64,000 bases of DNA from Bacteroidota bacterium (GTDB lineage Bacteria > Bacteroidota > Ignavibacteria > Kapaibacteriales > UBA2268). The notes under the pieces are model-generated. The model did not search any database. It had not been told where the DNA came from and saw only the letters and a program-made list of their open reading frames with translations. This document shows positions 1 to 64,000 of the stretch, in pieces. Position numbers and translations under genes: made by a program. Location: NCBI GenBank assembly GCA_004322215.1, contig SCSM01000020.1, forward strand, positions 1 through 64,000. Reading direction: 5' to 3'. The first letter of the stretch is position 1; every line of letters starts with the position of its first letter.

Positions 1-64
1 CTGGAGTTAATCTTGTAACTTTTAATCTTGATTTTGGCATTTGTACACCTGCATTGTTTGACAT
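1..64 (-). CDS. 5' end of an unidentified gene leaving the window
   Basis: The minus strand opens with ATG at 64 and stays open to the window edge for 21 codons; the product starts MSNNAGVQMPKSRLK. The piece is too short to recognise. It is supported as a real start by a TAnnTTTG promoter box ending 3 nt before the ATG, and by its divergent placement relative to the methyltransferase at 160. A chance short frame cannot be excluded. Confidence 0.4.
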   Translation of the reverse strand, partial: MSNNAGVQMPKSRLKVTRLTP

Positions 65-67
65 AAT

Positions 68-76
68 GCAAATATA
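68..76 (-). promoter_or_regulatory. Bacteroidota-type -7 promoter box, possibly for a leaderless mRNA
   Basis: The minus strand reads TATATTTGC, a full match to TAnnTTTG, the -7 consensus known from Bacteroidota sigma-ABfr promoters. Only 3 nt separate it from the ATG at 64, so transcription would begin at or next to the start codon. No clear -33 TTG was seen. No second box of this form was found for the divergent methyltransferase. Confidence 0.45.
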
Positions 77-149
77 CGAAATTTTATTCATTGTGTAAAA
101 TATTATTAGACTTTATATAAATTAATAATTTGTATTTCTAAACAATTCC

Positions 150-160
150 AAAAAAAAAAA
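150..160 (+). repeat. Run of 11 A abutting the methyltransferase start codon
   Basis: Eleven consecutive A residues end in the A of the start ATG at 160 and fill the place where a ribosome binding site would lie. Slippage here would change only leader length, not reading frame, so any effect would be on translation strength. Confidence 0.8.
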
Positions 161-1776
161 TGAACACACTCTATTTCGGCGACTCGCTCGATGTACTCAA
201 GGAACTGAACAAACAGCACCCGGGCGGTTTCATTGACCTGATCTACATTGACCCCCCTTTCAATTCCAAGCGTAATTACAATGTCCTCTTCGAGGAAGTG
301 GACCTCAAGGACACAAAGGCACAGAAGCAGGCATTTGCCGACACATGGAGCAACGTCTCCTACAAAGACACTCTCCATGAACTGCAAACACTTGATTTGG
401 ATTTGTACAAATTCCTCACCGCATTGGACGCAATCCGCCTCAGCAAAGGAGCAATCGCTTACCTCACAACTATGGCAATCCGCATTTTATACATGCGTAA
501 AGTCCTCAAAGACACTGGCTCTTTCTACCTCCACTGCGACCAAACTATGAGCCATTATTTGAAAATTTTATGCGATTTGGTTTTTGGAGAACAAAATTTT
601 AAAAATGAAATTATTTGGAAAAGAACGAGTGCGCATAATGATTCTGGAAAATATGGGATAAATGTAGATTCAATTTTATTTTATTCAAAGAGTAAAAATA
701 ACATTTGGAATCAACAATATATATTACATAAAGATGAATATTTAAAAAGGTTTAAACAATCAGATCCCGATGGTAGAAAATGGCAAGATGGACCTTTAAC
801 AGCAAAGGGTTTATCTGGTGGTGGTTATAATTATGAATATAAAGGGATAAATGGTTTTTGGAGATGTCCCTTAGAAACAATGAAAAAATTAGATAAAGAA
901 AATAGATTATATTATACAAAAAATGGTGGTATTAGAATAAAAAGATATTTAGACGAAAATAAGGGATACCCAATTCAAACTTTAATTGATGATGTTTTTC
1001 CAATAAATTCACAAGCTCAAGAACGTCTCGGCTACCCAACACAAAAGCCCGAAGCTCTTCTCGAAAGAATTATCAAAGCTTCCTCAAACGAAGGCGATTT
1101 GGTTGCCGATTTCTTCTGCGGTTGCGGCACTACCATTGCCGTTGCACAGCGTCTCAACCGCCAATGGCTCGGAGCCGACATCTCCCACCTTGCCATTCGC
1201 CTCATTCTCGACCGCCTCACAAAGCCCTACGGCGAGGAAGAACGAAAACGCATCAGGGAAAACATCGAAGTTAACGGCTTCCCGAAAGATGTAGCTTCGG
1301 CTCGTGAGCTTGCCACCAAAACCGACAAGCATCGCGTCAAGTTCCAGGACTGGGTCATCGAAGTCATGCTCGGCGGCGTCTCTAACGAAAAGAAAACCGC
1401 AGACGGCGGTTACGACGGATATCTCATCTATCCCCTCTCCGGAGACGGAAAGAAAAAAGGTACTGCCATCATCGAAGTCAAAAGCGGCATTGTCGGCATT
1501 TCCGTTTTGCGTTCATTCGCAAACGTGGTGAACAGCGAAAAAGCCGACATGGGCATATTCGTCTGCTTCGATTACCAGGTAACAGACGGCATGAGGAAAT
1601 TAGCTCGTGATGTGGGCTACATACCCGACTTCAAAGTTGACCGTCTCCAAATCATCACAGTCGAAGACCTCTTAGACGGCAAAACCGTCCGCCTCCCCGG
1701 CTTGGGAGAGATGCTGACGTTTAAGAGTGCAACCAAGCGATTAGATAAGGAGAATGGCGAGGAGGAGTTGTTTTGA
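160..1776 (+). CDS. Beta-class site-specific adenine DNA methyltransferase with C-terminal Mrr-like nuclease domain
   Basis: This 538-residue protein should transfer a methyl group from S-adenosylmethionine to adenine in a specific DNA site. The catalytic DPPF motif (residues 31-34) comes before the SAM-binding motif DFFCGCGTT (from residue 317), the order of beta-class, Mod-like enzymes. Residues about 128-286 between them would be the target-recognition domain. After about residue 390 a region with D419 and an E-x-K pair (E439, K441) resembles the Mrr/PD-(D/E)xK nuclease fold, so methylation and cleavage may sit in one chain. The middle is far more A+T rich than the ends (11 G+C of 60 at 661-720, 37 of 60 at 1141-1200), which suggests domain exchange. 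The OLD-family gene follows after 29 nt. The methyltransferase call is firm; the nuclease domain is inferred from a few motifs. Confidence 0.88.
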   Translation: MNTLYFGDSLDVLKELNKQHPGGFIDLIYIDPPFNSKRNYNVLFEEVDLKDTKAQKQAFADTWSNVSYKDTLHELQTLDLDLYKFLTALDAIRLSKGAIAYLTTMAIRILYMRKVLKDTGSFYLHCDQTMSHYLKILCDLVFGEQNFKNEIIWKRTSAHNDSGKYGINVDSILFYSKSKNNIWNQQYILHKDEYLKRFKQSDPDGRKWQDGPLTAKGLSGGGYNYEYKGINGFWRCPLETMKKLDKENRLYYTKNGGIRIKRYLDENKGYPIQTLIDDVFPINSQAQERLGYPTQKPEALLERIIKASSNEGDLVADFFCGCGTTIAVAQRLNRQWLGADISHLAIRLILDRLTKPYGEEERKRIRENIEVNGFPKDVASARELATKTDKHRVKFQDWVIEVMLGGVSNEKKTADGGYDGYLIYPLSGDGKKKGTAIIEVKSGIVGISVLRSFANVVNSEKADMGIFVCFDYQVTDGMRKLARDVGYIPDFKVDRLQIITVEDLLDGKTVRLPGLGEMLTFKSATKRLDKENGEEELF

Positions 1777-1805
1777 AATTTTTATTATTACTATAGGTTT
1801 TAATT

Positions 1806-3614
1806 ATGAAAATAAAAACAGTCGAAATTAATAATTGGCGTTCAATAAAGAACACAAAATTTGATTTGCAGGATTTAATGATTTTTATTGGTCAAAATAA
1901 CCACGGGAAATCAAATATCTTAAGCGCATTACTTTTCTTTTTTGGTGAGATAAAATATAATGATTTAGATTTTAATGAAGGTGAAAATAGTTTATATATT
2001 GAAATTGAATTTGAAAATTTAGATGAAAATGATAAAATCACATTTAAAAGATATTTAACATCAAAAAATAATATAAAAGTAAGAAAACAGATTAAAAAAG
2101 GAGAGGATATAGAGTATCATGGATATTTAGAAAATCCATCTGAAGATTGGTTAAAAATTGAAAATTACAATAATTATAATAATAGGGATAAAGTAAATGA
2201 TTTACCAATTAATCAGTTTTTACCTTCATCTGGAAGAATTACAAAAGATATTTATAACCAAGCAATTGAAGATTATATTAATAAAAATAGAGCTGCAATT
2301 ACGTTTAATTATGAGATGGAATTAGGACCATTTTTAGGGGCAAGAAATGTCGCACAAGGTATATTTGGTGAGGTGTTTTATATACCTTCTGTAAAAGATG
2401 CTAATACTGAATTAAGCTTAGGTACAAGAAGTAGCTCAATTTTTAATCAATTATATTCAAGAGTTATTAATCAAATTTCTGAATCTAGTATTCAATATAA
2501 AGAAGCAAAAGAAAAAATAACAATTTTAATGAAAATATTAAATAAAGAAACTGATGATGGAAAAAATAATGAAGAAAGACCAATTGAACTAAGTTTATTG
2601 GAAAGGAGTATTGAGGAAGAATTAAAAAGTTGGCAAACTACAATTGATGTTGAAATCACTCCCCCAAATATAGATGATATTTTTAAAGTTGGTGCTTTTG
2701 TTTGGATTAATGATGGTATTAAAACCGATATAACCAGAAAAGGGCATGGTTTACAAAGAGCTATGATTTTTGCTTTGGTAAAATCATGGGCAAATTTATT
2801 AAAAGATGAAAAAAATAAAGAAAAGGTATTAGAAAGTTCAGAAGATGAGCAAGATGAAAATAAAAAAAGTAAAAGGAAAGCCTCAGATTCGGCATATTTC
2901 ATTTTTGAAGAACCTGAATTGTATCTTCATCCCCAAGCACAAAGAGAATTATATTCTTCATTAATAGATTTATCTAAGAATAAAAATCAAGTTTTATTAT
3001 GTACTCATTCAAGTTCATTTATTGATATAGAACAGTATAAATCTATCTGCATAGTTAAAAGAGAAAACATAGAAAAAGGGACAAAAGTTTTTCAATATTT
3101 AGAAAATTTATTTGAAAATCCACTTGACAAAAAGGATTTTAATTTGATTTATTGGATAAATCCTGAAAGAAGTGAATTATTTTTTGCTAATAAAGTAATA
3201 TTAGTTGAAGGTCAAACAGATAAAACGGTTATACCATTTTTGGCAAAAAAAATTAATATATTCAAATATGATTATACCATTATTGATTGTGGCGGTAAAG
3301 ATTGTATGAAATATTATATTAATTTATTAAATAAATTTTGTATTCCATATTGTTCTGTATATGATAAAGATCATCAAACATATAAATTAATCGATGCTAT
3401 CAATAGTGCAGATATTTCAAGTAAAGAAATAGAGAATTTGATAATAAGTAACTATGGATATTCAGTTATTTTTGATAATGACATTGAAGAAGAATTAGGA
3501 ATAATGGATATATCCCAAAAGAACAAACCATATTATGCATTATCTTTTATTGATAAACCAGATTATATTTTGTTAGATTCTTTAAAAGAGAAAATTGAGA
3601 AAATTTATAAATGA
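1806..3614 (+). CDS. OLD-family ATP-dependent endonuclease (AAA ATPase plus TOPRIM)
   Basis: This 602-residue protein joins an ABC/SMC-like ATPase to a TOPRIM nuclease, the architecture of Overcoming Lysogenisation Defect proteins, many of which defend against phage. Seen: Walker A GQNNHGKSN at 29-37; a Walker B-type FEEPELYLHP segment around 367-376; TOPRIM acidic residues E468 (LVEGQTD) and the D-K-D motif at 520-522. The ATPase is interrupted by a charged insert at about 340-362. No UvrD-like helicase follows, so this is not a Gabija pair; the partners here are a methyltransferase and a membrane protein. It is strongly A+T rich, unlike the ends of the methyltransferase. The family call is firm; the defence role is inferred from family and neighbours. 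Confidence 0.88.
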   Translation: MKIKTVEINNWRSIKNTKFDLQDLMIFIGQNNHGKSNILSALLFFFGEIKYNDLDFNEGENSLYIEIEFENLDENDKITFKRYLTSKNNIKVRKQIKKGEDIEYHGYLENPSEDWLKIENYNNYNNRDKVNDLPINQFLPSSGRITKDIYNQAIEDYINKNRAAITFNYEMELGPFLGARNVAQGIFGEVFYIPSVKDANTELSLGTRSSSIFNQLYSRVINQISESSIQYKEAKEKITILMKILNKETDDGKNNEERPIELSLLERSIEEELKSWQTTIDVEITPPNIDDIFKVGAFVWINDGIKTDITRKGHGLQRAMIFALVKSWANLLKDEKNKEKVLESSEDEQDENKKSKRKASDSAYFIFEEPELYLHPQAQRELYSSLIDLSKNKNQVLLCTHSSSFIDIEQYKSICIVKRENIEKGTKVFQYLENLFENPLDKKDFNLIYWINPERSELFFANKVILVEGQTDKTVIPFLAKKINIFKYDYTIIDCGGKDCMKYYINLLNKFCIPYCSVYDKDHQTYKLIDAINSADISSKEIENLIISNYGYSVIFDNDIEEELGIMDISQKNKPYYALSFIDKPDYILLDSLKEKIEKIYK

Positions 3615-3629
3615 TAATATTAAATTTTT

Positions 3630-3634
3630 GAGGT
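3630..3634 (+). promoter_or_regulatory. Ribosome binding site before the membrane-anchored gene
   Basis: GAGGT lies 4 nt before the ATG at 3639, inside the 24-nt gap after the OLD-family gene. It fixes the start of the third cassette gene and supports translation from a shared message. Confidence 0.6.
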
Positions 3635-3638
3635 AAAA

Positions 3639-4352
3639 ATGTGGGAAAAAATTTTACAAGGTATTTATGAATTATTAAAGAATAATATTGCTGTTATTGT
3701 TGCTTTACTTATTGTTTATTTAAATAATAGACATAATCTAAAAATAAAAGAAAAAGAGTTAAGTAATGATTTAAGAAAAATCGAAAAAAACTTAGAATCA
3801 GATTTGAAATTTTCGATAAAAAAGGATAAATCTGATTACGAAAAAGTAGTACATGCTTCTCTAATAAAAATTCTGTTTGAAGTTCAAAAATTACATATTT
3901 CTTTATCTGGTAAATGTGATGATTATAAATGTGTCGAGAATGCCACAAATGGTTTTATTGTAACATTTACCAAATATCAGGCTATTATAGCTGATAGCCA
4001 GTTATTTTTATCATCGTCTATAACTAATAAATTATATGAATTTTATAAATTACTAAGTGAATTACTAATTGAATTGAAGAATGTACAATCTTCAAAACAA
4101 TATGAACTTGCAATAGTCCCTGTTAATGAATACAGTGTAAAATTAGCTAATGTTATAATTGTTATTCAAAATGAATTTAAAGATAAAAGAGATGATTTAG
4201 AAAAAGAAATTAATAGTATATCACTTACAAATTTTACTGAATGTTGTGGTGCGCAACCTCCTGATCATTTGAGGGAAAGATATTATAAGTTAAAAAATGA
4301 ATTGCGTAATGCATATAATCCTGATGATTTAAAACTTGATATTAAAAATTAA
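3639..4352 (+). CDS. Unrecognised N-terminally membrane-anchored helical protein of the defence-like cassette
   Basis: I do not recognise a family for this 237-residue protein. It has one hydrophobic segment at about residues 14-28, followed at once by a basic, highly charged stretch (about 29-70) likely to form a coiled coil, and then a helical body. That predicts a single-pass inner-membrane protein with most of its mass in the cytoplasm. Cysteines cluster near the end (FTECCGAQPP). It starts 24 nt after the OLD-family gene, behind a clear ribosome binding site, and shares its low G+C content, so co-transcription is likely. Membrane-anchored partners are common in abortive-infection systems, but a role here is only an inference. 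Confidence 0.75.
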   Translation: MWEKILQGIYELLKNNIAVIVALLIVYLNNRHNLKIKEKELSNDLRKIEKNLESDLKFSIKKDKSDYEKVVHASLIKILFEVQKLHISLSGKCDDYKCVENATNGFIVTFTKYQAIIADSQLFLSSSITNKLYEFYKLLSELLIELKNVQSSKQYELAIVPVNEYSVKLANVIIVIQNEFKDKRDDLEKEINSISLTNFTECCGAQPPDHLRERYYKLKNELRNAYNPDDLKLDIKN

Positions 4353-4477
4353 AAATATTCTTATTCCTACCCTCCCTTTAATCCCCGGCACAGAATTTTT
4401 CTTTGCGGCGGCTCTCAGCTCTGCGGCTCCGCGTCTCTGTGTGCAACCAAAATTTCCCTTCCTGCGAGGAAGGGTCA

Positions 4478-4512
4478 GGTTGTAGTGCAACGGAAATCCC
4501 GATTCATCGGGA
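4478..4512 (+). repeat. 35-bp dispersed hairpin repeat, copy 1
   Basis: This 35-bp sequence recurs exactly at 5184-5218. Its last 16 bases form an inverted repeat, TCCCGAT and ATCGGGA around a 2-nt loop. Confidence 0.85.
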
Positions 4513-4527
4513 GTAGCTGTAAAAAAA

Positions 4528-4590
4528 TCAGCGAAAATCAGTTCCATCAGTGTAATCAGTGTACTATTAATTTGCTTCTCTGCGCTGAAA
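4528..4590 (+). repeat. Diverged dispersed element, copy 1
   Basis: It aligns over about 60 bp with 5641-5702. Shared words are ATCAG, TGTTCTA or TGTACTA, and TTTGC before a TGCG end. There is no coding content; it looks like decayed intergenic repeat DNA. Confidence 0.5.
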
Positions 4591-4601
4591 TAAAATACAT
4601 C

Positions 4602-4664
4602 CAATTGAAAATTAAATCATTAAAAAATTCATTTTAAATTTTAAATTTCAAATTTTAAATTCCT
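4602..4664 (+). repeat. Heptad-period repeat array, nine units
   Basis: Nine successive 7-bp units fill 63 bp. Most hold AATT at a fixed phase, for example AATTTTA then AATTTCA. Units vary, but the 7-bp step is kept. Confidence 0.75.
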
Positions 4665-4911
4665 CCTGCCTCCTTCGTGAAATAAAACCTTATTATCATA
4701 TATCCTTCAATCTTAGTAACAAACAAATCCCCCGGTTAACTTAACCTTATTTCCTTATTGAACGGGAAATAAAAAACAAAATAAGCTAATAAGGTTTGAT
4801 GTGTACCGGCTATTTTTTTCTACTAAGGTTTAGAGGATTTATATAAGGTTTTTTTATCTTGTCCATCCTTTAATCAAGAAAATCCTGTTCAGACAATTTG
4901 CGTGAAACCTT

Positions 4912-4946
4912 AATTGTGAATTGTTAATTATGAATTGTGAATTTCT
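4912..4946 (+). repeat. Heptad-period repeat array, five units
   Basis: Five 7-bp units each begin with AATT: AATTGTG, AATTGTT, then variants. The step of 7 is exact across 35 bp. Confidence 0.8.
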
Positions 4947-4993
4947 TGCCTACTTCCTTCTTCTGGCTTCCGACTCCCGACTCCCGACTATAT

Positions 4994-5034
4994 TTTTAAA
5001 ACCATTTTAAAATAATTTTAAAATCCTTTTAAAA
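4994..5034 (+). repeat. Four TTTTAAAA palindromes at an exact 11-bp step
   Basis: TTTTAAAA starts at 4994, 5005, 5016 and 5027, separated by three variable bases each time. An 11-bp step is close to one helical turn, so the four palindromes face the same side of the DNA. Confidence 0.85.
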
Positions 5035-5090
5035 CCGTTTTCTTGACATATCACTCCCACATCCTTATTTTTGCATTCCGTATGGTAAGT

Positions 5091-5110
5091 CCCTCTCCCA
5101 TTGGAGAGGG
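5091..5110 (+). repeat. Perfect 8-bp hairpin, dispersed-repeat type
   Basis: CCCTCTCC and GGAGAGGG pair perfectly around a 4-nt loop. The sequence after it (TTTAGGGTGAGG) is characteristic of a widespread decayed intergenic repeat. A diverged relative in the other orientation may lie at 45168-45198. No U-tract follows on either side, so it is not called a terminator. Confidence 0.6.
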
Positions 5111-5183
5111 ATTTAGGGTGAGGTTAAATCTTTGCACCGCTTGTTCTTTGCTAAACAATATCGGGCTGAATCCAGTCAATACC

Positions 5184-5218
5184 GGTTGTAGTGCAACGGA
5201 AATCCCGATTCATCGGGA
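5184..5218 (+). repeat. 35-bp dispersed hairpin repeat, copy 2
   Basis: Identical over all 35 bp to 4478-4512 in the same orientation, 706 bp downstream of it. Confidence 0.85.
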
Positions 5219-5227
5219 TGAAGTCTT

Positions 5228-5250
5228 ACGGAAATCCCGATTCATAGGGA
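5228..5250 (+). repeat. Partial third copy of the 35-bp repeat
   Basis: This 23-bp copy holds the hairpin half (ACGGAAATCCCGATTCAT, then AGGGA), with one mismatch in the right arm. It lies 9 bp after copy 2. Confidence 0.75.
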
Positions 5251-5320
5251 TATAAATGTTCGGGCTTTTCTTTCCCACTTTACTAAAGGGGGATTCAGGT
5301 GGATTATTCAATAATATAAC

Positions 5321-5355
5321 CACCATTCAACACTCAACACTCAACACTCAAAATT
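5321..5355 (+). repeat. Heptad-period repeat array, five units
   Basis: CAACACT occurs three times in perfect tandem at 5328-5348, flanked by CACCATT and CAAAATT in the same 7-bp phase. Confidence 0.8.
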
Positions 5356-5640
5356 TCTTAATCTTGTCACATTTTTTCACTTCAAAAGTGACATCACTAT
5401 GACAATTAGTGACATAACGTGACAAAAATTCCATATAAGCAATATTCTAACTCCTTACAAATCAATTTAATTTCTGGAGAGCAATACAAAAATAAAAAAA
5501 AGTGAGGCAAACTATGCAAAATGTGACATCGTACAAAAATGTACACTAAAAAAACCTTGTGAAAAATGTTCAAAATGAATAAAATTGTCCATTTTTGTTT
5601 CTATATAACCAAATTTCCCAATTTTAGGTTGAACCATAAA

Positions 5641-5702
5641 ATCAGTGGAAATCTGTTGCATCTGTGTTTTCCGTGTTCTATTATTTGCATACCTGCTGCG
5701 TC
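5641..5702 (+). repeat. Diverged dispersed element, copy 2
   Basis: It aligns with 4528-4590 in the same orientation and at similar length; the order of shared words is kept. Just after it comes TCTTTGCAGT, wording typical of the same decayed repeat class. Confidence 0.5.
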
Positions 5703-5770
5703 TTTGCAGTAAAAAGTTGTGTTTGGTTTTCGCTATGGTTTTTGTTTCATGCACTGAATGACAAATGAGA

Positions 5771-5798
5771 AGATTCCTCGTTTTACTCAGAATGACAA
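5771..5798 (+). repeat. 28-bp dispersed element, copy 1
   Basis: It matches 40791-40818 at 24 of 28 positions by eye: AGATTC, TCG, TTT, CTCAGA and TGACAA are all shared in register. Both copies lie in spacers next to a gene end or start. Confidence 0.7.
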
Positions 5799-5811
5799 GC
5801 AGAATTCAGAA

Positions 5812-6798
5812 TTATTTGATTCTTCCAATTACAAGCGGTTTTTCATTTGCACATAATGATAATATTTTGTCGACATTGCTTTTGTCAACGACGAGGAGCA
5901 TACCAATGCCGAGGTTGAACGTGAGACGCATTTCATCGTCAGAAATATTCCCTTCTTTTTGAATTAGATTGAAAATCGGAAGTGTTTCCCAAGAGTTCCA
6001 GTCAATGTCGAGTGATGTTCCTTCGGGAAGTATGCGTTTTGTATTGCCAATGATTCCTCCGCCTGTAATATGCGAAATTCCTTTTATGAGACCAGTATCG
6101 AGTAATGGAGATACAATATGAAGATATGAACGGTGGACTTTTAGTAAGCAATCGCCAAGCGTACAGCCGAGTTCATCGAAGTGTTGAGTAACAGGATATT
6201 TCCCCAGAAGAACAGCTCTTGCAAGTGAATAGCCGTTTGTGTGTAATCCTGTGGAAGGCAGACCAATTAACACATCTCCGGGTTTTATATTTTTCCCGTT
6301 AACGATTTTGTTTTTCTCGACTACACCAATGATTGTACCCGAAACATCATACTCCCCTTCCTGATACATCGAGGGCATTTCTGCCGTCTCGCCGCCGATT
6401 AAAGCACAACCATTCTCACGGCAGGCGATGACAAATCCTGAGATTACCTGTTCAGCAACATCGGGTTTAAGTTTTCCCGTTGCAAAATAATCGAGAAAGA
6501 ATAAGGGTTTGGCTCCGCAACTGAGAATGTCGTTGACACAATGATTGACAAGGCACTGCCCTACTGTGTTGTGTACTCCAGACATGAAAGCAATTTTAAG
6601 CTTCGTGCCGACCCCGTCAGTACTGGCAACGAGAACCGGGTGCTCATAATCGGGAAAATCGGCTTGGTAGAAGCCGCCGAACAAACCAATATCTGCAAGA
6701 ACATTTTTATTAAATGTGGATTTTACGAGCGGCTTAATCCTTCTAATTGTCTCATCTCCCGCTTCAATATCAACACCTGAATCTTTGTAAGTTTTCAT
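5812..6798 (-). CDS. purM: Phosphoribosylformylglycinamidine cyclo-ligase (AIR synthetase)
   Basis: PurM closes formylglycinamidine ribonucleotide to 5-aminoimidazole ribonucleotide with ATP, the fifth step of purine synthesis, in the cytoplasm. The 328-residue product has the family opening YKDSGVDIEAGDE, the STDGVGTKLKIA nucleotide-binding segment, VNHCVNDILSCGAKPLFFLDY, IGGETAEMP, and HITGGGI near the end. Length is close to the usual 330-345. The ATG at 6798 lies 8 nt after the stop of the large CoA activase gene, so both are probably on one minus-strand message, although no biochemical link between them is evident. No other purine gene is in the window. Confidence 0.96.
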   Translation of the reverse strand: MKTYKDSGVDIEAGDETIRRIKPLVKSTFNKNVLADIGLFGGFYQADFPDYEHPVLVASTDGVGTKLKIAFMSGVHNTVGQCLVNHCVNDILSCGAKPLFFLDYFATGKLKPDVAEQVISGFVIACRENGCALIGGETAEMPSMYQEGEYDVSGTIIGVVEKNKIVNGKNIKPGDVLIGLPSTGLHTNGYSLARAVLLGKYPVTQHFDELGCTLGDCLLKVHRSYLHIVSPLLDTGLIKGISHITGGGIIGNTKRILPEGTSLDIDWNSWETLPIFNLIQKEGNISDDEMRLTFNLGIGMLLVVDKSNVDKILSLCANEKPLVIGRIK

Positions 6799-6806
6799 AA
6801 TAATCT

Positions 6807-9800
6807 TTATTTAATATTACTTTTTTCGTTTTTCATTTGTTTCATTAGTTGAGCCATTCTCTCTGCCTGCAAAGTGAAAGTTTCGAGCCGCGCCTCGATA
6901 ATTTGAGGATAGACATTCCCGTCTGTTTCAATTGTGAGAAATGGTATATTCATTTTGCCGTTGAAAATATGTTCTGGCAGATTATAATCAGGGTCATTCA
7001 ATCTTTTTGCAGAAATTTTTTTCTCGATTTTCATTTCGGGAATCGAAACTGATTCGGAAAAGCGGGTTGGCATGCAGCCGAATGGGCCAAGATTAATCAC
7101 ACCGCAATATTTTTCGATTGTTTCGTGGAGTGCAATGCCGAGAGTCAGTCCCGGCTCACCCTTGAATTCGAGTGGAATTATGTGTTTGCTGTGAGCGAGT
7201 AAAGGAGCAATCTTTGTCCGTGAGAATTTATAATATCCGCTCTTTGCTAATATTTTTTTAATACGCCACTCAGCATACCGCATATAAGAAACACGAATAA
7301 ATCTTTCCTTCTTCTTTTTGAAAGATGCTTCCGGCTCAAGCAATTCCTTGCTGATTAAATAATCAACATAGAAAATCCACTCGCTGATATAAGCATCCTT
7401 GACAATGAATCCCTGTCTGGCAAAGCGCTTGTTCAACCACTTATGAGCGAAATGGTCCCGGCGTACATAGATTTCACCAAGCAAAGCAATATACTTTGAG
7501 TCCTTAATATGAGTTTTGAAAGGTATATTTTTTCTGATGCTCTTTGAAAAATCTCTCAGAGCTTTATAAATATTATCGGGAGTTGTTTCAATAATTTTTG
7601 CAACTTTTTCAAATTCCTCATTAAATATTTCAAGACCTACTCCGGGGTTAGCAGCATTAGCCATAATTCCTGAACGGATGTCATCCATAACATCGCTTGC
7701 AATTATAGTCTGAATTCCTCTAAGTGAGAACTTAGGACCCAAGCCGGCAAAACCGTCTTCATTCATAAGAACAAGAGTAGCAACATTTTTTATTTTCTTT
7801 CTTTTTATTAATTCTCTTATGAAAACAGGATATTGTCCGAGACGGCAATTTCCTGCTCCCTGTACAATGAAGAATGCAACATATTGTTTGCCGTCCCACT
7901 TGTTTTCGAGATAATGCATTAATGAGCCGACACACAAGAGTAATGGCAGACATTCTTTTCCTGAAGATACTGCCCTGCCGTATTTAAGAATTTCAGAACT
8001 TCCTTCGGGCATCGGAATAGCATTGAATCCCTGGCTTCTGAGTCCTGCGGCGAATAGTGAAGCGGCGAGGTCTCCCATCGAGGGAATGAGTATATCAACC
8101 CTTGGGTCAGATAGGGGAACTTTCGTTCCGTCAGATGCAACAAAATATCCCTGTACAGAATCAAATTCAATCGTGGCTTGTTGATAATCACTGAAATCTG
8201 TATCTGAAACAGTTGCAGATATTTTCCTGTAATTTTTTATTATATCGAGTGCAGCATCAATTCGGGTATTTATTCCGGCATCGGCAGTGTGTCCGTCCAA
8301 TTCAAGTGTAAGAGAAGGTTTTGTTCCCATAATCGAACGGAAAGTCGTTAGGAGCATTGAATCAGGTCCACAGGAATAATTAGATATAAAAGTTGCAAAA
8401 AGCTGAGGATGATTCTTAATGATTTTTGCAACCTTCAATACTTTCTTACCACCTTCCCAATACTGGTTATCATCAATTTCTTCGAAACGGTAATCAAACA
8501 TATCAAAAGGAACAACATAAACACCACGAGAAGCATATTTTTGCGGAATACCTTTGTTAGCTGTTTCAGTGAATGAATTATAAGGTCTGCCAACAAGAAC
8601 CACAGCCATTTCATCAGGATTGGCTTCTAAGAATTTCAGAAATTCTTCACCAATTGTGAACATTTCATTAAAGAATTTGTCCTGCTCATTCAATGCAAAG
8701 CGAAATGCTTCTTTTGCTATTACTTCATCATCAATCCCGATTTGTTTTGCAACTTTTACAAAAGATTCGATTTCTTTATCAAAACCGTTAGCAAAATTCA
8801 AGAAAGGTGTAATTAATTTGCCTTCTAAATTACAATCTTTAAATCCCTGCTTGATATAGAACGGTTCACCACTTACGAATACACAAGTACAGTTGAAATC
8901 AAGCCGGTGATAATCAGCATCTTCAACATACATTTCAAAAATTTCGGGAACAAAGTAATAGTCTGGTTTTTTATTTACCAAATCCTGAAACAAGCCGAGA
9001 GATAATTGAGCAGGATAGCAGAATGAACTGAGTTCACGCTCCAATCCTTCATCTTCAACTTTATCAGGAAGTATAACTTTAAATCCAAGCTTAGTGAAAA
9101 AATTATAAAACAAAGGAAAAATTGTATGAGTATGGAATGACAAATTAATTCCTACTGTTTTTGGATTATCCGGTAATACGGTAAGCGGAGCATATTTATT
9201 GAAAAGAAGCTCCTCACGTTTCTTAACATAATCGAATTTGTTTGAATCAACATTTTGCTTATGAAGAACATTATAATATTTGTTACAGGAGCCACCGAAT
9301 GGGTATTTTCTTCCGTCAATTTCAATAATATTGACAGGACATTTTAAATCACATTTTTCTCTGCCTCCGGGACAAATAAATGGTTTCCCATATATGACTT
9401 CTCTCCCGACAAGTTCTTTCAGTGAAAATTCTTTTTCCTTTATAAATCCAAGTTTGATTTTCTCTTTTACTTCGAGAGCAACACCGAAAGCTCCCATCAA
9501 TCCTGGGTCAGGAGGAACTACTATTTCCTTATCGGAAAGTGCCGCCATTGCTATCGGAATTGCTTTATTGTAGCAAACTCCACCCTGCATAAATACTTTT
9601 TTACCAACAGGTCGGTTGCCTTTTACCCTGTTCACATAATTCAGACAAACAGAATAAACAAGTCCAGCAATAATATCTTCTTTACTAATGTTCTCCTGTA
9701 ACGCTGTTTTAATATCCGAGCTGATGAAAGCAGAACACTGGTCGCTGAAATTCGGAGGATGAGTTGCTTTCATAGCAATCGTCTCGATATCGGTAACTTT

Positions 9801-11138
9801 CACACCGAGTGATTCCCATGCAGATTCTTCGAGAAATGAGCCGGTTCCTGCTGAACATGCTTCATTCATTGCATAATCGGCTGGTACTTTGTTTACTATA
9901 TAAGTGTATTTTGCATCCTGTCCGCCGATTTCGAAAATTGTGTCAACTTCGCTGTCAAAATAAACTGCAGCAGTTGCGTGAGCTACGATTTCATTGATTA
10001 CAGCTTCGGTTAAAGCATGTAATCCTGCAATATGTCTTCCTGAACCGGTTGTTCCAAGACCGATAATTTTTATTTCACAAGTAATTTGTCTGAATAATTC
10101 AGCATAGCATTTTCTCGAGGCATCTATCGGGTCACCGTGTGTATAAAGATAAACCGAAGCAAGGATTTTGTTGTCGTTTTCCCTGATTAAAACTGCTTTT
10201 GTCGTTGTAGAGCCGACGTCAAGCCCAAAAATGCAGATATCTCCTTCTTTTGCAGTATCCCGCTCTAAATTTTTAAAAGTAACTTTATCGATATAATTTG
10301 TCAGCGGCTTATGAAAAACAAAGGAAGAGTTATTCTCAGTAAAAATGTTTTCAAATGATTCCAAAGGTTTAGTACCATTGTTCAAACCGTAAATTGCAGC
10401 GCCGAGAGCTTCGAAATAAGATGCTTCTTTCGGAATACTAACATTACCGTTTGTTTTATCTTTAAGGAAATTCATAACTATTGAATTTTGAGTAACACCG
10501 CCGACTACAAGGATTTTACCGTTACGAGTCTTTTTCAGAAGCTCTTCGACTTTCTCAGCCATCATTAATGATAATCCTGATGTAACTTCTCCTTTGGGCG
10601 TACCTTTATTCAAAGCGTGTGTGCAATCTGATTTGCAGAATACGGAGCATCTACCCGATACCTTATGCGGTGAAGCATCTTTTGCTATTTCATAAACCTC
10701 ATTTAAGCCAAGATTCATTCTGCTTATTTGCTGAAGAAAGAATTCACCCGTACCTGAAGCACATTGATTCTTTGTTATGAGTGAAGCAATTTTCCCGGTT
10801 TCATCGAGATTGTAAACCATGAAGGTTTCACCTCCGAGCGTTGCTATTGCGGAATAATCATCATTAGATTTGTTTATATATTCCAGGGCAAATTCCGTAG
10901 CTTCCGGCTCAGAAATTGAATCCAGCTTAAGCATAAATCTCAGTTTTCTACCAGTTGCTACAACAGGAAGTTTGGAATTATTGAATTTAATTAAATTATC
11001 GAGAAAAACCTTTTTAGGATTTCCATTATGTGCAATTGAAAGAATATCTGAAATATTTATTTCGTCATTAGAATTTCTACATGCTTTAACGAAAGATACA
11101 GTAGATGACCCGAGACAAACACCAATGACTTCTTTCAT
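6807..11138 (-). CDS. Giant fused acyl-CoA dehydratase activase-like protein (two BadF/HgdC domains plus HgdB-like part)
   Basis: This 1,443-residue protein belongs to the BadF/BadG/BcrA/BcrD ATPase group, whose members use ATP to push electrons through an iron-sulphur cluster into 2-hydroxyacyl-CoA dehydratases or benzoyl-CoA reductases. Two copies of the ATPase fold lie in tandem: residues about 1-255, and about 300-570 (GLDVGSTTTKA, FEIGGQDAKYT). Each keeps the two cysteines that in HgdC hold the shared [4Fe-4S] cluster: CASGTG with GRCSVFC, and CSAGTG with DQCSAF. Then come a DUF2229-type segment with a Cys cluster (CPGGREKCDLKCP, about 588-600) and an HgdB-like C-terminal half. Such fusions are known in anaerobes, but their substrate is not established. 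A glycosyltransferase gene lies 89 nt upstream and purM 8 nt downstream. Confidence 0.9.
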   Translation of the reverse strand: MKEVIGVCLGSSTVSFVKACRNSNDEINISDILSIAHNGNPKKVFLDNLIKFNNSKLPVVATGRKLRFMLKLDSISEPEATEFALEYINKSNDDYSAIATLGGETFMVYNLDETGKIASLITKNQCASGTGEFFLQQISRMNLGLNEVYEIAKDASPHKVSGRCSVFCKSDCTHALNKGTPKGEVTSGLSLMMAEKVEELLKKTRNGKILVVGGVTQNSIVMNFLKDKTNGNVSIPKEASYFEALGAAIYGLNNGTKPLESFENIFTENNSSFVFHKPLTNYIDKVTFKNLERDTAKEGDICIFGLDVGSTTTKAVLIRENDNKILASVYLYTHGDPIDASRKCYAELFRQITCEIKIIGLGTTGSGRHIAGLHALTEAVINEIVAHATAAVYFDSEVDTIFEIGGQDAKYTYIVNKVPADYAMNEACSAGTGSFLEESAWESLGVKVTDIETIAMKATHPPNFSDQCSAFISSDIKTALQENISKEDIIAGLVYSVCLNYVNRVKGNRPVGKKVFMQGGVCYNKAIPIAMAALSDKEIVVPPDPGLMGAFGVALEVKEKIKLGFIKEKEFSLKELVGREVIYGKPFICPGGREKCDLKCPVNIIEIDGRKYPFGGSCNKYYNVLHKQNVDSNKFDYVKKREELLFNKYAPLTVLPDNPKTVGINLSFHTHTIFPLFYNFFTKLGFKVILPDKVEDEGLERELSSFCYPAQLSLGLFQDLVNKKPDYYFVPEIFEMYVEDADYHRLDFNCTCVFVSGEPFYIKQGFKDCNLEGKLITPFLNFANGFDKEIESFVKVAKQIGIDDEVIAKEAFRFALNEQDKFFNEMFTIGEEFLKFLEANPDEMAVVLVGRPYNSFTETANKGIPQKYASRGVYVVPFDMFDYRFEEIDDNQYWEGGKKVLKVAKIIKNHPQLFATFISNYSCGPDSMLLTTFRSIMGTKPSLTLELDGHTADAGINTRIDAALDIIKNYRKISATVSDTDFSDYQQATIEFDSVQGYFVASDGTKVPLSDPRVDILIPSMGDLAASLFAAGLRSQGFNAIPMPEGSSEILKYGRAVSSGKECLPLLLCVGSLMHYLENKWDGKQYVAFFIVQGAGNCRLGQYPVFIRELIKRKKIKNVATLVLMNEDGFAGLGPKFSLRGIQTIIASDVMDDIRSGIMANAANPGVGLEIFNEEFEKVAKIIETTPDNIYKALRDFSKSIRKNIPFKTHIKDSKYIALLGEIYVRRDHFAHKWLNKRFARQGFIVKDAYISEWIFYVDYLISKELLEPEASFKKKKERFIRVSYMRYAEWRIKKILAKSGYYKFSRTKIAPLLAHSKHIIPLEFKGEPGLTLGIALHETIEKYCGVINLGPFGCMPTRFSESVSIPEMKIEKKISAKRLNDPDYNLPEHIFNGKMNIPFLTIETDGNVYPQIIEARLETFTLQAERMAQLMKQMKNEKSNIK

Positions 11139-11227
11139 TTAAAAAACCTGTTAATTAACCATAAACTAAATAAATATTCCGGATATTACCTTTTTGGCTT
11201 GTAAATAATATAGTAATTAATTTAAAA

Positions 11228-12085
11228 TTATCTGACTGCTTCCCATTCCTTAGAAACCGATTTACCTCTGAAGATAACTGACAGAGAATTAATTGTCCAG
11301 GAAAATAAAATTCTGAGATAACCATATTTCCTGAATCTACGCGGAGATTCATAAACAAGAATTTCATTAGCAAAGCCAATTTTCCCGGTTTTGCAAATTC
11401 TTCTGAATAAATCGAAATCCTCACCTGCAGCTATGTCTGGATTATAGCCGCCGACTTTAAAAAATTCTTCTCTTTTGATAATCTGACATTCACCTCTACC
11501 CATCCCAAAACCGAGAGAAATCAAGAGCCGAATATATAAATTATGAAGTTTGTAAAAAATCCTATCCTTGAAAAGAATCTCATCAGGTGCAACATATACA
11601 GGGCAGGCAAGAGCAGATACCTTTGTATAGGGTGTTTGCTCATTATTCCAATTTCTGATAAATTCAAAAAAGTGTTCAGCGTTTTGTGGAAAAGTATCTC
11701 CGTTAATAAAAACAAGAATATCTCCCTTCGAGACTTCTGCACCTTTGTTTCTGCCTTCGGCAATTGTTTGCCTGTGATTACCGTTATGACTTACTATCAT
11801 ATCGGCATAATTCTCTGCTATTTCAAGAGTCTTGTCTTTGCTTCCACCATCACTGATAATAACTTCAATATTGTATTTTCTTCTTAGCTCCTGAGTGTAT
11901 AATTTTAGAGTGAATTCAAGTATTTTTTCTTCCTGCAAAACAGGAATAATTACACTGATAAGTGCTGTTTTTTTCTCAATATTTATTTGTCTTTTTAATT
12001 GGAATATAGCAGATGAAGTACCATTACTGCCATTTTTAGATTTTAATTGGGAAATAGATTTATTTAATTTTTCTACATCAATCAA
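11228..12085 (-). CDS. Family 2 glycosyltransferase
   Basis: This protein of up to 285 residues has the GT2 fold: the core opens with SVIIPVLQEE near residue 43, followed by VIISDGGSKD, AEGRNKGAEVSKGD and a metal-binding-like NGDTF. GT2 enzymes move a sugar from a nucleotide donor to a lipid, protein or glycan. A single hydrophobic stretch (LYIRLLISLGFGMG) lies after the core, and the GYNPDIAAGEDFDLFRR segment fits the acceptor side. The start is uncertain: the only usual start codon in this frame is TTG at 12085, and the frame stays open 24 codons further, to a TAA at 12158, without ATG, GTG or TTG. Acceptor and donor are unknown. Confidence 0.85.
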   Translation of the reverse strand: MIDVEKLNKSISQLKSKNGSNGTSSAIFQLKRQINIEKKTALISVIIPVLQEEKILEFTLKLYTQELRRKYNIEVIISDGGSKDKTLEIAENYADMIVSHNGNHRQTIAEGRNKGAEVSKGDILVFINGDTFPQNAEHFFEFIRNWNNEQTPYTKVSALACPVYVAPDEILFKDRIFYKLHNLYIRLLISLGFGMGRGECQIIKREEFFKVGGYNPDIAAGEDFDLFRRICKTGKIGFANEILVYESPRRFRKYGYLRILFSWTINSLSVIFRGKSVSKEWEAVR

Positions 12086-12249
12086 ACTTGCACCAAATTG
12101 TTTAATTACAAAATCCCAAATTAAGAAATTTATTTGATTTAAATAAGATTTGCAATATTATAAAACATCAAAAATTTTACTAAAAATAAAGTACATTTAA
12201 GTATTTTATATTAATAATTATAGCAATATTTTATGATATTCGGTATTAA

Positions 12250-13398
12250 ATGCTAATACGTTTAAAAAAAATTAAATCGGGTTTTCGACTAAATTCAACT
12301 TTAGTTAGATTAATTTCATTGTTGATAATTGCCTCCATTTTCTATTCATGTTTAGAAAACAATACTGATTTACATCCCGAAAAGAAAAAAATTAAAATTA
12401 AAGGATTTTCTTATACTTCCTTTACAAATTTCGGATATGTACGAGGTAATTCAATTAATGCTATTGAAGATTTAATTTACCAGACAAATTCAGAATGGAT
12501 TTCACTATGTTTCTTTGAATACCAGGATAATCCCAATAGCACTGAAATTGCCCCAAATACTACCGGTGTTAATCCTTTGGACGGTAAAGAGTGGTCATTA
12601 ACGTCAACCTTATATGATATAAAAGAGGCAATAAGAAGAGCAAAACAAAATAAAATGAAAGTGATGCTAAAGCCGCATGTTGATTTGTATTCAGGGGAGT
12701 GGCGTGCAGCAATTACACCCGATGATAATGGCTTGTGGTTCAAATCTTACTCAGACATGATGCTCAAATATGCAAATCTTGCAAAAGAAGAAAAAGTGGA
12801 TATGTTGTGTATCGGAGTGGAATACATAGTTGCCACACAAAAAAAATATTCGGATAAATGGAGTGAATTAATAGATAAAATTAAGAAAGAATACAGTGGG
12901 AAATTAATATATGCCGCATCATTCGGTTCTGCCACTATGTTTGGGATTTCAAGCGAGGAGTATGAGCAAATCGAATTTTGGGATGAACTCGATTATATAG
13001 GAATTGACTTTTATACTTCTATTATTGATGATGTAAATTCTCCATTTGCATACGAAAATGCTATGCTTATGATGAATCAGTTAGTAAAACCGATTGAGAA
13101 AATATCCAATAAATATACAAGAAATATTATACTTACCGAAGTAGGAATTCAGTCAGTGAAGGGTGCATTACAAAAGCCATGGGATTATCAGCTTGGAAGC
13201 CAGCCGAATGCGATTGTTGACGATGAAGGTCAAAAATTCTATTATAATATTATGCTCAATTCATTCTCACAACAATTGTGGTTCGATGGATTTTTTTGGT
13301 GGAATTGGGAAAGTACTATATCAGAAAATGAAAAAACAAATTATACACCGAGAAACAAACCTGCAGCCGAACTAATCAAATCCTGGTACACTTTTTAA
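12250..13398 (+). CDS. GH113-like glycoside hydrolase lipoprotein
   Basis: The 382-residue product has a long basic N-terminus, a hydrophobic signal at about 18-33 and a lipobox-like SIFYSC with Cys34, so it is probably a lipoprotein. The body reads as a TIM barrel of the family 113 mannanase type: GFSYTSFTNFGYV near the start, LKPHVDLYSGEWR in the middle, GVEY with Glu191 as likely acid/base, and ILTEVGIQS with Glu297 as likely nucleophile, then a Trp-rich WWNWES segment. GH113 enzymes cut beta-1,4-mannan, but related proteins of unknown substrate are common in Bacteroidota. It is divergent from the glycosyltransferase at 11228 and shares no operon. Confidence 0.8.
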   Translation: MLIRLKKIKSGFRLNSTLVRLISLLIIASIFYSCLENNTDLHPEKKKIKIKGFSYTSFTNFGYVRGNSINAIEDLIYQTNSEWISLCFFEYQDNPNSTEIAPNTTGVNPLDGKEWSLTSTLYDIKEAIRRAKQNKMKVMLKPHVDLYSGEWRAAITPDDNGLWFKSYSDMMLKYANLAKEEKVDMLCIGVEYIVATQKKYSDKWSELIDKIKKEYSGKLIYAASFGSATMFGISSEEYEQIEFWDELDYIGIDFYTSIIDDVNSPFAYENAMLMMNQLVKPIEKISNKYTRNIILTEVGIQSVKGALQKPWDYQLGSQPNAIVDDEGQKFYYNIMLNSFSQQLWFDGFFWWNWESTISENEKTNYTPRNKPAAELIKSWYTF

Positions 13399-13436
13399 TT
13401 AACTTTTAAATCAGAAAATTTACACTTTATTTAATA

Positions 13437-13464
13437 AAAATTCAATTTGGAATTTTCAATTTTC
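13437..13464 (+). repeat. Heptad-period repeat array, four units
   Basis: Four in-phase 7-bp units, including AATTTTC twice, lie between two convergent genes. Confidence 0.65.
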
Positions 13465-13522
13465 AAGAAATTTACTATTATTCAAATCAATTAATCGACT
13501 AACAGTATATTTTATAAATACG

Positions 13523-14647
13523 TCAAAATCTGACATTGCCAATTTTAATCGGAAATGGATACATCAGGTAAAATTTTGTTACTTCACCGAATTCTATTGC
13601 CGGTGAAGGAAATTTAAAGAAGTTCAGCGATTGCCTGAGCCAATTCCAAACTGCGCCGTCTTTAGGTAATAGTTTTACTAAATTATAATCTAAAGAAATG
13701 ATAAATCTAGGGCTTCCGAATCCGAAATATCCGTTATAATAAAATTTCGGTGCATATAGCGAGTCCCCAAGATTTCTCGCAGCATAACCGAAACTCAGCT
13801 CCATCCAGGAGGGCCAATACTCTTTCATTGATTCAGGAAGTAAATTGTGAACATTCACTGATAACCACATTGTGTGTGAACTATAATCATCGATAAACAT
13901 TTGTGCTTCTGCCCTTTTATGTTCTCCATGCCAATTTGCAGGTATATACATAAATTTCGGGGAAAAATTTTGAAGTACAGGTATATAATGCTGAGCAAGA
14001 AAATAACCTGCACCTATAAAATTAAATAATTCATCAGTCGGGCTGAATCCCCAATTAGCACCGAATCCGTCCAGTATTTCAACATAAGATGAATATGCAA
14101 ATCCCAACGCACTGCCTATTATAGTGGATGTTTCCCAACTGAAACCAGCTAACATTAATGTTTCGCTCCACAGATAGGATGTAAAATAACATCCGAAAAA
14201 GTGACCGGGTTTATCAGCGTATAAAGCATACTCACCGTCTTCAACGAATCTGAATTTTGTCTGTTGTTTCCAGATCGTATTCATCTGCCCTACATGCTGT
14301 GCATATAAAACACCAATATAAACTCCTCCGATAATTGATGCTTCAAGTGGCTTTATATGAGTTGATGCGTATGGTAAAGAGCCGTCAATCAAATATTTTT
14401 GATTTTCTGAGTATTTGAAGTCATCAACAGATATACATGGATAATTAATAGTCCCGGTTTTATTATCAGTGACTTTGACAGACACACTATCTTTATTAAT
14501 ATTCTGAACAATATAATCTTTTGCTGATTTGTAAAAATTCTCGTCTTCTTCGGAATATTGATTTGATTGAGCTAATAAATTTATATTAAAAATGATAGTC
14601 AATATTATAATAATAATATATTTAGGTTGAATTAGTTTATATATCAT
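13523..14647 (-). CDS. DUF2279 family exported protein
   Basis: The 374-residue product has a signal peptide (residues about 10-26, ending LLAQS) and the marks of DUF2279, a family of uncharacterised envelope proteins: DKPGHFFGCYFTSYL, an EILDGFGANWGFSPTDELFN segment, and hydrophobic stretches around it (for example ASIIGGVYIGVLYAQ). The last third, with alternating aromatic residues, would fit an outer-membrane strand region. The function of the family is unknown. It stands alone: convergent with the GH113-like gene and divergent from rodZ. Confidence 0.8.
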   Translation of the reverse strand: MIYKLIQPKYIIIIILTIIFNINLLAQSNQYSEEDENFYKSAKDYIVQNINKDSVSVKVTDNKTGTINYPCISVDDFKYSENQKYLIDGSLPYASTHIKPLEASIIGGVYIGVLYAQHVGQMNTIWKQQTKFRFVEDGEYALYADKPGHFFGCYFTSYLWSETLMLAGFSWETSTIIGSALGFAYSSYVEILDGFGANWGFSPTDELFNFIGAGYFLAQHYIPVLQNFSPKFMYIPANWHGEHKRAEAQMFIDDYSSHTMWLSVNVHNLLPESMKEYWPSWMELSFGYAARNLGDSLYAPKFYYNGYFGFGSPRFIISLDYNLVKLLPKDGAVWNWLRQSLNFFKFPSPAIEFGEVTKFYLMYPFPIKIGNVRF

Positions 14648-14809
14648 CTGAATTAGAAATAATATCTGAAAAAATTTTACAAAAATACGTTAATTACATT
14701 CAACTTCTTATTAATTTGGTAGTTCAATTATTGTTTTAACAAAAAATATTTGAAAATATTTTACATTTTGTATATATTTCTTAAAAAAATAAAACAAATA
14801 AGAATATAA

Positions 14810-15748
14810 ATGGAAACCTTAGGTACATTGTTAAAAACTTCGAGAGTAAATCAAAAACTGACAATTGAAGAAATTAGTCAGAAACTTAAAATCAGGAATC
14901 AGGTTTTGAATGCTTTTGAGGAAGATAAATATGATATACTCCCATCAGTATATGCGAGGTCTTCATTAAAATCTTACGGAACATTTCTTAAAATCGAGCC
15001 ATCGGTTCTGAATAGCATGCTCGATGAATTATTTATTGCAGAAAAACCTACGTACACTGCACAGCCGGCAAATGAATATGAATCATTGAAATCTGAAATT
15101 ACAGATACTTTTAAAAAGTCTCTTTATAAATTAAATCTGAGCAATGACAATAAAGGAAAAATAGTTAATTATCTAATCTATGCCGGAATTGTTCTTTCGC
15201 TTGTCGTGTTAATATATTTTTCAATATTCAGCGATTCGAGCAAAACAGGCATTTCATACACGAGCGATAAAGAATCAACGGCAAAAGAGGACTCATCTAA
15301 CAACAATTCACAAAGTAACGGATTGCTATCATTCTTTGAAAAACCCGACAGTATCAATCTTGAAGCAAGAGCCATAGATACGTCCTGGCTTAGAATAGAT
15401 ATTGACGGAAAAAAACCAGAGATAATACATATGGCACCGAATGTAACAAAAAGATGGACTGCCGAAAAGTATTTCCTTCTTACAGTCGGCAATGTCGGTT
15501 CAATTGAGTTCAGAAGGGACGGTAGTGTATTAAAACCATTCGGAACTAAAGGGAGTGTTGTCAGAAATGTAAAAATAACAAAATCAGAAGTTATAAGTTC
15601 ATCACTTCCCTGGTCGGAGGTTGATACATCAAAGTTCCGGAAAAAAGTCATTAAAAAAGAAAAAGAAGAGCCGCAGATTAAAATGCTGGAACCATCAACA
15701 TTAGAGCCATATAAGCCGTTTGAAGATAAGAAAAAGGAGCCAAGATAA
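14810..15748 (+). CDS. rodZ: RodZ-like cell-shape protein
   Basis: RodZ links the MreB cytoskeleton to the inner membrane and the wall-building rod complex. The 312-residue product shows the family order: a cytoplasmic helix-turn-helix domain (about 3-70, with LKIRNQVLNAFEEDKYDILPS), a linker, one transmembrane helix at about 118-139, a Ser/Asn-rich periplasmic linker, and a C-terminal DUF4115 beta domain (LEARAIDTSWLRIDIDGK onward). It ends in a charged tail rich in Glu, Lys and Pro. Its stop codon directly abuts the stop of kdsD on the other strand, with no base between. mreB itself is not in the window. Confidence 0.9.
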   Translation: METLGTLLKTSRVNQKLTIEEISQKLKIRNQVLNAFEEDKYDILPSVYARSSLKSYGTFLKIEPSVLNSMLDELFIAEKPTYTAQPANEYESLKSEITDTFKKSLYKLNLSNDNKGKIVNYLIYAGIVLSLVVLIYFSIFSDSSKTGISYTSDKESTAKEDSSNNNSQSNGLLSFFEKPDSINLEARAIDTSWLRIDIDGKKPEIIHMAPNVTKRWTAEKYFLLTVGNVGSIEFRRDGSVLKPFGTKGSVVRNVKITKSEVISSSLPWSEVDTSKFRKKVIKKEKEEPQIKMLEPSTLEPYKPFEDKKKEPR

Positions 15749-16726
15749 TCAAATCCCGCTCCTGATAATGTCGTGTATCCTTATTACTCCAATACAAACA
15801 TTCTCTTCATCTGTTACAGGAAGAACATTTATCTGGCTTTCACGTTGTTCCATTAACGATAATGCCTCGTTCAGTAATAACTCCTGTTTGATTGAAATCG
15901 GGTTAGAAGTCATAACATCTTCCACTTTAAGATTGCGAAAATCATCATGCTTCTGCAAAATTCTTCTTACATCGCCGTCAGTAATAATTCCCATTAGCTT
16001 TTCTTGATTATCAATAATACAAACACAACCAAGTTTTTTATTAGAAATTTCGATAATTGCGTCTTTAAAATCAGTACCTTTATTAACAATTGGTAATGAA
16101 GAATTTTTATGCATAAGGTCCTTTACCTGTAAAGTAAGGTTTTTCCCAATTTGACCTAAAGGATGATTTTTAGCAAAATCATTAATTGAGATATTATTAT
16201 ATAACATTGAACAAACGGCAAGAACATCGCCAATAGCAAGCGCAACCATCGTACTCGTTGTAGGAGTAATATTATGAGGACATGCTTCTTTTTCGACAGA
16301 ACCATCCAGAATTATATCTGAATTATAAGCAAGATACGAATTCAAATTACCGACAATGGCAATGATTTTAACATTCCGACTCTTTAAATACGGAATCAGA
16401 CGTATAATATCTTCAGAGGTTCCGCTTTTTGACAGTAGTATGCAGCAATCTCCATCCTCGACTAATCCAATATCTCCATGCAGTGCCTCAACCGGATGCA
16501 AAAAGAATGATTTGAATCCTATGCTCGAAAAAGTTGCTGCAATCTTCTTTGCAATCAAGCCGGATTTACCGACACCGGTAATTATCACCTTTTTCGAAAC
16601 TGAAAGCAGTTCAACAGCTTTAGCATATTCAACTGTAATATTTTTTTTAGCTAAAAGCAAAGAGTTAACATTCAAATCGAAAACATTTGAAACCTCGTTA
16701 ATAATTTCTTTTTCTGTCAACGGCAT
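15749..16726 (-). CDS. kdsD: Arabinose-5-phosphate isomerase (SIS plus two CBS domains)
   Basis: KdsD interconverts ribulose-5-phosphate and arabinose-5-phosphate, the first step to the LPS sugar Kdo. From the ATG at 16726 the product has 325 residues, the family's usual length; a longer frame begins at 16822 but would overlap the HIT gene by about 25 codons, so it is rejected. The SIS domain carries ITGVGKSGLIAKKIAATFSS, LHPVEALHGDIG and LSKSGTSEDI; two CBS domains follow (from about residue 205, with DLMHKNSSLPIV and DVMTSNPIS). It begins 22 nt after the HIT gene and is likely co-transcribed with it. Its presence argues for a Kdo-containing LPS. Confidence 0.93.
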   Translation of the reverse strand: MPLTEKEIINEVSNVFDLNVNSLLLAKKNITVEYAKAVELLSVSKKVIITGVGKSGLIAKKIAATFSSIGFKSFFLHPVEALHGDIGLVEDGDCCILLSKSGTSEDIIRLIPYLKSRNVKIIAIVGNLNSYLAYNSDIILDGSVEKEACPHNITPTTSTMVALAIGDVLAVCSMLYNNISINDFAKNHPLGQIGKNLTLQVKDLMHKNSSLPIVNKGTDFKDAIIEISNKKLGCVCIIDNQEKLMGIITDGDVRRILQKHDDFRNLKVEDVMTSNPISIKQELLLNEALSLMEQRESQINVLPVTDEENVCIGVIRIHDIIRSGI

Positions 16727-16748
16727 AATATTAATATTAATGAGAAAA

Positions 16749-17093
16749 TCAGCCCGGGGGCCAGTTAAAAGTTCTGCCGCCAAGTAAATGGCAATGAATG
16801 TGGAAGACGGTTTGACCGGCACCTTTGTTGCAATTTATTACAAGGCGGTAACCATCGTCGGAAATTCCCTTTTCTTTTGCAATTTTGCTTGCTGTCAACA
16901 GAATATGCCCTAACAGAATTTTATCCTGTTCCTGCAAATCATTCATTGTTGGAATTTGTTTTTTCGGAACGATGAGAAAATGCACGGGTGAAACCGGATT
17001 AATATCTTCGAAAGCAAATACCATTTCATCTTCATAAATGATATTTGAAGGTATTTCCCTTTTTTGAATTTTAGTGAAAACAGAATCAGTCAT
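16749..17093 (-). CDS. HIT-family (HinT-like) nucleotide hydrolase
   Basis: This 114-residue protein is a compact histidine-triad hydrolase, a family that cuts nucleoside phosphoramidates and related adenylated molecules in the cytoplasm. The triad H-x-H-x-H is plain at His98, His100 and His102 (VFHIHCHLLGGR); GAGQTV just before it and FEDINPVSPVHFLIVPKK earlier are typical of HinT. Length and start fit the family. It precedes kdsD by 22 nt. The physiological substrate cannot be told from sequence. Confidence 0.93.
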   Translation of the reverse strand: MTDSVFTKIQKREIPSNIIYEDEMVFAFEDINPVSPVHFLIVPKKQIPTMNDLQEQDKILLGHILLTASKIAKEKGISDDGYRLVINCNKGAGQTVFHIHCHLLGGRTFNWPPG

Positions 17094-17128
17094 AAAAAAA
17101 ATCAGATTAATTAGTTATTTAATTAAAA

Positions 17129-17157
17129 TAGCCCTCCGCTAATGAAGCAGAGGGCTA
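17129..17157 (-). terminator. Rho-independent terminator after the 1,645-residue T9SS protein gene
   Basis: A 12-bp stem with one mismatch (TAGCCCTC arm) and a 5-nt loop lies 26 nt after the stop at 17184. On the minus strand it is followed by TTTTAATT, which sets its direction. It would also shield the HIT-kdsD pair from read-through. Confidence 0.85.
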
Positions 17158-17183
17158 TAATCATTTACTGAAAGTTAATACTA

Positions 17184-20100
17184 TTAACGTACAACTGTCA
17201 TCTTACATGTTCTAATTTCATCACCGGCAACTAATCTTAAGATGTAAGTACCGGATGATACTTTGTTACCATTCTCATCTGTTCCGTTCCAATCAATATA
17301 CTTTTGTCCACTCTCTGATTTGTTAACTAAAGACTTAATAACATTACCATAAATGTCGAGTACATCGATTTTAACATTCTTATTATCAGGCAGATAATAA
17401 GCAATCTTAGTTGAGTTATTGAATGGGTTCGGAGCATTCGGCTCAAGAACTATATCGCCATTACCGTCAATAGTTAAAGTGACAATATTTGAATAGCTTT
17501 CGCAGGATTGAGTGCCATTAAGGTCGACCTGACGCAAACGATAATGATAAGTCTTTCCGTATTCAATATTATTATCAGTATAATTATAATCGGTAACTGA
17601 ATTAGTTGAACCCTGACCTTTTACAAATCCGATTGTATTCCATTTGTAATCGTCGTTATCAGCATCAACTGCTTTTTCAACATGGAATCCGTAGTTGTTC
17701 AATTCTGAAGCAGTTTCCCAGAACAAATCAACTCTGTTTCCACGAACCTGTCCGTTGAATGATGTTAATTCAACTGGAATGAAATCGGGGCATGGCTCAT
17801 ACTCAAGTGTTGTACCAAAAGTTCTTATTCCAAAGTATGGAGCAATCATCGGGATCCATGTACCTCTTGTATAAGTAGGTGTAGTTGTTGCATCAGGCAC
17901 CCTACCTCTGTATTCGAGGTGGCCGTAAGCCGGATTACCCTGTGTATTCATAAACGGATACCATGTATTGCTGCCCTTGGTGTTTTCATAAGCGAAAACA
18001 TTTAAGTTCAACAACTGCTCTGTTCTTGTCGCAGTTCTAAGGTTTTTATCGAGTATTAAGAAGATTGAACCGCTACCATTTTGGAACTGTCCGTCTCCAG
18101 GAGGATTTGAAGTATAAGTATCTGTTGTTCTCATAGCAACTCTGGATTTGGAAGCACCTAATTCAAGACCTGTTTCACCCTGCTGTGATACTGTCATCCA
18201 GTAACTGCCGGCTTGGAGGAACTTGGGCTGAGGTAACAAATAAGTTACATATTGATCCCAGAATGGCTTTTTGTCTCTTATATCGTCTAATCCTCTGTTC
18301 TTTGCTACTTCAGTACCCTCAACCATAGTTGACGGAAGTGTTAAACCATCATACAAAGAAAGCTGAACTATTTCACTCCATTGCTGGTTTAAAGGACCGA
18401 AAAATACTTTGTAACCAAAGATGGTATCTGCCTGGAACAATTCAAATTTCATTGCAATTTGTCCGGAACCGCTACCTGATTCTCTACCGGCTTCCCATTC
18501 TCTCTTATAACTTGGGTTGTCAGCGGCAGTAGTTGCGTAAACACCACCACCCATTGAGAATCCGTACATATTTAATCCTCTGCCGTTTAATGCACCAAAG
18601 TTACCTTCGGGAACATCATTTGTTCTGTTATCAGCCGGGTCATACTGGAAGCAATCACCGTATTTAACATCGAAGTCGTAATAAGTCGTGTCATTTAATG
18701 GCTCTAAGTCTCCACCGTCATAAGGAATAAATGTATTAGCAACAATCCTGTAGAGTCCGGGAGGAGTTTTCCTTGCATTCCAATCAGGGAACTTGATTTC
18801 TGTTTGTTCGCCTGCATGTAATGATGCCTGACTTTGTGAACGGCAATAAATAGCAGAATCATCAATTTGTGATTGACCGATGAATTTGAAAATTCTGACT
18901 TTCACCCAATATGCAGGAGCACTTGCACCTGTATTATTGCTGACTTTTACTCTAATAGGAATTGCAATCGCCTGAGAAGCAGGAGTTACAGAGTAAGGCC
19001 AAATAACTCTAACAGAATTACATTCTAAGTCAACTTCTTCCTCACCAGCAACGAGAATTCTGACATTATCCACATAAAACGGGTCATTATCATCAGGAAT
19101 ACCGGGTACAGCACCAAGCATTTGATTATCATCAGCCCAAACTTTTATTCTGAATCTGAAGTTAAATGCGCCTTCTTCGGGAGCTTCGATGAATCTATCG
19201 GGTATGGTCATAATGAACTTCTTGTATTCAGCATCTATACCATCATCGTAAACGTCATTTCTCAAACCGTGTTTTTCTCTCGTACCAGCATTATAAGCCA
19301 TAGGATATGCCTGGTTGTAATCTTTTTCATTATAACCGATAACATAACCGCCACCGCCATATAACCTGAGAGCGCCTGCATGTCCGTCGGGCCATGTTAC
19401 AGCTCCGGTTCCTTTTTGTGGTAATTCATTCCATGTCAAATCACCGCCATGGAGCCAGCAAATACCCTTAACTCTGTCGGGGCTTGATTTTGCATATTGT
19501 ACTAATATTTCATCGGCAGTAGCCGAACCGATACCAACAGTAGCAGCCCAGTTTCCACCTACAATCACTCTCTGTTCGCAACCGACTAATTCAGCATCGG
19601 CAAATCCTCTTTCCCAATCGTCACGTTTCAGTGACCTCTGAATGGAAATTGATAATACGGCTCCCTTCTTACCTGTCATATCAATCGGGTAAGAACGAAT
19701 TTCGTCACCGTTATCTCTAACCTGCGACGGCTGTGGATTTCTATCCATCAGTATTGCGGGTGATTGCATGAAATAATTTGCATAAAATAATGAATCATCA
19801 GCCATCCTTGAATTGTCTGCCTTGAATGAACCTCTTGGCGGAAGCGGATGCTGTGATACTTCATCGCCGTTTACAACATCAGCGTTAAACGTAACCCATT
19901 TTAACACAGATGGAATCGGAGAAGATGCACCGTTAATATCCTGAACAACATGATATTCGGTAACATCATCTTTGAATGTTACATCATTAGGAATTCTTCT
20001 CATAACGAAGAAACGAGTGCTTGTCGTATCGTCAAAGGGCCATTGATCGCCGAGTGTAATAAATCTGCGCAGAATTTCATCATAATATTGAGGTTCTGCA

Positions 20101-22121
20101 ATGATTCTCGCATGCATACGACCAATATGATTTTCAAATAATGGATTCGGTATAAATGGCGGGAAGAAAACTTCCACATATCCATAAGGAGGAATACCAT
20201 TAAGATTACTTGGTCCGGGATACGGATTCAACGAAGTTGCCAATGTTGTGAAATTGGTAACATGTACATACCTGACTTTTACATTGGGTACACCCATGCA
20301 AAGATTGTCCGGGTCCGGGTCGGGTAATGCCAAGCAATTATTATTAATAGGTACCGAACGGTTATAAATCGTTCTTAAAGTTGCCTGGTTATTAATCATA
20401 AACCTTGCTCTGAATGTTACATCCTGTTCCTGGTAGTTAATACCGTTGGGACCCTGAATATCATTTGTTAAATTCTGGAGCAAAGCAACCGGCTGCATAG
20501 CACCCAATTGTCTGTGACCGGCAAGAAATTCTTTATCGATAACCTGGTCAGCAGATTTTTCAACCTGGAATAAATCAGTATAAGAAGGATCCAATTCGGG
20601 AAGTTCTTGTCTGAGCATATACTTTATACCGATAACCCTAACAACATTTTTCCAGGATTTGAACTTCACAGCAACCGAAGCTTCCGGAATACCGAGGTCT
20701 TCCTGCGGATTACGATATTTATCAAAGTAATAAGTAGTCTGTTCATATTCATTTGTGTATGGGTAATACGGGTTACCTGTGCAAAGAGGTGGAACAGGTG
20801 CCGTTGGGTCTTTGGAATTAAAGTTAGAATGTCTTGCAAAACCGCGAACACCACAAGTTGTATTCCATCTGAATAAGAAATCAGAACGCCATGCAATATA
20901 AAATCCTGAACTTAAAATTCCTTCGAATTTTTCATAGGTAATTGTTATAGAACTATCTCTACGAGTCAAACACACCTGGGCATTTGCACCGAGATAGGCA
21001 TCTGCACCGTCATTAGGCCTGTGATTAATAGCGACATTATATGTACCGAATGGTGTTACTACACCACCCTTGAGCACTGCGTTTACAAAATAAATAATCA
21101 AGCTGTCACCTGATATTGATTTCTTATAATATGCTTTACCCCAATCTTCTGCTTTCATTGCAACAGGATTATATTGGGACAAATGCAAATCACCGAAGAA
21201 CGGTGCAATAACAGGTAATTTTGTATTCAACTGATGCAGTTCACCGCCGGCTTGCAGTATTGTTCCTGCATAGCCGCCCGGATTCGGACCTGTATGAGAA
21301 TTACCGAAGTTATAAACTGCTATATTAAATCCGAAATCGTCTGTAATCGGGTCGGCAGTACCATCTTCATCATTACAAATCGTAAGACTCCTGGAAGTTA
21401 CCCTGTCAGGATATCCGGCAGGAGTAGCGGCACCGGGACCAACAAACCAATCCATACTTTGGTAATCATAACAATGCTGAGCACCCTGAGGAGGAGTTCT
21501 CTCACCGAATGAATTGTAATAATATCTTCTGTTAGTCAGGGCAACGATACCATTTGTAGAAACATAAAAACTGTCATATCTTACGCCGTTGAAATAGAAA
21601 TCAAAGCCAATCGGCATAGGACCAGCATAAGCATTATCAGTTGTATCTACATCGTTCGGCTCGCCTAAAGTATAATCGAACCAGCTACCCGTGATGGGAG
21701 ATCCACTATTGGTCTTCCAGCTTCTGAAGAATGCAAAACCGTTTTCATGAGGCCAATAGCCCGGAGGTTGCTGATGCGGACCGGACAGAATACGTCTCCA
21801 CAGATTACTTTCAAAATTAGTATCAACTATGTTAGCAACAGGTCTCCATAAGCGGTAATCATTGACAACAACGTCACGATTATCCACGAAATAATATCCT
21901 GTTGATACGGCAGGATTAGTTTTTGGATATGGGTCAGTCGTCTGACCAAAGGGATAAGGATAGCTTGTTCGCCAAGGACCGAAGTAAGGATCCTCGACCA
22001 ACTGGCTTTTTCTGAGAATCTCATCCCCTCCTGCCGACTTGTTATCGCCTGCAGTCGCAGTAATCGAAAGGAATGCGCTGCATACGAAAACAAAAATTAG
22101 CAGTATCAAAAATTTCTTCAT
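17184..22121 (-). CDS. Giant secreted protein with C-terminal T9SS sorting domain
   Basis: The 1,645-residue product starts with a clean signal peptide (about 1-24) and ends in a type IX secretion sorting domain: EPNAPNPFNNSTKIAYYL, then a FlgD-like turn (ENGNKVSSGTYILRL) and a basic last strand (about residues 1565-1645). Before it lies a fibronectin-like module with VELTSFNGQVRGNRVDLFWE, common just ahead of such tails. The long body is rich in Tyr, Pro, Asn and Gly and has no catalytic motif I recognise. It should cross the inner membrane by Sec and the outer membrane by the SprA translocon. A strong ribosome binding site and its own terminator suggest high expression of a single-gene unit. 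A surface-layer or adhesive role is only a guess. Confidence 0.88.
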   Translation of the reverse strand: MKKFLILLIFVFVCSAFLSITATAGDNKSAGGDEILRKSQLVEDPYFGPWRTSYPYPFGQTTDPYPKTNPAVSTGYYFVDNRDVVVNDYRLWRPVANIVDTNFESNLWRRILSGPHQQPPGYWPHENGFAFFRSWKTNSGSPITGSWFDYTLGEPNDVDTTDNAYAGPMPIGFDFYFNGVRYDSFYVSTNGIVALTNRRYYYNSFGERTPPQGAQHCYDYQSMDWFVGPGAATPAGYPDRVTSRSLTICNDEDGTADPITDDFGFNIAVYNFGNSHTGPNPGGYAGTILQAGGELHQLNTKLPVIAPFFGDLHLSQYNPVAMKAEDWGKAYYKKSISGDSLIIYFVNAVLKGGVVTPFGTYNVAINHRPNDGADAYLGANAQVCLTRRDSSITITYEKFEGILSSGFYIAWRSDFLFRWNTTCGVRGFARHSNFNSKDPTAPVPPLCTGNPYYPYTNEYEQTTYYFDKYRNPQEDLGIPEASVAVKFKSWKNVVRVIGIKYMLRQELPELDPSYTDLFQVEKSADQVIDKEFLAGHRQLGAMQPVALLQNLTNDIQGPNGINYQEQDVTFRARFMINNQATLRTIYNRSVPINNNCLALPDPDPDNLCMGVPNVKVRYVHVTNFTTLATSLNPYPGPSNLNGIPPYGYVEVFFPPFIPNPLFENHIGRMHARIIAEPQYYDEILRRFITLGDQWPFDDTTSTRFFVMRRIPNDVTFKDDVTEYHVVQDINGASSPIPSVLKWVTFNADVVNGDEVSQHPLPPRGSFKADNSRMADDSLFYANYFMQSPAILMDRNPQPSQVRDNGDEIRSYPIDMTGKKGAVLSISIQRSLKRDDWERGFADAELVGCEQRVIVGGNWAATVGIGSATADEILVQYAKSSPDRVKGICWLHGGDLTWNELPQKGTGAVTWPDGHAGALRLYGGGGYVIGYNEKDYNQAYPMAYNAGTREKHGLRNDVYDDGIDAEYKKFIMTIPDRFIEAPEEGAFNFRFRIKVWADDNQMLGAVPGIPDDNDPFYVDNVRILVAGEEEVDLECNSVRVIWPYSVTPASQAIAIPIRVKVSNNTGASAPAYWVKVRIFKFIGQSQIDDSAIYCRSQSQASLHAGEQTEIKFPDWNARKTPPGLYRIVANTFIPYDGGDLEPLNDTTYYDFDVKYGDCFQYDPADNRTNDVPEGNFGALNGRGLNMYGFSMGGGVYATTAADNPSYKREWEAGRESGSGSGQIAMKFELFQADTIFGYKVFFGPLNQQWSEIVQLSLYDGLTLPSTMVEGTEVAKNRGLDDIRDKKPFWDQYVTYLLPQPKFLQAGSYWMTVSQQGETGLELGASKSRVAMRTTDTYTSNPPGDGQFQNGSGSIFLILDKNLRTATRTEQLLNLNVFAYENTKGSNTWYPFMNTQGNPAYGHLEYRGRVPDATTTPTYTRGTWIPMIAPYFGIRTFGTTLEYEPCPDFIPVELTSFNGQVRGNRVDLFWETASELNNYGFHVEKAVDADNDDYKWNTIGFVKGQGSTNSVTDYNYTDNNIEYGKTYHYRLRQVDLNGTQSCESYSNIVTLTIDGNGDIVLEPNAPNPFNNSTKIAYYLPDNKNVKIDVLDIYGNVIKSLVNKSESGQKYIDWNGTDENGNKVSSGTYILRLVAGDEIRTCKMTVVR

Positions 22122-22125
22122 AAGT

Positions 22126-22132
22126 TCACCTC
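22126..22132 (-). promoter_or_regulatory. Strong ribosome binding site for the giant T9SS protein
   Basis: The minus strand reads GAGGTGA, then 4 nt, then ATG at 22121. Shine-Dalgarno matches of this quality are rare in this window, where most starts have only A-rich leaders. Confidence 0.75.
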
Positions 22133-22265
22133 AAAGAATTAATAATACAAAAACAATTTATTAAGTTTTTTATACTTTTTTTAATTTTCACTTTCATCAT
22201 TTTATTAATATACGTGTTTTTTTTAAAGTTATAAAATAATTTTATTCAAATTTTATTAACCAAAT

Positions 22266-23954
22266 TTATCTTTTAAATCTCCATCCATGGTCTTCGTTTT
22301 CAAATATCCAACCGGCAAGTTTTCCTTCATCAAATATTTCGTAATTATTCCAGTAATCTTTTGTAAACGAATACCTTGAACTTGTATCATCAGCAGATAT
22401 ATTATCTGACTGATTTATAATGTTTTTAATAATTTTTTGCCAATTTCTGAAATTATCGGACCTTAAGTCAATCCATGCTTCATTACACCATTTATTTACA
22501 AATTCAGGAGTCATAGTTATCTCGGATTTATCTGATTTAGCAGGAATTTTAATATCTTTTCCTCTTAAATACCTTTTTCCATCAGGAAATAGAATGACTA
22601 ATCCGATAGAAAGCATTTCCGAGCGGAGCTTATTATCGCTATTCAATAATTCAAGTGCTTTTGAGGATAAATCCTCCGGCTCGAATTTCAGAATACCGGT
22701 CATGGTTTTTGCAATTTTTTTCATAATATGGGCTTCATAAAGCAATTTGGAAAGTCGGGGCGGTCCCAGCATTTCAAAGGCGATGCTGTCAACATTGTTT
22801 TCTCTCTCAAGTTCCTGAAGCTTATTAATTGCCCTGTTAAATAACATACCACCTCTGTAGGTAGGTCCCATCGTAAAGCTGTCTAAACCCTGGATAATAT
22901 CTTTCCCTGTATTACCGCCATTTGCCTCAAAAACGACATAATCTGCGATTTCTTCGGGAGTGATAATTTCCATCTGACCTAACGAACCTATTGCCTGAAA
23001 CTCACCTTTAGAAAATATCCCATTTTCCCCGGTATCAATAAAAACCGATTCTAAATCTTTCCCGGTTTCTTTTACGCCGTTGAAATTGTTAAAATCCAAT
23101 TTTGCCGATACCTCGTGAGCATTTTCGGAAGGCATGTCCACAAGCGGAACAGGATTTCCCTTTCGGATTACTTTACCATACATAATTTTTTTCCAGGCAA
23201 TTGCTGCAGTAGGTTTGATTTCTTTTACTATCGGACCGTTAGGAGTTCGTGCCTGTAAGAAAAGAAGTAAAGATTGCGCCCCGGCGACTGCAGATTTAGC
23301 GAGAAGAACTCTCGATGGTCTTTCCTCACTGTGTGTGTAAGGTATATTTAATCCCATACCTCCGGTACCGCTTGTACCGATTTTTATATATAACTTTGTT
23401 TTAGTGTCGAGCAATGCACGATACAGAATTTGAACGTGTCTTATAAGCTGCGGTATGTACATACTTGCCATCATGCGTTCGACAGATTCAGAATCGAGTT
23501 CATTACTCTCAATCTTATTTGCCACGATTCTGGAGGTATTGTAAACATCCTGGTAAGCTATAGCAGTTGCAGTATTTATGCAATCAATAACAATATCAGG
23601 TTTGGTGTTTGTTATCAGTGTGTAAAGTTCGGAAGAATTTAAAATTTTCTCATTTAATTCGTCAAAAACATCGCTGACAACTTTTTTCCGATTTTTAGCA
23701 TCGGAAAGAACCAAATTCCAATTTTTAGATTTAAATTCGGTTCTTGTAAACACGTTACCCCATCTGGGTTCAAACATATCCGGATTATGCCGATTAAATT
23801 CTTTTCTCAGGTTATTGACTGCATCAACGGCTTCATTTTGATTTAGTGAGGAAACAATCAGGTGAGAAGGAGAATATTCCATTAATTTTCTGCAAATCGC
23901 CGAACCAACCAAACCCCATCCACCTAATACTAAAATTCTCGAATTTTCTACCAT
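22266..23954 (-). CDS. NAD(P)-binding Rossmann protein, epimerase/dehydratase-like, unknown substrate
   Basis: The 562-residue product opens with a dinucleotide-binding signature, RILVLGGWGLVGSAICRKL, near residues 6-24, and has the alternating pattern of extended short-chain dehydrogenases in its first half (DIVIDCINTATAIAYQDVYN). A segment KIGTSGTGGMGLNIPYTHSEERPSR holds a Gly-rich loop with a possible Tyr. I see no clear Y-x-x-x-K pair. The second half, about 200 residues with helical charged stretches, is not part of a plain epimerase. Length is nearly twice that of a single-domain member. It lies 144 nt upstream of the T9SS protein on the same strand. Fold moderately sure, reaction unknown. 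Confidence 0.65.
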   Translation of the reverse strand: MVENSRILVLGGWGLVGSAICRKLMEYSPSHLIVSSLNQNEAVDAVNNLRKEFNRHNPDMFEPRWGNVFTRTEFKSKNWNLVLSDAKNRKKVVSDVFDELNEKILNSSELYTLITNTKPDIVIDCINTATAIAYQDVYNTSRIVANKIESNELDSESVERMMASMYIPQLIRHVQILYRALLDTKTKLYIKIGTSGTGGMGLNIPYTHSEERPSRVLLAKSAVAGAQSLLLFLQARTPNGPIVKEIKPTAAIAWKKIMYGKVIRKGNPVPLVDMPSENAHEVSAKLDFNNFNGVKETGKDLESVFIDTGENGIFSKGEFQAIGSLGQMEIITPEEIADYVVFEANGGNTGKDIIQGLDSFTMGPTYRGGMLFNRAINKLQELERENNVDSIAFEMLGPPRLSKLLYEAHIMKKIAKTMTGILKFEPEDLSSKALELLNSDNKLRSEMLSIGLVILFPDGKRYLRGKDIKIPAKSDKSEITMTPEFVNKWCNEAWIDLRSDNFRNWQKIIKNIINQSDNISADDTSSRYSFTKDYWNNYEIFDEGKLAGWIFENEDHGWRFKR

Positions 23955-24393
23955 TCCTATCTCTGATTTTTAATCTTCTTATAAATTCAAAATTTCAACT
24001 CTAATACAATCTTCTAAAATAAGAAATATCACAAATTTTCCCAACAAATTCGGAATAAATTGAACATTAAGACCGGTATAATATGGCTCTTTTTTTTCGT
24101 TTTTTTCAAAACCGACATTATTTTTCAAAGAACGCTCGTTTTAAATTTTTCACCAAACTTTTTTGGTTTTTGTTTTTCTCTCAATAACAAAGACACTTAT
24201 AAAGCAAAAAGGTCTCAAAAAAAATTAAAATAAATGAATTATTTTATTCTGTTCACAACATTGAATCAAGCATAAGCAGTAATTTTTACATAAATTTATG
24301 AATCATTTTAAAATTTTTAAAAATTTATGATTTTTATGAGCAAATCATTATTAGTAATTTTGGATTGAATTTTAATGATAATTAATCAATGAA
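23955..24393. other. 439-bp divergent intergenic region
   Basis: This very A+T-rich spacer separates two divergent genes. It holds poly-T runs near 24091 and 24105, a self-complementary CATAAATTTATG near 24290, a second AAATTTATGA word about 30 bp later, and a TAnnTTTG box at 24355 for the downstream gene. I see no gene or RNA in it. Confidence 0.6.
24355..24362 (+). promoter_or_regulatory. Possible Bacteroidota -7 box for the membrane glycosyltransferase
   Basis: TAATTTTG matches TAnnTTTG and ends 31 nt before the ATG at 24394. No clear -33 element was found, and the region is so A+T rich that a chance match is possible. Confidence 0.35.
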
Positions 24394-25521
24394 ATGTTTC
24401 CTGAAATTTTATATATACAAGCAATCATAATTTATTCATTTCGTTCGATTATTTTTTTTATCGGGTTGATAACGGAATACAAAAAAAGAATAATCAAAAC
24501 CAAAAGTGATAAAATATTATCGGTATCTATTGTTGTACCTGCCAGGAATGAAGAAGATAACATCGAATCATGCATCGAATCAATTATGTCAAACAACTAT
24601 CCGAAAGATAATTTTGAGGTAATTGTTGTCAATGACAGGTCAACCGATAAAACCGGTGAAATTCTTGTTAATTTACAATCAATTTATTCCAATTTGATTG
24701 TACTTAAAATTACAGATAACACTAAACATAAAAACCTGAGAGGTAAACCGGGTGCTTTACAGGTAGGGATAGAATCGGCGAAAGGAGAAATCATTATGAT
24801 GACTGATGCCGATTGCATTGTAAATGAGAATTGGATTGAATCGGTCTCAAAGCCATTTCTCGATGAAAATGTCGGATTAACTGCTGCTGTAACGAACATT
24901 AAACCATCAAACGGTTTTGAAATAGCACAAGCTGTTTACTGGGTATATATGCACACAATGGCTTGTGCCGGGATTGGAATTAATCAGCCATTAGGGTGTT
25001 TTGGAAACAATCTTTCCGTAAGAAAGAGTGATTTTGTTCAGCTTGGCGGATTTGAAAACATAAAATTTTCAATGACAGAAGATTTGGCATTACAACAAGC
25101 CGTATTTAATAATAATCGAAAAATCAGATATCTTATTTCCGATGATTCAAGCGTTGAAACCCTGCCATGCAAAACATTCAAAGAATACCTAAAACAGCAA
25201 CACAGGTGGGCTCTCGGCGGACTTGACCTTGGGTGGAGGGCAGCCATATTTGTCATTAGTTCAATTGCTTTGTGGATAGGATTGATAACATCATTAATAT
25301 TTTGTGAACTTGCCTGGTTCTTTGCTATTTTATTTACAAGATTTGTCTTCGATTTTATACTAATATTTTCTTCATTAAAAAGATTAAACAAATTGAAATT
25401 AAGTATATGGATAATCCCATCCGCAGTTGTTTTCATTCTTATGGAACTTTTTGTGCCTTTCCTACTGTTAGACAGGGAAACAGTGTGGAAAGGACAGGTA
25501 TTTAAAAAAGAAAAGACCTAA
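24394..25521 (+). CDS. Membrane-bound family 2 glycosyltransferase
   Basis: The 375-residue product has an N-terminal membrane helix (about 8-26), a GT2 catalytic domain and two or three C-terminal helices. Seen in order: VSIVVPARNEEDNIESC, VVNDRSTDKTGEI, the MTDADCIV metal-binding motif, ENIKFSMTEDLALQQ, and a QQHRWALGG motif of the Q-x-x-R-W type found in processive synthases. The C-terminal part alternates hydrophobic helices (about 285-365). Such enzymes build polysaccharides or glycolipids at the inner membrane from nucleotide sugars. It stands alone, convergent with the TPR gene. Product unknown. Confidence 0.87.
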   Translation: MFPEILYIQAIIIYSFRSIIFFIGLITEYKKRIIKTKSDKILSVSIVVPARNEEDNIESCIESIMSNNYPKDNFEVIVVNDRSTDKTGEILVNLQSIYSNLIVLKITDNTKHKNLRGKPGALQVGIESAKGEIIMMTDADCIVNENWIESVSKPFLDENVGLTAAVTNIKPSNGFEIAQAVYWVYMHTMACAGIGINQPLGCFGNNLSVRKSDFVQLGGFENIKFSMTEDLALQQAVFNNNRKIRYLISDDSSVETLPCKTFKEYLKQQHRWALGGLDLGWRAAIFVISSIALWIGLITSLIFCELAWFFAILFTRFVFDFILIFSSLKRLNKLKLSIWIIPSAVVFILMELFVPFLLLDRETVWKGQVFKKEKT

Positions 25522-25588
25522 TATGAATTTAGAACTTTCATTTTATTACAAGGAATAATTTTTAAATCTATTAATAAAATTTAAAAGA

Positions 25589-26887
25589 TTAATTCAGAAT
25601 CAGACTCTCAATTGCCTTATCGAATATATTCTGATAATAAGCAAAGTCGGATACAGGTGCCTGGAAATAGGCAAAAAACAATACATTATCTTTAGCTAAT
25701 GCATATTCATAAAGAACCAACGGCACTGATTTTTCGGTGATCTGAATCTGAATGTTTGTCATTAATCCCTGGCAGTCGAAACGGCTGAAATATTTTTCGG
25801 TATATTTCTTATATCCGTAATAATCTTTAATATTAGTTGAAACGCTACCTTTCCAAAAATCCATAATTTCGTCAGGGCTGGTCTTTCCCCAATGTTTATA
25901 CATATTTAAATTCAAGGATAAATGGACACCGACAAAATATGGGTCCCTTATAGTTTTAATCGGTTCAGGTGATACGTTTAATTCGATTACATCTACTGAA
26001 TCAGATAATGCTACATTCCATCCATCCGGCAATGAAATTGAAAAACTGCTATCAGGAGCGGTAAATTTTTTGTATTTTAAAGATTCAACCGGCGGGCGAA
26101 TTCCAGTATCACCTCTAATTCTTTGCAATTTCTTTCTGTCATTTTCAGCTTTTTCCTTTTGACCGGATTTATCAAAAGCTATTGCTCTGTTGTTTAATGC
26201 CTCGAAATCATTTGAATCAAGTTTAAGGACTTCATTATAATTTTTTATTGCTTTGTCGAATTGATTCAGTTTATAGTATGTGTTTCCGAGATTATAGAAA
26301 ATTTTCGGGGGCTTAAATCCCATTCTGATGGCTTTTGTGAAATCATATAAGGCATTATCATAATTCCCTTTACTATAGTGGATTGTTCCTCTTTGAAAAT
26401 AAACTGCTGGATTGGAAGAATCTTTTGCAATAGATTTATTGAAATCATTAAGTGCGGCATTATCATTATTCAAGCTCATAAAAGCATTCCCACGGTTAAA
26501 ATATGCCATACTAAATGAACTATCGAGCTTAATTGCATAATTAAAATCATTTATTGCTTCATTGACTTTGCCAATAAATCCGTAAGCCAGTCCTCGGTTA
26601 TTGTAAGCATCGGTTTTCGAAGAATCCCTTTTAATGACATTACTGAAATCTTCAATAGCATCGGGATATTTTTCCAAATACAGATAAGCCAGACCACGGT
26701 TATAATAAGCATCAGTACGTGAAGAATCCAATTGAATAGCTTTGCTATAATTTTTTATAGCTTCATCATATTTTTTTTTGATTATTGCCGATTGTCCTTT
26801 TTGAAGCCATGTTTCGACCTGCGAAAACAAGCAATTTGCTGAAATTAAAAATATAACAAATAGCAGAATAATTTTTAAAAATTTCAT
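25589..26887 (-). CDS. Exported TPR-repeat protein
   Basis: The 432-residue product has a signal peptide (about 1-22, ending LFSQ) and about seven tetratricopeptide repeats at residues 27-265, each with the A-Y-x-N-R-G and Y-x-x-A-I signature positions. TPRs form a right-handed helical scaffold for protein contacts, here outside the cytoplasm. A separate C-terminal domain (about 275-432, SFSISLPDGWNVALSD onward) resembles PsbP/DcrB-like export domains in layout. It is 78 nt downstream of the DUF2459 gene on the same strand and may be the last gene of the obg group. Function not known. Confidence 0.82.
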   Translation of the reverse strand: MKFLKIILLFVIFLISANCLFSQVETWLQKGQSAIIKKKYDEAIKNYSKAIQLDSSRTDAYYNRGLAYLYLEKYPDAIEDFSNVIKRDSSKTDAYNNRGLAYGFIGKVNEAINDFNYAIKLDSSFSMAYFNRGNAFMSLNNDNAALNDFNKSIAKDSSNPAVYFQRGTIHYSKGNYDNALYDFTKAIRMGFKPPKIFYNLGNTYYKLNQFDKAIKNYNEVLKLDSNDFEALNNRAIAFDKSGQKEKAENDRKKLQRIRGDTGIRPPVESLKYKKFTAPDSSFSISLPDGWNVALSDSVDVIELNVSPEPIKTIRDPYFVGVHLSLNLNMYKHWGKTSPDEIMDFWKGSVSTNIKDYYGYKKYTEKYFSRFDCQGLMTNIQIQITEKSVPLVLYEYALAKDNVLFFAYFQAPVSDFAYYQNIFDKAIESLILN

Positions 26888-26965
26888 TTAATTCCCGATT
26901 TTTTTATTTTCAATAATTTGTTTTGACGTTATGGAAATAATTATATTTATTGTATGGATAAATAA

Positions 26966-27622
26966 TCATTTCTTCCATCGGATAACTTTACCATATTTTT
27001 TTACTTCCCAGAAAAGGTTTTCCGCAGTAATTACCCATGTTGGTGATATATCAAAACCCGCAGCCACAAAGCCCTTTGCCACCCATTTATTGCAGGTTTC
27101 AAAAACATGATATGAATATTTCGATTTGAAAAAGATAATATTTCCGCCTGCTCTTTTCAAAGTAATAATCAACTTATTTTTATCGCCCCTTGAAAATGTC
27201 GAATCAACGAATTTCAAAAGATTTGTTAATTCATTATTATTGAATTGGAATTTGATACAATAATCCGAGTAAGAAATAATATCTTCAATACCGTAATTAT
27301 ATCCTTCAATCCTGACAACACTTTCTGTAGGAATAAATAAAGCTTTGAATGCCAGGTACAAGTCAAAATCTTTAGGAGATTGATAAAAATCCCTATCTCC
27401 CCAGCCAATGTCAACATAATTAAAATTCCGGAATAACTTTAGTGCTACAATGTTATTAATTGCAATGTCATCAACTTTGAAAATCAAACCTGTATGCCAG
27501 CGGCTTTTGATTAGATATACATTATTGGATTTTTCGGTAGAATCCGAAGAGAAAAGATGATTGTTATTAATTGTAATAAAAATGAACAACATTAAATAAG
27601 GAATTTTATGGAATGTATTCAT
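26966..27622 (-). CDS. DUF2459 family exported protein
   Basis: From the ATG at 27622 this 218-residue product has a signal sequence (about 5-24) and the DUF2459 pattern: IKSRWHTGLIFKVDD with a conserved His, then YVDIGWGDRDFYQSP, and TCNKWVAKGFVAAGFD near the end. A longer frame starts at 27664 but would overlap obg; the inner ATG falls 10 nt after the obg stop and gives a proper signal peptide, so it is preferred. The conserved His and Cys hint at an NlpC-like fold, but the family has no established function. It is probably co-transcribed with obg. Confidence 0.75.
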   Translation of the reverse strand: MNTFHKIPYLMLFIFITINNNHLFSSDSTEKSNNVYLIKSRWHTGLIFKVDDIAINNIVALKLFRNFNYVDIGWGDRDFYQSPKDFDLYLAFKALFIPTESVVRIEGYNYGIEDIISYSDYCIKFQFNNNELTNLLKFVDSTFSRGDKNKLIITLKRAGGNIIFFKSKYSYHVFETCNKWVAKGFVAAGFDISPTWVITAENLFWEVKKYGKVIRWKK

Positions 27623-27632
27623 AAAAATTCCA

Positions 27633-28625
27633 TCAATCAGAAGACAAAACCATCCACATCTCATTTTTCAGTTCCTGAATTGATGCTCCGGTAACAGATG
27701 ATATTTGAAAAACAGGTGTATTTTTTTCTTTAAAATCAATTTTTTTTAATTTCTTTTTTATATCAGGTGTAATAGCATCAATTTTACTAAGGCAGATAAT
27801 TTTCTTCTTCTTTGGAAGTGAAATATTGTATTTTTTTAATTCTTTAGTAAGCACTTTGTAATCATGCAAAGGATTTTCGCTCATAGAATCGAGCATAAAT
27901 AAAAGACACCTTGTTCTTTCTATATGCCTCAGGAATTGGATACCCAAGCCCTTTCCTTCCGATGCTCCTTCAATTAATCCGGGGATATCCGCAACAGTGA
28001 AACTTTTTCCTTCGGCAATTTTCACAATACCCAGATTAGGCACGAGTGTAGTGAAAGGATAATCGGCAATTTTCGGTTTTGCAGATGAGATTACAGAAAT
28101 TAAAGTTGATTTTCCCACATTTGGTAATCCGACGATACCTATATCAGCGATTAATTTCAATTCTAATATTATTTCAAGTTCGGTTCCTTTCACCCCATCT
28201 TCTGCGAACCTGGGAGTTTGATTTGTAGGTGTCGCAAATTCTGAATTGCCCCTTCCACCTTTTCCTCCTTTTGCTAAAACATATTCTACATCTGTGTCAA
28301 TTATATCAATTAAAATTTCTTCAGTTATAGCATTTTTTATAAGTGTACCCTTGGGAACTCTAATATACAAATCCTCTCCATCGGCACCTGTACAGCGGCT
28401 TTTACTGCCAGGTTTTCCATTTTGAGCCGAATATGTTCGTTTGTATTTAAAATCAAGAAGAGTATTCAGATGCTGGTCAGCAATGAAAATTATATCGCCA
28501 CCTTTACCTCCGTTACCACCATCGGGTCCTCCTTTAGGTACATATTTTTCCCGTCTGAAGCTTATATGTCCTTTACCACCGTCACCCGATTTAATCAATA
28601 TTTTAGCATAATCTATAAATTTCAT
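27633..28625 (-). CDS. obg: Obg/CgtA ribosome-assembly GTPase
   Basis: Obg is an essential GTPase that binds the 50S subunit and links ribosome assembly to stress and cell cycle. The 330-residue product has the glycine-rich Obg fold (about 1-158, SGDGGKGHISFRREK, with many GG pairs) and a GTPase domain: G1 GLPNVGKST near residue 165, G3 DIPGLIEGAS, and CLSKIDAI as the G4-like element. The variable C-terminal domain of longer Obg proteins is missing, as in many Bacteroidota. A DUF2459 gene follows after 10 nt. Confidence 0.96.
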   Translation of the reverse strand: MKFIDYAKILIKSGDGGKGHISFRREKYVPKGGPDGGNGGKGGDIIFIADQHLNTLLDFKYKRTYSAQNGKPGSKSRCTGADGEDLYIRVPKGTLIKNAITEEILIDIIDTDVEYVLAKGGKGGRGNSEFATPTNQTPRFAEDGVKGTELEIILELKLIADIGIVGLPNVGKSTLISVISSAKPKIADYPFTTLVPNLGIVKIAEGKSFTVADIPGLIEGASEGKGLGIQFLRHIERTRCLLFMLDSMSENPLHDYKVLTKELKKYNISLPKKKKIICLSKIDAITPDIKKKLKKIDFKEKNTPVFQISSVTGASIQELKNEMWMVLSSD

Positions 28626-28726
28626 ATTTAAATATTCAATGATTAATCAAAATTTTGTGTCCTTGCAATTTAATTATTCATTCTACAAATTACATTTTTA
28701 CATTATTTATATCAAATTAGAAAATT

Positions 28727-30088
28727 CTACGGTTCATTTTTTATAAAATCATTTAATGCTAATGATAATCTTTCCACCTGAATCAAATTTATGTTATTTA
28801 AATTCGGGTTCCTATTCGAACCCGTATTTGGAATGATTATTTTATCAAAACCCAGCTTTTGTGCCTCATTCAATCTTTGGTCGAGATAAGATACAGAACG
28901 AACTTCTCCCGTTAATCCGATTTCTCCTATATAGACAGTTTTCGGGTCAACCGGTTTATCGCGAAGCGAGCTCACCAAAGCCGCAGCAATACCTAAATCT
29001 GCAGATGTATCCTCAAGGTATAAACCTCCCGCAATATTCACAAAGACATCATGCTGGCTGAAGCGCAATCCCAGCCGTTTTTCTAATACCGCCAGGAGCA
29101 TTTGAATTCTTCTTAAATCATAGCCATTCACCGTTCTTTGTGGCATGCCATAATATGAGGGGGTCACAAGTGCCTGAACTTCGAGTAAAAGAGGACGAGA
29201 TCCCTCCATCGCAGCTACAATTGCTATACCCGAAGAATCATTATTTCTGTGTGCAAGGAAAATTTCAGATGGATTTTTAACTTCCTTGAGTCCTGATTGT
29301 TCCATCTCGAAAATTCCGATTTCATTAGTTGAGCCAAACCTGTTCTTTGCTGCCCTCAATATTCTGTAAGAATAATTTTTCTCTCCTTCGAACTGTAAAA
29401 CGGTATCAACCATGTGTTCAAGCAATTTGGGACCTGCAATAATACCCTCTTTAGTAACATGTCCGATAATGAAAATTGATTTGCCGGTTTGTTTGGCAGT
29501 TTGCATCAGAAGCGAAGCACATTCCCTAACCTGAACAACCGAACCGGGAGCAGAATCTATTTTGTCAGTATAAACAGATTGAATGGAATCAACAACCACT
29601 ACCCTGCAATCCCCGGATTTAATTACATAATCAATCTGCTCGATGTTTGTTTCAGCGAGGAGCATTAATTCTTCAGAAATATTATCCAGCCGCTGTGACC
29701 TGAACCTGATTTGTTCAAGGGATTCTTCCCCAGTTACATATAATGGATAGTGATTTTTCAAGCCCCCGCACATCTGGAGCATTAGAGTAGATTTACCGAT
29801 TCCCGGATCTCCTCCAACAAGAACCAAAGAGCCAGGAATAATTCCTCCGCCAAGAACCCTGTCCAATTCGGGAATCCCCGATTTGAGCCGGTATTCTTTA
29901 TCTGTGCTAATAGAATCGAGTTTCACCGGCTGCGACTTTTTTAATTTTACTTTTTGAATTTTTGTTGAGGTTGATTTAATAACTTCCTCAACTAAGGAAC
30001 CCCATGTACCACATTCATTGCAGCGTCCAAGCCACTTTGACGACTGCGCACCGCAGGATTGACAGATATATACGATTTTGTCTTTCAT
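28727..30088 (-). CDS. radA: RadA recombination and repair ATPase
   Basis: RadA helps process recombination intermediates by driving branch migration. The 453-residue product shows all parts: a four-cysteine zinc finger at the N-terminus (two C-x-x-C pairs within the first 30 residues), a RecA-like core with Walker A GDPGIGKST, the RadA signature KNRFGSTNEIG, and a Lon-protease-like C-terminal domain (GGLYLEDTSADLGIAAAL). A GTG three bases upstream could also start the frame; the ATG at 30088 is preferred. ftsY lies 132 nt upstream and obg 101 nt downstream, all on the minus strand. Confidence 0.96.
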   Translation of the reverse strand: MKDKIVYICQSCGAQSSKWLGRCNECGTWGSLVEEVIKSTSTKIQKVKLKKSQPVKLDSISTDKEYRLKSGIPELDRVLGGGIIPGSLVLVGGDPGIGKSTLMLQMCGGLKNHYPLYVTGEESLEQIRFRSQRLDNISEELMLLAETNIEQIDYVIKSGDCRVVVVDSIQSVYTDKIDSAPGSVVQVRECASLLMQTAKQTGKSIFIIGHVTKEGIIAGPKLLEHMVDTVLQFEGEKNYSYRILRAAKNRFGSTNEIGIFEMEQSGLKEVKNPSEIFLAHRNNDSSGIAIVAAMEGSRPLLLEVQALVTPSYYGMPQRTVNGYDLRRIQMLLAVLEKRLGLRFSQHDVFVNIAGGLYLEDTSADLGIAAALVSSLRDKPVDPKTVYIGEIGLTGEVRSVSYLDQRLNEAQKLGFDKIIIPNTGSNRNPNLNNINLIQVERLSLALNDFIKNEP

Positions 30089-30104
30089 CACAAACTAATT
30101 AAAT

Positions 30105-30139
30105 CTAATTACTAATTACAAATTACTAATTACTAATGA
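30105..30139 (+). repeat. Heptad-period repeat array, five units
   Basis: CTAATTA occurs three times with CAAATTA and CTAATGA in the same 7-bp phase, in the spacer between radA and ftsY. Confidence 0.85.
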
Positions 30140-30220
30140 AATTAATAAGAATAATCTATAAGAAATCTGAATTCAGCTTTATAGAATTGTAATAAAATTA
30201 AAAATGAACAATATTGTATA

Positions 30221-31195
30221 TTATTCATGATTAAATAGTGCTTCTATGAAAGCAGTCGGTTCGAATACCTGAAGGTCATCAATCTTCTCCCCAACACCGA
30301 TATACCTAACCGGAAGCTTCAATTCATTGGCAATCGGAAGAATAACACCACCCTTTGCGGTGCCGTCAAGCTTAGTTAGAATAATCCCGGTCAAATTTGT
30401 TACTTTCATAAATTCTTTTGCCTGTTGAATGGCGTTTTGACCTGTTGTAGCATCGAGAATCAGAAAAACTTCATTTGGAGCATAATCTTTTACTTTTTTA
30501 AGTACCCTATTAATTTTTTCAAGTTCAGCCATCAGGTTCCCTTTATTATGCAATCTTCCCGCTGTATCAATAATAACCACATCAGTATTCTTTGAAATAG
30601 CCGAATTAAGAGTATCGAAAGCAACTGCAGCCGGGTCTGCTCCGGGTTTTTGCTGAATAATAGAAACACCTGCACGTTCTGCCCAGATTTCGAGTTGTTC
30701 ATTTGCAGCAGCACGGAATGTATCTGCAGCGCCTATTAATACTGATTTACCGGCATTCCGGTAATTATATGCAAGTTTGCCAATTGTGGTTGTTTTCCCG
30801 ACACCGTTAACACCAACGATTAAAATGCAATGCGGCTTTTTTGTTTCATCAATCGAATAATCATAATCATTATTTGCAGATGGAGATTCAAGTAAAATTT
30901 TGTGAAGCTCATCTTTCAAAATATTAAAAACATCAGCTGAATCTTCGTGTCCTTCTTTTTTGACCCGAAGTTTAATATCAGCAATAACCTGGTCGGTTGT
31001 CGATACACCAATATCAGATGAAATAAGAATATCCTCGATTTCATTAATAAGAGAATCATCTATTTTTCTGCCAATACCAAGAACACCCTGTATTTTATCA
31101 ACGAATGATGTTCTCGTTTTAGACAAACCGTCTTTTAATTTATCGAAACCAAATGCCGAACTAACTTTATCTTTGAATTTATCAAAAAAGCCCAT
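30221..31195 (-). CDS. ftsY: Signal recognition particle receptor
   Basis: FtsY docks ribosome-SRP complexes at the inner membrane and, with Ffh, uses GTP to hand nascent membrane proteins to SecYEG. The 324-residue product has a short N domain and the G domain: G1 GVNGVGKTT, then DTFRAAANEQL, G3 DTAGRLHNKGNL, G4 TKLDGTAKGG and the closing GVGEKIDDLQVF. The long acidic A domain of the E. coli protein is absent, as in most non-enteric bacteria. It is divergent from the AddA-like gene across a 151-bp spacer. Confidence 0.96.
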   Translation of the reverse strand: MGFFDKFKDKVSSAFGFDKLKDGLSKTRTSFVDKIQGVLGIGRKIDDSLINEIEDILISSDIGVSTTDQVIADIKLRVKKEGHEDSADVFNILKDELHKILLESPSANNDYDYSIDETKKPHCILIVGVNGVGKTTTIGKLAYNYRNAGKSVLIGAADTFRAAANEQLEIWAERAGVSIIQQKPGADPAAVAFDTLNSAISKNTDVVIIDTAGRLHNKGNLMAELEKINRVLKKVKDYAPNEVFLILDATTGQNAIQQAKEFMKVTNLTGIILTKLDGTAKGGVILPIANELKLPVRYIGVGEKIDDLQVFEPTAFIEALFNHE

Positions 31196-31204
31196 CTTAA
31201 TTAT

Positions 31205-31232
31205 TTACGAATTATGAGTTACGAATTACGAT
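31205..31232 (+). repeat. Heptad-period repeat array, four units
   Basis: TTACGAA occurs twice with TTATGAG between and TTACGAT after, all in the same phase, 9 bp upstream of the ftsY start. Confidence 0.75.
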
Positions 31233-31315
31233 TGATAATAATATTATTTCAGTTAATTAATTACAAAAATATGGAAAAAAAGGGGAAAGGATAGAAATTA
31301 GATATGTTTAATTAT

Positions 31316-31323
31316 TATATTTG
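31316..31323 (+). promoter_or_regulatory. Possible Bacteroidota -7 box for the AddA-like gene
   Basis: TATATTTG, a full match to TAnnTTTG, ends 23 nt before the ATG at 31347. No clear -33 TTG was seen. Confidence 0.45.
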
Positions 31324-31346
31324 ATATTCGATAATTTTAAAAATCA

Positions 31347-34300
31347 ATGGAAAAAGAATTAACTCAGGAACAAAAAGAAGCATTAAGATTTGACAGGCAT
31401 ATTGCATTGACGGCAAATGCCGGGTCGGGTAAAACCAGTGTGCTTCAGCAAAGATACGTTGACATTTTATTAAAGGACGAAAAAAAGCCGGACCCGAGAA
31501 ATGTTGTCGCAATAACATTCACAAGGGAAGCCGCGTCTGAAATTCTAAACAAAATTTCACAAAATATCGAAAATAAAATTGAAAATGAATCACGTCTTAC
31601 TGAAAAAATGAAACTCGAGAGAATCAGGGCGAAACTGAATACAGCTCCTATTTCAACAATTCACTCATTCTGTTCTGCCCTGTTGAGACAATTTCCAATT
31701 GAAACAAATATACCACCCAATTTCGGAGAATTAACCGAAATTGAAAAAAAAGAAATTTATTCAAACTCGACCATCCAGGCACTCGAAGAATGGCTTGATA
31801 AGGAAGTAATAGAAAGAAGTACTAGAATTCGGAATTTTATTTCTGTTTTCGGAATGCAAAGATTAGAAAACGGAATAAAATATTTGCTGTCAAAAAGAGA
31901 AAGATTTGAATTACTGAAAAAATATTACGAAGAAAATAATGTTGAATCTTTTATTCTTAAACGAGATGAAATAATATTCAATAAGATTTATAACAATTGC
32001 ATACCTGCATTTAATAAAGTAACTGAATTAATTGATAAGCTAAGTGGAAAAAATTCTAAGAAATTTTCAACACTTTCCTTAATTAATAATAAAATTGCTA
32101 ATATTTATCAGCAATTGGAAAATATCAGTTCAGGTTCACCGGTTATTGTTACAATTGAAAATTTGATTAATGAAATTAAGGAAATACTAAAATTTCTTTT
32201 TGACGAAAAAATTATAAAAAAAGAATGTTCATTGTATCTACCTACTGTAAAAAAGATATTGGAAGAAGATGAAATCACGTATTTCAATCAATATTTAATT
32301 CTACTCAAGGAAGTAAACGATATATGCGATTCTTTTAAATATAATGCAAAGGACAAGGAACTTTTCGATGATGCAAAATTATTGATTGAAATCACCTCAG
32401 ATGTGATTGATATAATCAATGATGAGAAAGTAGTGCGGGCAGGACTTGATTTTGATGACCAACTCATAAAAACATCCGAATTATTAAATGATGATTATGC
32501 AGTAGAAAAAATCAGGAGAAAACTAAAATATATAATGATTGATGAATTCCAGGATACGAATGATTTACAATATGATATTGTGAAGAAATTGCTTCCTGAG
32601 CTTAAAGGAAAAGAATTAAAGGGAAAATTAAACTTTTATATAGTCGGTGATGAGAAACAAAGTATATATGGTTTCAGAAATGCAGATGTAAGAGTATTTG
32701 AAAAAGCTAAGAAGGATATTGCTGAGACAAATGAAAGGGAAAAAAATTTAACCGTAGATAAAAAAGAAGATTTCGGTAATTTGAATTTAACGATAACATT
32801 TCGGCTGGCACCGGTTCCGGCTGCATTTGTGAATAAAGTATGCGGTAAATTATTTGAAAAAAAAGAATCCGAATTTGATGTTGAATATTCTCCCCTGGTT
32901 TGCAGCAAGAAAATATCGGAAATAATTGAAAATGAAAATATTAATACTGAAATTGACCTGACTGAAAAAAATTTTGGAAATGTAACATTTTTAATTAATG
33001 ATTATATAAATACAAATTCGGATGAATATGTTGAAATAAGCGAATCAAAAACTCTTGCTATATATATTAAAAGTTTTGCAATTGATAACAAAAAGAAATG
33101 GAGCGACTTCGGAATTCTCGGCAGGACGAGAAAAGGATTTGACGAATTAATCTCAGCTTTGCAACAGCAAGACATTCCGTATATTTTGCATGCAGGTAAA
33201 GGATTTTATAATTCGCCGGAAGTTGTTGATTTATGTTCAATACTCAGCTTTTTACATAATCCAGATGATAATAAATCAATTGCAGCAACATTGAGGTCAC
33301 CTTTTTTTAATATTTCCGATAATGGTTTATACAAAATCAGTAAATTGAAAACCGGAAATTCTTTTTGGTCGAAATTTAAAGAATACTGTTCAAATATTGA
33401 GAATAAGATAAACCGGTCGGAAAGAGCAGATGAGGAAGAGGACAATTGTCTTCGGGCAATGAAGATTTTAACCGAACTCTATCACAGGGCTGCAAGAATT
33501 TCCATACCACAATTAATACATAAGATAATTGATATGTGCTGTTGGTATTCTTTCATTTCAGGATTACCCTCAGAAAACCAGATGAGAGCCAATGTAAACA
33601 AGTTGATTCAGATAGCAAGGGATTTTGAAAAACGTGGATTCAAGAACCTGTATGATTTTGTAGAGCAGGTAAAGGGAACAATATCTGCAGATTTATCTGA
33701 AAGCGAAGCAGTTTTTTTATCCGATGAAAATGCAGTGAATATTATGACAATTCATTCATCTAAGGGTTTGGAATTCGATACTGTCTGCCTCTATAATTCT
33801 TCTGAATCATATTCTAAAGATTCACCTTTCCTTCTCGATGATAATTTAGGATTGACATTCAGGATGAGAATTAAAGATGAGATGAGTAATATTGATAAAG
33901 AAATCATCACCCCCGTTTATTATTTGGCTTCCGAAAAGCAAAATGAAGCTGAAAAGGCAGAATCCAAGCGACTTTTATATGTCGCTTTGACAAGAGCTGA
34001 AAATAATGTAATCATAAGCGGTTCAATAAATAAAAAAGGACAAAAAGGATATAATGAAAGCTTTTTCAAAATGATATTGAATTCTCTGGATATGGAACCG
34101 GAAAATTTTGAAAATTTAAAAGAAATATCCTTTTATGATATTTTGAAATGTTATTACAATAACAAATTTTATGATTTAAGAATTAAATTTCCGGTAAGTT
34201 TCGCCTTCAATTTCTCGGATAATAAGTATTTAGATTTCGAAAATAAAGTTAAAGAACATCAGGAAAAAACAGTTCTCCTCAATAAAGTGTCAAGTCAATT

Positions 34301-35054
34301 TGATAATGAAATTTTCTCGGCAACTAAATTGATGACCTATCATAATAATCCAGACGAGTATGTAAGGAGATATTTATTCGGTTTACCTTCTGCTGAAGAT
34401 TCAGAATTCAATTCGATACATTTAATAGAAAATAGCAAGGAAGATGATGTTATCGGAACTTATGCAGGTACGCTGATTCATTCTGTTCTCGAAAGAATCA
34501 AGGATTGGTTACAAAGCGATGGAGTTGCTGACGAAAAAACATTAAACAATGTCATCGAAACTGTCTGCAGAAATGCTAACAGAAAAATCGGCAGAAAATT
34601 ATTTGACAGAATTCACGATGAATGCAGGCAAGTTGCAAATACAACTCTTATTAAGTTATATACTAATTTATTTAATGAATCAATATCAGAACAGACAATG
34701 CAGATTATTTATAAAAATGAAATATTACTCGTAAAAACCGATTTGCTAATAAAAAATGCAAGTGGTGAATGGGAAATATGGGATTGGAAAACAAACAGAA
34801 TTGAATCAATTGATAAAAAAAATGAGCTTATTAAATATTACGAATTACAAATGAAAATTTATGTATTCTTCCTGATGAAACTATATCCCGAACAACAAAA
34901 TTTCAGAGCAAGGTTATTATTCACAAGATTAGCAAAAAACGGGAACAACGATGAAAATTGGTTTCATGTTTATATTTGGAATAAAAGAGATTTTGATAAT
35001 ATTGAAATCGAAATCCAAAAACTCGTGGATGAAGTTCGGACAAAACAGAATTAA
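31347..35054 (+). CDS. addA: AddA-like UvrD-family helicase with C-terminal RecB-type nuclease
   Basis: This 1,235-residue protein should unwind and trim broken DNA ends to feed RecA. Superfamily 1 helicase motifs are complete: Walker A AGSGKTS at 25-31, IDEFQDTNDLQ, VGDEKQSIYGFRNAD, the TIHSSKGLEFD motif, and LLYVALTRAENN. The C-terminal nuclease has GTLIHSVLER, a D-x-K centre at Asp1146-Trp-Lys1148, and YELQMKIYVF, the PD-(D/E)xK layout of AddA/RecB. An addB partner is normally adjacent, yet none lies within the window: upstream is ftsY on the other strand and downstream a DUF202 gene, also on the other strand. A stand-alone role or a distant addB are both possible. Confidence 0.88.
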   Translation: MEKELTQEQKEALRFDRHIALTANAGSGKTSVLQQRYVDILLKDEKKPDPRNVVAITFTREAASEILNKISQNIENKIENESRLTEKMKLERIRAKLNTAPISTIHSFCSALLRQFPIETNIPPNFGELTEIEKKEIYSNSTIQALEEWLDKEVIERSTRIRNFISVFGMQRLENGIKYLLSKRERFELLKKYYEENNVESFILKRDEIIFNKIYNNCIPAFNKVTELIDKLSGKNSKKFSTLSLINNKIANIYQQLENISSGSPVIVTIENLINEIKEILKFLFDEKIIKKECSLYLPTVKKILEEDEITYFNQYLILLKEVNDICDSFKYNAKDKELFDDAKLLIEITSDVIDIINDEKVVRAGLDFDDQLIKTSELLNDDYAVEKIRRKLKYIMIDEFQDTNDLQYDIVKKLLPELKGKELKGKLNFYIVGDEKQSIYGFRNADVRVFEKAKKDIAETNEREKNLTVDKKEDFGNLNLTITFRLAPVPAAFVNKVCGKLFEKKESEFDVEYSPLVCSKKISEIIENENINTEIDLTEKNFGNVTFLINDYINTNSDEYVEISESKTLAIYIKSFAIDNKKKWSDFGILGRTRKGFDELISALQQQDIPYILHAGKGFYNSPEVVDLCSILSFLHNPDDNKSIAATLRSPFFNISDNGLYKISKLKTGNSFWSKFKEYCSNIENKINRSERADEEEDNCLRAMKILTELYHRAARISIPQLIHKIIDMCCWYSFISGLPSENQMRANVNKLIQIARDFEKRGFKNLYDFVEQVKGTISADLSESEAVFLSDENAVNIMTIHSSKGLEFDTVCLYNSSESYSKDSPFLLDDNLGLTFRMRIKDEMSNIDKEIITPVYYLASEKQNEAEKAESKRLLYVALTRAENNVIISGSINKKGQKGYNESFFKMILNSLDMEPENFENLKEISFYDILKCYYNNKFYDLRIKFPVSFAFNFSDNKYLDFENKVKEHQEKTVLLNKVSSQFDNEIFSATKLMTYHNNPDEYVRRYLFGLPSAEDSEFNSIHLIENSKEDDVIGTYAGTLIHSVLERIKDWLQSDGVADEKTLNNVIETVCRNANRKIGRKLFDRIHDECRQVANTTLIKLYTNLFNESISEQTMQIIYKNEILLVKTDLLIKNASGEWEIWDWKTNRIESIDKKNELIKYYELQMKIYVFFLMKLYPEQQNFRARLLFTRLAKNGNNDENWFHVYIWNKRDFDNIEIEIQKLVDEVRTKQN

Positions 35055-35058
35055 ATTG

Positions 35059-35373
35059 TTAACTTTTTTTATGATTATTTTCAATTGATTTAATTTCGAC
35101 GTGTTTTATCAAGTCTCTCATTTTTACATACCTGTAAGTTCCGAGATACATCGTTAAGACTGCAGCAGGAAGAAACAACCAACCGATTATAATTATCCAC
35201 AATATTTCGAAAAACCTGATAAAAGTAAGCCCTGCAATCAAAAGAGTGATGGCTGTTCTTTGGTATGAAAGAAATGTCCGTTCGTTAGCAAGAATCGAAC
35301 GTGCCGAAGCAAGTTGCTCCCCTAACGGTAAATCTTTTTCAATCAATTTCCGGTATAAATTTTTATTTATCAT
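35059..35373 (-). CDS. DUF202 (YidH-like) small membrane protein
   Basis: The 104-residue product matches DUF202: the family motif LASARSILANERTFLSYQRTAI comes before two membrane helices (about 42-60 and 64-83), and a charged tail closes it. The family is found in the inner membrane of bacteria and vacuolar membranes of fungi; its role is not established here. Its stop lies only 4 bp from the AddA-like stop on the opposite strand. Confidence 0.85.
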   Translation of the reverse strand: MINKNLYRKLIEKDLPLGEQLASARSILANERTFLSYQRTAITLLIAGLTFIRFFEILWIIIIGWLFLPAAVLTMYLGTYRYVKMRDLIKHVEIKSIENNHKKS

Positions 35374-35431
35374 AGAAACTTATAATAAAATATATTTAGA
35401 AATAAAATTATCGGGGTAAAATAGTAACAAT

Positions 35432-36130
35432 TCAAATATTCAAAATATGTCCGTTATCGGCAAGCCATTTCCTGGCTGACAGAAAATCCGGATAAATTGA
35501 TTTAACAATACTCCAGAATTTGGGAGAATGATTCAACTCCTTCATGTGTGCTAATTCGTGAACAACAACATAATCTATGATGTTTGGCGATGCGAGGAGC
35601 AAACGCCAGGTAAAATTGATTGTACCTTTCAATCCGCAGGAACCCCATCGGCTTTGGGCACTGTTTATTTTAATATTTTTATATTTAATCCCGGATATTC
35701 CTGAATAATATTCAATTCTTTGGGATAAATATTTGTAAGCAATTTTTTTGTACCAATTGATAAAAATCTGATATGCAGTCGGCTGACATTTTGTATGAAG
35801 AATGAAATTACCTTTTGAAAACTTTAATGCATAATTTGTTTCTTCGGTAATGATGAGTGGATATTGCTTGCCAAGATACATGAACATTTCGCCTTCGACA
35901 AATTTCTTTGCTCTCGCCTGACGAACTTTCAGGGCTGCTTCTCTCTGCTTTTCGACAATCCAGTTCTTTTTGCTTTTAACAAAATCGAGAATCTCTTTTT
36001 TTGGAACTCTTTTGGGAGCTCTGACGGTAACCGATGCATCATTCTCGATAACGATTACCATCGTCTGACGATTTGTTCGGATTAATCTCGTAATGCTTTT
36101 TTCAACCTGCCTGTAATCTGCCTGTTTCAT
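35432..36130 (-). CDS. YgjP-like (DUF45) zinc metallopeptidase
   Basis: The 232-residue product belongs to the YgjP/DUF45 group of predicted zinc peptidases. The zinc site is clear: HELAH at residues 191-195 with a third ligand His201 in KELNHSPKFW. The family segment SRWGSCGLKGTINFTWRLLLASP comes before it. There is no signal peptide, so it acts in the cytoplasm; the substrate is unknown. It is divergent from secA across 96 bp and sits upstream of the DUF202 gene on the same strand with a 58-bp gap. Confidence 0.88.
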   Translation of the reverse strand: MKQADYRQVEKSITRLIRTNRQTMVIVIENDASVTVRAPKRVPKKEILDFVKSKKNWIVEKQREAALKVRQARAKKFVEGEMFMYLGKQYPLIITEETNYALKFSKGNFILHTKCQPTAYQIFINWYKKIAYKYLSQRIEYYSGISGIKYKNIKINSAQSRWGSCGLKGTINFTWRLLLASPNIIDYVVVHELAHMKELNHSPKFWSIVKSIYPDFLSARKWLADNGHILNI

Positions 36131-36226
36131 AAATTTTAATTAAATTAAATTTTGATTAAATACATAATTAAGATTTACGTCAACAATAAATTAATATTAT
36201 TCATAAAAATAAAACATATTGCAATA

Positions 36227-39200
36227 ATGATAAACACTATATTAACAAAATTATTTGGTTCAAAAAGCGAAAAAGATTTAAAAAAAATTGTACCAATTAT
36301 TGACGAAATTAATGAATTTTTTACCGGATTAAGCAGTTTAAGCGATGAGGAGTTAAAGCATAAAACCATTGAATTTAAAGAGATTATAAAAGAACACACC
36401 AAAGAACTTGAAGCAGAAAAAGAAGCTCTCCATGAAAAATTAAGGAATGAAGCACTTGTAGGTGATGAAATTCAAAATATTAACGATAGGGTAAAACAAC
36501 TCGATAAAGAAATATTCAGCGAAATAAATGATGTCCTGGATGAAATACTTCCCGAAGTATTTGCAGTAGTAAAAGAAACGTGCCGCAGATTACAGGAAAG
36601 AATGCACAGATATGAATATGCAGGACAGCCGGCTGTTTGGGACATGGTTCCTTACGATGTCCAACTCATAGGTGGAATAGTTTTACATAGCGGGAAAATA
36701 GCCGAAATGGCAACGGGAGAAGGTAAAACACTTGTGGCTGTATTACCAATCTATTTAAATGCACTTGCAGGTAAAGGGGTTCATCTCGTTACTGTCAATG
36801 ATTACCTTGCAAAACGCGATTCCGAATGGATGAAACCAATTTATGAATTCCTCGGTCTCACGGTAGGTGCCATTCAATCCAATATGGACAATGATGAAAG
36901 AAAAAAAATATACAATATGGACATCACATATGGAACCAATAATGAATTTGGTTTCGATTATTTAAGAGACAATATGGTTGTCGAACAAGAACAGATGGTC
37001 CAACGTGAGCATTGGTATGCAATCGTTGATGAAGTTGATTCCGTATTAATTGATGAAGCGAGAACACCTCTGATTATATCAGGACCTGTCGGTCAGTCTG
37101 ACCAAAAATTCGATGAAATGAATCCAAGAGTGAAACGGTTAGTCGAGGCACAGACAAAACTCATAAATAAATTAGCCCAGGAAGCCGATGAATTATTAAA
37201 AAACGATAAAAAAGAAGACAGGGAGCAAGCAGGAGTAAATCTTTTACGTTCATTCAGGGGATTGCCTAAGCATAAGAAACTTATGAAGTTACTCCAGGAG
37301 CCAGAAAACTTGAAACTAATGCGGGAAACAGAGCTTCTCTATTTGAGAGACCAGGGGCAGCGAATGCATGAGATCGATGAAGAATTGTATTATACAATTG
37401 ACGAGAAGAATCACAATATAGATATTCATGACAAAGGCAGGCAGATGATGTGTTCCGCTCAGGAAGACCCCGATATGTTCGTAATACCGGATATTGCTTC
37501 ACAATTGAGCATGCTCGAAAATGAAACCGATTTGACGCCACAAGAAAAGCAAAGAAAAATTGATGAAATTAATGTTTTGTATGCAGAGAGAAGCGACAGG
37601 ATTCATACTGTGTCTCAATTATTAAGAGCATATTCACTTTATGAAATAGATGTTGAATATGTAATCCAGGATGATAAAATCATGATTGTAGATGAGCATA
37701 CCGGAAGAATACTGGAAGGCAGAAGATATTCCGAGGGACTTCACCAGGCAATCGAAGCAAAAGAAAATGTTAAAGTGGAAAGGGATACACAAACATTAGC
37801 TACTATAACGCTTCAGAATTATTTCCGGCTTTATAAAAAGCTGGCAGGAATGACTGGTACTGCTGAAACAGAAGCCGCAGAATTTATGAAAATATACAAT
37901 CTCGATGTGATAGTCATACCGACAAACAGATCAATAATCAGAACGGATAATAATGATTATATATACAAAACAAAAAGAGAAAAGTATAATTCTATTGTAG
38001 ATGAGATTGAAAAGCTATTACAAGGCGGAAGGGCTATTCTCGTTGGTACTGCATCGGTTGAAGTCTCGGAACTGTTAAGTAAAATGCTCAAGAGGAAAGG
38101 AATACATCATAATGTCCTGAATGCAAAACAGCATCAAAGAGAAGCAGAAATAATAGCTCAAGCCGGTAGAAAAGGTGCTGTTACTATTGCAACCAATATG
38201 GCTGGTAGAGGTACAGATATAAAACTTGACCACGATGTAAGAAAAAATGGCGGTTTAGCAATAGTAGGTTCAGAAAGGCACGATGCAAGAAGAATTGACC
38301 GCCAGTTAATGGGTAGGTCGGGCAGGCAGGGAGACCCGGGCTCATCTCAATTTTTTATTTCACTAGAAGATAATTTGATGAGGTTATTTGGAGGAGACAG
38401 GGTTGCCGGTATTATGCAGAGAATGAAAATTCCGGAAGGTGAGCCGATTCAACATTCTATGATGTCGAAATCAGTAGAAAGGGCACAAAGAAAAGTTGAA
38501 GAAAATAATTTCGGTATCAGGAAACGGCTTCTTGAATACGATAATGTGATGAATCAGCAGAGGGAAGTAATTTATAACCGCAGACGTGCTGCATTGAGAG
38601 GTGAAAGGTTAAAAGGTGAACTTTTCAATTACATTGAAGAATTGGCTGAATTGTGGTATGAAGAATTTCATCCGGCAAATGATTTGGATGGCTTGAAAAA
38701 AACAGTCAGGTCTACACTCCTGTGCGATTTGAATATTTCACAGAGTGATTTCGAAGGAATGAAAGTAGATGATTGCATTAACAGTATTGTAGAATCTGCT
38801 GATAAATTTTACAAGAGAAAAGAAGAAACACTTGGTTCAGAATTTATGGGACATCTCGAAAGAGTTGCAGTACTCCAGACAATTGACGAGAAATGGCGTG
38901 AACATTTGAGAGTGATGGATGAATTAAAAGAAGGCATCCACCTTCGTGCATACGGACAGAAAGACCCATTGTTGGAATACAAAGGAGAAGCTTTTAATCA
39001 GTTTATGGAATTAATTAAAGACATTAATTCTGCATCGGTCAATTTCGCATTTAAGTATTTCCCGCAGGTAGTTGAAAGACAGGTAAGAGTTAAGGGTGCC
39101 GCACCGAGGGAAGCTGAGGTTGGAGCCGATGGTATTCCCAGACTTAGAAGGTCAAGCTTGGTAAATACTGCGGCAATGCAATTCTCGCATCCAACAGATA

Positions 39201-39370
39201 CACCTGCTTTTTTGCAACAGGGAGCCGGGAGAGAATCTGCTCAACAGCAGGTTGATACTCAACAAAAGGTAAGAACTTATAGAAAAACAGAAAAAGAAAT
39301 TGGGAGGAATGACCCTTGTCCATGTGGCAGCGGAAAAAAATACAAGAATTGTCATGGACGAAACCAATAA
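36227..39370 (+). CDS. secA: Protein translocase ATPase SecA
   Basis: SecA drives unfolded proteins through SecYEG with ATP. The ATG at 36227 gives 1,047 residues and the proper family start (INTILTKLFGSKSEKD); a longer frame from 36152 adds 25 residues of unlikely hydrophobic sequence and is rejected. Seen: Walker A ATGEGKT at 162-168, the DEVDSVLIDEARTPLI box, a charged insertion of about 100 residues after it that is typical of Bacteroidota SecA, NMAGRGTDIKL, and GRSGRQGDPG. The C-terminus has the zinc-binding SEC-C motif (CPCGSGKKYKNCHG). All T9SS cargo in this window would depend on it for the first membrane. Confidence 0.97.
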   Translation: MINTILTKLFGSKSEKDLKKIVPIIDEINEFFTGLSSLSDEELKHKTIEFKEIIKEHTKELEAEKEALHEKLRNEALVGDEIQNINDRVKQLDKEIFSEINDVLDEILPEVFAVVKETCRRLQERMHRYEYAGQPAVWDMVPYDVQLIGGIVLHSGKIAEMATGEGKTLVAVLPIYLNALAGKGVHLVTVNDYLAKRDSEWMKPIYEFLGLTVGAIQSNMDNDERKKIYNMDITYGTNNEFGFDYLRDNMVVEQEQMVQREHWYAIVDEVDSVLIDEARTPLIISGPVGQSDQKFDEMNPRVKRLVEAQTKLINKLAQEADELLKNDKKEDREQAGVNLLRSFRGLPKHKKLMKLLQEPENLKLMRETELLYLRDQGQRMHEIDEELYYTIDEKNHNIDIHDKGRQMMCSAQEDPDMFVIPDIASQLSMLENETDLTPQEKQRKIDEINVLYAERSDRIHTVSQLLRAYSLYEIDVEYVIQDDKIMIVDEHTGRILEGRRYSEGLHQAIEAKENVKVERDTQTLATITLQNYFRLYKKLAGMTGTAETEAAEFMKIYNLDVIVIPTNRSIIRTDNNDYIYKTKREKYNSIVDEIEKLLQGGRAILVGTASVEVSELLSKMLKRKGIHHNVLNAKQHQREAEIIAQAGRKGAVTIATNMAGRGTDIKLDHDVRKNGGLAIVGSERHDARRIDRQLMGRSGRQGDPGSSQFFISLEDNLMRLFGGDRVAGIMQRMKIPEGEPIQHSMMSKSVERAQRKVEENNFGIRKRLLEYDNVMNQQREVIYNRRRAALRGERLKGELFNYIEELAELWYEEFHPANDLDGLKKTVRSTLLCDLNISQSDFEGMKVDDCINSIVESADKFYKRKEETLGSEFMGHLERVAVLQTIDEKWREHLRVMDELKEGIHLRAYGQKDPLLEYKGEAFNQFMELIKDINSASVNFAFKYFPQVVERQVRVKGAAPREAEVGADGIPRLRRSSLVNTAAMQFSHPTDTPAFLQQGAGRESAQQQVDTQQKVRTYRKTEKEIGRNDPCPCGSGKKYKNCHGRNQ

Positions 39371-39371
39371 A

Positions 39372-39406
39372 TCAATTAACAATTAACAATTAGTAATTGA
39401 AAATTG
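39372..39406 (+). repeat. Heptad-period repeat array, about five units
   Basis: CAATTAA occurs twice in tandem, then CAATTAG and TAATTGA in phase, in the spacer directly before queA. The last unit's exact end is uncertain. Confidence 0.75.
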
Positions 39407-39418
39407 AAATTATATAAA

Positions 39419-40711
39419 ATGATACAACCTGATTTTATTCCTAAAGTAAATATAGATGAATACCATTATGAACTTCCAAAAGACAGAATTGCTGAATATC
39501 CATTAGAAGACCGTTCAGCAAGCAAACTTTTATATGCAGATGTAAAAACAAAGAAAATTACACACCATAAATTTTATGAATTAGCTGAATTATTACGCTC
39601 AGATACACTTTTAGTGATGAATACAACAAAAGTGATACCTGCAAGAATTTTTTTAAAAAAACCAACCGGTGGAATAATAGAATTGTTATTGGTTGAACCG
39701 GCAAATTTTAATCTAAATGAAATTGCGGTTAATAAAGTGAGTAAGAATAGTGACCCGCAGATTGCCCTGCTTTCAAAAGGTGAAAGCTGTTGGTTGTGCA
39801 TAGTTGGCGGAAAAAGAGTAAAAGAAAAAATGTTGCTCAAAGAAAATTACGGTGATGATTTTACAATTACAGCTGAAATTTTAAGTAGAAGAGAAAACGA
39901 AGCAATTGTTAAATTCAGATGGTTGCCCGATAACATTACATTTTCCGAAATGTTATTAAAAACAGGTAAAGTACCCTTACCACCATACATAAACAGAGAT
40001 GTCAGATTGGAAGATAAGAAATGGTATCAGACAGTATATGCAAAAGCCGATGGCTCGGTCGCAGCACCAACTGCGGGTTTCCATTTTACAGATGAAATAT
40101 TAAATCAATTAAAAAATAAAAATATTATTACAGAAAATATCGTTCTACATGTTGGACCCGGAACATTTACGCCGATTGATGTTGATGATGTATTCAGGCA
40201 TGAAATGCATTCTGAAAGAATTAGTATTTCATTAGATTCGATAAACAATATAATCAAGTATTTAAGGAATAATGAAACAAAAGGATTAATTGCTGTCGGA
40301 ACAACGACACTCAGAACTTTGGAATCATTATATTGGATTGGTTGCAAAATTTTATTTAATATATATAATGAAAATGATATATTTACATTGAATCAATGGG
40401 ATTCGTATGAAATAGAAGCTAAATATGAATTACCTGATTCTTTAGAATCATTAAAGTCAATTATTAACTTTTTAACAGAAAAAAATCAAACTGAAATAAC
40501 AGCAAAAACAAGTTTATTCATCATTCCGGGTTATAAATTCAAAATTGTAAATGGATTAATAACAAATTATCATTTACCGAAAAGTACTCTGATTCTTCTT
40601 GTTGCTGCATTTACCGGAAAAGAATTATGGAGAGAGATATATAGTTCTGCACTTAATAATAATTATCGTTTTTTAAGCTATGGTGACTCTTCTTTAATTA
40701 CGAATTACTAA
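39419..40711 (+). CDS. queA: S-adenosylmethionine:tRNA ribosyltransferase-isomerase
   Basis: QueA moves and rearranges the ribosyl group of S-adenosylmethionine onto preQ1 in tRNA, giving epoxyqueuosine. The ATG at 39419 gives 430 residues, the longer form seen in Bacteroidota. Family motifs: YELPKDRIAEYPLEDRSASKLL at the start, VMNTTKVIPARI, GKVPLPPYI, SVAAPTAGFHFT, HVGPGTFTPI, and ITNYHLPKSTLILLVAAF. A TTG in the same frame at 39404 is a possible but less likely start. The last codons (Ile-Thr-Asn-Tyr-stop) are written by two units of a heptad repeat that continues downstream. Confidence 0.95.
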   Translation: MIQPDFIPKVNIDEYHYELPKDRIAEYPLEDRSASKLLYADVKTKKITHHKFYELAELLRSDTLLVMNTTKVIPARIFLKKPTGGIIELLLVEPANFNLNEIAVNKVSKNSDPQIALLSKGESCWLCIVGGKRVKEKMLLKENYGDDFTITAEILSRRENEAIVKFRWLPDNITFSEMLLKTGKVPLPPYINRDVRLEDKKWYQTVYAKADGSVAAPTAGFHFTDEILNQLKNKNIITENIVLHVGPGTFTPIDVDDVFRHEMHSERISISLDSINNIIKYLRNNETKGLIAVGTTTLRTLESLYWIGCKILFNIYNENDIFTLNQWDSYEIEAKYELPDSLESLKSIINFLTEKNQTEITAKTSLFIIPGYKFKIVNGLITNYHLPKSTLILLVAAFTGKELWREIYSSALNNNYRFLSYGDSSLITNY

Positions 40712-40737
40712 TGATGCATAACTAATTGTGATTCATT
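40696..40737 (+). repeat. Heptad-period repeat array overlapping the end of queA
   Basis: AATTACG and AATTACT start the array inside queA; the stop codon lies where the second and third units meet. Four further units follow in phase, the fifth being AATTGTG. Confidence 0.75.
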
Positions 40738-40790
40738 ATTTTTGTAAGAATGTTTAATTTTGACAGAATTAATTGGAGAAAAATCAAATA

Positions 40791-40818
40791 AGATTCTTCG
40801 CTTTGCTCAGATTGACAA
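40791..40818 (+). repeat. 28-bp dispersed element, copy 2
   Basis: Diverged copy of 5771-5798 in the same orientation. It ends 9 bp before the mtgA start, so it occupies the mtgA leader. Confidence 0.7.
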
Positions 40819-40827
40819 TGAATTAAT

Positions 40828-41511
40828 ATGATTAGGAGATTATTTAAGATTTTATTTTGGTGTGTAGTAAGTTTTTTTATTTATTCTATACTGATTGTTG
40901 TATTATATAAATTTGTTTCTCCGCCGGTTACACCGGTAATGATAATAAGGGTTTTCGAGGGATTATACGAAGGGAAATTAGTTGGAATCACCTATACGTG
41001 GAAGTCATATAATGATATTTCACCTAATATGTTCAGGGCAGTAATTTCTGGTGAGGATGCACGTTTTATGAGGCACGAAGGTATAGACTGGAAGGCAGTC
41101 AGAACAGCACAAAGATATAATGAAATTCATAAAGGGAAAAAAAAACACGGTGCTAGTACTATTACAATGCAGACGGCAAAAAATGCATTCTTGTGGCACG
41201 GAAGAAATTATGTACGTAAAGGATTAGAAGTGTATTTTACTTATCTGATTGAATTCGTTTGGGGAAAAAAGAGAATCGCAGAAGTATATGTTAATATTGT
41301 TGAATTTGGTGACGGGATTTATGGAGTTGAGTCGGCATCGCAGGAATTTTTTAAAAAACCGGCAAAGGATTTGACAAGAAGACAAGCTGCATTATTGGCA
41401 GCCGTACTTCCAAATCCTCACAGGTGGTCTCCCGCTGGACCGTCTAAATTCATAGAAAGCCGGGTAAAGTTCATCCAGGGAAGAATGAATTCCGTACAAA
41501 TACCAAAATAG
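40828..41511 (+). CDS. mtgA: Monofunctional peptidoglycan glycosyltransferase
   Basis: MtgA joins lipid II units into glycan strands at the outer face of the inner membrane. The 227-residue product has one N-terminal membrane anchor (about 5-28) and a GT51 domain: the catalytic Glu76 in SGEDARFMRHEGIDW, HGASTITMQTAKNAFLW, KKRIAEVYVNIVEFGDGIYG, and RRQAALLAAVLPNPHRWSP. There is no transpeptidase domain. Length matches the family (about 230). It lies between queA and mutS on the same strand with gaps of 116 and 47 bp. Confidence 0.95.
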   Translation: MIRRLFKILFWCVVSFFIYSILIVVLYKFVSPPVTPVMIIRVFEGLYEGKLVGITYTWKSYNDISPNMFRAVISGEDARFMRHEGIDWKAVRTAQRYNEIHKGKKKHGASTITMQTAKNAFLWHGRNYVRKGLEVYFTYLIEFVWGKKRIAEVYVNIVEFGDGIYGVESASQEFFKKPAKDLTRRQAALLAAVLPNPHRWSPAGPSKFIESRVKFIQGRMNSVQIPK

Positions 41512-41518
41512 GATAAAA

Positions 41519-41553
41519 AATTATAAATTTTGAATTTTAGATTTTGAATTGTG
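41519..41553 (+). repeat. Heptad-period repeat array forming the mutS leader
   Basis: Five units including AATTATA, AATTTTG and AATTGTG lie in exact 7-bp phase and end 5 bp before the mutS ATG. Confidence 0.8.
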
Positions 41554-41558
41554 GTTAA

Positions 41559-44213
41559 ATGAAAGAAAAAGAAACACCGTTGATGAGGCAATACAGCCAA
41601 ATGAAAAGCAAATATCCTGATACGATTTTGCTTTTTCGGCTTGGTGATTTCTTTGAAACTTTCAATGAAGATGCAGTTACAACTTCCAAAGTGTGTGGTA
41701 TAACTCTTACCAAAAGACATAACGGCGCTGCTGGAGAATGTCCCTTGGCAGGGTTTCCCCACCATCAACTCGATGCATATCTTCCGAAATTAGTCAGAGC
41801 TGGCTATCGGGTAGCAGTATGCGAACAACTCGAAGACCCGAAACAAGCAAGAGGTATAGTCAGAAGAGGTGTTATTGAAGTTGTTACACCGGGTGTAGCG
41901 ATGTATGACAAACTTCTCGAGTCAAAGAAGAATAATTATGTATGCGCAATTGTTCTGAATAACTCCAATACTAACTTTATAGCTGGAATCGCTTGTGCAG
42001 ATGTATCCACAGGTGAATTTATCGTATCTGAATTTTCAGCTCATTCCATTTTGCAGGTTCTCGAAACACTAACGCCATCCGAAATAATAATCAGTAAAGA
42101 ACAAAAAAACGAGTTAACCGGAATATTAAATAAATTATCTTATAATCCGCCGATAACAAAACTCGAGCCATGGATTTTTGACAGTGAATTTGGAAGAGAA
42201 GCACTACTCGGTCATTTTAAAACACAGAATCTAAAAGGATTCGGTATTGATGATTATACTGAAGGTATTGCATCAGCAGGTGCTATTCTTCATTATATCA
42301 AAGAAACTCAAAACGGAGAAATCAGTCACCTGAAAAAAATCTCGATATATAATCCATCTGAATTCATGCTCCTGGATTATGCAACGAAAAGAAATCTGGA
42401 AATTACATACTCGATGTTTGAAGGAACAAAAGAAGGCAGTTTAATATCAATTATTGATAAAACCTGTACCCATATGGGCGGTAGATTATTGAAAAAATGG
42501 CTGACAAGACCGCTTCTTAATATCGAACAAATAAAGAAGCGTCTGTCTGCTGTCCGGGCAATTTATGAAAATGATAATAAAAGAAATTCTCTTAGGAGTA
42601 ATTTATCTGAAATTGCCGATATTGAAAGATTGATTTCAAAAATCTGTACCGGAAGGGCTAATCCGAGAGATATAGTGGCATTAAAACAAAGCTTATCGAA
42701 AATTCCCGATATAAAAAATCAACTTGGTGAATTTGATTCACAACCGTTGAATTCTTTGGTTAAAAGATTTGAAGATGTCGAAGAAGTAGTTAATTTGATT
42801 TCAAAATCACTCGTAGATGAACCTTCTGTACAACTTGGAACGGGAAATGTTTTCAGGCATGGATTTTCTTCAGAACTCGATTCCTATATTGATGCAAAAC
42901 TTTCTGCAAAAGAATGGGTTAATAATTACCAGGAAAATGAAAAGCAGTTAACAAACATACCATCTTTAAAAGTAGGATTCACTTCAGTTTTCGGATATTA
43001 TATTGAAATTACAAATGCACACAAAGATAAAGTACCAACTCGATATGACAGGAAACAAACATTGACTAATGCTGAAAGATACACTACGCCGGATCTAAAA
43101 CAATTTGAAGAAAAGATACTTAATGCCGAAGAAAAAATCCTGAAATTTGAACAGGACTTGTTCCAAGAAATTAGAAATAAAATCACAGTTTACACTGAAA
43201 GGATTCAGAATAATGCTGACACACTTTCAATTTTAGATTGTTTGCAAAATTTTGCCGAAGTAGCAAAAGAAAACAATTATAATGAACCGGAAATAGATGA
43301 ATCGGAGAGTATTGAAATAATTGAAGGCAGACATCCCGTTGTCGAAAAATTACTGCCGCTTGGAGAAAGCTTTCATCCAAACTCGACAAAACTGGATACA
43401 AACATCGAGCAGATTCATATAATAACAGGACCGAATATGTCCGGAAAATCCTGCTACCTGAGACAAGTCGGATTGATTGTATTACTTACACAAATTGGTT
43501 GTTTCGTTCCAGCAAAAAAAGCAAAAATAGGTCTTGTTGACAGGATATTCACAAGAGTCGGAGCTCAGGATAACATTACGACAGGTGAAAGCACATTTCT
43601 TGTTGAAATGCAGGAAGCGGCTAATATTATGAACAATGCTACTTTTAAAAGTTTGATTCTACTCGATGAAGTCGGCAGGGGAACAGCCACTTATGACGGT
43701 ATTTCAATCGCATGGGCAATAACTGAGCACATACATGATACGATTGGTGCAAGAACACTTTTTGCCACTCATTACCACGAATTGAATGATATTGCAAACA
43801 GGTATGACAGGATAATTAATTACAAAGTTGAAGTTGTCGAGGCGGGTGATACAATTATTTTCTCACACAGGGTAATGCCCGGTACGAGTGACCATTCATT
43901 CGGAATACATGTCGCACAAATGGCAGGACTTCCTACCGAAGTAACAGGCAGAGCAAACATAATAATGAAATCACTTGAAGATGGCAGTAAGGAAGATAGT
44001 AATGCTGATATTAAAACAAAACAAACAGATACTAAAAGAATTGAAGTAAAAAAAGCAAGACACATTCCCGACCAGCTTGCAATTTTTGAATTCAGGGATG
44101 ATTTGCTCAGAGAACAGATACTTAAAATAGATATTAACAGCTTGTCTCCACTTGAAGCATTGAAAACTTTAGCTGCGATGCAGAAAGAAGCAAAGAAAAA
44201 AATTAATAATTAA
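41559..44213 (+). CDS. mutS: DNA mismatch repair protein MutS
   Basis: MutS finds mismatches and small loops in new DNA and calls MutL. The 884-residue product keeps the mismatch-reading F-x-E in GDFFETFNEDA near residue 30, the connector and lever regions, and the ATPase: Walker A GPNMSGKS at about 624-631, STFLVEMQEAANI, LLDEVGRGTATYDG, and FATHYHELNDIA. A C-terminal tail holds a likely tetramerisation helix. The final residues Lys-Ile-Asn-Asn and the stop are written by a heptad repeat that runs on into the spacer. speB follows after 28 nt. Confidence 0.97.
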   Translation: MKEKETPLMRQYSQMKSKYPDTILLFRLGDFFETFNEDAVTTSKVCGITLTKRHNGAAGECPLAGFPHHQLDAYLPKLVRAGYRVAVCEQLEDPKQARGIVRRGVIEVVTPGVAMYDKLLESKKNNYVCAIVLNNSNTNFIAGIACADVSTGEFIVSEFSAHSILQVLETLTPSEIIISKEQKNELTGILNKLSYNPPITKLEPWIFDSEFGREALLGHFKTQNLKGFGIDDYTEGIASAGAILHYIKETQNGEISHLKKISIYNPSEFMLLDYATKRNLEITYSMFEGTKEGSLISIIDKTCTHMGGRLLKKWLTRPLLNIEQIKKRLSAVRAIYENDNKRNSLRSNLSEIADIERLISKICTGRANPRDIVALKQSLSKIPDIKNQLGEFDSQPLNSLVKRFEDVEEVVNLISKSLVDEPSVQLGTGNVFRHGFSSELDSYIDAKLSAKEWVNNYQENEKQLTNIPSLKVGFTSVFGYYIEITNAHKDKVPTRYDRKQTLTNAERYTTPDLKQFEEKILNAEEKILKFEQDLFQEIRNKITVYTERIQNNADTLSILDCLQNFAEVAKENNYNEPEIDESESIEIIEGRHPVVEKLLPLGESFHPNSTKLDTNIEQIHIITGPNMSGKSCYLRQVGLIVLLTQIGCFVPAKKAKIGLVDRIFTRVGAQDNITTGESTFLVEMQEAANIMNNATFKSLILLDEVGRGTATYDGISIAWAITEHIHDTIGARTLFATHYHELNDIANRYDRIINYKVEVVEAGDTIIFSHRVMPGTSDHSFGIHVAQMAGLPTEVTGRANIIMKSLEDGSKEDSNADIKTKQTDTKRIEVKKARHIPDQLAIFEFRDDLLREQILKIDINSLSPLEALKTLAAMQKEAKKKINN

Positions 44214-44235
44214 AAATTCATATTAACAATTTAGA
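44201..44235 (+). repeat. Heptad-period repeat array overlapping the end of mutS
   Basis: AATTAAT and AATTAAA begin inside mutS, whose TAA stop (44211-44213) falls in the second unit. Three more in-phase units follow, ending 6 bp before the speB start. Confidence 0.7.
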
Positions 44236-44241
44236 ACTAAA

Positions 44242-45138
44242 ATGAAAATCCTTGGTATTAATAAAAATTTTTTGGCAATCGAAGAGAAATATTCAAATCT
44301 ACAAGATTCCCAGATTGCCTTTGTGACTGCTCCTTATGAACATTCTACAAGTTATGGTAAAGGTGCTTCATTAGGACCGAAGTCAATTCTAAAGGCAAGT
44401 GCATTCGTTGAATTTTATGATGATGAATTTGAAAGTGAACTATGCTTTGATAAAGGAATAACTACATTAAAACCAATAAACTTCAAAAAGAAAATTGATG
44501 ATGAAGCATTAGAATTAATAAGAGAGCAAGTTGCTGAGTTGCTGAGAATGGGAAAATTTGTAGTTACACTCGGTGGTGAACATACTATTTCAATCGCACC
44601 AATAAAAGCACATTACAAGTATTATCCAAATATGTCTGTATTACATTTTGATGCTCATTCGGACTTAAGAGAAAGTTATGAAGATTCGTTTTATTCACAC
44701 GCCTGTTTTATGGCACGAGTAATAGAATTCTTTCCACCTGAAAGAGTCGTTCAGGTTGGAATAAGGGCTCAATGCATCGAAGAAGCACACTTAATAAAAG
44801 AAAAAGGAGTAAAAACCTTTTATGCATCTGCAATAAGAAGAAAATTTCACGGTGAAAATTGGCAGAAGAAAGTAGTTGAAGAATTAGGAAATGAAATATA
44901 TATTACATTCGATGTCGACTATTTTGACCCTTCAATAATTCCATCCACTGGTACTCCCGAACCGGATGGATTCCAATATAATGAAACACTTGAAATATTC
45001 AGAGAAATCAACATACAAGGAAAGAAAATTATCGGTTTCGATATGGTTGAATTAGCCCCGATAAAATCGCTTCACCACGCAAATCTTACTGCTGCCAGAT
45101 TGGTATATAAATTGCTAAATTATGCCTTTTACAGGTAA
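44242..45138 (+). CDS. speB: Agmatinase-like ureohydrolase
   Basis: This family uses two Mn ions to release urea from agmatine (giving putrescine) or related guanidino compounds. The 298-residue product has the metal-binding set: GGEHTIS with His114, HFDAHSD with Asp137, His139 and Asp141, and FDVDYFDP with Asp224 and Asp226. SHACFM and STGTPEPDG also fit. Agmatinase is the most likely member, but arginase or guanidinobutyrase cannot be excluded by eye. The gene starts 28 nt after mutS. No arginine decarboxylase is in the window. Confidence 0.88.
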   Translation: MKILGINKNFLAIEEKYSNLQDSQIAFVTAPYEHSTSYGKGASLGPKSILKASAFVEFYDDEFESELCFDKGITTLKPINFKKKIDDEALELIREQVAELLRMGKFVVTLGGEHTISIAPIKAHYKYYPNMSVLHFDAHSDLRESYEDSFYSHACFMARVIEFFPPERVVQVGIRAQCIEEAHLIKEKGVKTFYASAIRRKFHGENWQKKVVEELGNEIYITFDVDYFDPSIIPSTGTPEPDGFQYNETLEIFREINIQGKKIIGFDMVELAPIKSLHHANLTAARLVYKLLNYAFYR

Positions 45139-45167
45139 GTTGTTATTTATTAAATAATTAAACAAGT

Positions 45168-45198
45168 CCTAACCCTTCTTTCATAAGAGGGAATGAGG
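45168..45198 (+). repeat. Possible dispersed-repeat copy supplying the ribosome binding site of the next gene
   Basis: CCTAACCCTTC, then TAAGAGGGAATGAGG, resembles in reverse orientation the hairpin element at 5091 and its flank. Its GAGG (45195-45198) lies 5 nt before the ATG at 45204. Confidence 0.4.
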
Positions 45199-45203
45199 TA
45201 AGA

Positions 45204-46733
45204 ATGGTTAAATACAAAAATATATCTATTTTATTTCTGATTATTTTCTGCATAGGGTATGGATATTCGCAGAGGATTGTCAAGTATGCCGAGAATCTCG
45301 GACCCGGAGTAAACAGCGAATGTGATGAACTTATGCCTGTCCTATCTCCGGATGGAAATTCCATATTTTTCTGCAGGGGGGAATGTAAAGGGAATATCGG
45401 AGGTCAGGATATATGGATGTCACAAAGAGATTCTAACGGTGCCTGGATTGACGCATGGAATCTCGGTCCTCAGCTTAATAATAAATTTAACAACTTCGTT
45501 GCCTCGATTACACCTGACGGGCAGAAACTCTTACTTGGAAATGTTTATGCGGCAGATACACTGATTGACAGAGGTATATCAATCAGCACAAAACTTGCAA
45601 CAGGCGGCTGGAGTATACCTCAGAAAGTTAATATACAGGATTATTACAATCTAAATCAACAGTCAAGCTTTTTCCTAACTAATGATGGGAAAACACTACT
45701 GATGACAATTGAAAGAGATGATTCCTACGGGCAAAAAGATATATATGTCAGCTTCCAGATGAAAAACGGCGATTGGTCAGTTCCTATGAATATTGGTCCG
45801 GTAGTTAATACATTCGGCGATGAGTTCTCCCCATTTCTTGCTTCTGACGGAACCAGTTTATACTTTTCTTCAAACGGACTTGGCGGATACGGTGATGCAG
45901 ATATATTTGTCACTCACAGATTGGACAGCACATGGCTGAAATGGTCTAAACCGGAAAATGTGGGTCCAGACATTAATACACCGGGATGGGACGCTTATTA
46001 TAAAATTTCTCCTTCAGGTGATTATGCTTATTATGTTTCGACTAATAATACCTTCGGGCAGGGTGATATTTACAAAATTAAAATGGCTGATCCTGTTCGT
46101 GAAGTGCCCGAAGTTCTCGTCAAAGGACTTGTTATTAATTACAAGACTCGTCTGCCTCTTGGGGCTACGATTGTTTTTCGCAATGCTGAAAATAACAATG
46201 TTTTTGGTACATCCCGTTCATATCCTAACACAGGTGATTACCAAATAGTTCTCGAAGCCGGCATTAAGTATAGTTACAGAGTTGAACTCGAAGGATATAT
46301 CAGCGCTTATGGAATTATTGATTTATCATCGGTAAATGAATTCCAGGAAATTGAAAATGATATTGAGTTAATTCCTGTAGGTGATTCTTTGAGATGTATC
46401 CGAAATATATTTTTTGAAACTGCAAAGCACGATTTATCGGATGATGCAAAATTTGAGTTGAACAGCGTAGCAGACTTAATGCTAAGTCATCCTGATTTTG
46501 CACTTGTCATTACCGGGCATTGCGACAGCACAGGAACGGAAGCATTCAACCGCATTCTCGGCTTTAAGCGTGCAGAAGAAGCAACCCAATATCTCGTTGA
46601 AAAAGGAATAGAGCAGACAAAAATAGCATACCGCGGCTTAAGCTGGTCAAGCCCTGTGGCAAGCAATAAAACCACATTCGGAAAGCAACTGAACCGCCGC
46701 GTCGAGTTCGTTGTGTTCAAGAGTGAAAAGTGA
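45204..46733 (+). CDS. OmpA-family outer-membrane protein with PD40 beta-propeller
   Basis: The 509-residue product has a signal peptide (about 1-22), a run of WD40-like PD40 repeats at about 35-300 (repeated LSPDGNSIFF, ASDGTSLYFSSNG, ISPSGDYAYYVS), a small carboxypeptidase-regulatory-like beta domain (about 305-385, with VLKG-type VLVKGLVI), and a C-terminal OmpA domain (about 395-509: FETAKHDLSD, ITGHCDSTGTEAFN, LNRRVEFVVF) that binds peptidoglycan. This order is common in Bacteroidota, including the T9SS protein PorE. It may anchor envelope complexes to the wall. It lies 65 bp after speB. Confidence 0.88.
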   Translation: MVKYKNISILFLIIFCIGYGYSQRIVKYAENLGPGVNSECDELMPVLSPDGNSIFFCRGECKGNIGGQDIWMSQRDSNGAWIDAWNLGPQLNNKFNNFVASITPDGQKLLLGNVYAADTLIDRGISISTKLATGGWSIPQKVNIQDYYNLNQQSSFFLTNDGKTLLMTIERDDSYGQKDIYVSFQMKNGDWSVPMNIGPVVNTFGDEFSPFLASDGTSLYFSSNGLGGYGDADIFVTHRLDSTWLKWSKPENVGPDINTPGWDAYYKISPSGDYAYYVSTNNTFGQGDIYKIKMADPVREVPEVLVKGLVINYKTRLPLGATIVFRNAENNNVFGTSRSYPNTGDYQIVLEAGIKYSYRVELEGYISAYGIIDLSSVNEFQEIENDIELIPVGDSLRCIRNIFFETAKHDLSDDAKFELNSVADLMLSHPDFALVITGHCDSTGTEAFNRILGFKRAEEATQYLVEKGIEQTKIAYRGLSWSSPVASNKTTFGKQLNRRVEFVVFKSEK

Positions 46734-46852
46734 TAAAATATTTAATAAATAAACCATTTGTTTCTCTCTATCTTGTGGTGTGAATAATTATTCAATATTT
46801 TTACTCATCTCGCAACTATTTATTAATTTTACCGTAACTCTAAACTACGAAA

Positions 46853-46880
46853 AATGAATAATGAATATTGAATAATAAAT
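46853..46880 (+). repeat. Heptad-period repeat array, four units
   Basis: AATGAAT occurs twice in tandem, then ATTGAAT and AATAAAT, all in phase, 30 bp before the next gene. Confidence 0.7.
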
Positions 46881-46910
46881 TGATTTTTTTTATTTAAATA
46901 AAGGCGTTCT

Positions 46911-49900
46911 ATGAAGAAAGCATCACTTATTGTATTATTTATAATACTACCTTTTTGCTTAAACACTTTTGCAAAAGATAAACCAAAAGAAAAAGATACA
47001 ACAGACCTGATGGCATCATCTGTATTCAGCGGACTGAAGCTGCGGCTTGTAGGACCGGGCTTGACGTCAGGCAGAATAGTTGACATAGCTGTCAATCCGA
47101 AAAACCACAGTGAATACTACCTCGCTGTTGCCTGCGGCGGTGTATGGAAAACCACAAATGCAGGACAGACATTCTCCCCTGTTTTCGATGGGCAGGTATC
47201 ATTCTCTATTGGATGCGTTACCATTGACCCGAATAATCCTTACGTCGTATGGGTAGGCACAGGCGAAAACAACAGTCAGAGAAGCGTTTCCTATGGCGAT
47301 GGTGTTTACAAATCCATTGACGGAGGAAAAAGCTGGACAAATATGGGATTGAAAAAATCCGAGCATATAGGGAAAATTCTCGTTGACCCGCGAAATTCAA
47401 ATGTCGTATATGTTGCCGCACAGGGACCACTCTGGGGACCCGGAGGCGACAGGGGCTTATATAAAACCACAGACGGAGGAAAGAACTGGGAAAAAATTCT
47501 GAATATAAGCGATAACACCGGTGTATCAGATATTGTGTTTGACCCTCGTTGTCCCGATGTGATTTATGCTTCATCATACCAGAGAAGAAGGCATGTTTGG
47601 ACATTGATTGACGGCGGTTCCGAAGGAGCAATTTACAAATCAGTTGATGCCGGTAAAACATTTGACAAGCTGACAAACGGTTTGCCGGGTGGGTATGTAG
47701 GCAGAATAGGGCTTGCTGTCTCTCCTGTTAATCCTGATATTGTCTATGCCCTTATTGAAACAGCAGATGAAAAAGGTGGATTTTACCGTTCCACAGACAG
47801 AGGTGCTTCATGGGAAAAACGCAAAACATATTCAACTCCCGGTGCTCAATATTACCAGGAGATTGTATGTGACCCGAAGAATGCCGATAAAGTATATTCA
47901 TTAGAAACAATTTTCCAGGTCTCAGAGGATGGATGCAAAACATTCAGACCTGTTGGTAACAAACACAAGCACGTTGATGACCATGCTGTTTGGATTGACC
48001 CTGACGACACAAAACATCTGATTGTAGGGTGTGACGGGGGTTTATATGAAACATTCGATATGGATAATTGGCGCCACGTTGATAATCTTCCTGTAACACA
48101 ATTTTATCGAATAACTGCTGATAATTCAGAGCCGTTTTATTATGTTTATGGCGGTACACAGGACAATTCCACATGGGGTGGACCTTCCAGAACAACTAAT
48201 TCAGGCGGGATTACAAATGATGAATGGTTCCTCGTTGTCGGTGGGGATGGATATAAATCAATGGTTGACCCTATAGACCCGAATATAGTCTATGGTGAGT
48301 TTCAATATGGGGGACTTGTACGTTTCGATAGAAAAAGCGGTGAAGGAATGTTCATTCAACCACAACCGGATAAAGGCGAAGCACATCGCTGGAATTGGGA
48401 CACTCCACTTCTGATTAGTCCTCATTCAAATATAAGATTGTATTTCGCTGCCAATAAACTCTTCAGAAGTGACGACAGGGGAAATACCTGGACTGCCATT
48501 AGCCCCGACTTGACAAGACAAATTGACAGGAATCAGTTAAAGGTTATGGATAAGGTTTGGGATGCTGAAGCAGTAGCTAAAAATGTTTCAACCTCATTAT
48601 ATGGTAACATAGTTGCCTTGACTGAATCACCTGTTAAGGAAAACCTTATTTATATAGGGACAGATGATGGATTGATTCAGGTAACCGAGGATGCCGGAAA
48701 AAACTGGAGAAAGATTGATAAATTCGAAGGTGTTCCCGAAACAACTTATGTATCAGAAGTATTCGCATCACAACATAATGAAAATGTAGTTTATGCTGCT
48801 TTTGACAATCATAAAAACAACGACTTTCTTCCTTACGTTTTGAAAAGCACGGACAAGGGACAAACCTGGACATCAATTGCAGGTAATCTTCCTAAGAATG
48901 GTGCAGTATATACAATACAGGAAGATTATATTAATCCTGATTTACTTTTTGTCGGAACCGAATTCGGTTTGTTTTTCACAATTGACGGCGGAAAGAAATG
49001 GATACAACTGAAAAGTGGAATGCCTCCTATTGCAGTGAGAGACCTTGAACTTCAAAAGAGGGAAAATGATTTGATTGTCGGTACTTTCGGAAGAGGAATT
49101 TACATACTTGATGATTATACTCCTTTGAGAACTTTGAAACAGGAACAACTTGAAAAAGAAGCATTCATATTCCCTGTGAAAGATGCTTTGATGTATGTTC
49201 TTGATGATTCAAAAGCGAAGCATGACCTTGGTGAAACTTTTTACCGTGCCGATAATCCTCCATTCGGAGCAGTATTTACTTATTATCTTAAAGATTCTTA
49301 TAAAACAAAAAAGGACCTTCGTAAAGAAGAAGAAAAGGAAGCTGAGAAGAATAAAACATCAATAAAATATCCTACACTCGAACAATTGACACAAGAAGAT
49401 TTAGAAGAAGCACCTTACCTGATTTTCACAATAACTGATGAAAGCGGGTATATTGTTAGAAAATTGAAAACTTCTGCATCAAAAGGGATAAATAGAATTT
49501 CTTGGGATTTGACCTATCCCTCTCCATATCCTGCAGATGAAAAAACAGACCCGAATAAACAAAATGGTATGCCTGTTCTGCCGGGGAAATACAAAGTCTA
49601 TGTTTCAAAAAGTATTAATGGTGAAATCACTCAATTGACAGAACCAATTGAATTCAATTGCAAAGTTTTGAAGAATGCAACTCTTCCTGCAAAGGATAGA
49701 AAAGAACTCGTTGAATTCCAAAAGAAAGTCGCAAACTCACAAAAAGTTATTTATGCTATTACCAATATTTTAAGCGAAACTAAGAAGGAAGTTAAACTTG
49801 TTAAGACTACTCTAATGGCTTCCGAAGGAACTCCCAAAGAACTCTTGGAAAAGACAAGAAAAATCGAGCTTGAATTGAATGATATTAATACCTCATTGTA

Positions 49901-50171
49901 CGGGAACTCATCAATTTCAAACAGGAACGAGAATCAGCCGCCTTCAATACTCGACAGGTGCAATTATATCGTTTGGGGTGTTTGGGCAACTTCGTCAGAT
50001 GCTACACAAACTCAAAAAGAAGCATACAAAATTGTAGTTGATGAATTCACGCCGGTTTATAATAATTTGAAAAGAATTGTTGAAACTGAACTGAAAGGAA
50101 TTGAAAAGGAGATGGACCGTCTTGGTGCCCCGTGGACACCAAATAGGTTTCCTGAGTGGAAGGGAGAATAA
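46911..50171 (+). CDS. Exported BNR/sortilin-like beta-propeller protein
   Basis: The 1,086-residue product has a signal peptide (about 1-22) and many Asp-box/BNR repeats (YKTTDGGKNWEKI, YKSIDGGKSWTNM, YRSTDRGASWEKR, LKSTDKGQTWTSI) spread over about residues 30-720, the pattern of VPS10/sortilin-like ten-bladed propellers. A charged linker near 780-830 is followed by an Ig-like FlgD-type domain (about 840-930) and a helical tail. Such proteins are often annotated as glycosyl hydrolases, but no catalytic site is evident here. No T9SS tail is seen, so it may stay in the periplasm. A terminator follows. Confidence 0.85.
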   Translation: MKKASLIVLFIILPFCLNTFAKDKPKEKDTTDLMASSVFSGLKLRLVGPGLTSGRIVDIAVNPKNHSEYYLAVACGGVWKTTNAGQTFSPVFDGQVSFSIGCVTIDPNNPYVVWVGTGENNSQRSVSYGDGVYKSIDGGKSWTNMGLKKSEHIGKILVDPRNSNVVYVAAQGPLWGPGGDRGLYKTTDGGKNWEKILNISDNTGVSDIVFDPRCPDVIYASSYQRRRHVWTLIDGGSEGAIYKSVDAGKTFDKLTNGLPGGYVGRIGLAVSPVNPDIVYALIETADEKGGFYRSTDRGASWEKRKTYSTPGAQYYQEIVCDPKNADKVYSLETIFQVSEDGCKTFRPVGNKHKHVDDHAVWIDPDDTKHLIVGCDGGLYETFDMDNWRHVDNLPVTQFYRITADNSEPFYYVYGGTQDNSTWGGPSRTTNSGGITNDEWFLVVGGDGYKSMVDPIDPNIVYGEFQYGGLVRFDRKSGEGMFIQPQPDKGEAHRWNWDTPLLISPHSNIRLYFAANKLFRSDDRGNTWTAISPDLTRQIDRNQLKVMDKVWDAEAVAKNVSTSLYGNIVALTESPVKENLIYIGTDDGLIQVTEDAGKNWRKIDKFEGVPETTYVSEVFASQHNENVVYAAFDNHKNNDFLPYVLKSTDKGQTWTSIAGNLPKNGAVYTIQEDYINPDLLFVGTEFGLFFTIDGGKKWIQLKSGMPPIAVRDLELQKRENDLIVGTFGRGIYILDDYTPLRTLKQEQLEKEAFIFPVKDALMYVLDDSKAKHDLGETFYRADNPPFGAVFTYYLKDSYKTKKDLRKEEEKEAEKNKTSIKYPTLEQLTQEDLEEAPYLIFTITDESGYIVRKLKTSASKGINRISWDLTYPSPYPADEKTDPNKQNGMPVLPGKYKVYVSKSINGEITQLTEPIEFNCKVLKNATLPAKDRKELVEFQKKVANSQKVIYAITNILSETKKEVKLVKTTLMASEGTPKELLEKTRKIELELNDINTSLYGNSSISNRNENQPPSILDRCNYIVWGVWATSSDATQTQKEAYKIVVDEFTPVYNNLKRIVETELKGIEKEMDRLGAPWTPNRFPEWKGE

Positions 50172-50199
50172 AATTATAAATTTTAAATGTTGAATTGTG
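50172..50199 (+). repeat. Heptad-period repeat array, four units
   Basis: AATTATA, AATTTTA, AATGTTG and AATTGTG follow directly after the stop of the propeller gene. It closely matches the array before mutS and is followed by the same GTTAAA. Confidence 0.8.
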
Positions 50200-50202
50200 G
50201 TT

Positions 50203-50236
50203 AAAATCCCTCGGGTTGTTAGTCCTGAGGGATTTT
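50203..50236. terminator. Bidirectional rho-independent terminator
   Basis: A 13-bp stem (AAAATCCCTC arm, one G-U pair) with an 8-nt loop lies between two convergent genes. The stem ends in four A-T pairs on both sides, so each strand shows a U-tract, and it can serve both genes. Confidence 0.88.
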
Positions 50237-50262
50237 AAAAAAAATAAGGGTACAGTAAATTT

Positions 50263-51024
50263 CTAATAATCCAAAATTCTGCCATGTAGATTTAAACCAA
50301 TACTGTATCCCTTTATTAAATAATTTGGAAGTCCATCAACTTTTATTTTACCAACTTCCCATTTTGAATATACTTGGCTATTGTACATAAAATTGATACT
50401 TATTGAAAATACACTTAAATGATTCATACCACCAGATTCAAAAAAATTTTGTTTGAAATCATATCCTGCATAACAACCAATAATATAACCAATACTTCCT
50501 CCCTCAAACTTTTCAACATTTGCTAAACTAGAAAACATATCATGAATATCTAAATTTCCTTTGTCTGTTCTTTTTATTGTAAAATCTGATGATGAAAATC
50601 CGAATCCTATATAAGGATTTAAAAATAATCCTGATTTGACATTAAATAAGTAACCAATGGATAAAGAAAATATACTCTTGGAAAGCGAATGACTATAATT
50701 ATTTTCATCAGTAACATCTTTTGAAAAATAATAATCATACAAAATGCTCATGCTTATGTTATTATTATAGGTACCCAACTTTATACTTAAGCCATAATCA
50801 ATTTTTGGTAAATTTGATAAAAAATTTAAACTATGTAATAGCTCATCATAATCTTTATTTTCATTTTTAAGCAAGTTTAATCCTACACTGATATCAATTC
50901 CTTTAACATTCCAAAGAAAGCCCGAATTGTTATTTGAAGTGCTATCAATAATTTCAGCAGATAATCTTATCGGTTGAAAAATTAGAATGAAAAAAAATAA
51001 TGAAAATGAAATATTCTTTATCAT
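50263..51024 (-). CDS. Predicted outer-membrane beta-barrel protein
   Basis: I do not recognise the family of this 253-residue protein. It has a signal peptide (about 1-23, ending LSAE), and the rest alternates hydrophobic and polar residues in short strands (SMSILYDYYFS, FSLSIGYLFNV, LNPYIGFGFSSS, SIGYIIGCYAGYDF, VFSISINFMYN) and ends in a Tyr, the usual sign of an outer-membrane barrel. It starts 25 nt after the stop of the large T9SS glycoside-hydrolase-like gene, so the two are probably co-transcribed. It could be a small porin-like barrel or a surface partner of that enzyme; neither is shown by sequence. Confidence 0.7.
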   Translation of the reverse strand: MIKNISFSLFFFILIFQPIRLSAEIIDSTSNNNSGFLWNVKGIDISVGLNLLKNENKDYDELLHSLNFLSNLPKIDYGLSIKLGTYNNNISMSILYDYYFSKDVTDENNYSHSLSKSIFSLSIGYLFNVKSGLFLNPYIGFGFSSSDFTIKRTDKGNLDIHDMFSSLANVEKFEGGSIGYIIGCYAGYDFKQNFFESGGMNHLSVFSISINFMYNSQVYSKWEVGKIKVDGLPNYLIKGYSIGLNLHGRILDY

Positions 51025-51049
51025 AATTTATCTCCTAATTTAGAGAAAT

Positions 51050-53929
51050 TTATTTACTAACTACGAACAATATTGATTTATTTATATGTTCAGATTTAAA
51101 TTTGGCAAAATAAATACCTGATACCAAATTTGAAATATTAATTTCAAAAATTACTTCATTTCCATCAAAATATATCAAAGTTGTTTCTAAATCTAAAATC
51201 TCACCAAGTTCATTATGGATTTTAATTTCAGCCTTGTCTGAAATTTGATTAGAATTAATTCTAATATAGCATTTATCAACGGATGGATTTGGAAATATCT
51301 CAAAATGATTTGGAAACTTGACTTCTTTAACAGCCACTGTTGAATCATAATCACCCAAAGATAATTGGTCATACCAAACTTGTCCTGTGTGATTGCGAAA
51401 CAAAGCATAAAGGGTGAGATCTTTTATCGGTTTTGTCGGGTTAATAATTTTATCCGAGTATTCCCAATCGTGTGTGCCGGTACTGAATTGGGCACATTGT
51501 CCATAAAGTGGAGTTCCGTCCTGATAGCGAATATCAATATATAAGGAATAATTATTGTCTTTGTTTCCAGAAACATTTTCGGCTTTTGACCAACCAGACA
51601 GTAAAAGTGGTTTCGGTTCGGTTTGGTCAAGTATTAATCTCATATTAACTCCACCCGACCAGCTCAAACTATCATTTTTTACACTAACTGAACGTTTCCC
51701 TGATTTTGCATTTGCTCCAGTCGTGTCATAGATAAATCCTCTAACATAAGAATTCCACATATCGGGAATGCCATCTTCTCCTGCATCAATTTCAAAACTG
51801 TAATTCTGAATAATATTTGTACCCGGAATATTAATTTTACCATAGCCGACAGTCAACAAACCGGTTGTTGAATATGCAACAATAGGTAATGAAATGATTC
51901 CGGAAGCAACATTTGGAGGCATTATAAAACTGCCTTGATATTCACTCAATTCTGCTGAAGCCGGTGTACCATCGTTAGCAAGTAGTAATTCTGTCGGTCC
52001 TCCTAATGAGCCAAGCTCTGCAGTTACATACAAAGGTAAATCTGAATTTGAACGGAACATTTTGCTTGATGAATCTGAAACTAAAGCTTTAATCGTAACC
52101 TTTGTGGTCTCATCAGAATTGTTATATAAAGCATCAACAATGATAGTGTCAATATAAGGAGAAACAAGTGTATTACCTTCAAAATTACTATTCAGATAAA
52201 TTCTTGCTTGCTTAGGATAAATAGTATCACTTGCTTTATATTGATAAATCCTAGCTCCGTCAACTGTGAGTTTATTATCAATATACAAACTGTTCTTACC
52301 TGCACCATATTGCTGAACTATATATTTTGTTGAATTCGGATTGACAACCACTACCCCATTTTCAAATCGCCGGATATAATATTCTGTATTAGTCGGTTCA
52401 TAAATTTGCTTCAAAACGTCAACATCTAAGCTCGCACTCTCTAAAGATTTTCCCAATGGAATATCAAATTCCGGGTAATGAGCAAATTCCTGGTAATTGT
52501 TTGCGTTTGCGAACAAGCCAAGCGAATCTGCAACGAGCATATATGATGCATAAGAATATAACCTTGCTTCCGGGTCACTGTTGCTAATTCCTCCAAGACA
52601 AAGCCACAACTTTTTATACTTATGCTGGCATTTCAATCCAACATCGCATAATTCTTTCCAGTATGGTAAAGTCATAATACCTGACCAATGAGTACTTCCA
52701 TAACCTTCTGTCATTCCCCCGTCAGCGTGAAGTAGTAAACTATCTGCATCACCTGCATACAAACCGTTGAAGAATGCAGGACGTGGTGAAATAGCTGACT
52801 TGATTGTATCAAGAAAATCGCAAATATCTTTTTTCCATACATCATCACGATAAGCATAAATAGCCGGGCAATCCACAGCCCATGAACTTACCTTATACCA
52901 AGTGTCATCCTCAAAAAGACCATTATATCCGTATTCATCAAATGTATTGAGTATAGTACCGATATATCCCCTTCTCCATGTGCTGTTCCCGACATTGCAT
53001 ACATAAAAATTGTAATAATCATTTTTCAATCTATTGTTTATATTTGTTGTATAAGCCCCTATTGAAGGAGATTGACTTTTTAATCCACCCTTATAAGCAT
53101 AAATAATAAATTCATACCCTCCTGCTGACGTATTATTATAACCAAGACTATTATCATAAATCCAACGGTTGCTCGATTTCAATAATTTAATTCTTTCACT
53201 TGCATCATAAACATTATTTCTGTTTAAGTCAATAGAAATTACAACAGAATCAGGTTCAATATTGCCAATATTTTCACATTCAATGTGTATTCGGACTGTA
53301 TCGGTAGTTCTTGAGTCGTTGATAATTATCGATGGGACATTAGCTCCCACCTCTGCTACCTGAATCAAAACCGGAAAGCCATAATTCAATTCAGAATAAT
53401 CATTTAATACTGACTTCACTTTAATCCATAATGCTGATTGTGGAAGTTCAGAATTGTAATTTGTGGAATTAATAATTGTATCAATCATTGAATAAGAAAC
53501 CAATGAGTCAGAAGAATAATACAATCTGTATCCGATAATATCGGGACTTCTCCTGTCAGCCAGCCAGATAAGATTATCAGTTGTCATTTTCGAATAAGTT
53601 AATCCAGACGGCTCGCAGGAATGAAGAAATGCAAATTCATCCTTATTGACTTCAGTATATTCAGGAAACGATGGATAAATGGCTACAACATCCTTATAAA
53701 GTAAAATCGGTAATGCAGGATTGAATTTGTGAATCTGGCTAATATCAGTTTTGCTTCCTTCATCAACCATCACAAATCTCTTTGATGCAAACGATGCGAG
53801 AAACGGGTTTCCTCCGATAGCACCATAATTTACAATATAAGATTTTGTTCCCCGGCTGTTGTATTCTATTGGCTGGGAAAAAGAAATACAATTTAGTACA
53901 ATTAAAAAAAGAATGACAATTATTTTCAT
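51050..53929 (-). CDS. Large secreted glycoside-hydrolase-like protein with T9SS sorting domain
   Basis: The 959-residue product has a signal peptide (about 1-18) and a central region that resembles the hypothetical glycosyl hydrolase family GHL15: GYNGLFEDDTWYKVSSWAVD, RPAFFNGLYAGDAD, and LLHADGGMTEGYGS, where the Asp and Glu residues could be catalytic. A fibronectin-like piece lies near residues 110-190. Near 720-860 there is a jelly-roll segment like CBM4/9 modules, and the last 80 residues form a T9SS tail (FEIFPNPSVDKCYIRI onward). It should be sent to the cell surface by SprA. The substrate is unknown. A barrel-like protein follows on the same message. Confidence 0.8.
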   Translation of the reverse strand: MKIIVILFLIVLNCISFSQPIEYNSRGTKSYIVNYGAIGGNPFLASFASKRFVMVDEGSKTDISQIHKFNPALPILLYKDVVAIYPSFPEYTEVNKDEFAFLHSCEPSGLTYSKMTTDNLIWLADRRSPDIIGYRLYYSSDSLVSYSMIDTIINSTNYNSELPQSALWIKVKSVLNDYSELNYGFPVLIQVAEVGANVPSIIINDSRTTDTVRIHIECENIGNIEPDSVVISIDLNRNNVYDASERIKLLKSSNRWIYDNSLGYNNTSAGGYEFIIYAYKGGLKSQSPSIGAYTTNINNRLKNDYYNFYVCNVGNSTWRRGYIGTILNTFDEYGYNGLFEDDTWYKVSSWAVDCPAIYAYRDDVWKKDICDFLDTIKSAISPRPAFFNGLYAGDADSLLLHADGGMTEGYGSTHWSGIMTLPYWKELCDVGLKCQHKYKKLWLCLGGISNSDPEARLYSYASYMLVADSLGLFANANNYQEFAHYPEFDIPLGKSLESASLDVDVLKQIYEPTNTEYYIRRFENGVVVVNPNSTKYIVQQYGAGKNSLYIDNKLTVDGARIYQYKASDTIYPKQARIYLNSNFEGNTLVSPYIDTIIVDALYNNSDETTKVTIKALVSDSSSKMFRSNSDLPLYVTAELGSLGGPTELLLANDGTPASAELSEYQGSFIMPPNVASGIISLPIVAYSTTGLLTVGYGKINIPGTNIIQNYSFEIDAGEDGIPDMWNSYVRGFIYDTTGANAKSGKRSVSVKNDSLSWSGGVNMRLILDQTEPKPLLLSGWSKAENVSGNKDNNYSLYIDIRYQDGTPLYGQCAQFSTGTHDWEYSDKIINPTKPIKDLTLYALFRNHTGQVWYDQLSLGDYDSTVAVKEVKFPNHFEIFPNPSVDKCYIRINSNQISDKAEIKIHNELGEILDLETTLIYFDGNEVIFEINISNLVSGIYFAKFKSEHINKSILFVVSK

Positions 53930-54023
53930 AATATACTCACTCGATATTGATTATTTTAAATTTTAAAATATGAAAATTTTGGATTATATTTAAATTCATT
54001 ATTTATTAATCGGGAAGATTTAT

Positions 54024-55475
54024 TTGAAAATTCTCTTCATATATTCAACTGATAATATTGACCCAGCAGGTAAATTACTTAATCATCCGGGCAGAATGTA
54101 CTTCGGTTTATCCCATTTATCATCGCTACTTAAAAAATACGGGTATGAAACAAATCTTCTAGTATTAAGCAGGATGCTTGGGAAAAAAAATTTAAGCATG
54201 ACAAATAAATATATTAATAATTTCAATCCTGATATTATCGGATTCACATCAGTCGCATCAGAATATAATTTCATTGCAACGATTGCAGGTTATGTCAAAA
54301 ATCATTATCCCGAAAAATTCTTATTAATAGGTGGTGTACATGCAACCCTTAATCCCGAAGAAGTAATCAAAGATTCATTTGATGCCGTTTGTATCGGTGA
54401 AGGAGAGTATCCCTTACTCGAGTTTGTTCAGGAATATAATCAGAATAAAATTCCTGAAAAAATTAAAAACTTTTGGATTAAAAGAGAAAACGGAATCGAG
54501 ATTAATCCAACAAGAGAGTTTAATCCGGATATTGACCAATTTCCTCATCCCGATAGAGATATTTGGAATGATTGGATTGATGATAAACCTGAATCTCCTT
54601 ATACAATTTTACTCGGCAGAGGTTGTCCCTTTAAATGCACCTATTGTTCGAATCATGCACTAAAAAAAGTTGCACCAGGCAAGTATGTCAGAATGCGTTC
54701 ACCCGGGAATATTTTAAATGAAATTAAAGAAATTCAAAATAATAACACTGCAAAAAGAAAATTTTATTTTGAAATTGACACAATCGGAGTAGATATAAAA
54801 TGGACCCTGAATTTATGCAATGAGATTGAAAAATATAATCAAACAATTAATCCTCAAATAAGCTTTGGCACTAATTTAAGAATTACTCCAAATTTAAAAT
54901 TTGAATTAATACTGAATTCACTAAAAAATGCGAATTGTACATATATCAATATTGGACTGGAGAGCGGATGCGAAAGAATTAGAAGAGATATCCTGCAGCG
55001 TAATTATTCAAACAAACTAATTATAGATGCTGTGAATTATGCAAAAGAAATTGGAATGGATGTGTTTATATATAATATGGTAGGATTGCCGACTGAAACA
55101 ATTGAAGATTTCAACGAAACAATAGAAATCAATAAAATCTGCCAGCCGAAAATGACAAGGACATCAATATTTTATCCTTATAAAGGGACAGAAATCTACA
55201 AATATTGTATTGAAAATAATTTAATAGATAGAAAGAAAGTTAATTTAATTGAAAGAACAGATACTGTTTTGAAATCTGAAGCTTTTCCAAGAAAATTAAT
55301 TGTAAGAAACTTTATATGGTTTGATTATAATGTTTACAAAGATGACCGTTCAAAACTGCATTTATTAATTCAGGTATTAATAAAATATGTAATTGTCAAC
55401 CCTTATTTCAGTTATATTAATAAAATAATTTCTGTAAAGCTAATCAGAAGATTCTTGAGGAAATTCCTCTCTTAA
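54024..55475 (+). CDS. B12-binding-domain radical SAM protein
   Basis: The 483-residue product has an N-terminal cobalamin-binding-like domain (about 1-150: LLIGGVHATLNPEE, CIGEGEYPLLEFV) and a radical SAM core with the iron-sulphur motif C-x-x-x-C-x-x-C at Cys201, Cys205 and Cys208 in GRGCPFKCTYCSN, followed by INIGLESGCERIRRDIL and VGLPTETIEDFNET. Such enzymes do methylations or ring changes in lipid and natural-product pathways; the reaction here cannot be told. The start is TTG at 54024: no ATG lies in frame nearby and the product then begins KILFIYSTD, as is usual for the family. It is divergent from the T9SS enzyme and ends 8 nt from a tRNA gene on the other strand. Confidence 0.87.
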   Translation: MKILFIYSTDNIDPAGKLLNHPGRMYFGLSHLSSLLKKYGYETNLLVLSRMLGKKNLSMTNKYINNFNPDIIGFTSVASEYNFIATIAGYVKNHYPEKFLLIGGVHATLNPEEVIKDSFDAVCIGEGEYPLLEFVQEYNQNKIPEKIKNFWIKRENGIEINPTREFNPDIDQFPHPDRDIWNDWIDDKPESPYTILLGRGCPFKCTYCSNHALKKVAPGKYVRMRSPGNILNEIKEIQNNNTAKRKFYFEIDTIGVDIKWTLNLCNEIEKYNQTINPQISFGTNLRITPNLKFELILNSLKNANCTYINIGLESGCERIRRDILQRNYSNKLIIDAVNYAKEIGMDVFIYNMVGLPTETIEDFNETIEINKICQPKMTRTSIFYPYKGTEIYKYCIENNLIDRKKVNLIERTDTVLKSEAFPRKLIVRNFIWFDYNVYKDDRSKLHLLIQVLIKYVIVNPYFSYINKIISVKLIRRFLRKFLS

Positions 55476-55483
55476 TTTTGAAG

Positions 55484-55558
55484 TGGTCGCTGCGGGGTTC
55501 GAACCTGCGACCTTTCGCGTGTGAGGCGAACGCTCTAGACCAGCTGAGCTAAGCGACC
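55484..55558 (-). tRNA. tRNA-Val (anticodon CAC)
   Basis: The minus strand folds as a full cloverleaf: acceptor GGTCGCT with AGCGACC, D stem GCTC/GAGC, anticodon stem TTCGC/GCGAA with loop CTCACAC (anticodon CAC, codon GUG, valine), and T loop TTCGAAC. The T stem has one A-C mismatch at its third pair. The CCA end is not encoded (CTT follows the discriminator A). Its 3' end lies 8 nt from the stop of the radical SAM gene on the opposite strand. Confidence 0.96.
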
Positions 55559-55562
55559 AAAT

Positions 55563-55590
55563 CAATTGACAATTCATAATTAATAATTAA
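55563..55590 (+). repeat. Heptad-period repeat array, four units
   Basis: CAATTGA, CAATTCA and TAATTAA twice lie in exact phase in the 5' flank of tRNA-Val, where its promoter should be. Confidence 0.75.
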
Positions 55591-55878
55591 ATACTTATAA
55601 TTTTTATTATTTATTTCATTTCAAATAAAATTAAATTCAAAATTACGCTTATAATTAATCAGACACAAAAATTATTTCTAGTTAAATATTACTATGCATA
55701 CAATTTTTATTATATAAATCAGTCAAAATCATTGGAGAACGGCATAATTTTTACTAATTTATTATTTGAAATATTTCACAGTTTAATGAAAGGCATTTAT
55801 CGAATTATTCTTCTACCAGTGAACATAAATATATTTTTTATTTATGTCGGTCTTTAGAGTGTATATATAGACTGAATT

Positions 55879-55905
55879 ATCTTTATCCCGAATTGTGATA
55901 AAGAT
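55879..55905. promoter_or_regulatory. 9-bp inverted repeat upstream of sprA
   Basis: ATCTTTATC and GATAAAGAT are perfect inverted arms around a 9-nt spacer, ending 32 nt before the sprA start codon. It could be an operator for a dimeric regulator or an RNA hairpin in the leader. There is no U-tract after it, so it is not a terminator. Confidence 0.5.
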
Positions 55906-55937
55906 GCGAGTTATTGTTTTAATAAAATGAGAGTAAT

Positions 55938-58900
55938 TTGGGTAGAAGATTAAAAAAAATAATTAATTCTGTTTTGATTGTATTTTTTCTATTTATAATA
56001 ACCGGAAAAAATACACCGGCTCATGCTTCAGGTAACGAAACACTGATTTTCAGCTATGCCGGTTTTTATTTTCAATACACAATATTTTCGACTTTATCCC
56101 TCTATGGTCCGGCTTTCTGGCTGTCTTTCAATTTACCTGTTCCATTTCAACTCGATACTACACAAACACCTAATGATACCAATAAACTTCCAAATCCCGT
56201 GGATACAAGTAAGTTTATTTCAACGAAAGACACAAGTAAAGTTATTAATTTGAATGACACAAGCAATGTGTCTAAACTTAAAGATACCAGTAAAATATCA
56301 AATTCGAAAGACACAAGTGCTGTGTCAAATTCAAAGGATTCTGCAAATGGAAATACATATTATAGCAATTTCACTCCATTTGACAGAATTGATACTTTGC
56401 ACCCTAAATCGGAACTTAGGAATCATCCGAAAGGTTTCACTAAATATTCTACTGTTGATAAAGATATTGATTCTGTTACAACGCATTATGATGTTGACAA
56501 GCATGATATGGGTTTTTCATATAATATGGGAATTGACGAATATCTCAAAATCAGGAAAAAAAACATACAGTATGATTTATGGGATTCCTTGATGGCGAGA
56601 TATAGTCTGGCTGAAGCATTGTCGGGAGGCGATCTTGCCCGTTTAATCAGTCAGTCAACCGGCTTGACAATTCCTGTGCCTCCGAATCCTGTTATGAGTA
56701 TTTTCGGTAAACCTACAATTAACATCAACGTTCAGGGCGAAGTTAATGTAACTTTGGGATGGAGATGGGATTCTCAAAACCTGGGAACTGTTTCTGCATT
56801 CGGACAAACACAATCTACTCCGATATTCAATCAGGATATAAGGGTAAATGTTTCAGCTAAGATAGGTGATAAATTAAAACTGACAACTGACTGGAACACT
56901 CACAGGCAATTCGATTATGATAACAAATTTAAATTGGGATTCGAAGGGGAAGATGACGATATTATAAAATTGGTTGAGCTTGGGAACGTTAATTTACCCC
57001 TCCCAACAACTCTAATTAGAGGTGGTCAGACATTGTTTGGTGTCAGGTCTGATTTCCAATTTGGTCCTTTATTCCTGAAAACAATTTTCTCACAAAGAAG
57101 GGGTGAAAGAAAATACGTTGATGTTAGGGGTGGAACAAGCAGGATGCCTTTCCAAATCCGTGCTTACGATTTTGCCCGAAATCACTTCTTTCTCGATACA
57201 ATTTATCGCTCTGTTTACAGGGATTATTTTAAAAATTCCACAGGCATTATTCCACCATCAACTCAAAAAATAAGGGTAAAAGAGATTGAAGTTTGGGAAT
57301 CGGAAAATAATGTACAGAATGCTGCAGTATATTCAACTTATGCAGTTGCGTATGCTGACCTTGACTCAATCTTAGTCAAGAGGGGACAAAAATATAATGA
57401 CAATAAAAAAAGAACACCTATTTCATCCGGTATAGTCGAAGCCGGACAATTCATAAAACTCGATTCTACAAGATTTAAAATAGATTACAATCTCGGCACT
57501 TTGACAATACTTAATCTTAGGGCTGACAGGTATTATGCTGTTGGATACAGAATTGAAGGAGAAACAACATCTCCCGATGATGATGCATATTATGGCAATC
57601 TTACAAATACACTTACTACTATCCCCGGTCAGGGTAAACGTGATACTCTGATATTGAAACTTATAAGCAGGCCCAATATGATTCCAAGTTATAAATCACT
57701 ATGGGCAAGGCAGATGAAAAACATTTATTCGATAAATGCGACTAATGTTAATCCCGAAGATACAAGAATTGCAATATGGTACCTGAATCAAAATAATGAT
57801 TCGAGCGATGTTCTGCCCGGAGCACCCGACAAGCTGGTTACGATACTTGGTGTGGACAGGGTAACTAACGGCAATGGAAATCCGACCCCCGACGGTGAGT
57901 TTGATATGCGTCCGCCATTTTTCGATTTTGAAAGAGGTGAAATTACATTTCCGAGTCTCGAACCTTTCAGGGAAGGTTTACAAAGTTATTTCGAAAGACA
58001 AGGAAATATTCAACTTGCTCAACAATTTATTTTCAGAGAAATTTATGACACCACTTATGAAGTTGCAAGAAGAAATACAGGCAGGGACAGGTTCATTATA
58101 TCTGGCGAAGTTTCGGGAAGGGCAACCAATAAAATACCACTTGGTGCTTTCAATCTTGCCCAGGGAAGCGTGAAAGTTACACTTGACGGTGTTCCTCTGA
58201 GAGAATTCGAAGATTATGTCGTTGATTATTATTCAGGCATGCTCACTTTAAGAAATCAAAGAGCTTCGCTTCCGAATGCTAATCTGAAAATCGAATACGA
58301 GGCAAACGATGTATTCAATATATCAACGAGAACATTAACCGGAATCAGGGGAGATTACCAGCTTTTCAAATCGAGGAAATTAAATGCCGGGTTGGGTTTC
58401 ACATTAATGTACTATGACCAGTCTGCGATAATTGACCGTGTGCGATTGGGCGAAGAACCGGTTTCGAACACAATGTTCGGTCTCGATACAAAACTGCAAT
58501 GGGAAACACCCTGGATAACAAAGATGCTGGATGCACTCCCCTTTTATGATACAAAAGCAACCTCATCACTGCAATTAAGAGGTGAATGGGCTATCACTTT
58601 TCCGGAGCCGAATAAAAGGACATCGGATGTAATATCTGACAATGGAGAGCCGGTTGTTTATATTGATGACTTTGAAGGTGCACAAAGATACATTTCACTC
58701 GGATTATCTTCAGCACAATGGATACATTCATCGCAACCGGTTGATTCGATTATCGGTGTAGATGATGTCGAAAGAGCTAAATTCAGAGGTAATATGCACT
58801 GGTTCCAGTATTTCATCCCTAAAGTACCGATAAAGGAGGTTTATCCGCAAAAAGATATAGTTCAGGGGCGTTCAAATATCAGCCCGTTGAATATAATTTT

Positions 58901-61900
58901 CAATCCGGTGATGAGAGGAATATATAACAAGAATCTCCAGTTCCTCGATTCTCTCGACAGGGATTTTAATCCTGCCGATGAATTCGGAAGTAAGCCGGAA
59001 AACAGACAGAAAATTTGGGCAGGAATGGAAAGATTATTCTCATCATTCAATACGAATTTCGATACTGAAAATATAGACTACATCGAGATTATGATGAAAA
59101 TAGATGTTTGGGAACCCGGTAAAACAAAAATGTATATTGATTTAGGTCAAATCAGCGAAGACATTATACCAAACGGAATTCTCAATACAGAAGACGGTAT
59201 AACACAGGCAAATCCTGTCCCAAATAACATAATAGACCCGGGAGAAGATATTGGTATTGATGCACAAAACGACCAGCAGGAAATTGCCTCCGGATTATAT
59301 CCCGTACCCAAAGACCCGAACGGAGACCCCGCAAGAGATAATTATGCTTTTGATTTCAGCAAAGACGACAACAGGAGAACAGAAGCAGATTTCAGAAAAT
59401 ATAATAATTTCGAAGGTAATTCACTCGTTTCTGAAATCGGGCAATTTCCCGATACTGAAATTTTAAATAAAAATAATGGTCAGACAATTTTTCTTGACAA
59501 CAGTTATTTTACTTATGAAGTAAATTTGCTTCCAATCCCGGAAATAAACTCTCAAATAGTCGGAGGAGGAAATAATAAGTGGTATTTATACAGAATTCCA
59601 ATCAGAAAACCGTCATCGAGTGTTGGCAATCCTTCATTTGCAAATATTCAATATATACGGGTGTGGTTCAAGGGCGGTTCATTCGCAGGCGAGATAGCTG
59701 ATTGGCGGCTTGTCGGAGCTCAATGGCAGAGAGTAAATAATTTCCAGGAAAACGTTCTACCTGATGACAGTGTTCTTCAAATTTCCTTCGTAAATATTGA
59801 AGAAAACAGCGGAGCTCCGAATTACTACACAATGCCCCCGGGAGTTTCAGCACCCAGGCAATTAAACAATCCTGATCCTAACCAGGATATTAGATTAAAC
59901 GAACAATCAATTGCCATTAGCGTCAGAAACTTGAAATACGGAGAAGAACGCCTGGCAACAAGGATTTTCAGACAAGTGGATTTATTCTATTATAAATACC
60001 TGAAGTTTTTCGTTCATGGCGATGGCACTATGCCTGATAATATAGTCCCCGGGGCAATACCCAAAGCCTATTGCTATCTCAGGTTCGGAATTGATTCTGC
60101 GAATTATTATGAATACAGGCGGCCACTTTTAAGAGGATGGCAGGACATAAACATAATTCTGACAGAGCTTACGGCAATTAAACAAGTAAGGGATTCCCTG
60201 GGTGTCCTCAACAGGCAGATATTCCCTGTACCGGGTGACCCACTTGCAGTATTTGCAATAAAAGGTAATCCTACTTTGACAAGAATCCAATTCTTCGGAT
60301 TCGGTATTTCCAATCCTTCAGAAAGATATCCGAATGAACTTAGCACAACGATGTGGATTGACGAGTTGCGATTACTCAGTCCCGAAAGACGAAGCGATTG
60401 GGGAGGTGTCGGCAGTTTTGATATGAAACTTGCCGACCTCGGAAATATTAATGCTAATATATCTCAGACGAATCCGAATTTCCACATGCTCGAAGAAAGG
60501 TTCGGCAACAGGATTAAAACGACCAACTGGTCTTTCAATGCACAGGGAAATTTGGAAAAATTTGCACCCGAATCTTTTAAGAACCTGAGAATTCCTATAT
60601 CGTTCAACCATTCAGAGTATGTGCAAGACCCTGAATTTGTATCTAATAATGATGTCAAGCTTTCTGATGCGGCTAATGCCGCAGCAGAAAGAACCAGGAT
60701 TGACGCAATAAACAGGGGGTTAACTCCCGAAGCTGCCCAATTCCTTGCTGATGAAACAAAAAGAGCAACTATTAGCAGGTCGCAGACAGTTCGTGTACTC
60801 GACAGTTGGGCACTAACCGGGATTCGGCTCGGAATACCAATTAATCACTGGTTGATTGATGACACATTTAATAAATTGACTTTGGGGTATTCTTATTCGC
60901 AGGAGTGGGAGAGGTCTCCTGTTGTTGCCGAAAGGTTCAGCTGGCAATGGAACTTCACCGGACAATACAGCATACAGTTTTCTAAGCTTTTTACTGTGGA
61001 ACCCTTCAAATGGGCAGAAGAAACAGCTTTTTTTGACACATATAAAGAAATGAAAATTAATTTCATTCCTTCAAATTTTACAGCTTCGCTCAATTTAACA
61101 AGAAGGAGAATCACGGAGCAATCGCGATTTCTCGAATCTCCCAGCCCTGTGTTTCGTGAATTTTCTGCTCAAAGGCAGGCACAGTTTACCTGGAAATTCA
61201 CAGAAAATGGCTTTCTGAGCCCTGCTCTCGATTACAATGTCTCGACTATAAGCACACTTGTGCCTCTCGAACTGGATGAAACAGGACAGCAAAGAACCGG
61301 GAGCCAGATTGCTTCTATGATGTTTTTCAGGAATGGGAATCTAATCAATCTCGGTGATATTAATAATCACATGCAAACTGTTACTTTGAATATTAAACCA
61401 CGTCTGCCAATCGGTGAATATCATAAATACTTCGATATGTCAGGGTCTTTTGTAACAACTTATAATTGGATGAATCCTTTGCAACCCGACCCGGTTATCA
61501 GGGACATTGCAAAGTCTGCTACATGGAAAAATACTATTAGATTCAATACCGCATTCAAATTAAAATCACTTACTGATGACTTATTCGGTATTTTAACACC
61601 GAAACTTATTAAGAAAATACCGGACAAAGATACTTCGGGTCCGACCGTACTCGGAAATATTTTCAGGACTATTAAGACGATATTTTTTGATTTCGACAAA
61701 GTCGATTTGATTTTCAATCAATCGAGTAATACATTAAATCCGGGTGTAATCGGAGGAACAGGTATCACAAACTTTTGGGCTTTTTGGAGAAATAATGAAG
61801 ATATTCTGGGACCGAGTCTCGCCTATCAGCTTGGACTCGTATCAAATCCTCATGGCGGATTCAGGATTCATCCTTCATCGGGTTTCCCGTTCTTTGGTTT

Positions 61901-62993
61901 TGAAACCTTCCCGGGTAAGAGACCTCCAAATGCAGTGCTGCAGGATAATTTCCAGCAAAAAACAACTTTCGAAATCAAAACTTCGAGGAAATTGTGGGAA
62001 GGTGCAGTACTCGATTTGAACTGGATGACAGAATTTGGTTTCAATAAAAATCAAACTGTCCTTACTGATTCTTTAGGCACTCCGACTTTTACAAATATTA
62101 TTTCACTCGAATCAATCAGCAGGACATATTTCAGCATGCCCCCGATTTTCGGGATGAATATATCAAACAATACTGTTGAACATGTGATTGACCTGTACAG
62201 TGCAAGAAAATCACAAATAGACCCGCTGCCGATTGATACAATACAAAAGAATCAATTACTATTGATAGCACTATCCGAATCTTTCAGGGATGGGCTTGAA
62301 TTGTTCAGCATTTTCGGTGGTCCCGGTTCTGTTTACATCCCTGCAATTAACTGGTCATTCAGGTGGGAAGGCCTCGAAAAATGGGAGATATGGAATAAAA
62401 CATTGAAAAATGTTTCTATCGAACACAGCTATACATCAAAATATGCCGAAGTTGCTCAAATCACCGATAACGGAAAAACCATCCAAACACAACAAGTGCA
62501 AGTCGGTTTTCAGCCATTACTCGGAATTAATGTAGGATTCGATGAGGAAAAGCTAAAAGGTGTGTTAACAACATCTTTCAGATTATTAACAACTGCATCA
62601 TACAATTTGATGACATCTAATCGGGGAACTATATCCAAGCAAGCAACCACTGAATTACAAATTCAGGCAAATTATGCAATGAGAGGATTCGAATTCCCTT
62701 TTCTCGGATTGAACTTGAAAAACGACCTTGAATTTATTTTCTATACATCTTATAAAAATAATAAGACCGCAACTTATGATATATACAACTACCAGGGTGA
62801 AAACGGAAGAACAATTCAGGGCAACACTCAAATTTCAATTGAGCCGCGTGTAAGGTATTCTATGAGCAAGAGGGTTACTGCTTCATTCTTTGTCAGATAT
62901 GACGGCACATTTACCGAAGGTGCTGCACAACCGGGATATTCCACTACCCAGATTGGATTGGATATTCGTTTATCAATTGCAGGAGGAAGATAA
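55938..62993 (+). CDS. sprA: T9SS outer-membrane translocon SprA/Sov
   Basis: SprA is the giant barrel through which T9SS cargo crosses the outer membrane. The 2,351-residue product fits the family's usual length of roughly 2,300-2,500. Seen: a signal peptide (about 8-31), family segments such as INVQGEVNVTLGWRWDSQN, DWNTHRQFDYDNKFKLGFEGEDDDIIK and YIDDFEGAQRYISLGLSS, and a C-terminal half of alternating strands ending GLDIRLSIAGGR. The start must be TTG at 55938: a stop lies five codons upstream and no other in-frame start keeps the signal peptide. Residues 80-133 hold a nine-residue tandem repeat not typical of the family. The gene is alone after a 379-bp spacer; a TPR lipoprotein follows after 319 bp. 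Confidence 0.95.
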   Translation: MGRRLKKIINSVLIVFFLFIITGKNTPAHASGNETLIFSYAGFYFQYTIFSTLSLYGPAFWLSFNLPVPFQLDTTQTPNDTNKLPNPVDTSKFISTKDTSKVINLNDTSNVSKLKDTSKISNSKDTSAVSNSKDSANGNTYYSNFTPFDRIDTLHPKSELRNHPKGFTKYSTVDKDIDSVTTHYDVDKHDMGFSYNMGIDEYLKIRKKNIQYDLWDSLMARYSLAEALSGGDLARLISQSTGLTIPVPPNPVMSIFGKPTININVQGEVNVTLGWRWDSQNLGTVSAFGQTQSTPIFNQDIRVNVSAKIGDKLKLTTDWNTHRQFDYDNKFKLGFEGEDDDIIKLVELGNVNLPLPTTLIRGGQTLFGVRSDFQFGPLFLKTIFSQRRGERKYVDVRGGTSRMPFQIRAYDFARNHFFLDTIYRSVYRDYFKNSTGIIPPSTQKIRVKEIEVWESENNVQNAAVYSTYAVAYADLDSILVKRGQKYNDNKKRTPISSGIVEAGQFIKLDSTRFKIDYNLGTLTILNLRADRYYAVGYRIEGETTSPDDDAYYGNLTNTLTTIPGQGKRDTLILKLISRPNMIPSYKSLWARQMKNIYSINATNVNPEDTRIAIWYLNQNNDSSDVLPGAPDKLVTILGVDRVTNGNGNPTPDGEFDMRPPFFDFERGEITFPSLEPFREGLQSYFERQGNIQLAQQFIFREIYDTTYEVARRNTGRDRFIISGEVSGRATNKIPLGAFNLAQGSVKVTLDGVPLREFEDYVVDYYSGMLTLRNQRASLPNANLKIEYEANDVFNISTRTLTGIRGDYQLFKSRKLNAGLGFTLMYYDQSAIIDRVRLGEEPVSNTMFGLDTKLQWETPWITKMLDALPFYDTKATSSLQLRGEWAITFPEPNKRTSDVISDNGEPVVYIDDFEGAQRYISLGLSSAQWIHSSQPVDSIIGVDDVERAKFRGNMHWFQYFIPKVPIKEVYPQKDIVQGRSNISPLNIIFNPVMRGIYNKNLQFLDSLDRDFNPADEFGSKPENRQKIWAGMERLFSSFNTNFDTENIDYIEIMMKIDVWEPGKTKMYIDLGQISEDIIPNGILNTEDGITQANPVPNNIIDPGEDIGIDAQNDQQEIASGLYPVPKDPNGDPARDNYAFDFSKDDNRRTEADFRKYNNFEGNSLVSEIGQFPDTEILNKNNGQTIFLDNSYFTYEVNLLPIPEINSQIVGGGNNKWYLYRIPIRKPSSSVGNPSFANIQYIRVWFKGGSFAGEIADWRLVGAQWQRVNNFQENVLPDDSVLQISFVNIEENSGAPNYYTMPPGVSAPRQLNNPDPNQDIRLNEQSIAISVRNLKYGEERLATRIFRQVDLFYYKYLKFFVHGDGTMPDNIVPGAIPKAYCYLRFGIDSANYYEYRRPLLRGWQDINIILTELTAIKQVRDSLGVLNRQIFPVPGDPLAVFAIKGNPTLTRIQFFGFGISNPSERYPNELSTTMWIDELRLLSPERRSDWGGVGSFDMKLADLGNINANISQTNPNFHMLEERFGNRIKTTNWSFNAQGNLEKFAPESFKNLRIPISFNHSEYVQDPEFVSNNDVKLSDAANAAAERTRIDAINRGLTPEAAQFLADETKRATISRSQTVRVLDSWALTGIRLGIPINHWLIDDTFNKLTLGYSYSQEWERSPVVAERFSWQWNFTGQYSIQFSKLFTVEPFKWAEETAFFDTYKEMKINFIPSNFTASLNLTRRRITEQSRFLESPSPVFREFSAQRQAQFTWKFTENGFLSPALDYNVSTISTLVPLELDETGQQRTGSQIASMMFFRNGNLINLGDINNHMQTVTLNIKPRLPIGEYHKYFDMSGSFVTTYNWMNPLQPDPVIRDIAKSATWKNTIRFNTAFKLKSLTDDLFGILTPKLIKKIPDKDTSGPTVLGNIFRTIKTIFFDFDKVDLIFNQSSNTLNPGVIGGTGITNFWAFWRNNEDILGPSLAYQLGLVSNPHGGFRIHPSSGFPFFGFETFPGKRPPNAVLQDNFQQKTTFEIKTSRKLWEGAVLDLNWMTEFGFNKNQTVLTDSLGTPTFTNIISLESISRTYFSMPPIFGMNISNNTVEHVIDLYSARKSQIDPLPIDTIQKNQLLLIALSESFRDGLELFSIFGGPGSVYIPAINWSFRWEGLEKWEIWNKTLKNVSIEHSYTSKYAEVAQITDNGKTIQTQQVQVGFQPLLGINVGFDEEKLKGVLTTSFRLLTTASYNLMTSNRGTISKQATTELQIQANYAMRGFEFPFLGLNLKNDLEFIFYTSYKNNKTATYDIYNYQGENGRTIQGNTQISIEPRVRYSMSKRVTASFFVRYDGTFTEGAAQPGYSTTQIGLDIRLSIAGGR
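56175..56336 (+). repeat. 27-bp tandem repeat inside sprA (six units)
   Basis: Six in-frame units of exactly 27 bp each begin with GAT or GAC ACA/ACC and mostly encode Asp-Thr-Ser-Lys plus five variable residues. Units differ at many third positions. They lie between the signal region and the conserved SprA body. Confidence 0.9.
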
Positions 62994-63001
62994 CATTACC
63001 G

Positions 63002-63036
63002 GATTATGAATTATTAATTTAGAATTTTGAATTGTT
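63002..63036 (+). repeat. Heptad-period repeat array, five units
   Basis: GATTATG, AATTATT, AATTTAG, then two more AATT units (the fourth being AATTTTG) start 8 bp after the sprA stop. Wording resembles the arrays at 41519 and 50172. Confidence 0.75.
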
Positions 63037-63142
63037 TAATACAGTTAATTAATCATAATTTTATTTAAAAAGATAAAAAAATTAATTACTGCAATAATAA
63101 TAAATACATAACGTATTGCTAATATTAGCCAATTTAATTAAA

Positions 63143-63170
63143 TTACTATTTACAATTTGCGATTTACGAA
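63143..63170 (+). repeat. Heptad-period repeat array, four units
   Basis: TTACTAT, TTACAAT, then TTGCGAT and TTACGAA share one phase; TTACGAA also occurs in the array at 31205. Confidence 0.65.
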
Positions 63171-63255
63171 ATAAATGTTTTGAAAGTGGTTAATATTGTT
63201 TTTTTTATTATGAAAAATTTAACTAATGTAAAATTTAAATGGCTGATGTGCTTAT

Positions 63256-63297
63256 GATTATTTACTAATTACTTATTAATAATTACTAATTATATAT
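63256..63297 (+). repeat. Heptad-period repeat array, six units
   Basis: TACTAAT occurs twice with TACTTAT and TAATAAT between, flanked by GATTATT and TATATAT in phase, 15 bp before the lipoprotein start. Confidence 0.75.
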
Positions 63298-63312
63298 ATT
63301 GAGTGATAAATA

Positions 63313-64000
63313 ATGTTCAAGTATTTTGCTGCAATCAGTTTTACGTTTCTTTTGCTTGTCATCGGCGGTTGCAAGCAATATGATAATTTCACAACATTCT
63401 ATAATACATATTACAATGCAGAACGGCTTATCAAAGAGACCGAAGAAGATTTCGATTACCAGGAAGAGAAAAAAAGAGTCAAACCCAGGATTATAGTACC
63501 GGATAATAAGTTATATGTTCCGGCAGTTCCAAAAAGCGGACCGCCTCCGTTCCTTAACGAATTTATTATTACTCAGCAAAAACTTCAACCGGTAAAAACA
63601 AAGCTTGATTCGATAATTATAAAGGGCTCTAAGATTTTATCCAAGCATCCGAAGAGTAATTATATCGAAGGTACTCTGTATTTGATGGCAATGTCATTCT
63701 TTTATCAGAACCAGTGGATAAATTCTCAAATCAAATGCAGTGAATTGATTGATAAATATCCGGATGGTGACTTATCTCCCGATGCACATCTTTTAATGGC
63801 AAAAGATTATCTCATTCAGAGAAAATTTTTAGCCGGACAGGTATTATTATCCAGGACAGTTGATATTGCATGGCAAAAGAAAAGATACGATATATTATCG
63901 GAAGCTTTCCGCCTTGAAGCCGAATTATCATTGTTTCTGAATGATACCGAAGGTGCTTTGAGACCATATAAGCAGGCAATAGTTCAATGCGAAGATGACG
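63313..64000 (+). CDS. TPR lipoprotein, possibly SprE/PorW-like (cut by window end)
   Basis: An open frame runs from ATG at 63313 to the window edge (229 codons seen). It starts with a lipoprotein signal (FTFLLLVIGGC, Cys20 as lipid site), then FTTFYNTYYNAERLIKE, a Pro-rich stretch, and helical repeats like TPRs (NYIEGTLYLMAMSFFYQNQW, LSPDAHLLMAKDYLIQRKF). The Y-N-x-Y-Y-N-A opening after the lipid Cys recalls the large TPR lipoproteins SprE/PorW needed for T9SS. Position right after sprA on the same strand fits that idea. A general TPR lipoprotein is the safe call; the T9SS role is an inference from partial sequence. Confidence 0.75.
   Translation, partial: MFKYFAAISFTFLLLVIGGCKQYDNFTTFYNTYYNAERLIKETEEDFDYQEEKKRVKPRIIVPDNKLYVPAVPKSGPPPFLNEFIITQQKLQPVKTKLDSIIIKGSKILSKHPKSNYIEGTLYLMAMSFFYQNQWINSQIKCSELIDKYPDGDLSPDAHLLMAKDYLIQRKFLAGQVLLSRTVDIAWQKKRYDILSEAFRLEAELSLFLNDTEGALRPYKQAIVQCEDD

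Follow-up and report, generated by a model that had tools for sequence, protein, structure and literature searches.

Degenerate 7-bp repeat arrays at stop codons in a Bacteroidota genus, and the protein tails they may write

A general survey of long simple sequence repeats by Mrazek et al. in 2007 is said to have found heptads to be the most abundant of the longer units, and reportedly proposed polymerase slippage as their origin. Bacterial examples described since include the TAACTGA repeats of marine Beggiatoaceae, some Cyanobacteria and Bacteroidetes, which overlap the stop codon of 13 BOGUAY ORFs (MacGregor 2015, PMC4679880), and the GGGANTN or GGGGA(C/T)T heptads of Xanthomonas and Nostoc (Rehm et al. 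2015, PMC4692102). Heptads overlapping stop codons are already published, and the abundance of heptads among the longer bacterial simple repeats is presented as unexplained in both accounts (PMC4679880, PMC4692102). The fast-evolving tandem repeats of Borg elements are further reported to create new protein regions (PMC9879509).

The DNA considered here, a 64,000-nt stretch referred to as the window, comes from a group of uncultured bacteria. Arrays of 7-bp units lie at several of its gene ends (Table 1), including those of queA and mutS, and comparison with related genomes suggests that such arrays may sometimes write the last residues of a protein and shift the position of its stop.

The queA and mutS gene ends

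Array strength was expressed as a lag-7 score and compared with 2000 dinucleotide shuffles. At queA, the units AATTACG (40696-40702) and AATTACT (40703-40709) can be read directly; they are followed by the degenerate AATGATG and CATAACT and then by AATTGTG (40724-40730) with the 7-bp phase kept, and the stop TAA occupies 40709-40711, the ITNY codons lying in heptad register. At mutS, AATTAAT (44201-44207), AATTAAA (44208-44214) and AATTCAT (44215-44221) are likewise read directly before the phase slips (ATTAAC, AATTTAG), with the stop TAA at 44211-44213 and the INN codons in register. The first-pass annotation had placed in-phase arrays across both stops; the units are indeed there, but the phase breaks by one base at mutS and each end is weak taken singly, the queA score of 8 being reached by 38 of 2000 shuffles and the mutS score of 10 by 149. 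In congeners, no shuffle of 2000 reached the queA score in G001 or G003, while no array was detected at the queA end of G002 (1764 of 2000), and the mutS score was reached by 2, 18 and 0 of 2000 shuffles in G001, G002 and G003, respectively.

Table 1. Genes and 7-bp arrays located in the window
Feature	Coordinates	Strand	Description	Basis
queA, tRNA preQ1 ribosyltransferase-isomerase	39404-40711	+	435 aa, C-terminus ITNY	ORF; NCBIfam NF001140 and TIGR00113 above cut-off
Heptad run across queA stop	40696-40730	+	two clear units, two degenerate, another in phase	
mutS	41559-44213	+	884 aa, C-terminus KINN	ORF; NCBIfam NF003810 and TIGR01070
Heptad run across mutS stop	44201-44234	+	three in-phase units, then one-base slip	
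Strong array directly 3' of secA stop	39373-39409	+	reaches queA start	0/2000 shuffles
Strong array	41513-41553	+	lies between mtgA stop and mutS start	0/2000 shuffles
Array at stop of 1086-aa gene	50171-50195	+	begins at the stop	1/2000 shuffles
Weaker heptad run	30194-30232	-	across stop of gene 30221-31204	

Arrays also occupy the corresponding position at the secA stop in G001, G002 and G003, and the mtgA gene end carries arrays in these genomes as well. The ends orthologous to that of gene 30221-31204 score 13, 10 and 18 in these three genomes, and all of the tails read FN(H/S/N)E. Across the window, 14 segments score at least 12 at lag 7, and 0-3 do so at other lags from 4 to 15, apart from the harmonic lag 14 with 11.

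Period 7 and its placement in the genus

The queA and mutS heptad runs are part of a genome-wide feature. Counting every gene end at which a lag-7 array scoring 10 or more touches the stop codon, 132 of 1013 sampled in the genus carry one, compared to 16, 13, 21, 7, 17 and 11 of the same 1013 at control lags 4, 5, 8, 10, 11 and 13. The same-GC relative G021 has arrays at 3 of 251 gene ends, and G018 has them at 24 of 241 stops and 5 starts. Fourfold AATTNNN is matched 187, 337, 196 and 431 times in G000, G001, G002 and G003, against 2, 1, 3 and 2 matches with 8-bp spacing and 4, 22, 8 and 10 with the pattern reversed. Head-to-tail units of 7 bp are commoner than those of other periods, as in heptameric simple sequence repeats, and the arrays belong mainly to non-coding DNA, 41 of the 49 scoring at least 12 in 430 kb being mostly intergenic; at score 10, 28 of 86 lie inside called CDS.

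Stops are favored over starts. Of the 94 arrays in same-strand gaps of at least 150 nt, 27 are no more than 10 nt from the stop and 8 no more than 10 nt from the start. In 37 of 134 cases the array's 5' edge lies in the range 0 to +2 relative to the stop, and in 16 of 108 all three bases of the stop agree with the in-phase unit, compared to 3.2% of other rotations. Arrays extend at least 4 nt into the CDS at 43 of 1014 gene ends (3-12 for control lags). In the genus, the vicinity of starts is likewise richer in arrays at lag 7 than at the control lags (58 versus 9-15), partly from short gaps, and the mid-gap excess in long gaps is smaller, with only convergent gaps looking more even. The array site is common to 34 of 53 pairs, against a background of 13%; a comparison of C29:64001-104000 with G003:C15 found no synteny. 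The G-richer strand is the coding strand for 88 of 132 arrays in same-strand gaps, scarcely more than the background ratio of 792 to 488. Of the 87 arrays of this orientation in long gaps, 34 are within 10 nt of the stop in question, versus 10 of 60 of the opposite one. The rule of Rehm et al., whereby an array sits beside its 5' ORF whatever the orientation of that ORF, describes 73 of 128 arrays in long gaps (p 0.13) and is unsupported beyond stops.

Protein tails and stop positions

In the window genome QueA ends ITNY. In G001 and G003, both of which have an array across the stop, it ends ITNYEL, a difference of one base (GAA against TAA) for which no direction is claimed because the branching of G002 has a support of only 48. 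In G002 the protein ends ITNF over DNA with no detectable array, and in G012 and G005 it ends IYNF and LLNY at array scores of 2 and 5; among the 33 QueA genes examined, tails range from 2 to 20 residues at scores below 8, and they therefore vary without arrays too. In all four congeners the last residues of MutS are KINN and its stop is unmoved, and the tail in G015 has the same length as in the genus. The gene end of an FAD-binding protein carries several different tails over related array DNA: its family terminates in VTKS (no array), VTK(K/R)INN, VTKRIHNE or VTKNELTVNNSQLTF, the tails being 1-12 residues long and mostly over array DNA, and NELTVNNSQLTF is a predicted C-terminal peptide of this protein. 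Terminal INN occurs at 7 of 43 array-overlapped ends, four of the seven being mutS, versus 1 of 972 other ends. As a general signature of arrays it was set aside and retained for MutS and the FAD-binding family only: the INN of LigA was dropped as array-written, its tail length being equal in six relatives, as was that of a T9SS-tail protein whose relative in G003 ends KINN at score 7.

The earlier proposals that repeat DNA supplies the C-terminal residues and moves stops, to be judged by aligning C-termini with relatives, fared unevenly. ITNY and INN do lie in heptad register, but ITN(Y/F) is also found in G002, where no array is detectable at the queA end; this conservation away from arrays, named beforehand as evidence to the contrary, exists in part for queA, given also the IYNF and LLNY ends. 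QueA tails differ where an array crosses the stop, and with the FAD-protein tails they speak for stop movement, but the constant KINN of MutS speaks against it. More broadly, for families with an array reaching into the coding end the stop has shifted in 8 of 13 cases versus 12 of 84 others, a condition chosen post hoc; omitting the overlap gives 9 of 29 versus 11 of 68 (p 0.11), and array scores of 12 and 15 give p values of 0.029 and 0.084. The alignable shifts resemble a base change or a +2 frameshift.

The further suggestion that arrays expand into gene ends gained no support: across 94 orthologous gaps, from strains too distant for a clear reading, length differences that are multiples of 7 show no excess, occurring in 3 of 15 gaps, near chance, when both genomes have an array and in 13 of 64 when neither does. 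Wholesale replacement of units between species is striking in single cases; no general claim is made because, across 41 ordered pairs, the aligned identity of 0.79, a value inflated by free gaps, is higher than the 0.64 self-similarity of the unselected orthologue.

Explanations and known systems

The favored reading, given a probability of about two in three, is that degenerate 7-bp arrays, kept mainly 3' of stops, set the final residues and the stop when they enter the last codons. The many such arrays of the genome, mostly AATTNNN, would arise through copying or, presumably, slippage in 7-bp steps and persist where coding or start-site constraint spares them, chiefly directly 3' of stops, where the stop triplet would often belong to an array unit. 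Since the 7-bp unit length is not divisible by 3, translation of an array would cycle through all three frames and terminate where its variable bases give TAA, TGA or TAG, such that an array reaching the last codons would set the end residues and the stop together. A base change or small indel within it could then displace the stop, by anything from one codon to several, and cheaply, because C-terminal tails are tolerant. The 7-bp period, the anchoring at stops and the arrays at the same congener gene ends are apparent by comparison, as are the differing tails of QueA and the FAD-binding protein, which keep register with array DNA; selective filtering is the probable cause of the anchoring, and the tails are presumably functionally neutral. 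Filtering alone, however, would equally spare arrays midway along long gaps, where the excess is smaller.

The queA and mutS tails might instead be ordinary drifting AT-rich ends that resemble heptads by chance beside unrelated intergenic repeats. The weakness of both window ends against shuffles agrees with this, as do the ITNF, IYNF and LLNY ends noted above, the stop shifts in 12 of 84 array-less families and the single base that separates the QueA tails. However, the corresponding congener ends are strong arrays in the same register, terminal INN is rare off array-overlapped ends, the FAD-protein end carries its several tails over related array DNA, and the signal, which only period 7 gives, is missing from the same-GC relative; chance resemblance is considered unlikely.

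Arrays downstream of stops could also be a selected element, acting as a three-frame backstop against readthrough or frameshift, as an unstructured linker to the next start, or both. Stop triplets within them number 449 on the coding strand and 312 on the other (3884 positions, p 7e-5, n=126), stops follow within 30 nt in frames 0, 1 and 2 at 69, 78 and 68% of ends with arrays versus 61, 56 and 55% without, 7 of 29 same-strand arrays in the G000 sample run from the stop to at most 11 nt before the next start, and TAACTGA repeats are described as yielding stops in all three frames (PMC4679880). The triplet excess nevertheless comes partly from counting the gene's own stop, falling to 352 versus 296 (p 0.025, n=74) for arrays at least 20 nt away; the common units AATTACG and AATTCAC contain no forward stop, arrays are equally frequent at convergent gene ends, which have no downstream start, and a survey of eubacteria reports no selection for additional stops (PMC6764699). 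A selected backstop or linker is quite improbable, and similarly improbable is a bolder version, in which the 7-bp period at stops is itself selected to give stops in every frame and to bridge to the following start, while the sequence of the unit may change freely and C-termini are continually rewritten genome-wide.

A lineage with heptads at approximately 1 in 10 gene-end stops, whose family also includes array-poor members of similar GC, makes slippage and selection directly comparable and offers concrete cases where repeat DNA seems to turn into protein tail. The arrays have heptad units in common with the repeats that Mrazek et al. 2007 are said to describe. Borg repeats belong to archaeal extrachromosomal elements and are reportedly alike in adding residues to proteins (PMC9879509). 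The TAACTGA system, as described, likewise comprises intergenic 7-bp direct repeats, some over stops, with repeat-coded residues at protein ends and, as here, variation between close strains; that system, however, uses one fixed unit mostly just 5' of starts, whereas here units vary and stops are favored (PMC4679880), and tandem TAACTGA was found 0 times in samples of G000-G003, G018 and G021. The heptads of Rehm et al. are described as G-rich, quadruplex-forming and also near starts on the other strand, whereas the core here is AATT (PMC4692102). GGGANTN pairs number 5, 0, 2 and 3 in the G000-G003 samples, compared to 52, 28, 76 and 134 for threefold AATTNNN, and the units here are not of the G-rich type. 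The arrays do resemble those heptads in being degenerate, with a fixed core and variable bases, and in recurring at corresponding genes of two species while their length and sequence differ; and, like those located within 50 bp of a coding-strand stop (PMC4692102), they lie near coding-strand stops and overlap some of them.

Heptads at the ends of queA and mutS

The first-pass annotation had proposed that heptad arrays write the last codons and stops of queA and mutS, expand into gene ends and can move stop codons. The arrays are degenerate 7-bp tandem repeats, mostly AATTNNN. Direct reading of the sequence confirms the heptads at both gene ends (see table), although neither run is strong on its own, its lag-7 score (the measure of array strength) being reached in 38/2000 dinucleotide shuffles for queA and 149/2000 for mutS. 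The arrays 3' of secA and mtgA are strong (0/2000 each), and window-wide, 14 segments score at least 12 at lag 7, with 0-3 at other lags from 4 to 15, bar 11 at lag 14, the harmonic of 7. The matches of the window's first nucleotides fall at contig ends of the congener G001; this stretch is therefore likely to be the border of a repeated element responsible for assembly breaks.

Features of the window and related loci (window coordinates unless a locus is named)
Feature	Coordinates	Description	Basis
Start of window	1-128	92-96% match to ends of several G001 contigs	
Dispersed repeat	4430-5620	Multi-copy, intergenic, contains heptad arrays; numerous matches in each of three congeners	
11-bp tandem repeat	4994-5041	Within the dispersed repeat	
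Duplicated stretch	17179-22184	Second similar stretch beside the syntenic one in each of three congeners	
Gap-filling array	39373-39409	Fills gap from stop to next start	
QueA-like gene, window	39404-40711	Longer and more divergent of two in the genome	
QueA-like gene, second	G000:C27:33217-34248	Other copy in the window's own genome	
queA heptads	Stop TAA 40709-40711	AATTACG, AATTACT up to the stop, then two degenerate units	Read directly
queA, later unit	40724-40730	AATTGTG, in phase with units before the stop	Read directly
mutS heptads	Stop TAA 44211-44213	AATTAAT, AATTAAA, AATTCAT spanning the stop, then one-base slip	Read directly
BNR/YCF48-like protein	Query L184:16273-18414	714 aa, T9SS sorting tail; 73 matches in the window's own genome	

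After the conserved SSL, QueA ends in ITNY in the window, ITNYEL in the congeners G001 and G003 and ITNF in the congener G002. A strong array runs through the queA stop of both G001 and G003 (0/2000 shuffles each), where the codon alignment sets GAA against the window's TAA, followed by TTA and TGA. No array was detected at queA of G002, which retains ITNF all the same, and other QueA proteins end in IYNF (G012, array score 2) and LLNY (G005, array score 5). Because such tails occur at array-less or low-score ends, the four residues ITNY are not necessarily array-made; the additional EL is array DNA. Of the 33 QueA genes examined, three that lie outside the four congeneric genomes score at least 8 (G011, G015 and G018), each with its array downstream of the stop, and tails among these 33 genes range from 2 to 20 residues at scores below 8. 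Branch support for G002 is 48, and therefore no claim is made on which tail state came first. Many relatives also give a second, weaker QueA match, and an AATGGTC array (score 40) lies 3' of queA in G018, a member of another genus.

MutS ends in KINN in 4/4 congeners with heptads over the stop in each, and KINN was never seen without an array among the sampled congeners; the relative G015 ends in KKSDK at equal length, and the protein of G010 lacks one residue by comparison. The last mutS codons stand in array register across the sampled genus, but the stop position is constant there.

Anchoring of arrays on stop codons

The window's own genome (G000; 4.2 Mb, 47 contigs) contains 187 matches to AATTNNN x4, and G001, G002 and G003 contain 337, 196 and 431, against 4, 22, 8 and 10 for the reversed pattern and 2, 1, 3 and 2 for 8-bp spacing in the same order. 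There were no AATTNNN x4 matches in 7/20 same-family genomes outside the genus or in 13/16 same-order genomes outside the family. An array of at least six AAGTCGG units lies immediately 3' of a stop in G003.

Gene ends were drawn from sampled DNA (430 kb of G000, 494 kb of G003, 448 kb of G002 and 83 kb of G001). No trained gene finder was used to call genes; any ORF of 100 aa or more was taken as one. Lag-7 arrays scoring at least 10 touch the stop at 132/1013 ends, a rate that may be inflated by G002 and G003 contigs partly picked for matches to window DNA, compared with 16, 13, 21, 7, 17 and 11 at lags 4, 5, 8, 10, 11 and 13. In G000, whose contigs were not picked in this way, the count is 27/286, and in G021, a family member of GC 0.340 with no AATTNNN x4 match, it is 3/251. 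Lag-7 arrays in the genus number 58 at starts and 131 at stops, and control lags give 9-15 at starts; some of the arrays counted at starts come from short gaps in which a single array touches both gene ends. In G018, arrays occur at 24/241 stops versus 5 at starts. Filling of the whole gap from stop to next start was seen for 7/29 same-strand arrays in the G000 sample.

By position, the lag-7 excess peaks in the first 28 nt 3' of stops, is slight 5' of starts and is distributed more evenly in convergent gaps. Within same-strand gaps of at least 150 nt, arrays lie no more than 10 nt from the stop in 27/94 and from the start in 8/94. In 37/134 the array has its 5' edge within the stop itself (positions 0 to +2), and the stop triplet matches the unit in phase at 3/3 bases in 16/108 arrays versus 3.2% of other rotations. 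Where one congener's gene end scores at least 12, its orthologue scores at least 10 in 34/53 pairs, against a background of 13%.

Protein ends and array DNA

Gene ends encoding a terminal INN number 7/43 with coding-end arrays (four being mutS orthologues) versus 1/972 others. Among three further families with this ending, LigA was rejected as array-written, its length being unchanged in 6/6 relatives, as was a T9SS-tail protein, a relative of which ends in KINN at score 7; only a 441-aa protein with an FAD-binding domain, encoded outside the window, joins MutS. Its tail reads VTKS in G010 (array score 4), VTKRINN in G015 and likewise in G002 (where the score is 7 and an array is not clear), VTKKINN in G003, VTKRIHNE in G000 and VTKNELTVNNSQLTF in G001, while G018 ends in VIGN with an array following at once. 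In the alignment a single codon, GAA versus TAA, separates G000 from G003, and in G001 a frameshift caused by two additional bases carries translation on through the array for twelve residues, a tail to be treated with caution given coverage of 1.8 for one contig of that assembly. This protein makes a clearer case than queA or mutS.

Across 97 ortholog families, the stop is shifted in 8/13 whose array extends into the end of the coding sequence versus 12/84 others (Fisher 0.0006), an overlap condition picked post hoc with the data already seen; arrays solely downstream of the stop accompany a shifted stop in 1/16. With the condition dropped, the counts are 9/29 versus 11/68 (p 0.11), and with it kept, p is 0.029 at array score 12 and 0.084 at score 15.

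Origin of the arrays and published heptads

We favour an explanation in which arrays would arise by 7-bp slippage and be filtered by selection, the DNA adjoining stops being the most tolerant place; where an array enters the last codons, variation among its units would fix the stop position. The slippage step is inferred only, since interspecies gap lengths show no tendency to differ by multiples of 7 (3/15). The main rival holds that the arrays are a selected post-stop element, and stop triplets are indeed in excess on the coding strand (449 versus 312). That excess is, however, weaker for arrays away from the stop (352 versus 296, p 0.025), the common units contain no forward stop, and a survey of additional stops in eubacteria, in the portion available, saw no selection for them (PMC6764699).

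Heptads overlapping stops are, as a general phenomenon, already published, as both MacGregor (2015) and Rehm et al. (2015) describe them. In the available portions of these papers, TAACTGA heptamers overlap the stop of 13 ORFs (MacGregor 2015, PMC4679880), and GGGANTN heptads lie on the coding strand within 50 bp of stops, some overlapping them (Rehm et al. 2015, PMC4692102). The arrays described here likewise overlap some stops but differ in unit, AATTNNN rather than the fixed TAACTGA or GGGANTN. As far as our searches go, the lineage and the AATTNNN family are new, as are the measurement of stop anchoring against an array-poor relative and the orthologue-level evidence that array DNA sets some protein ends.
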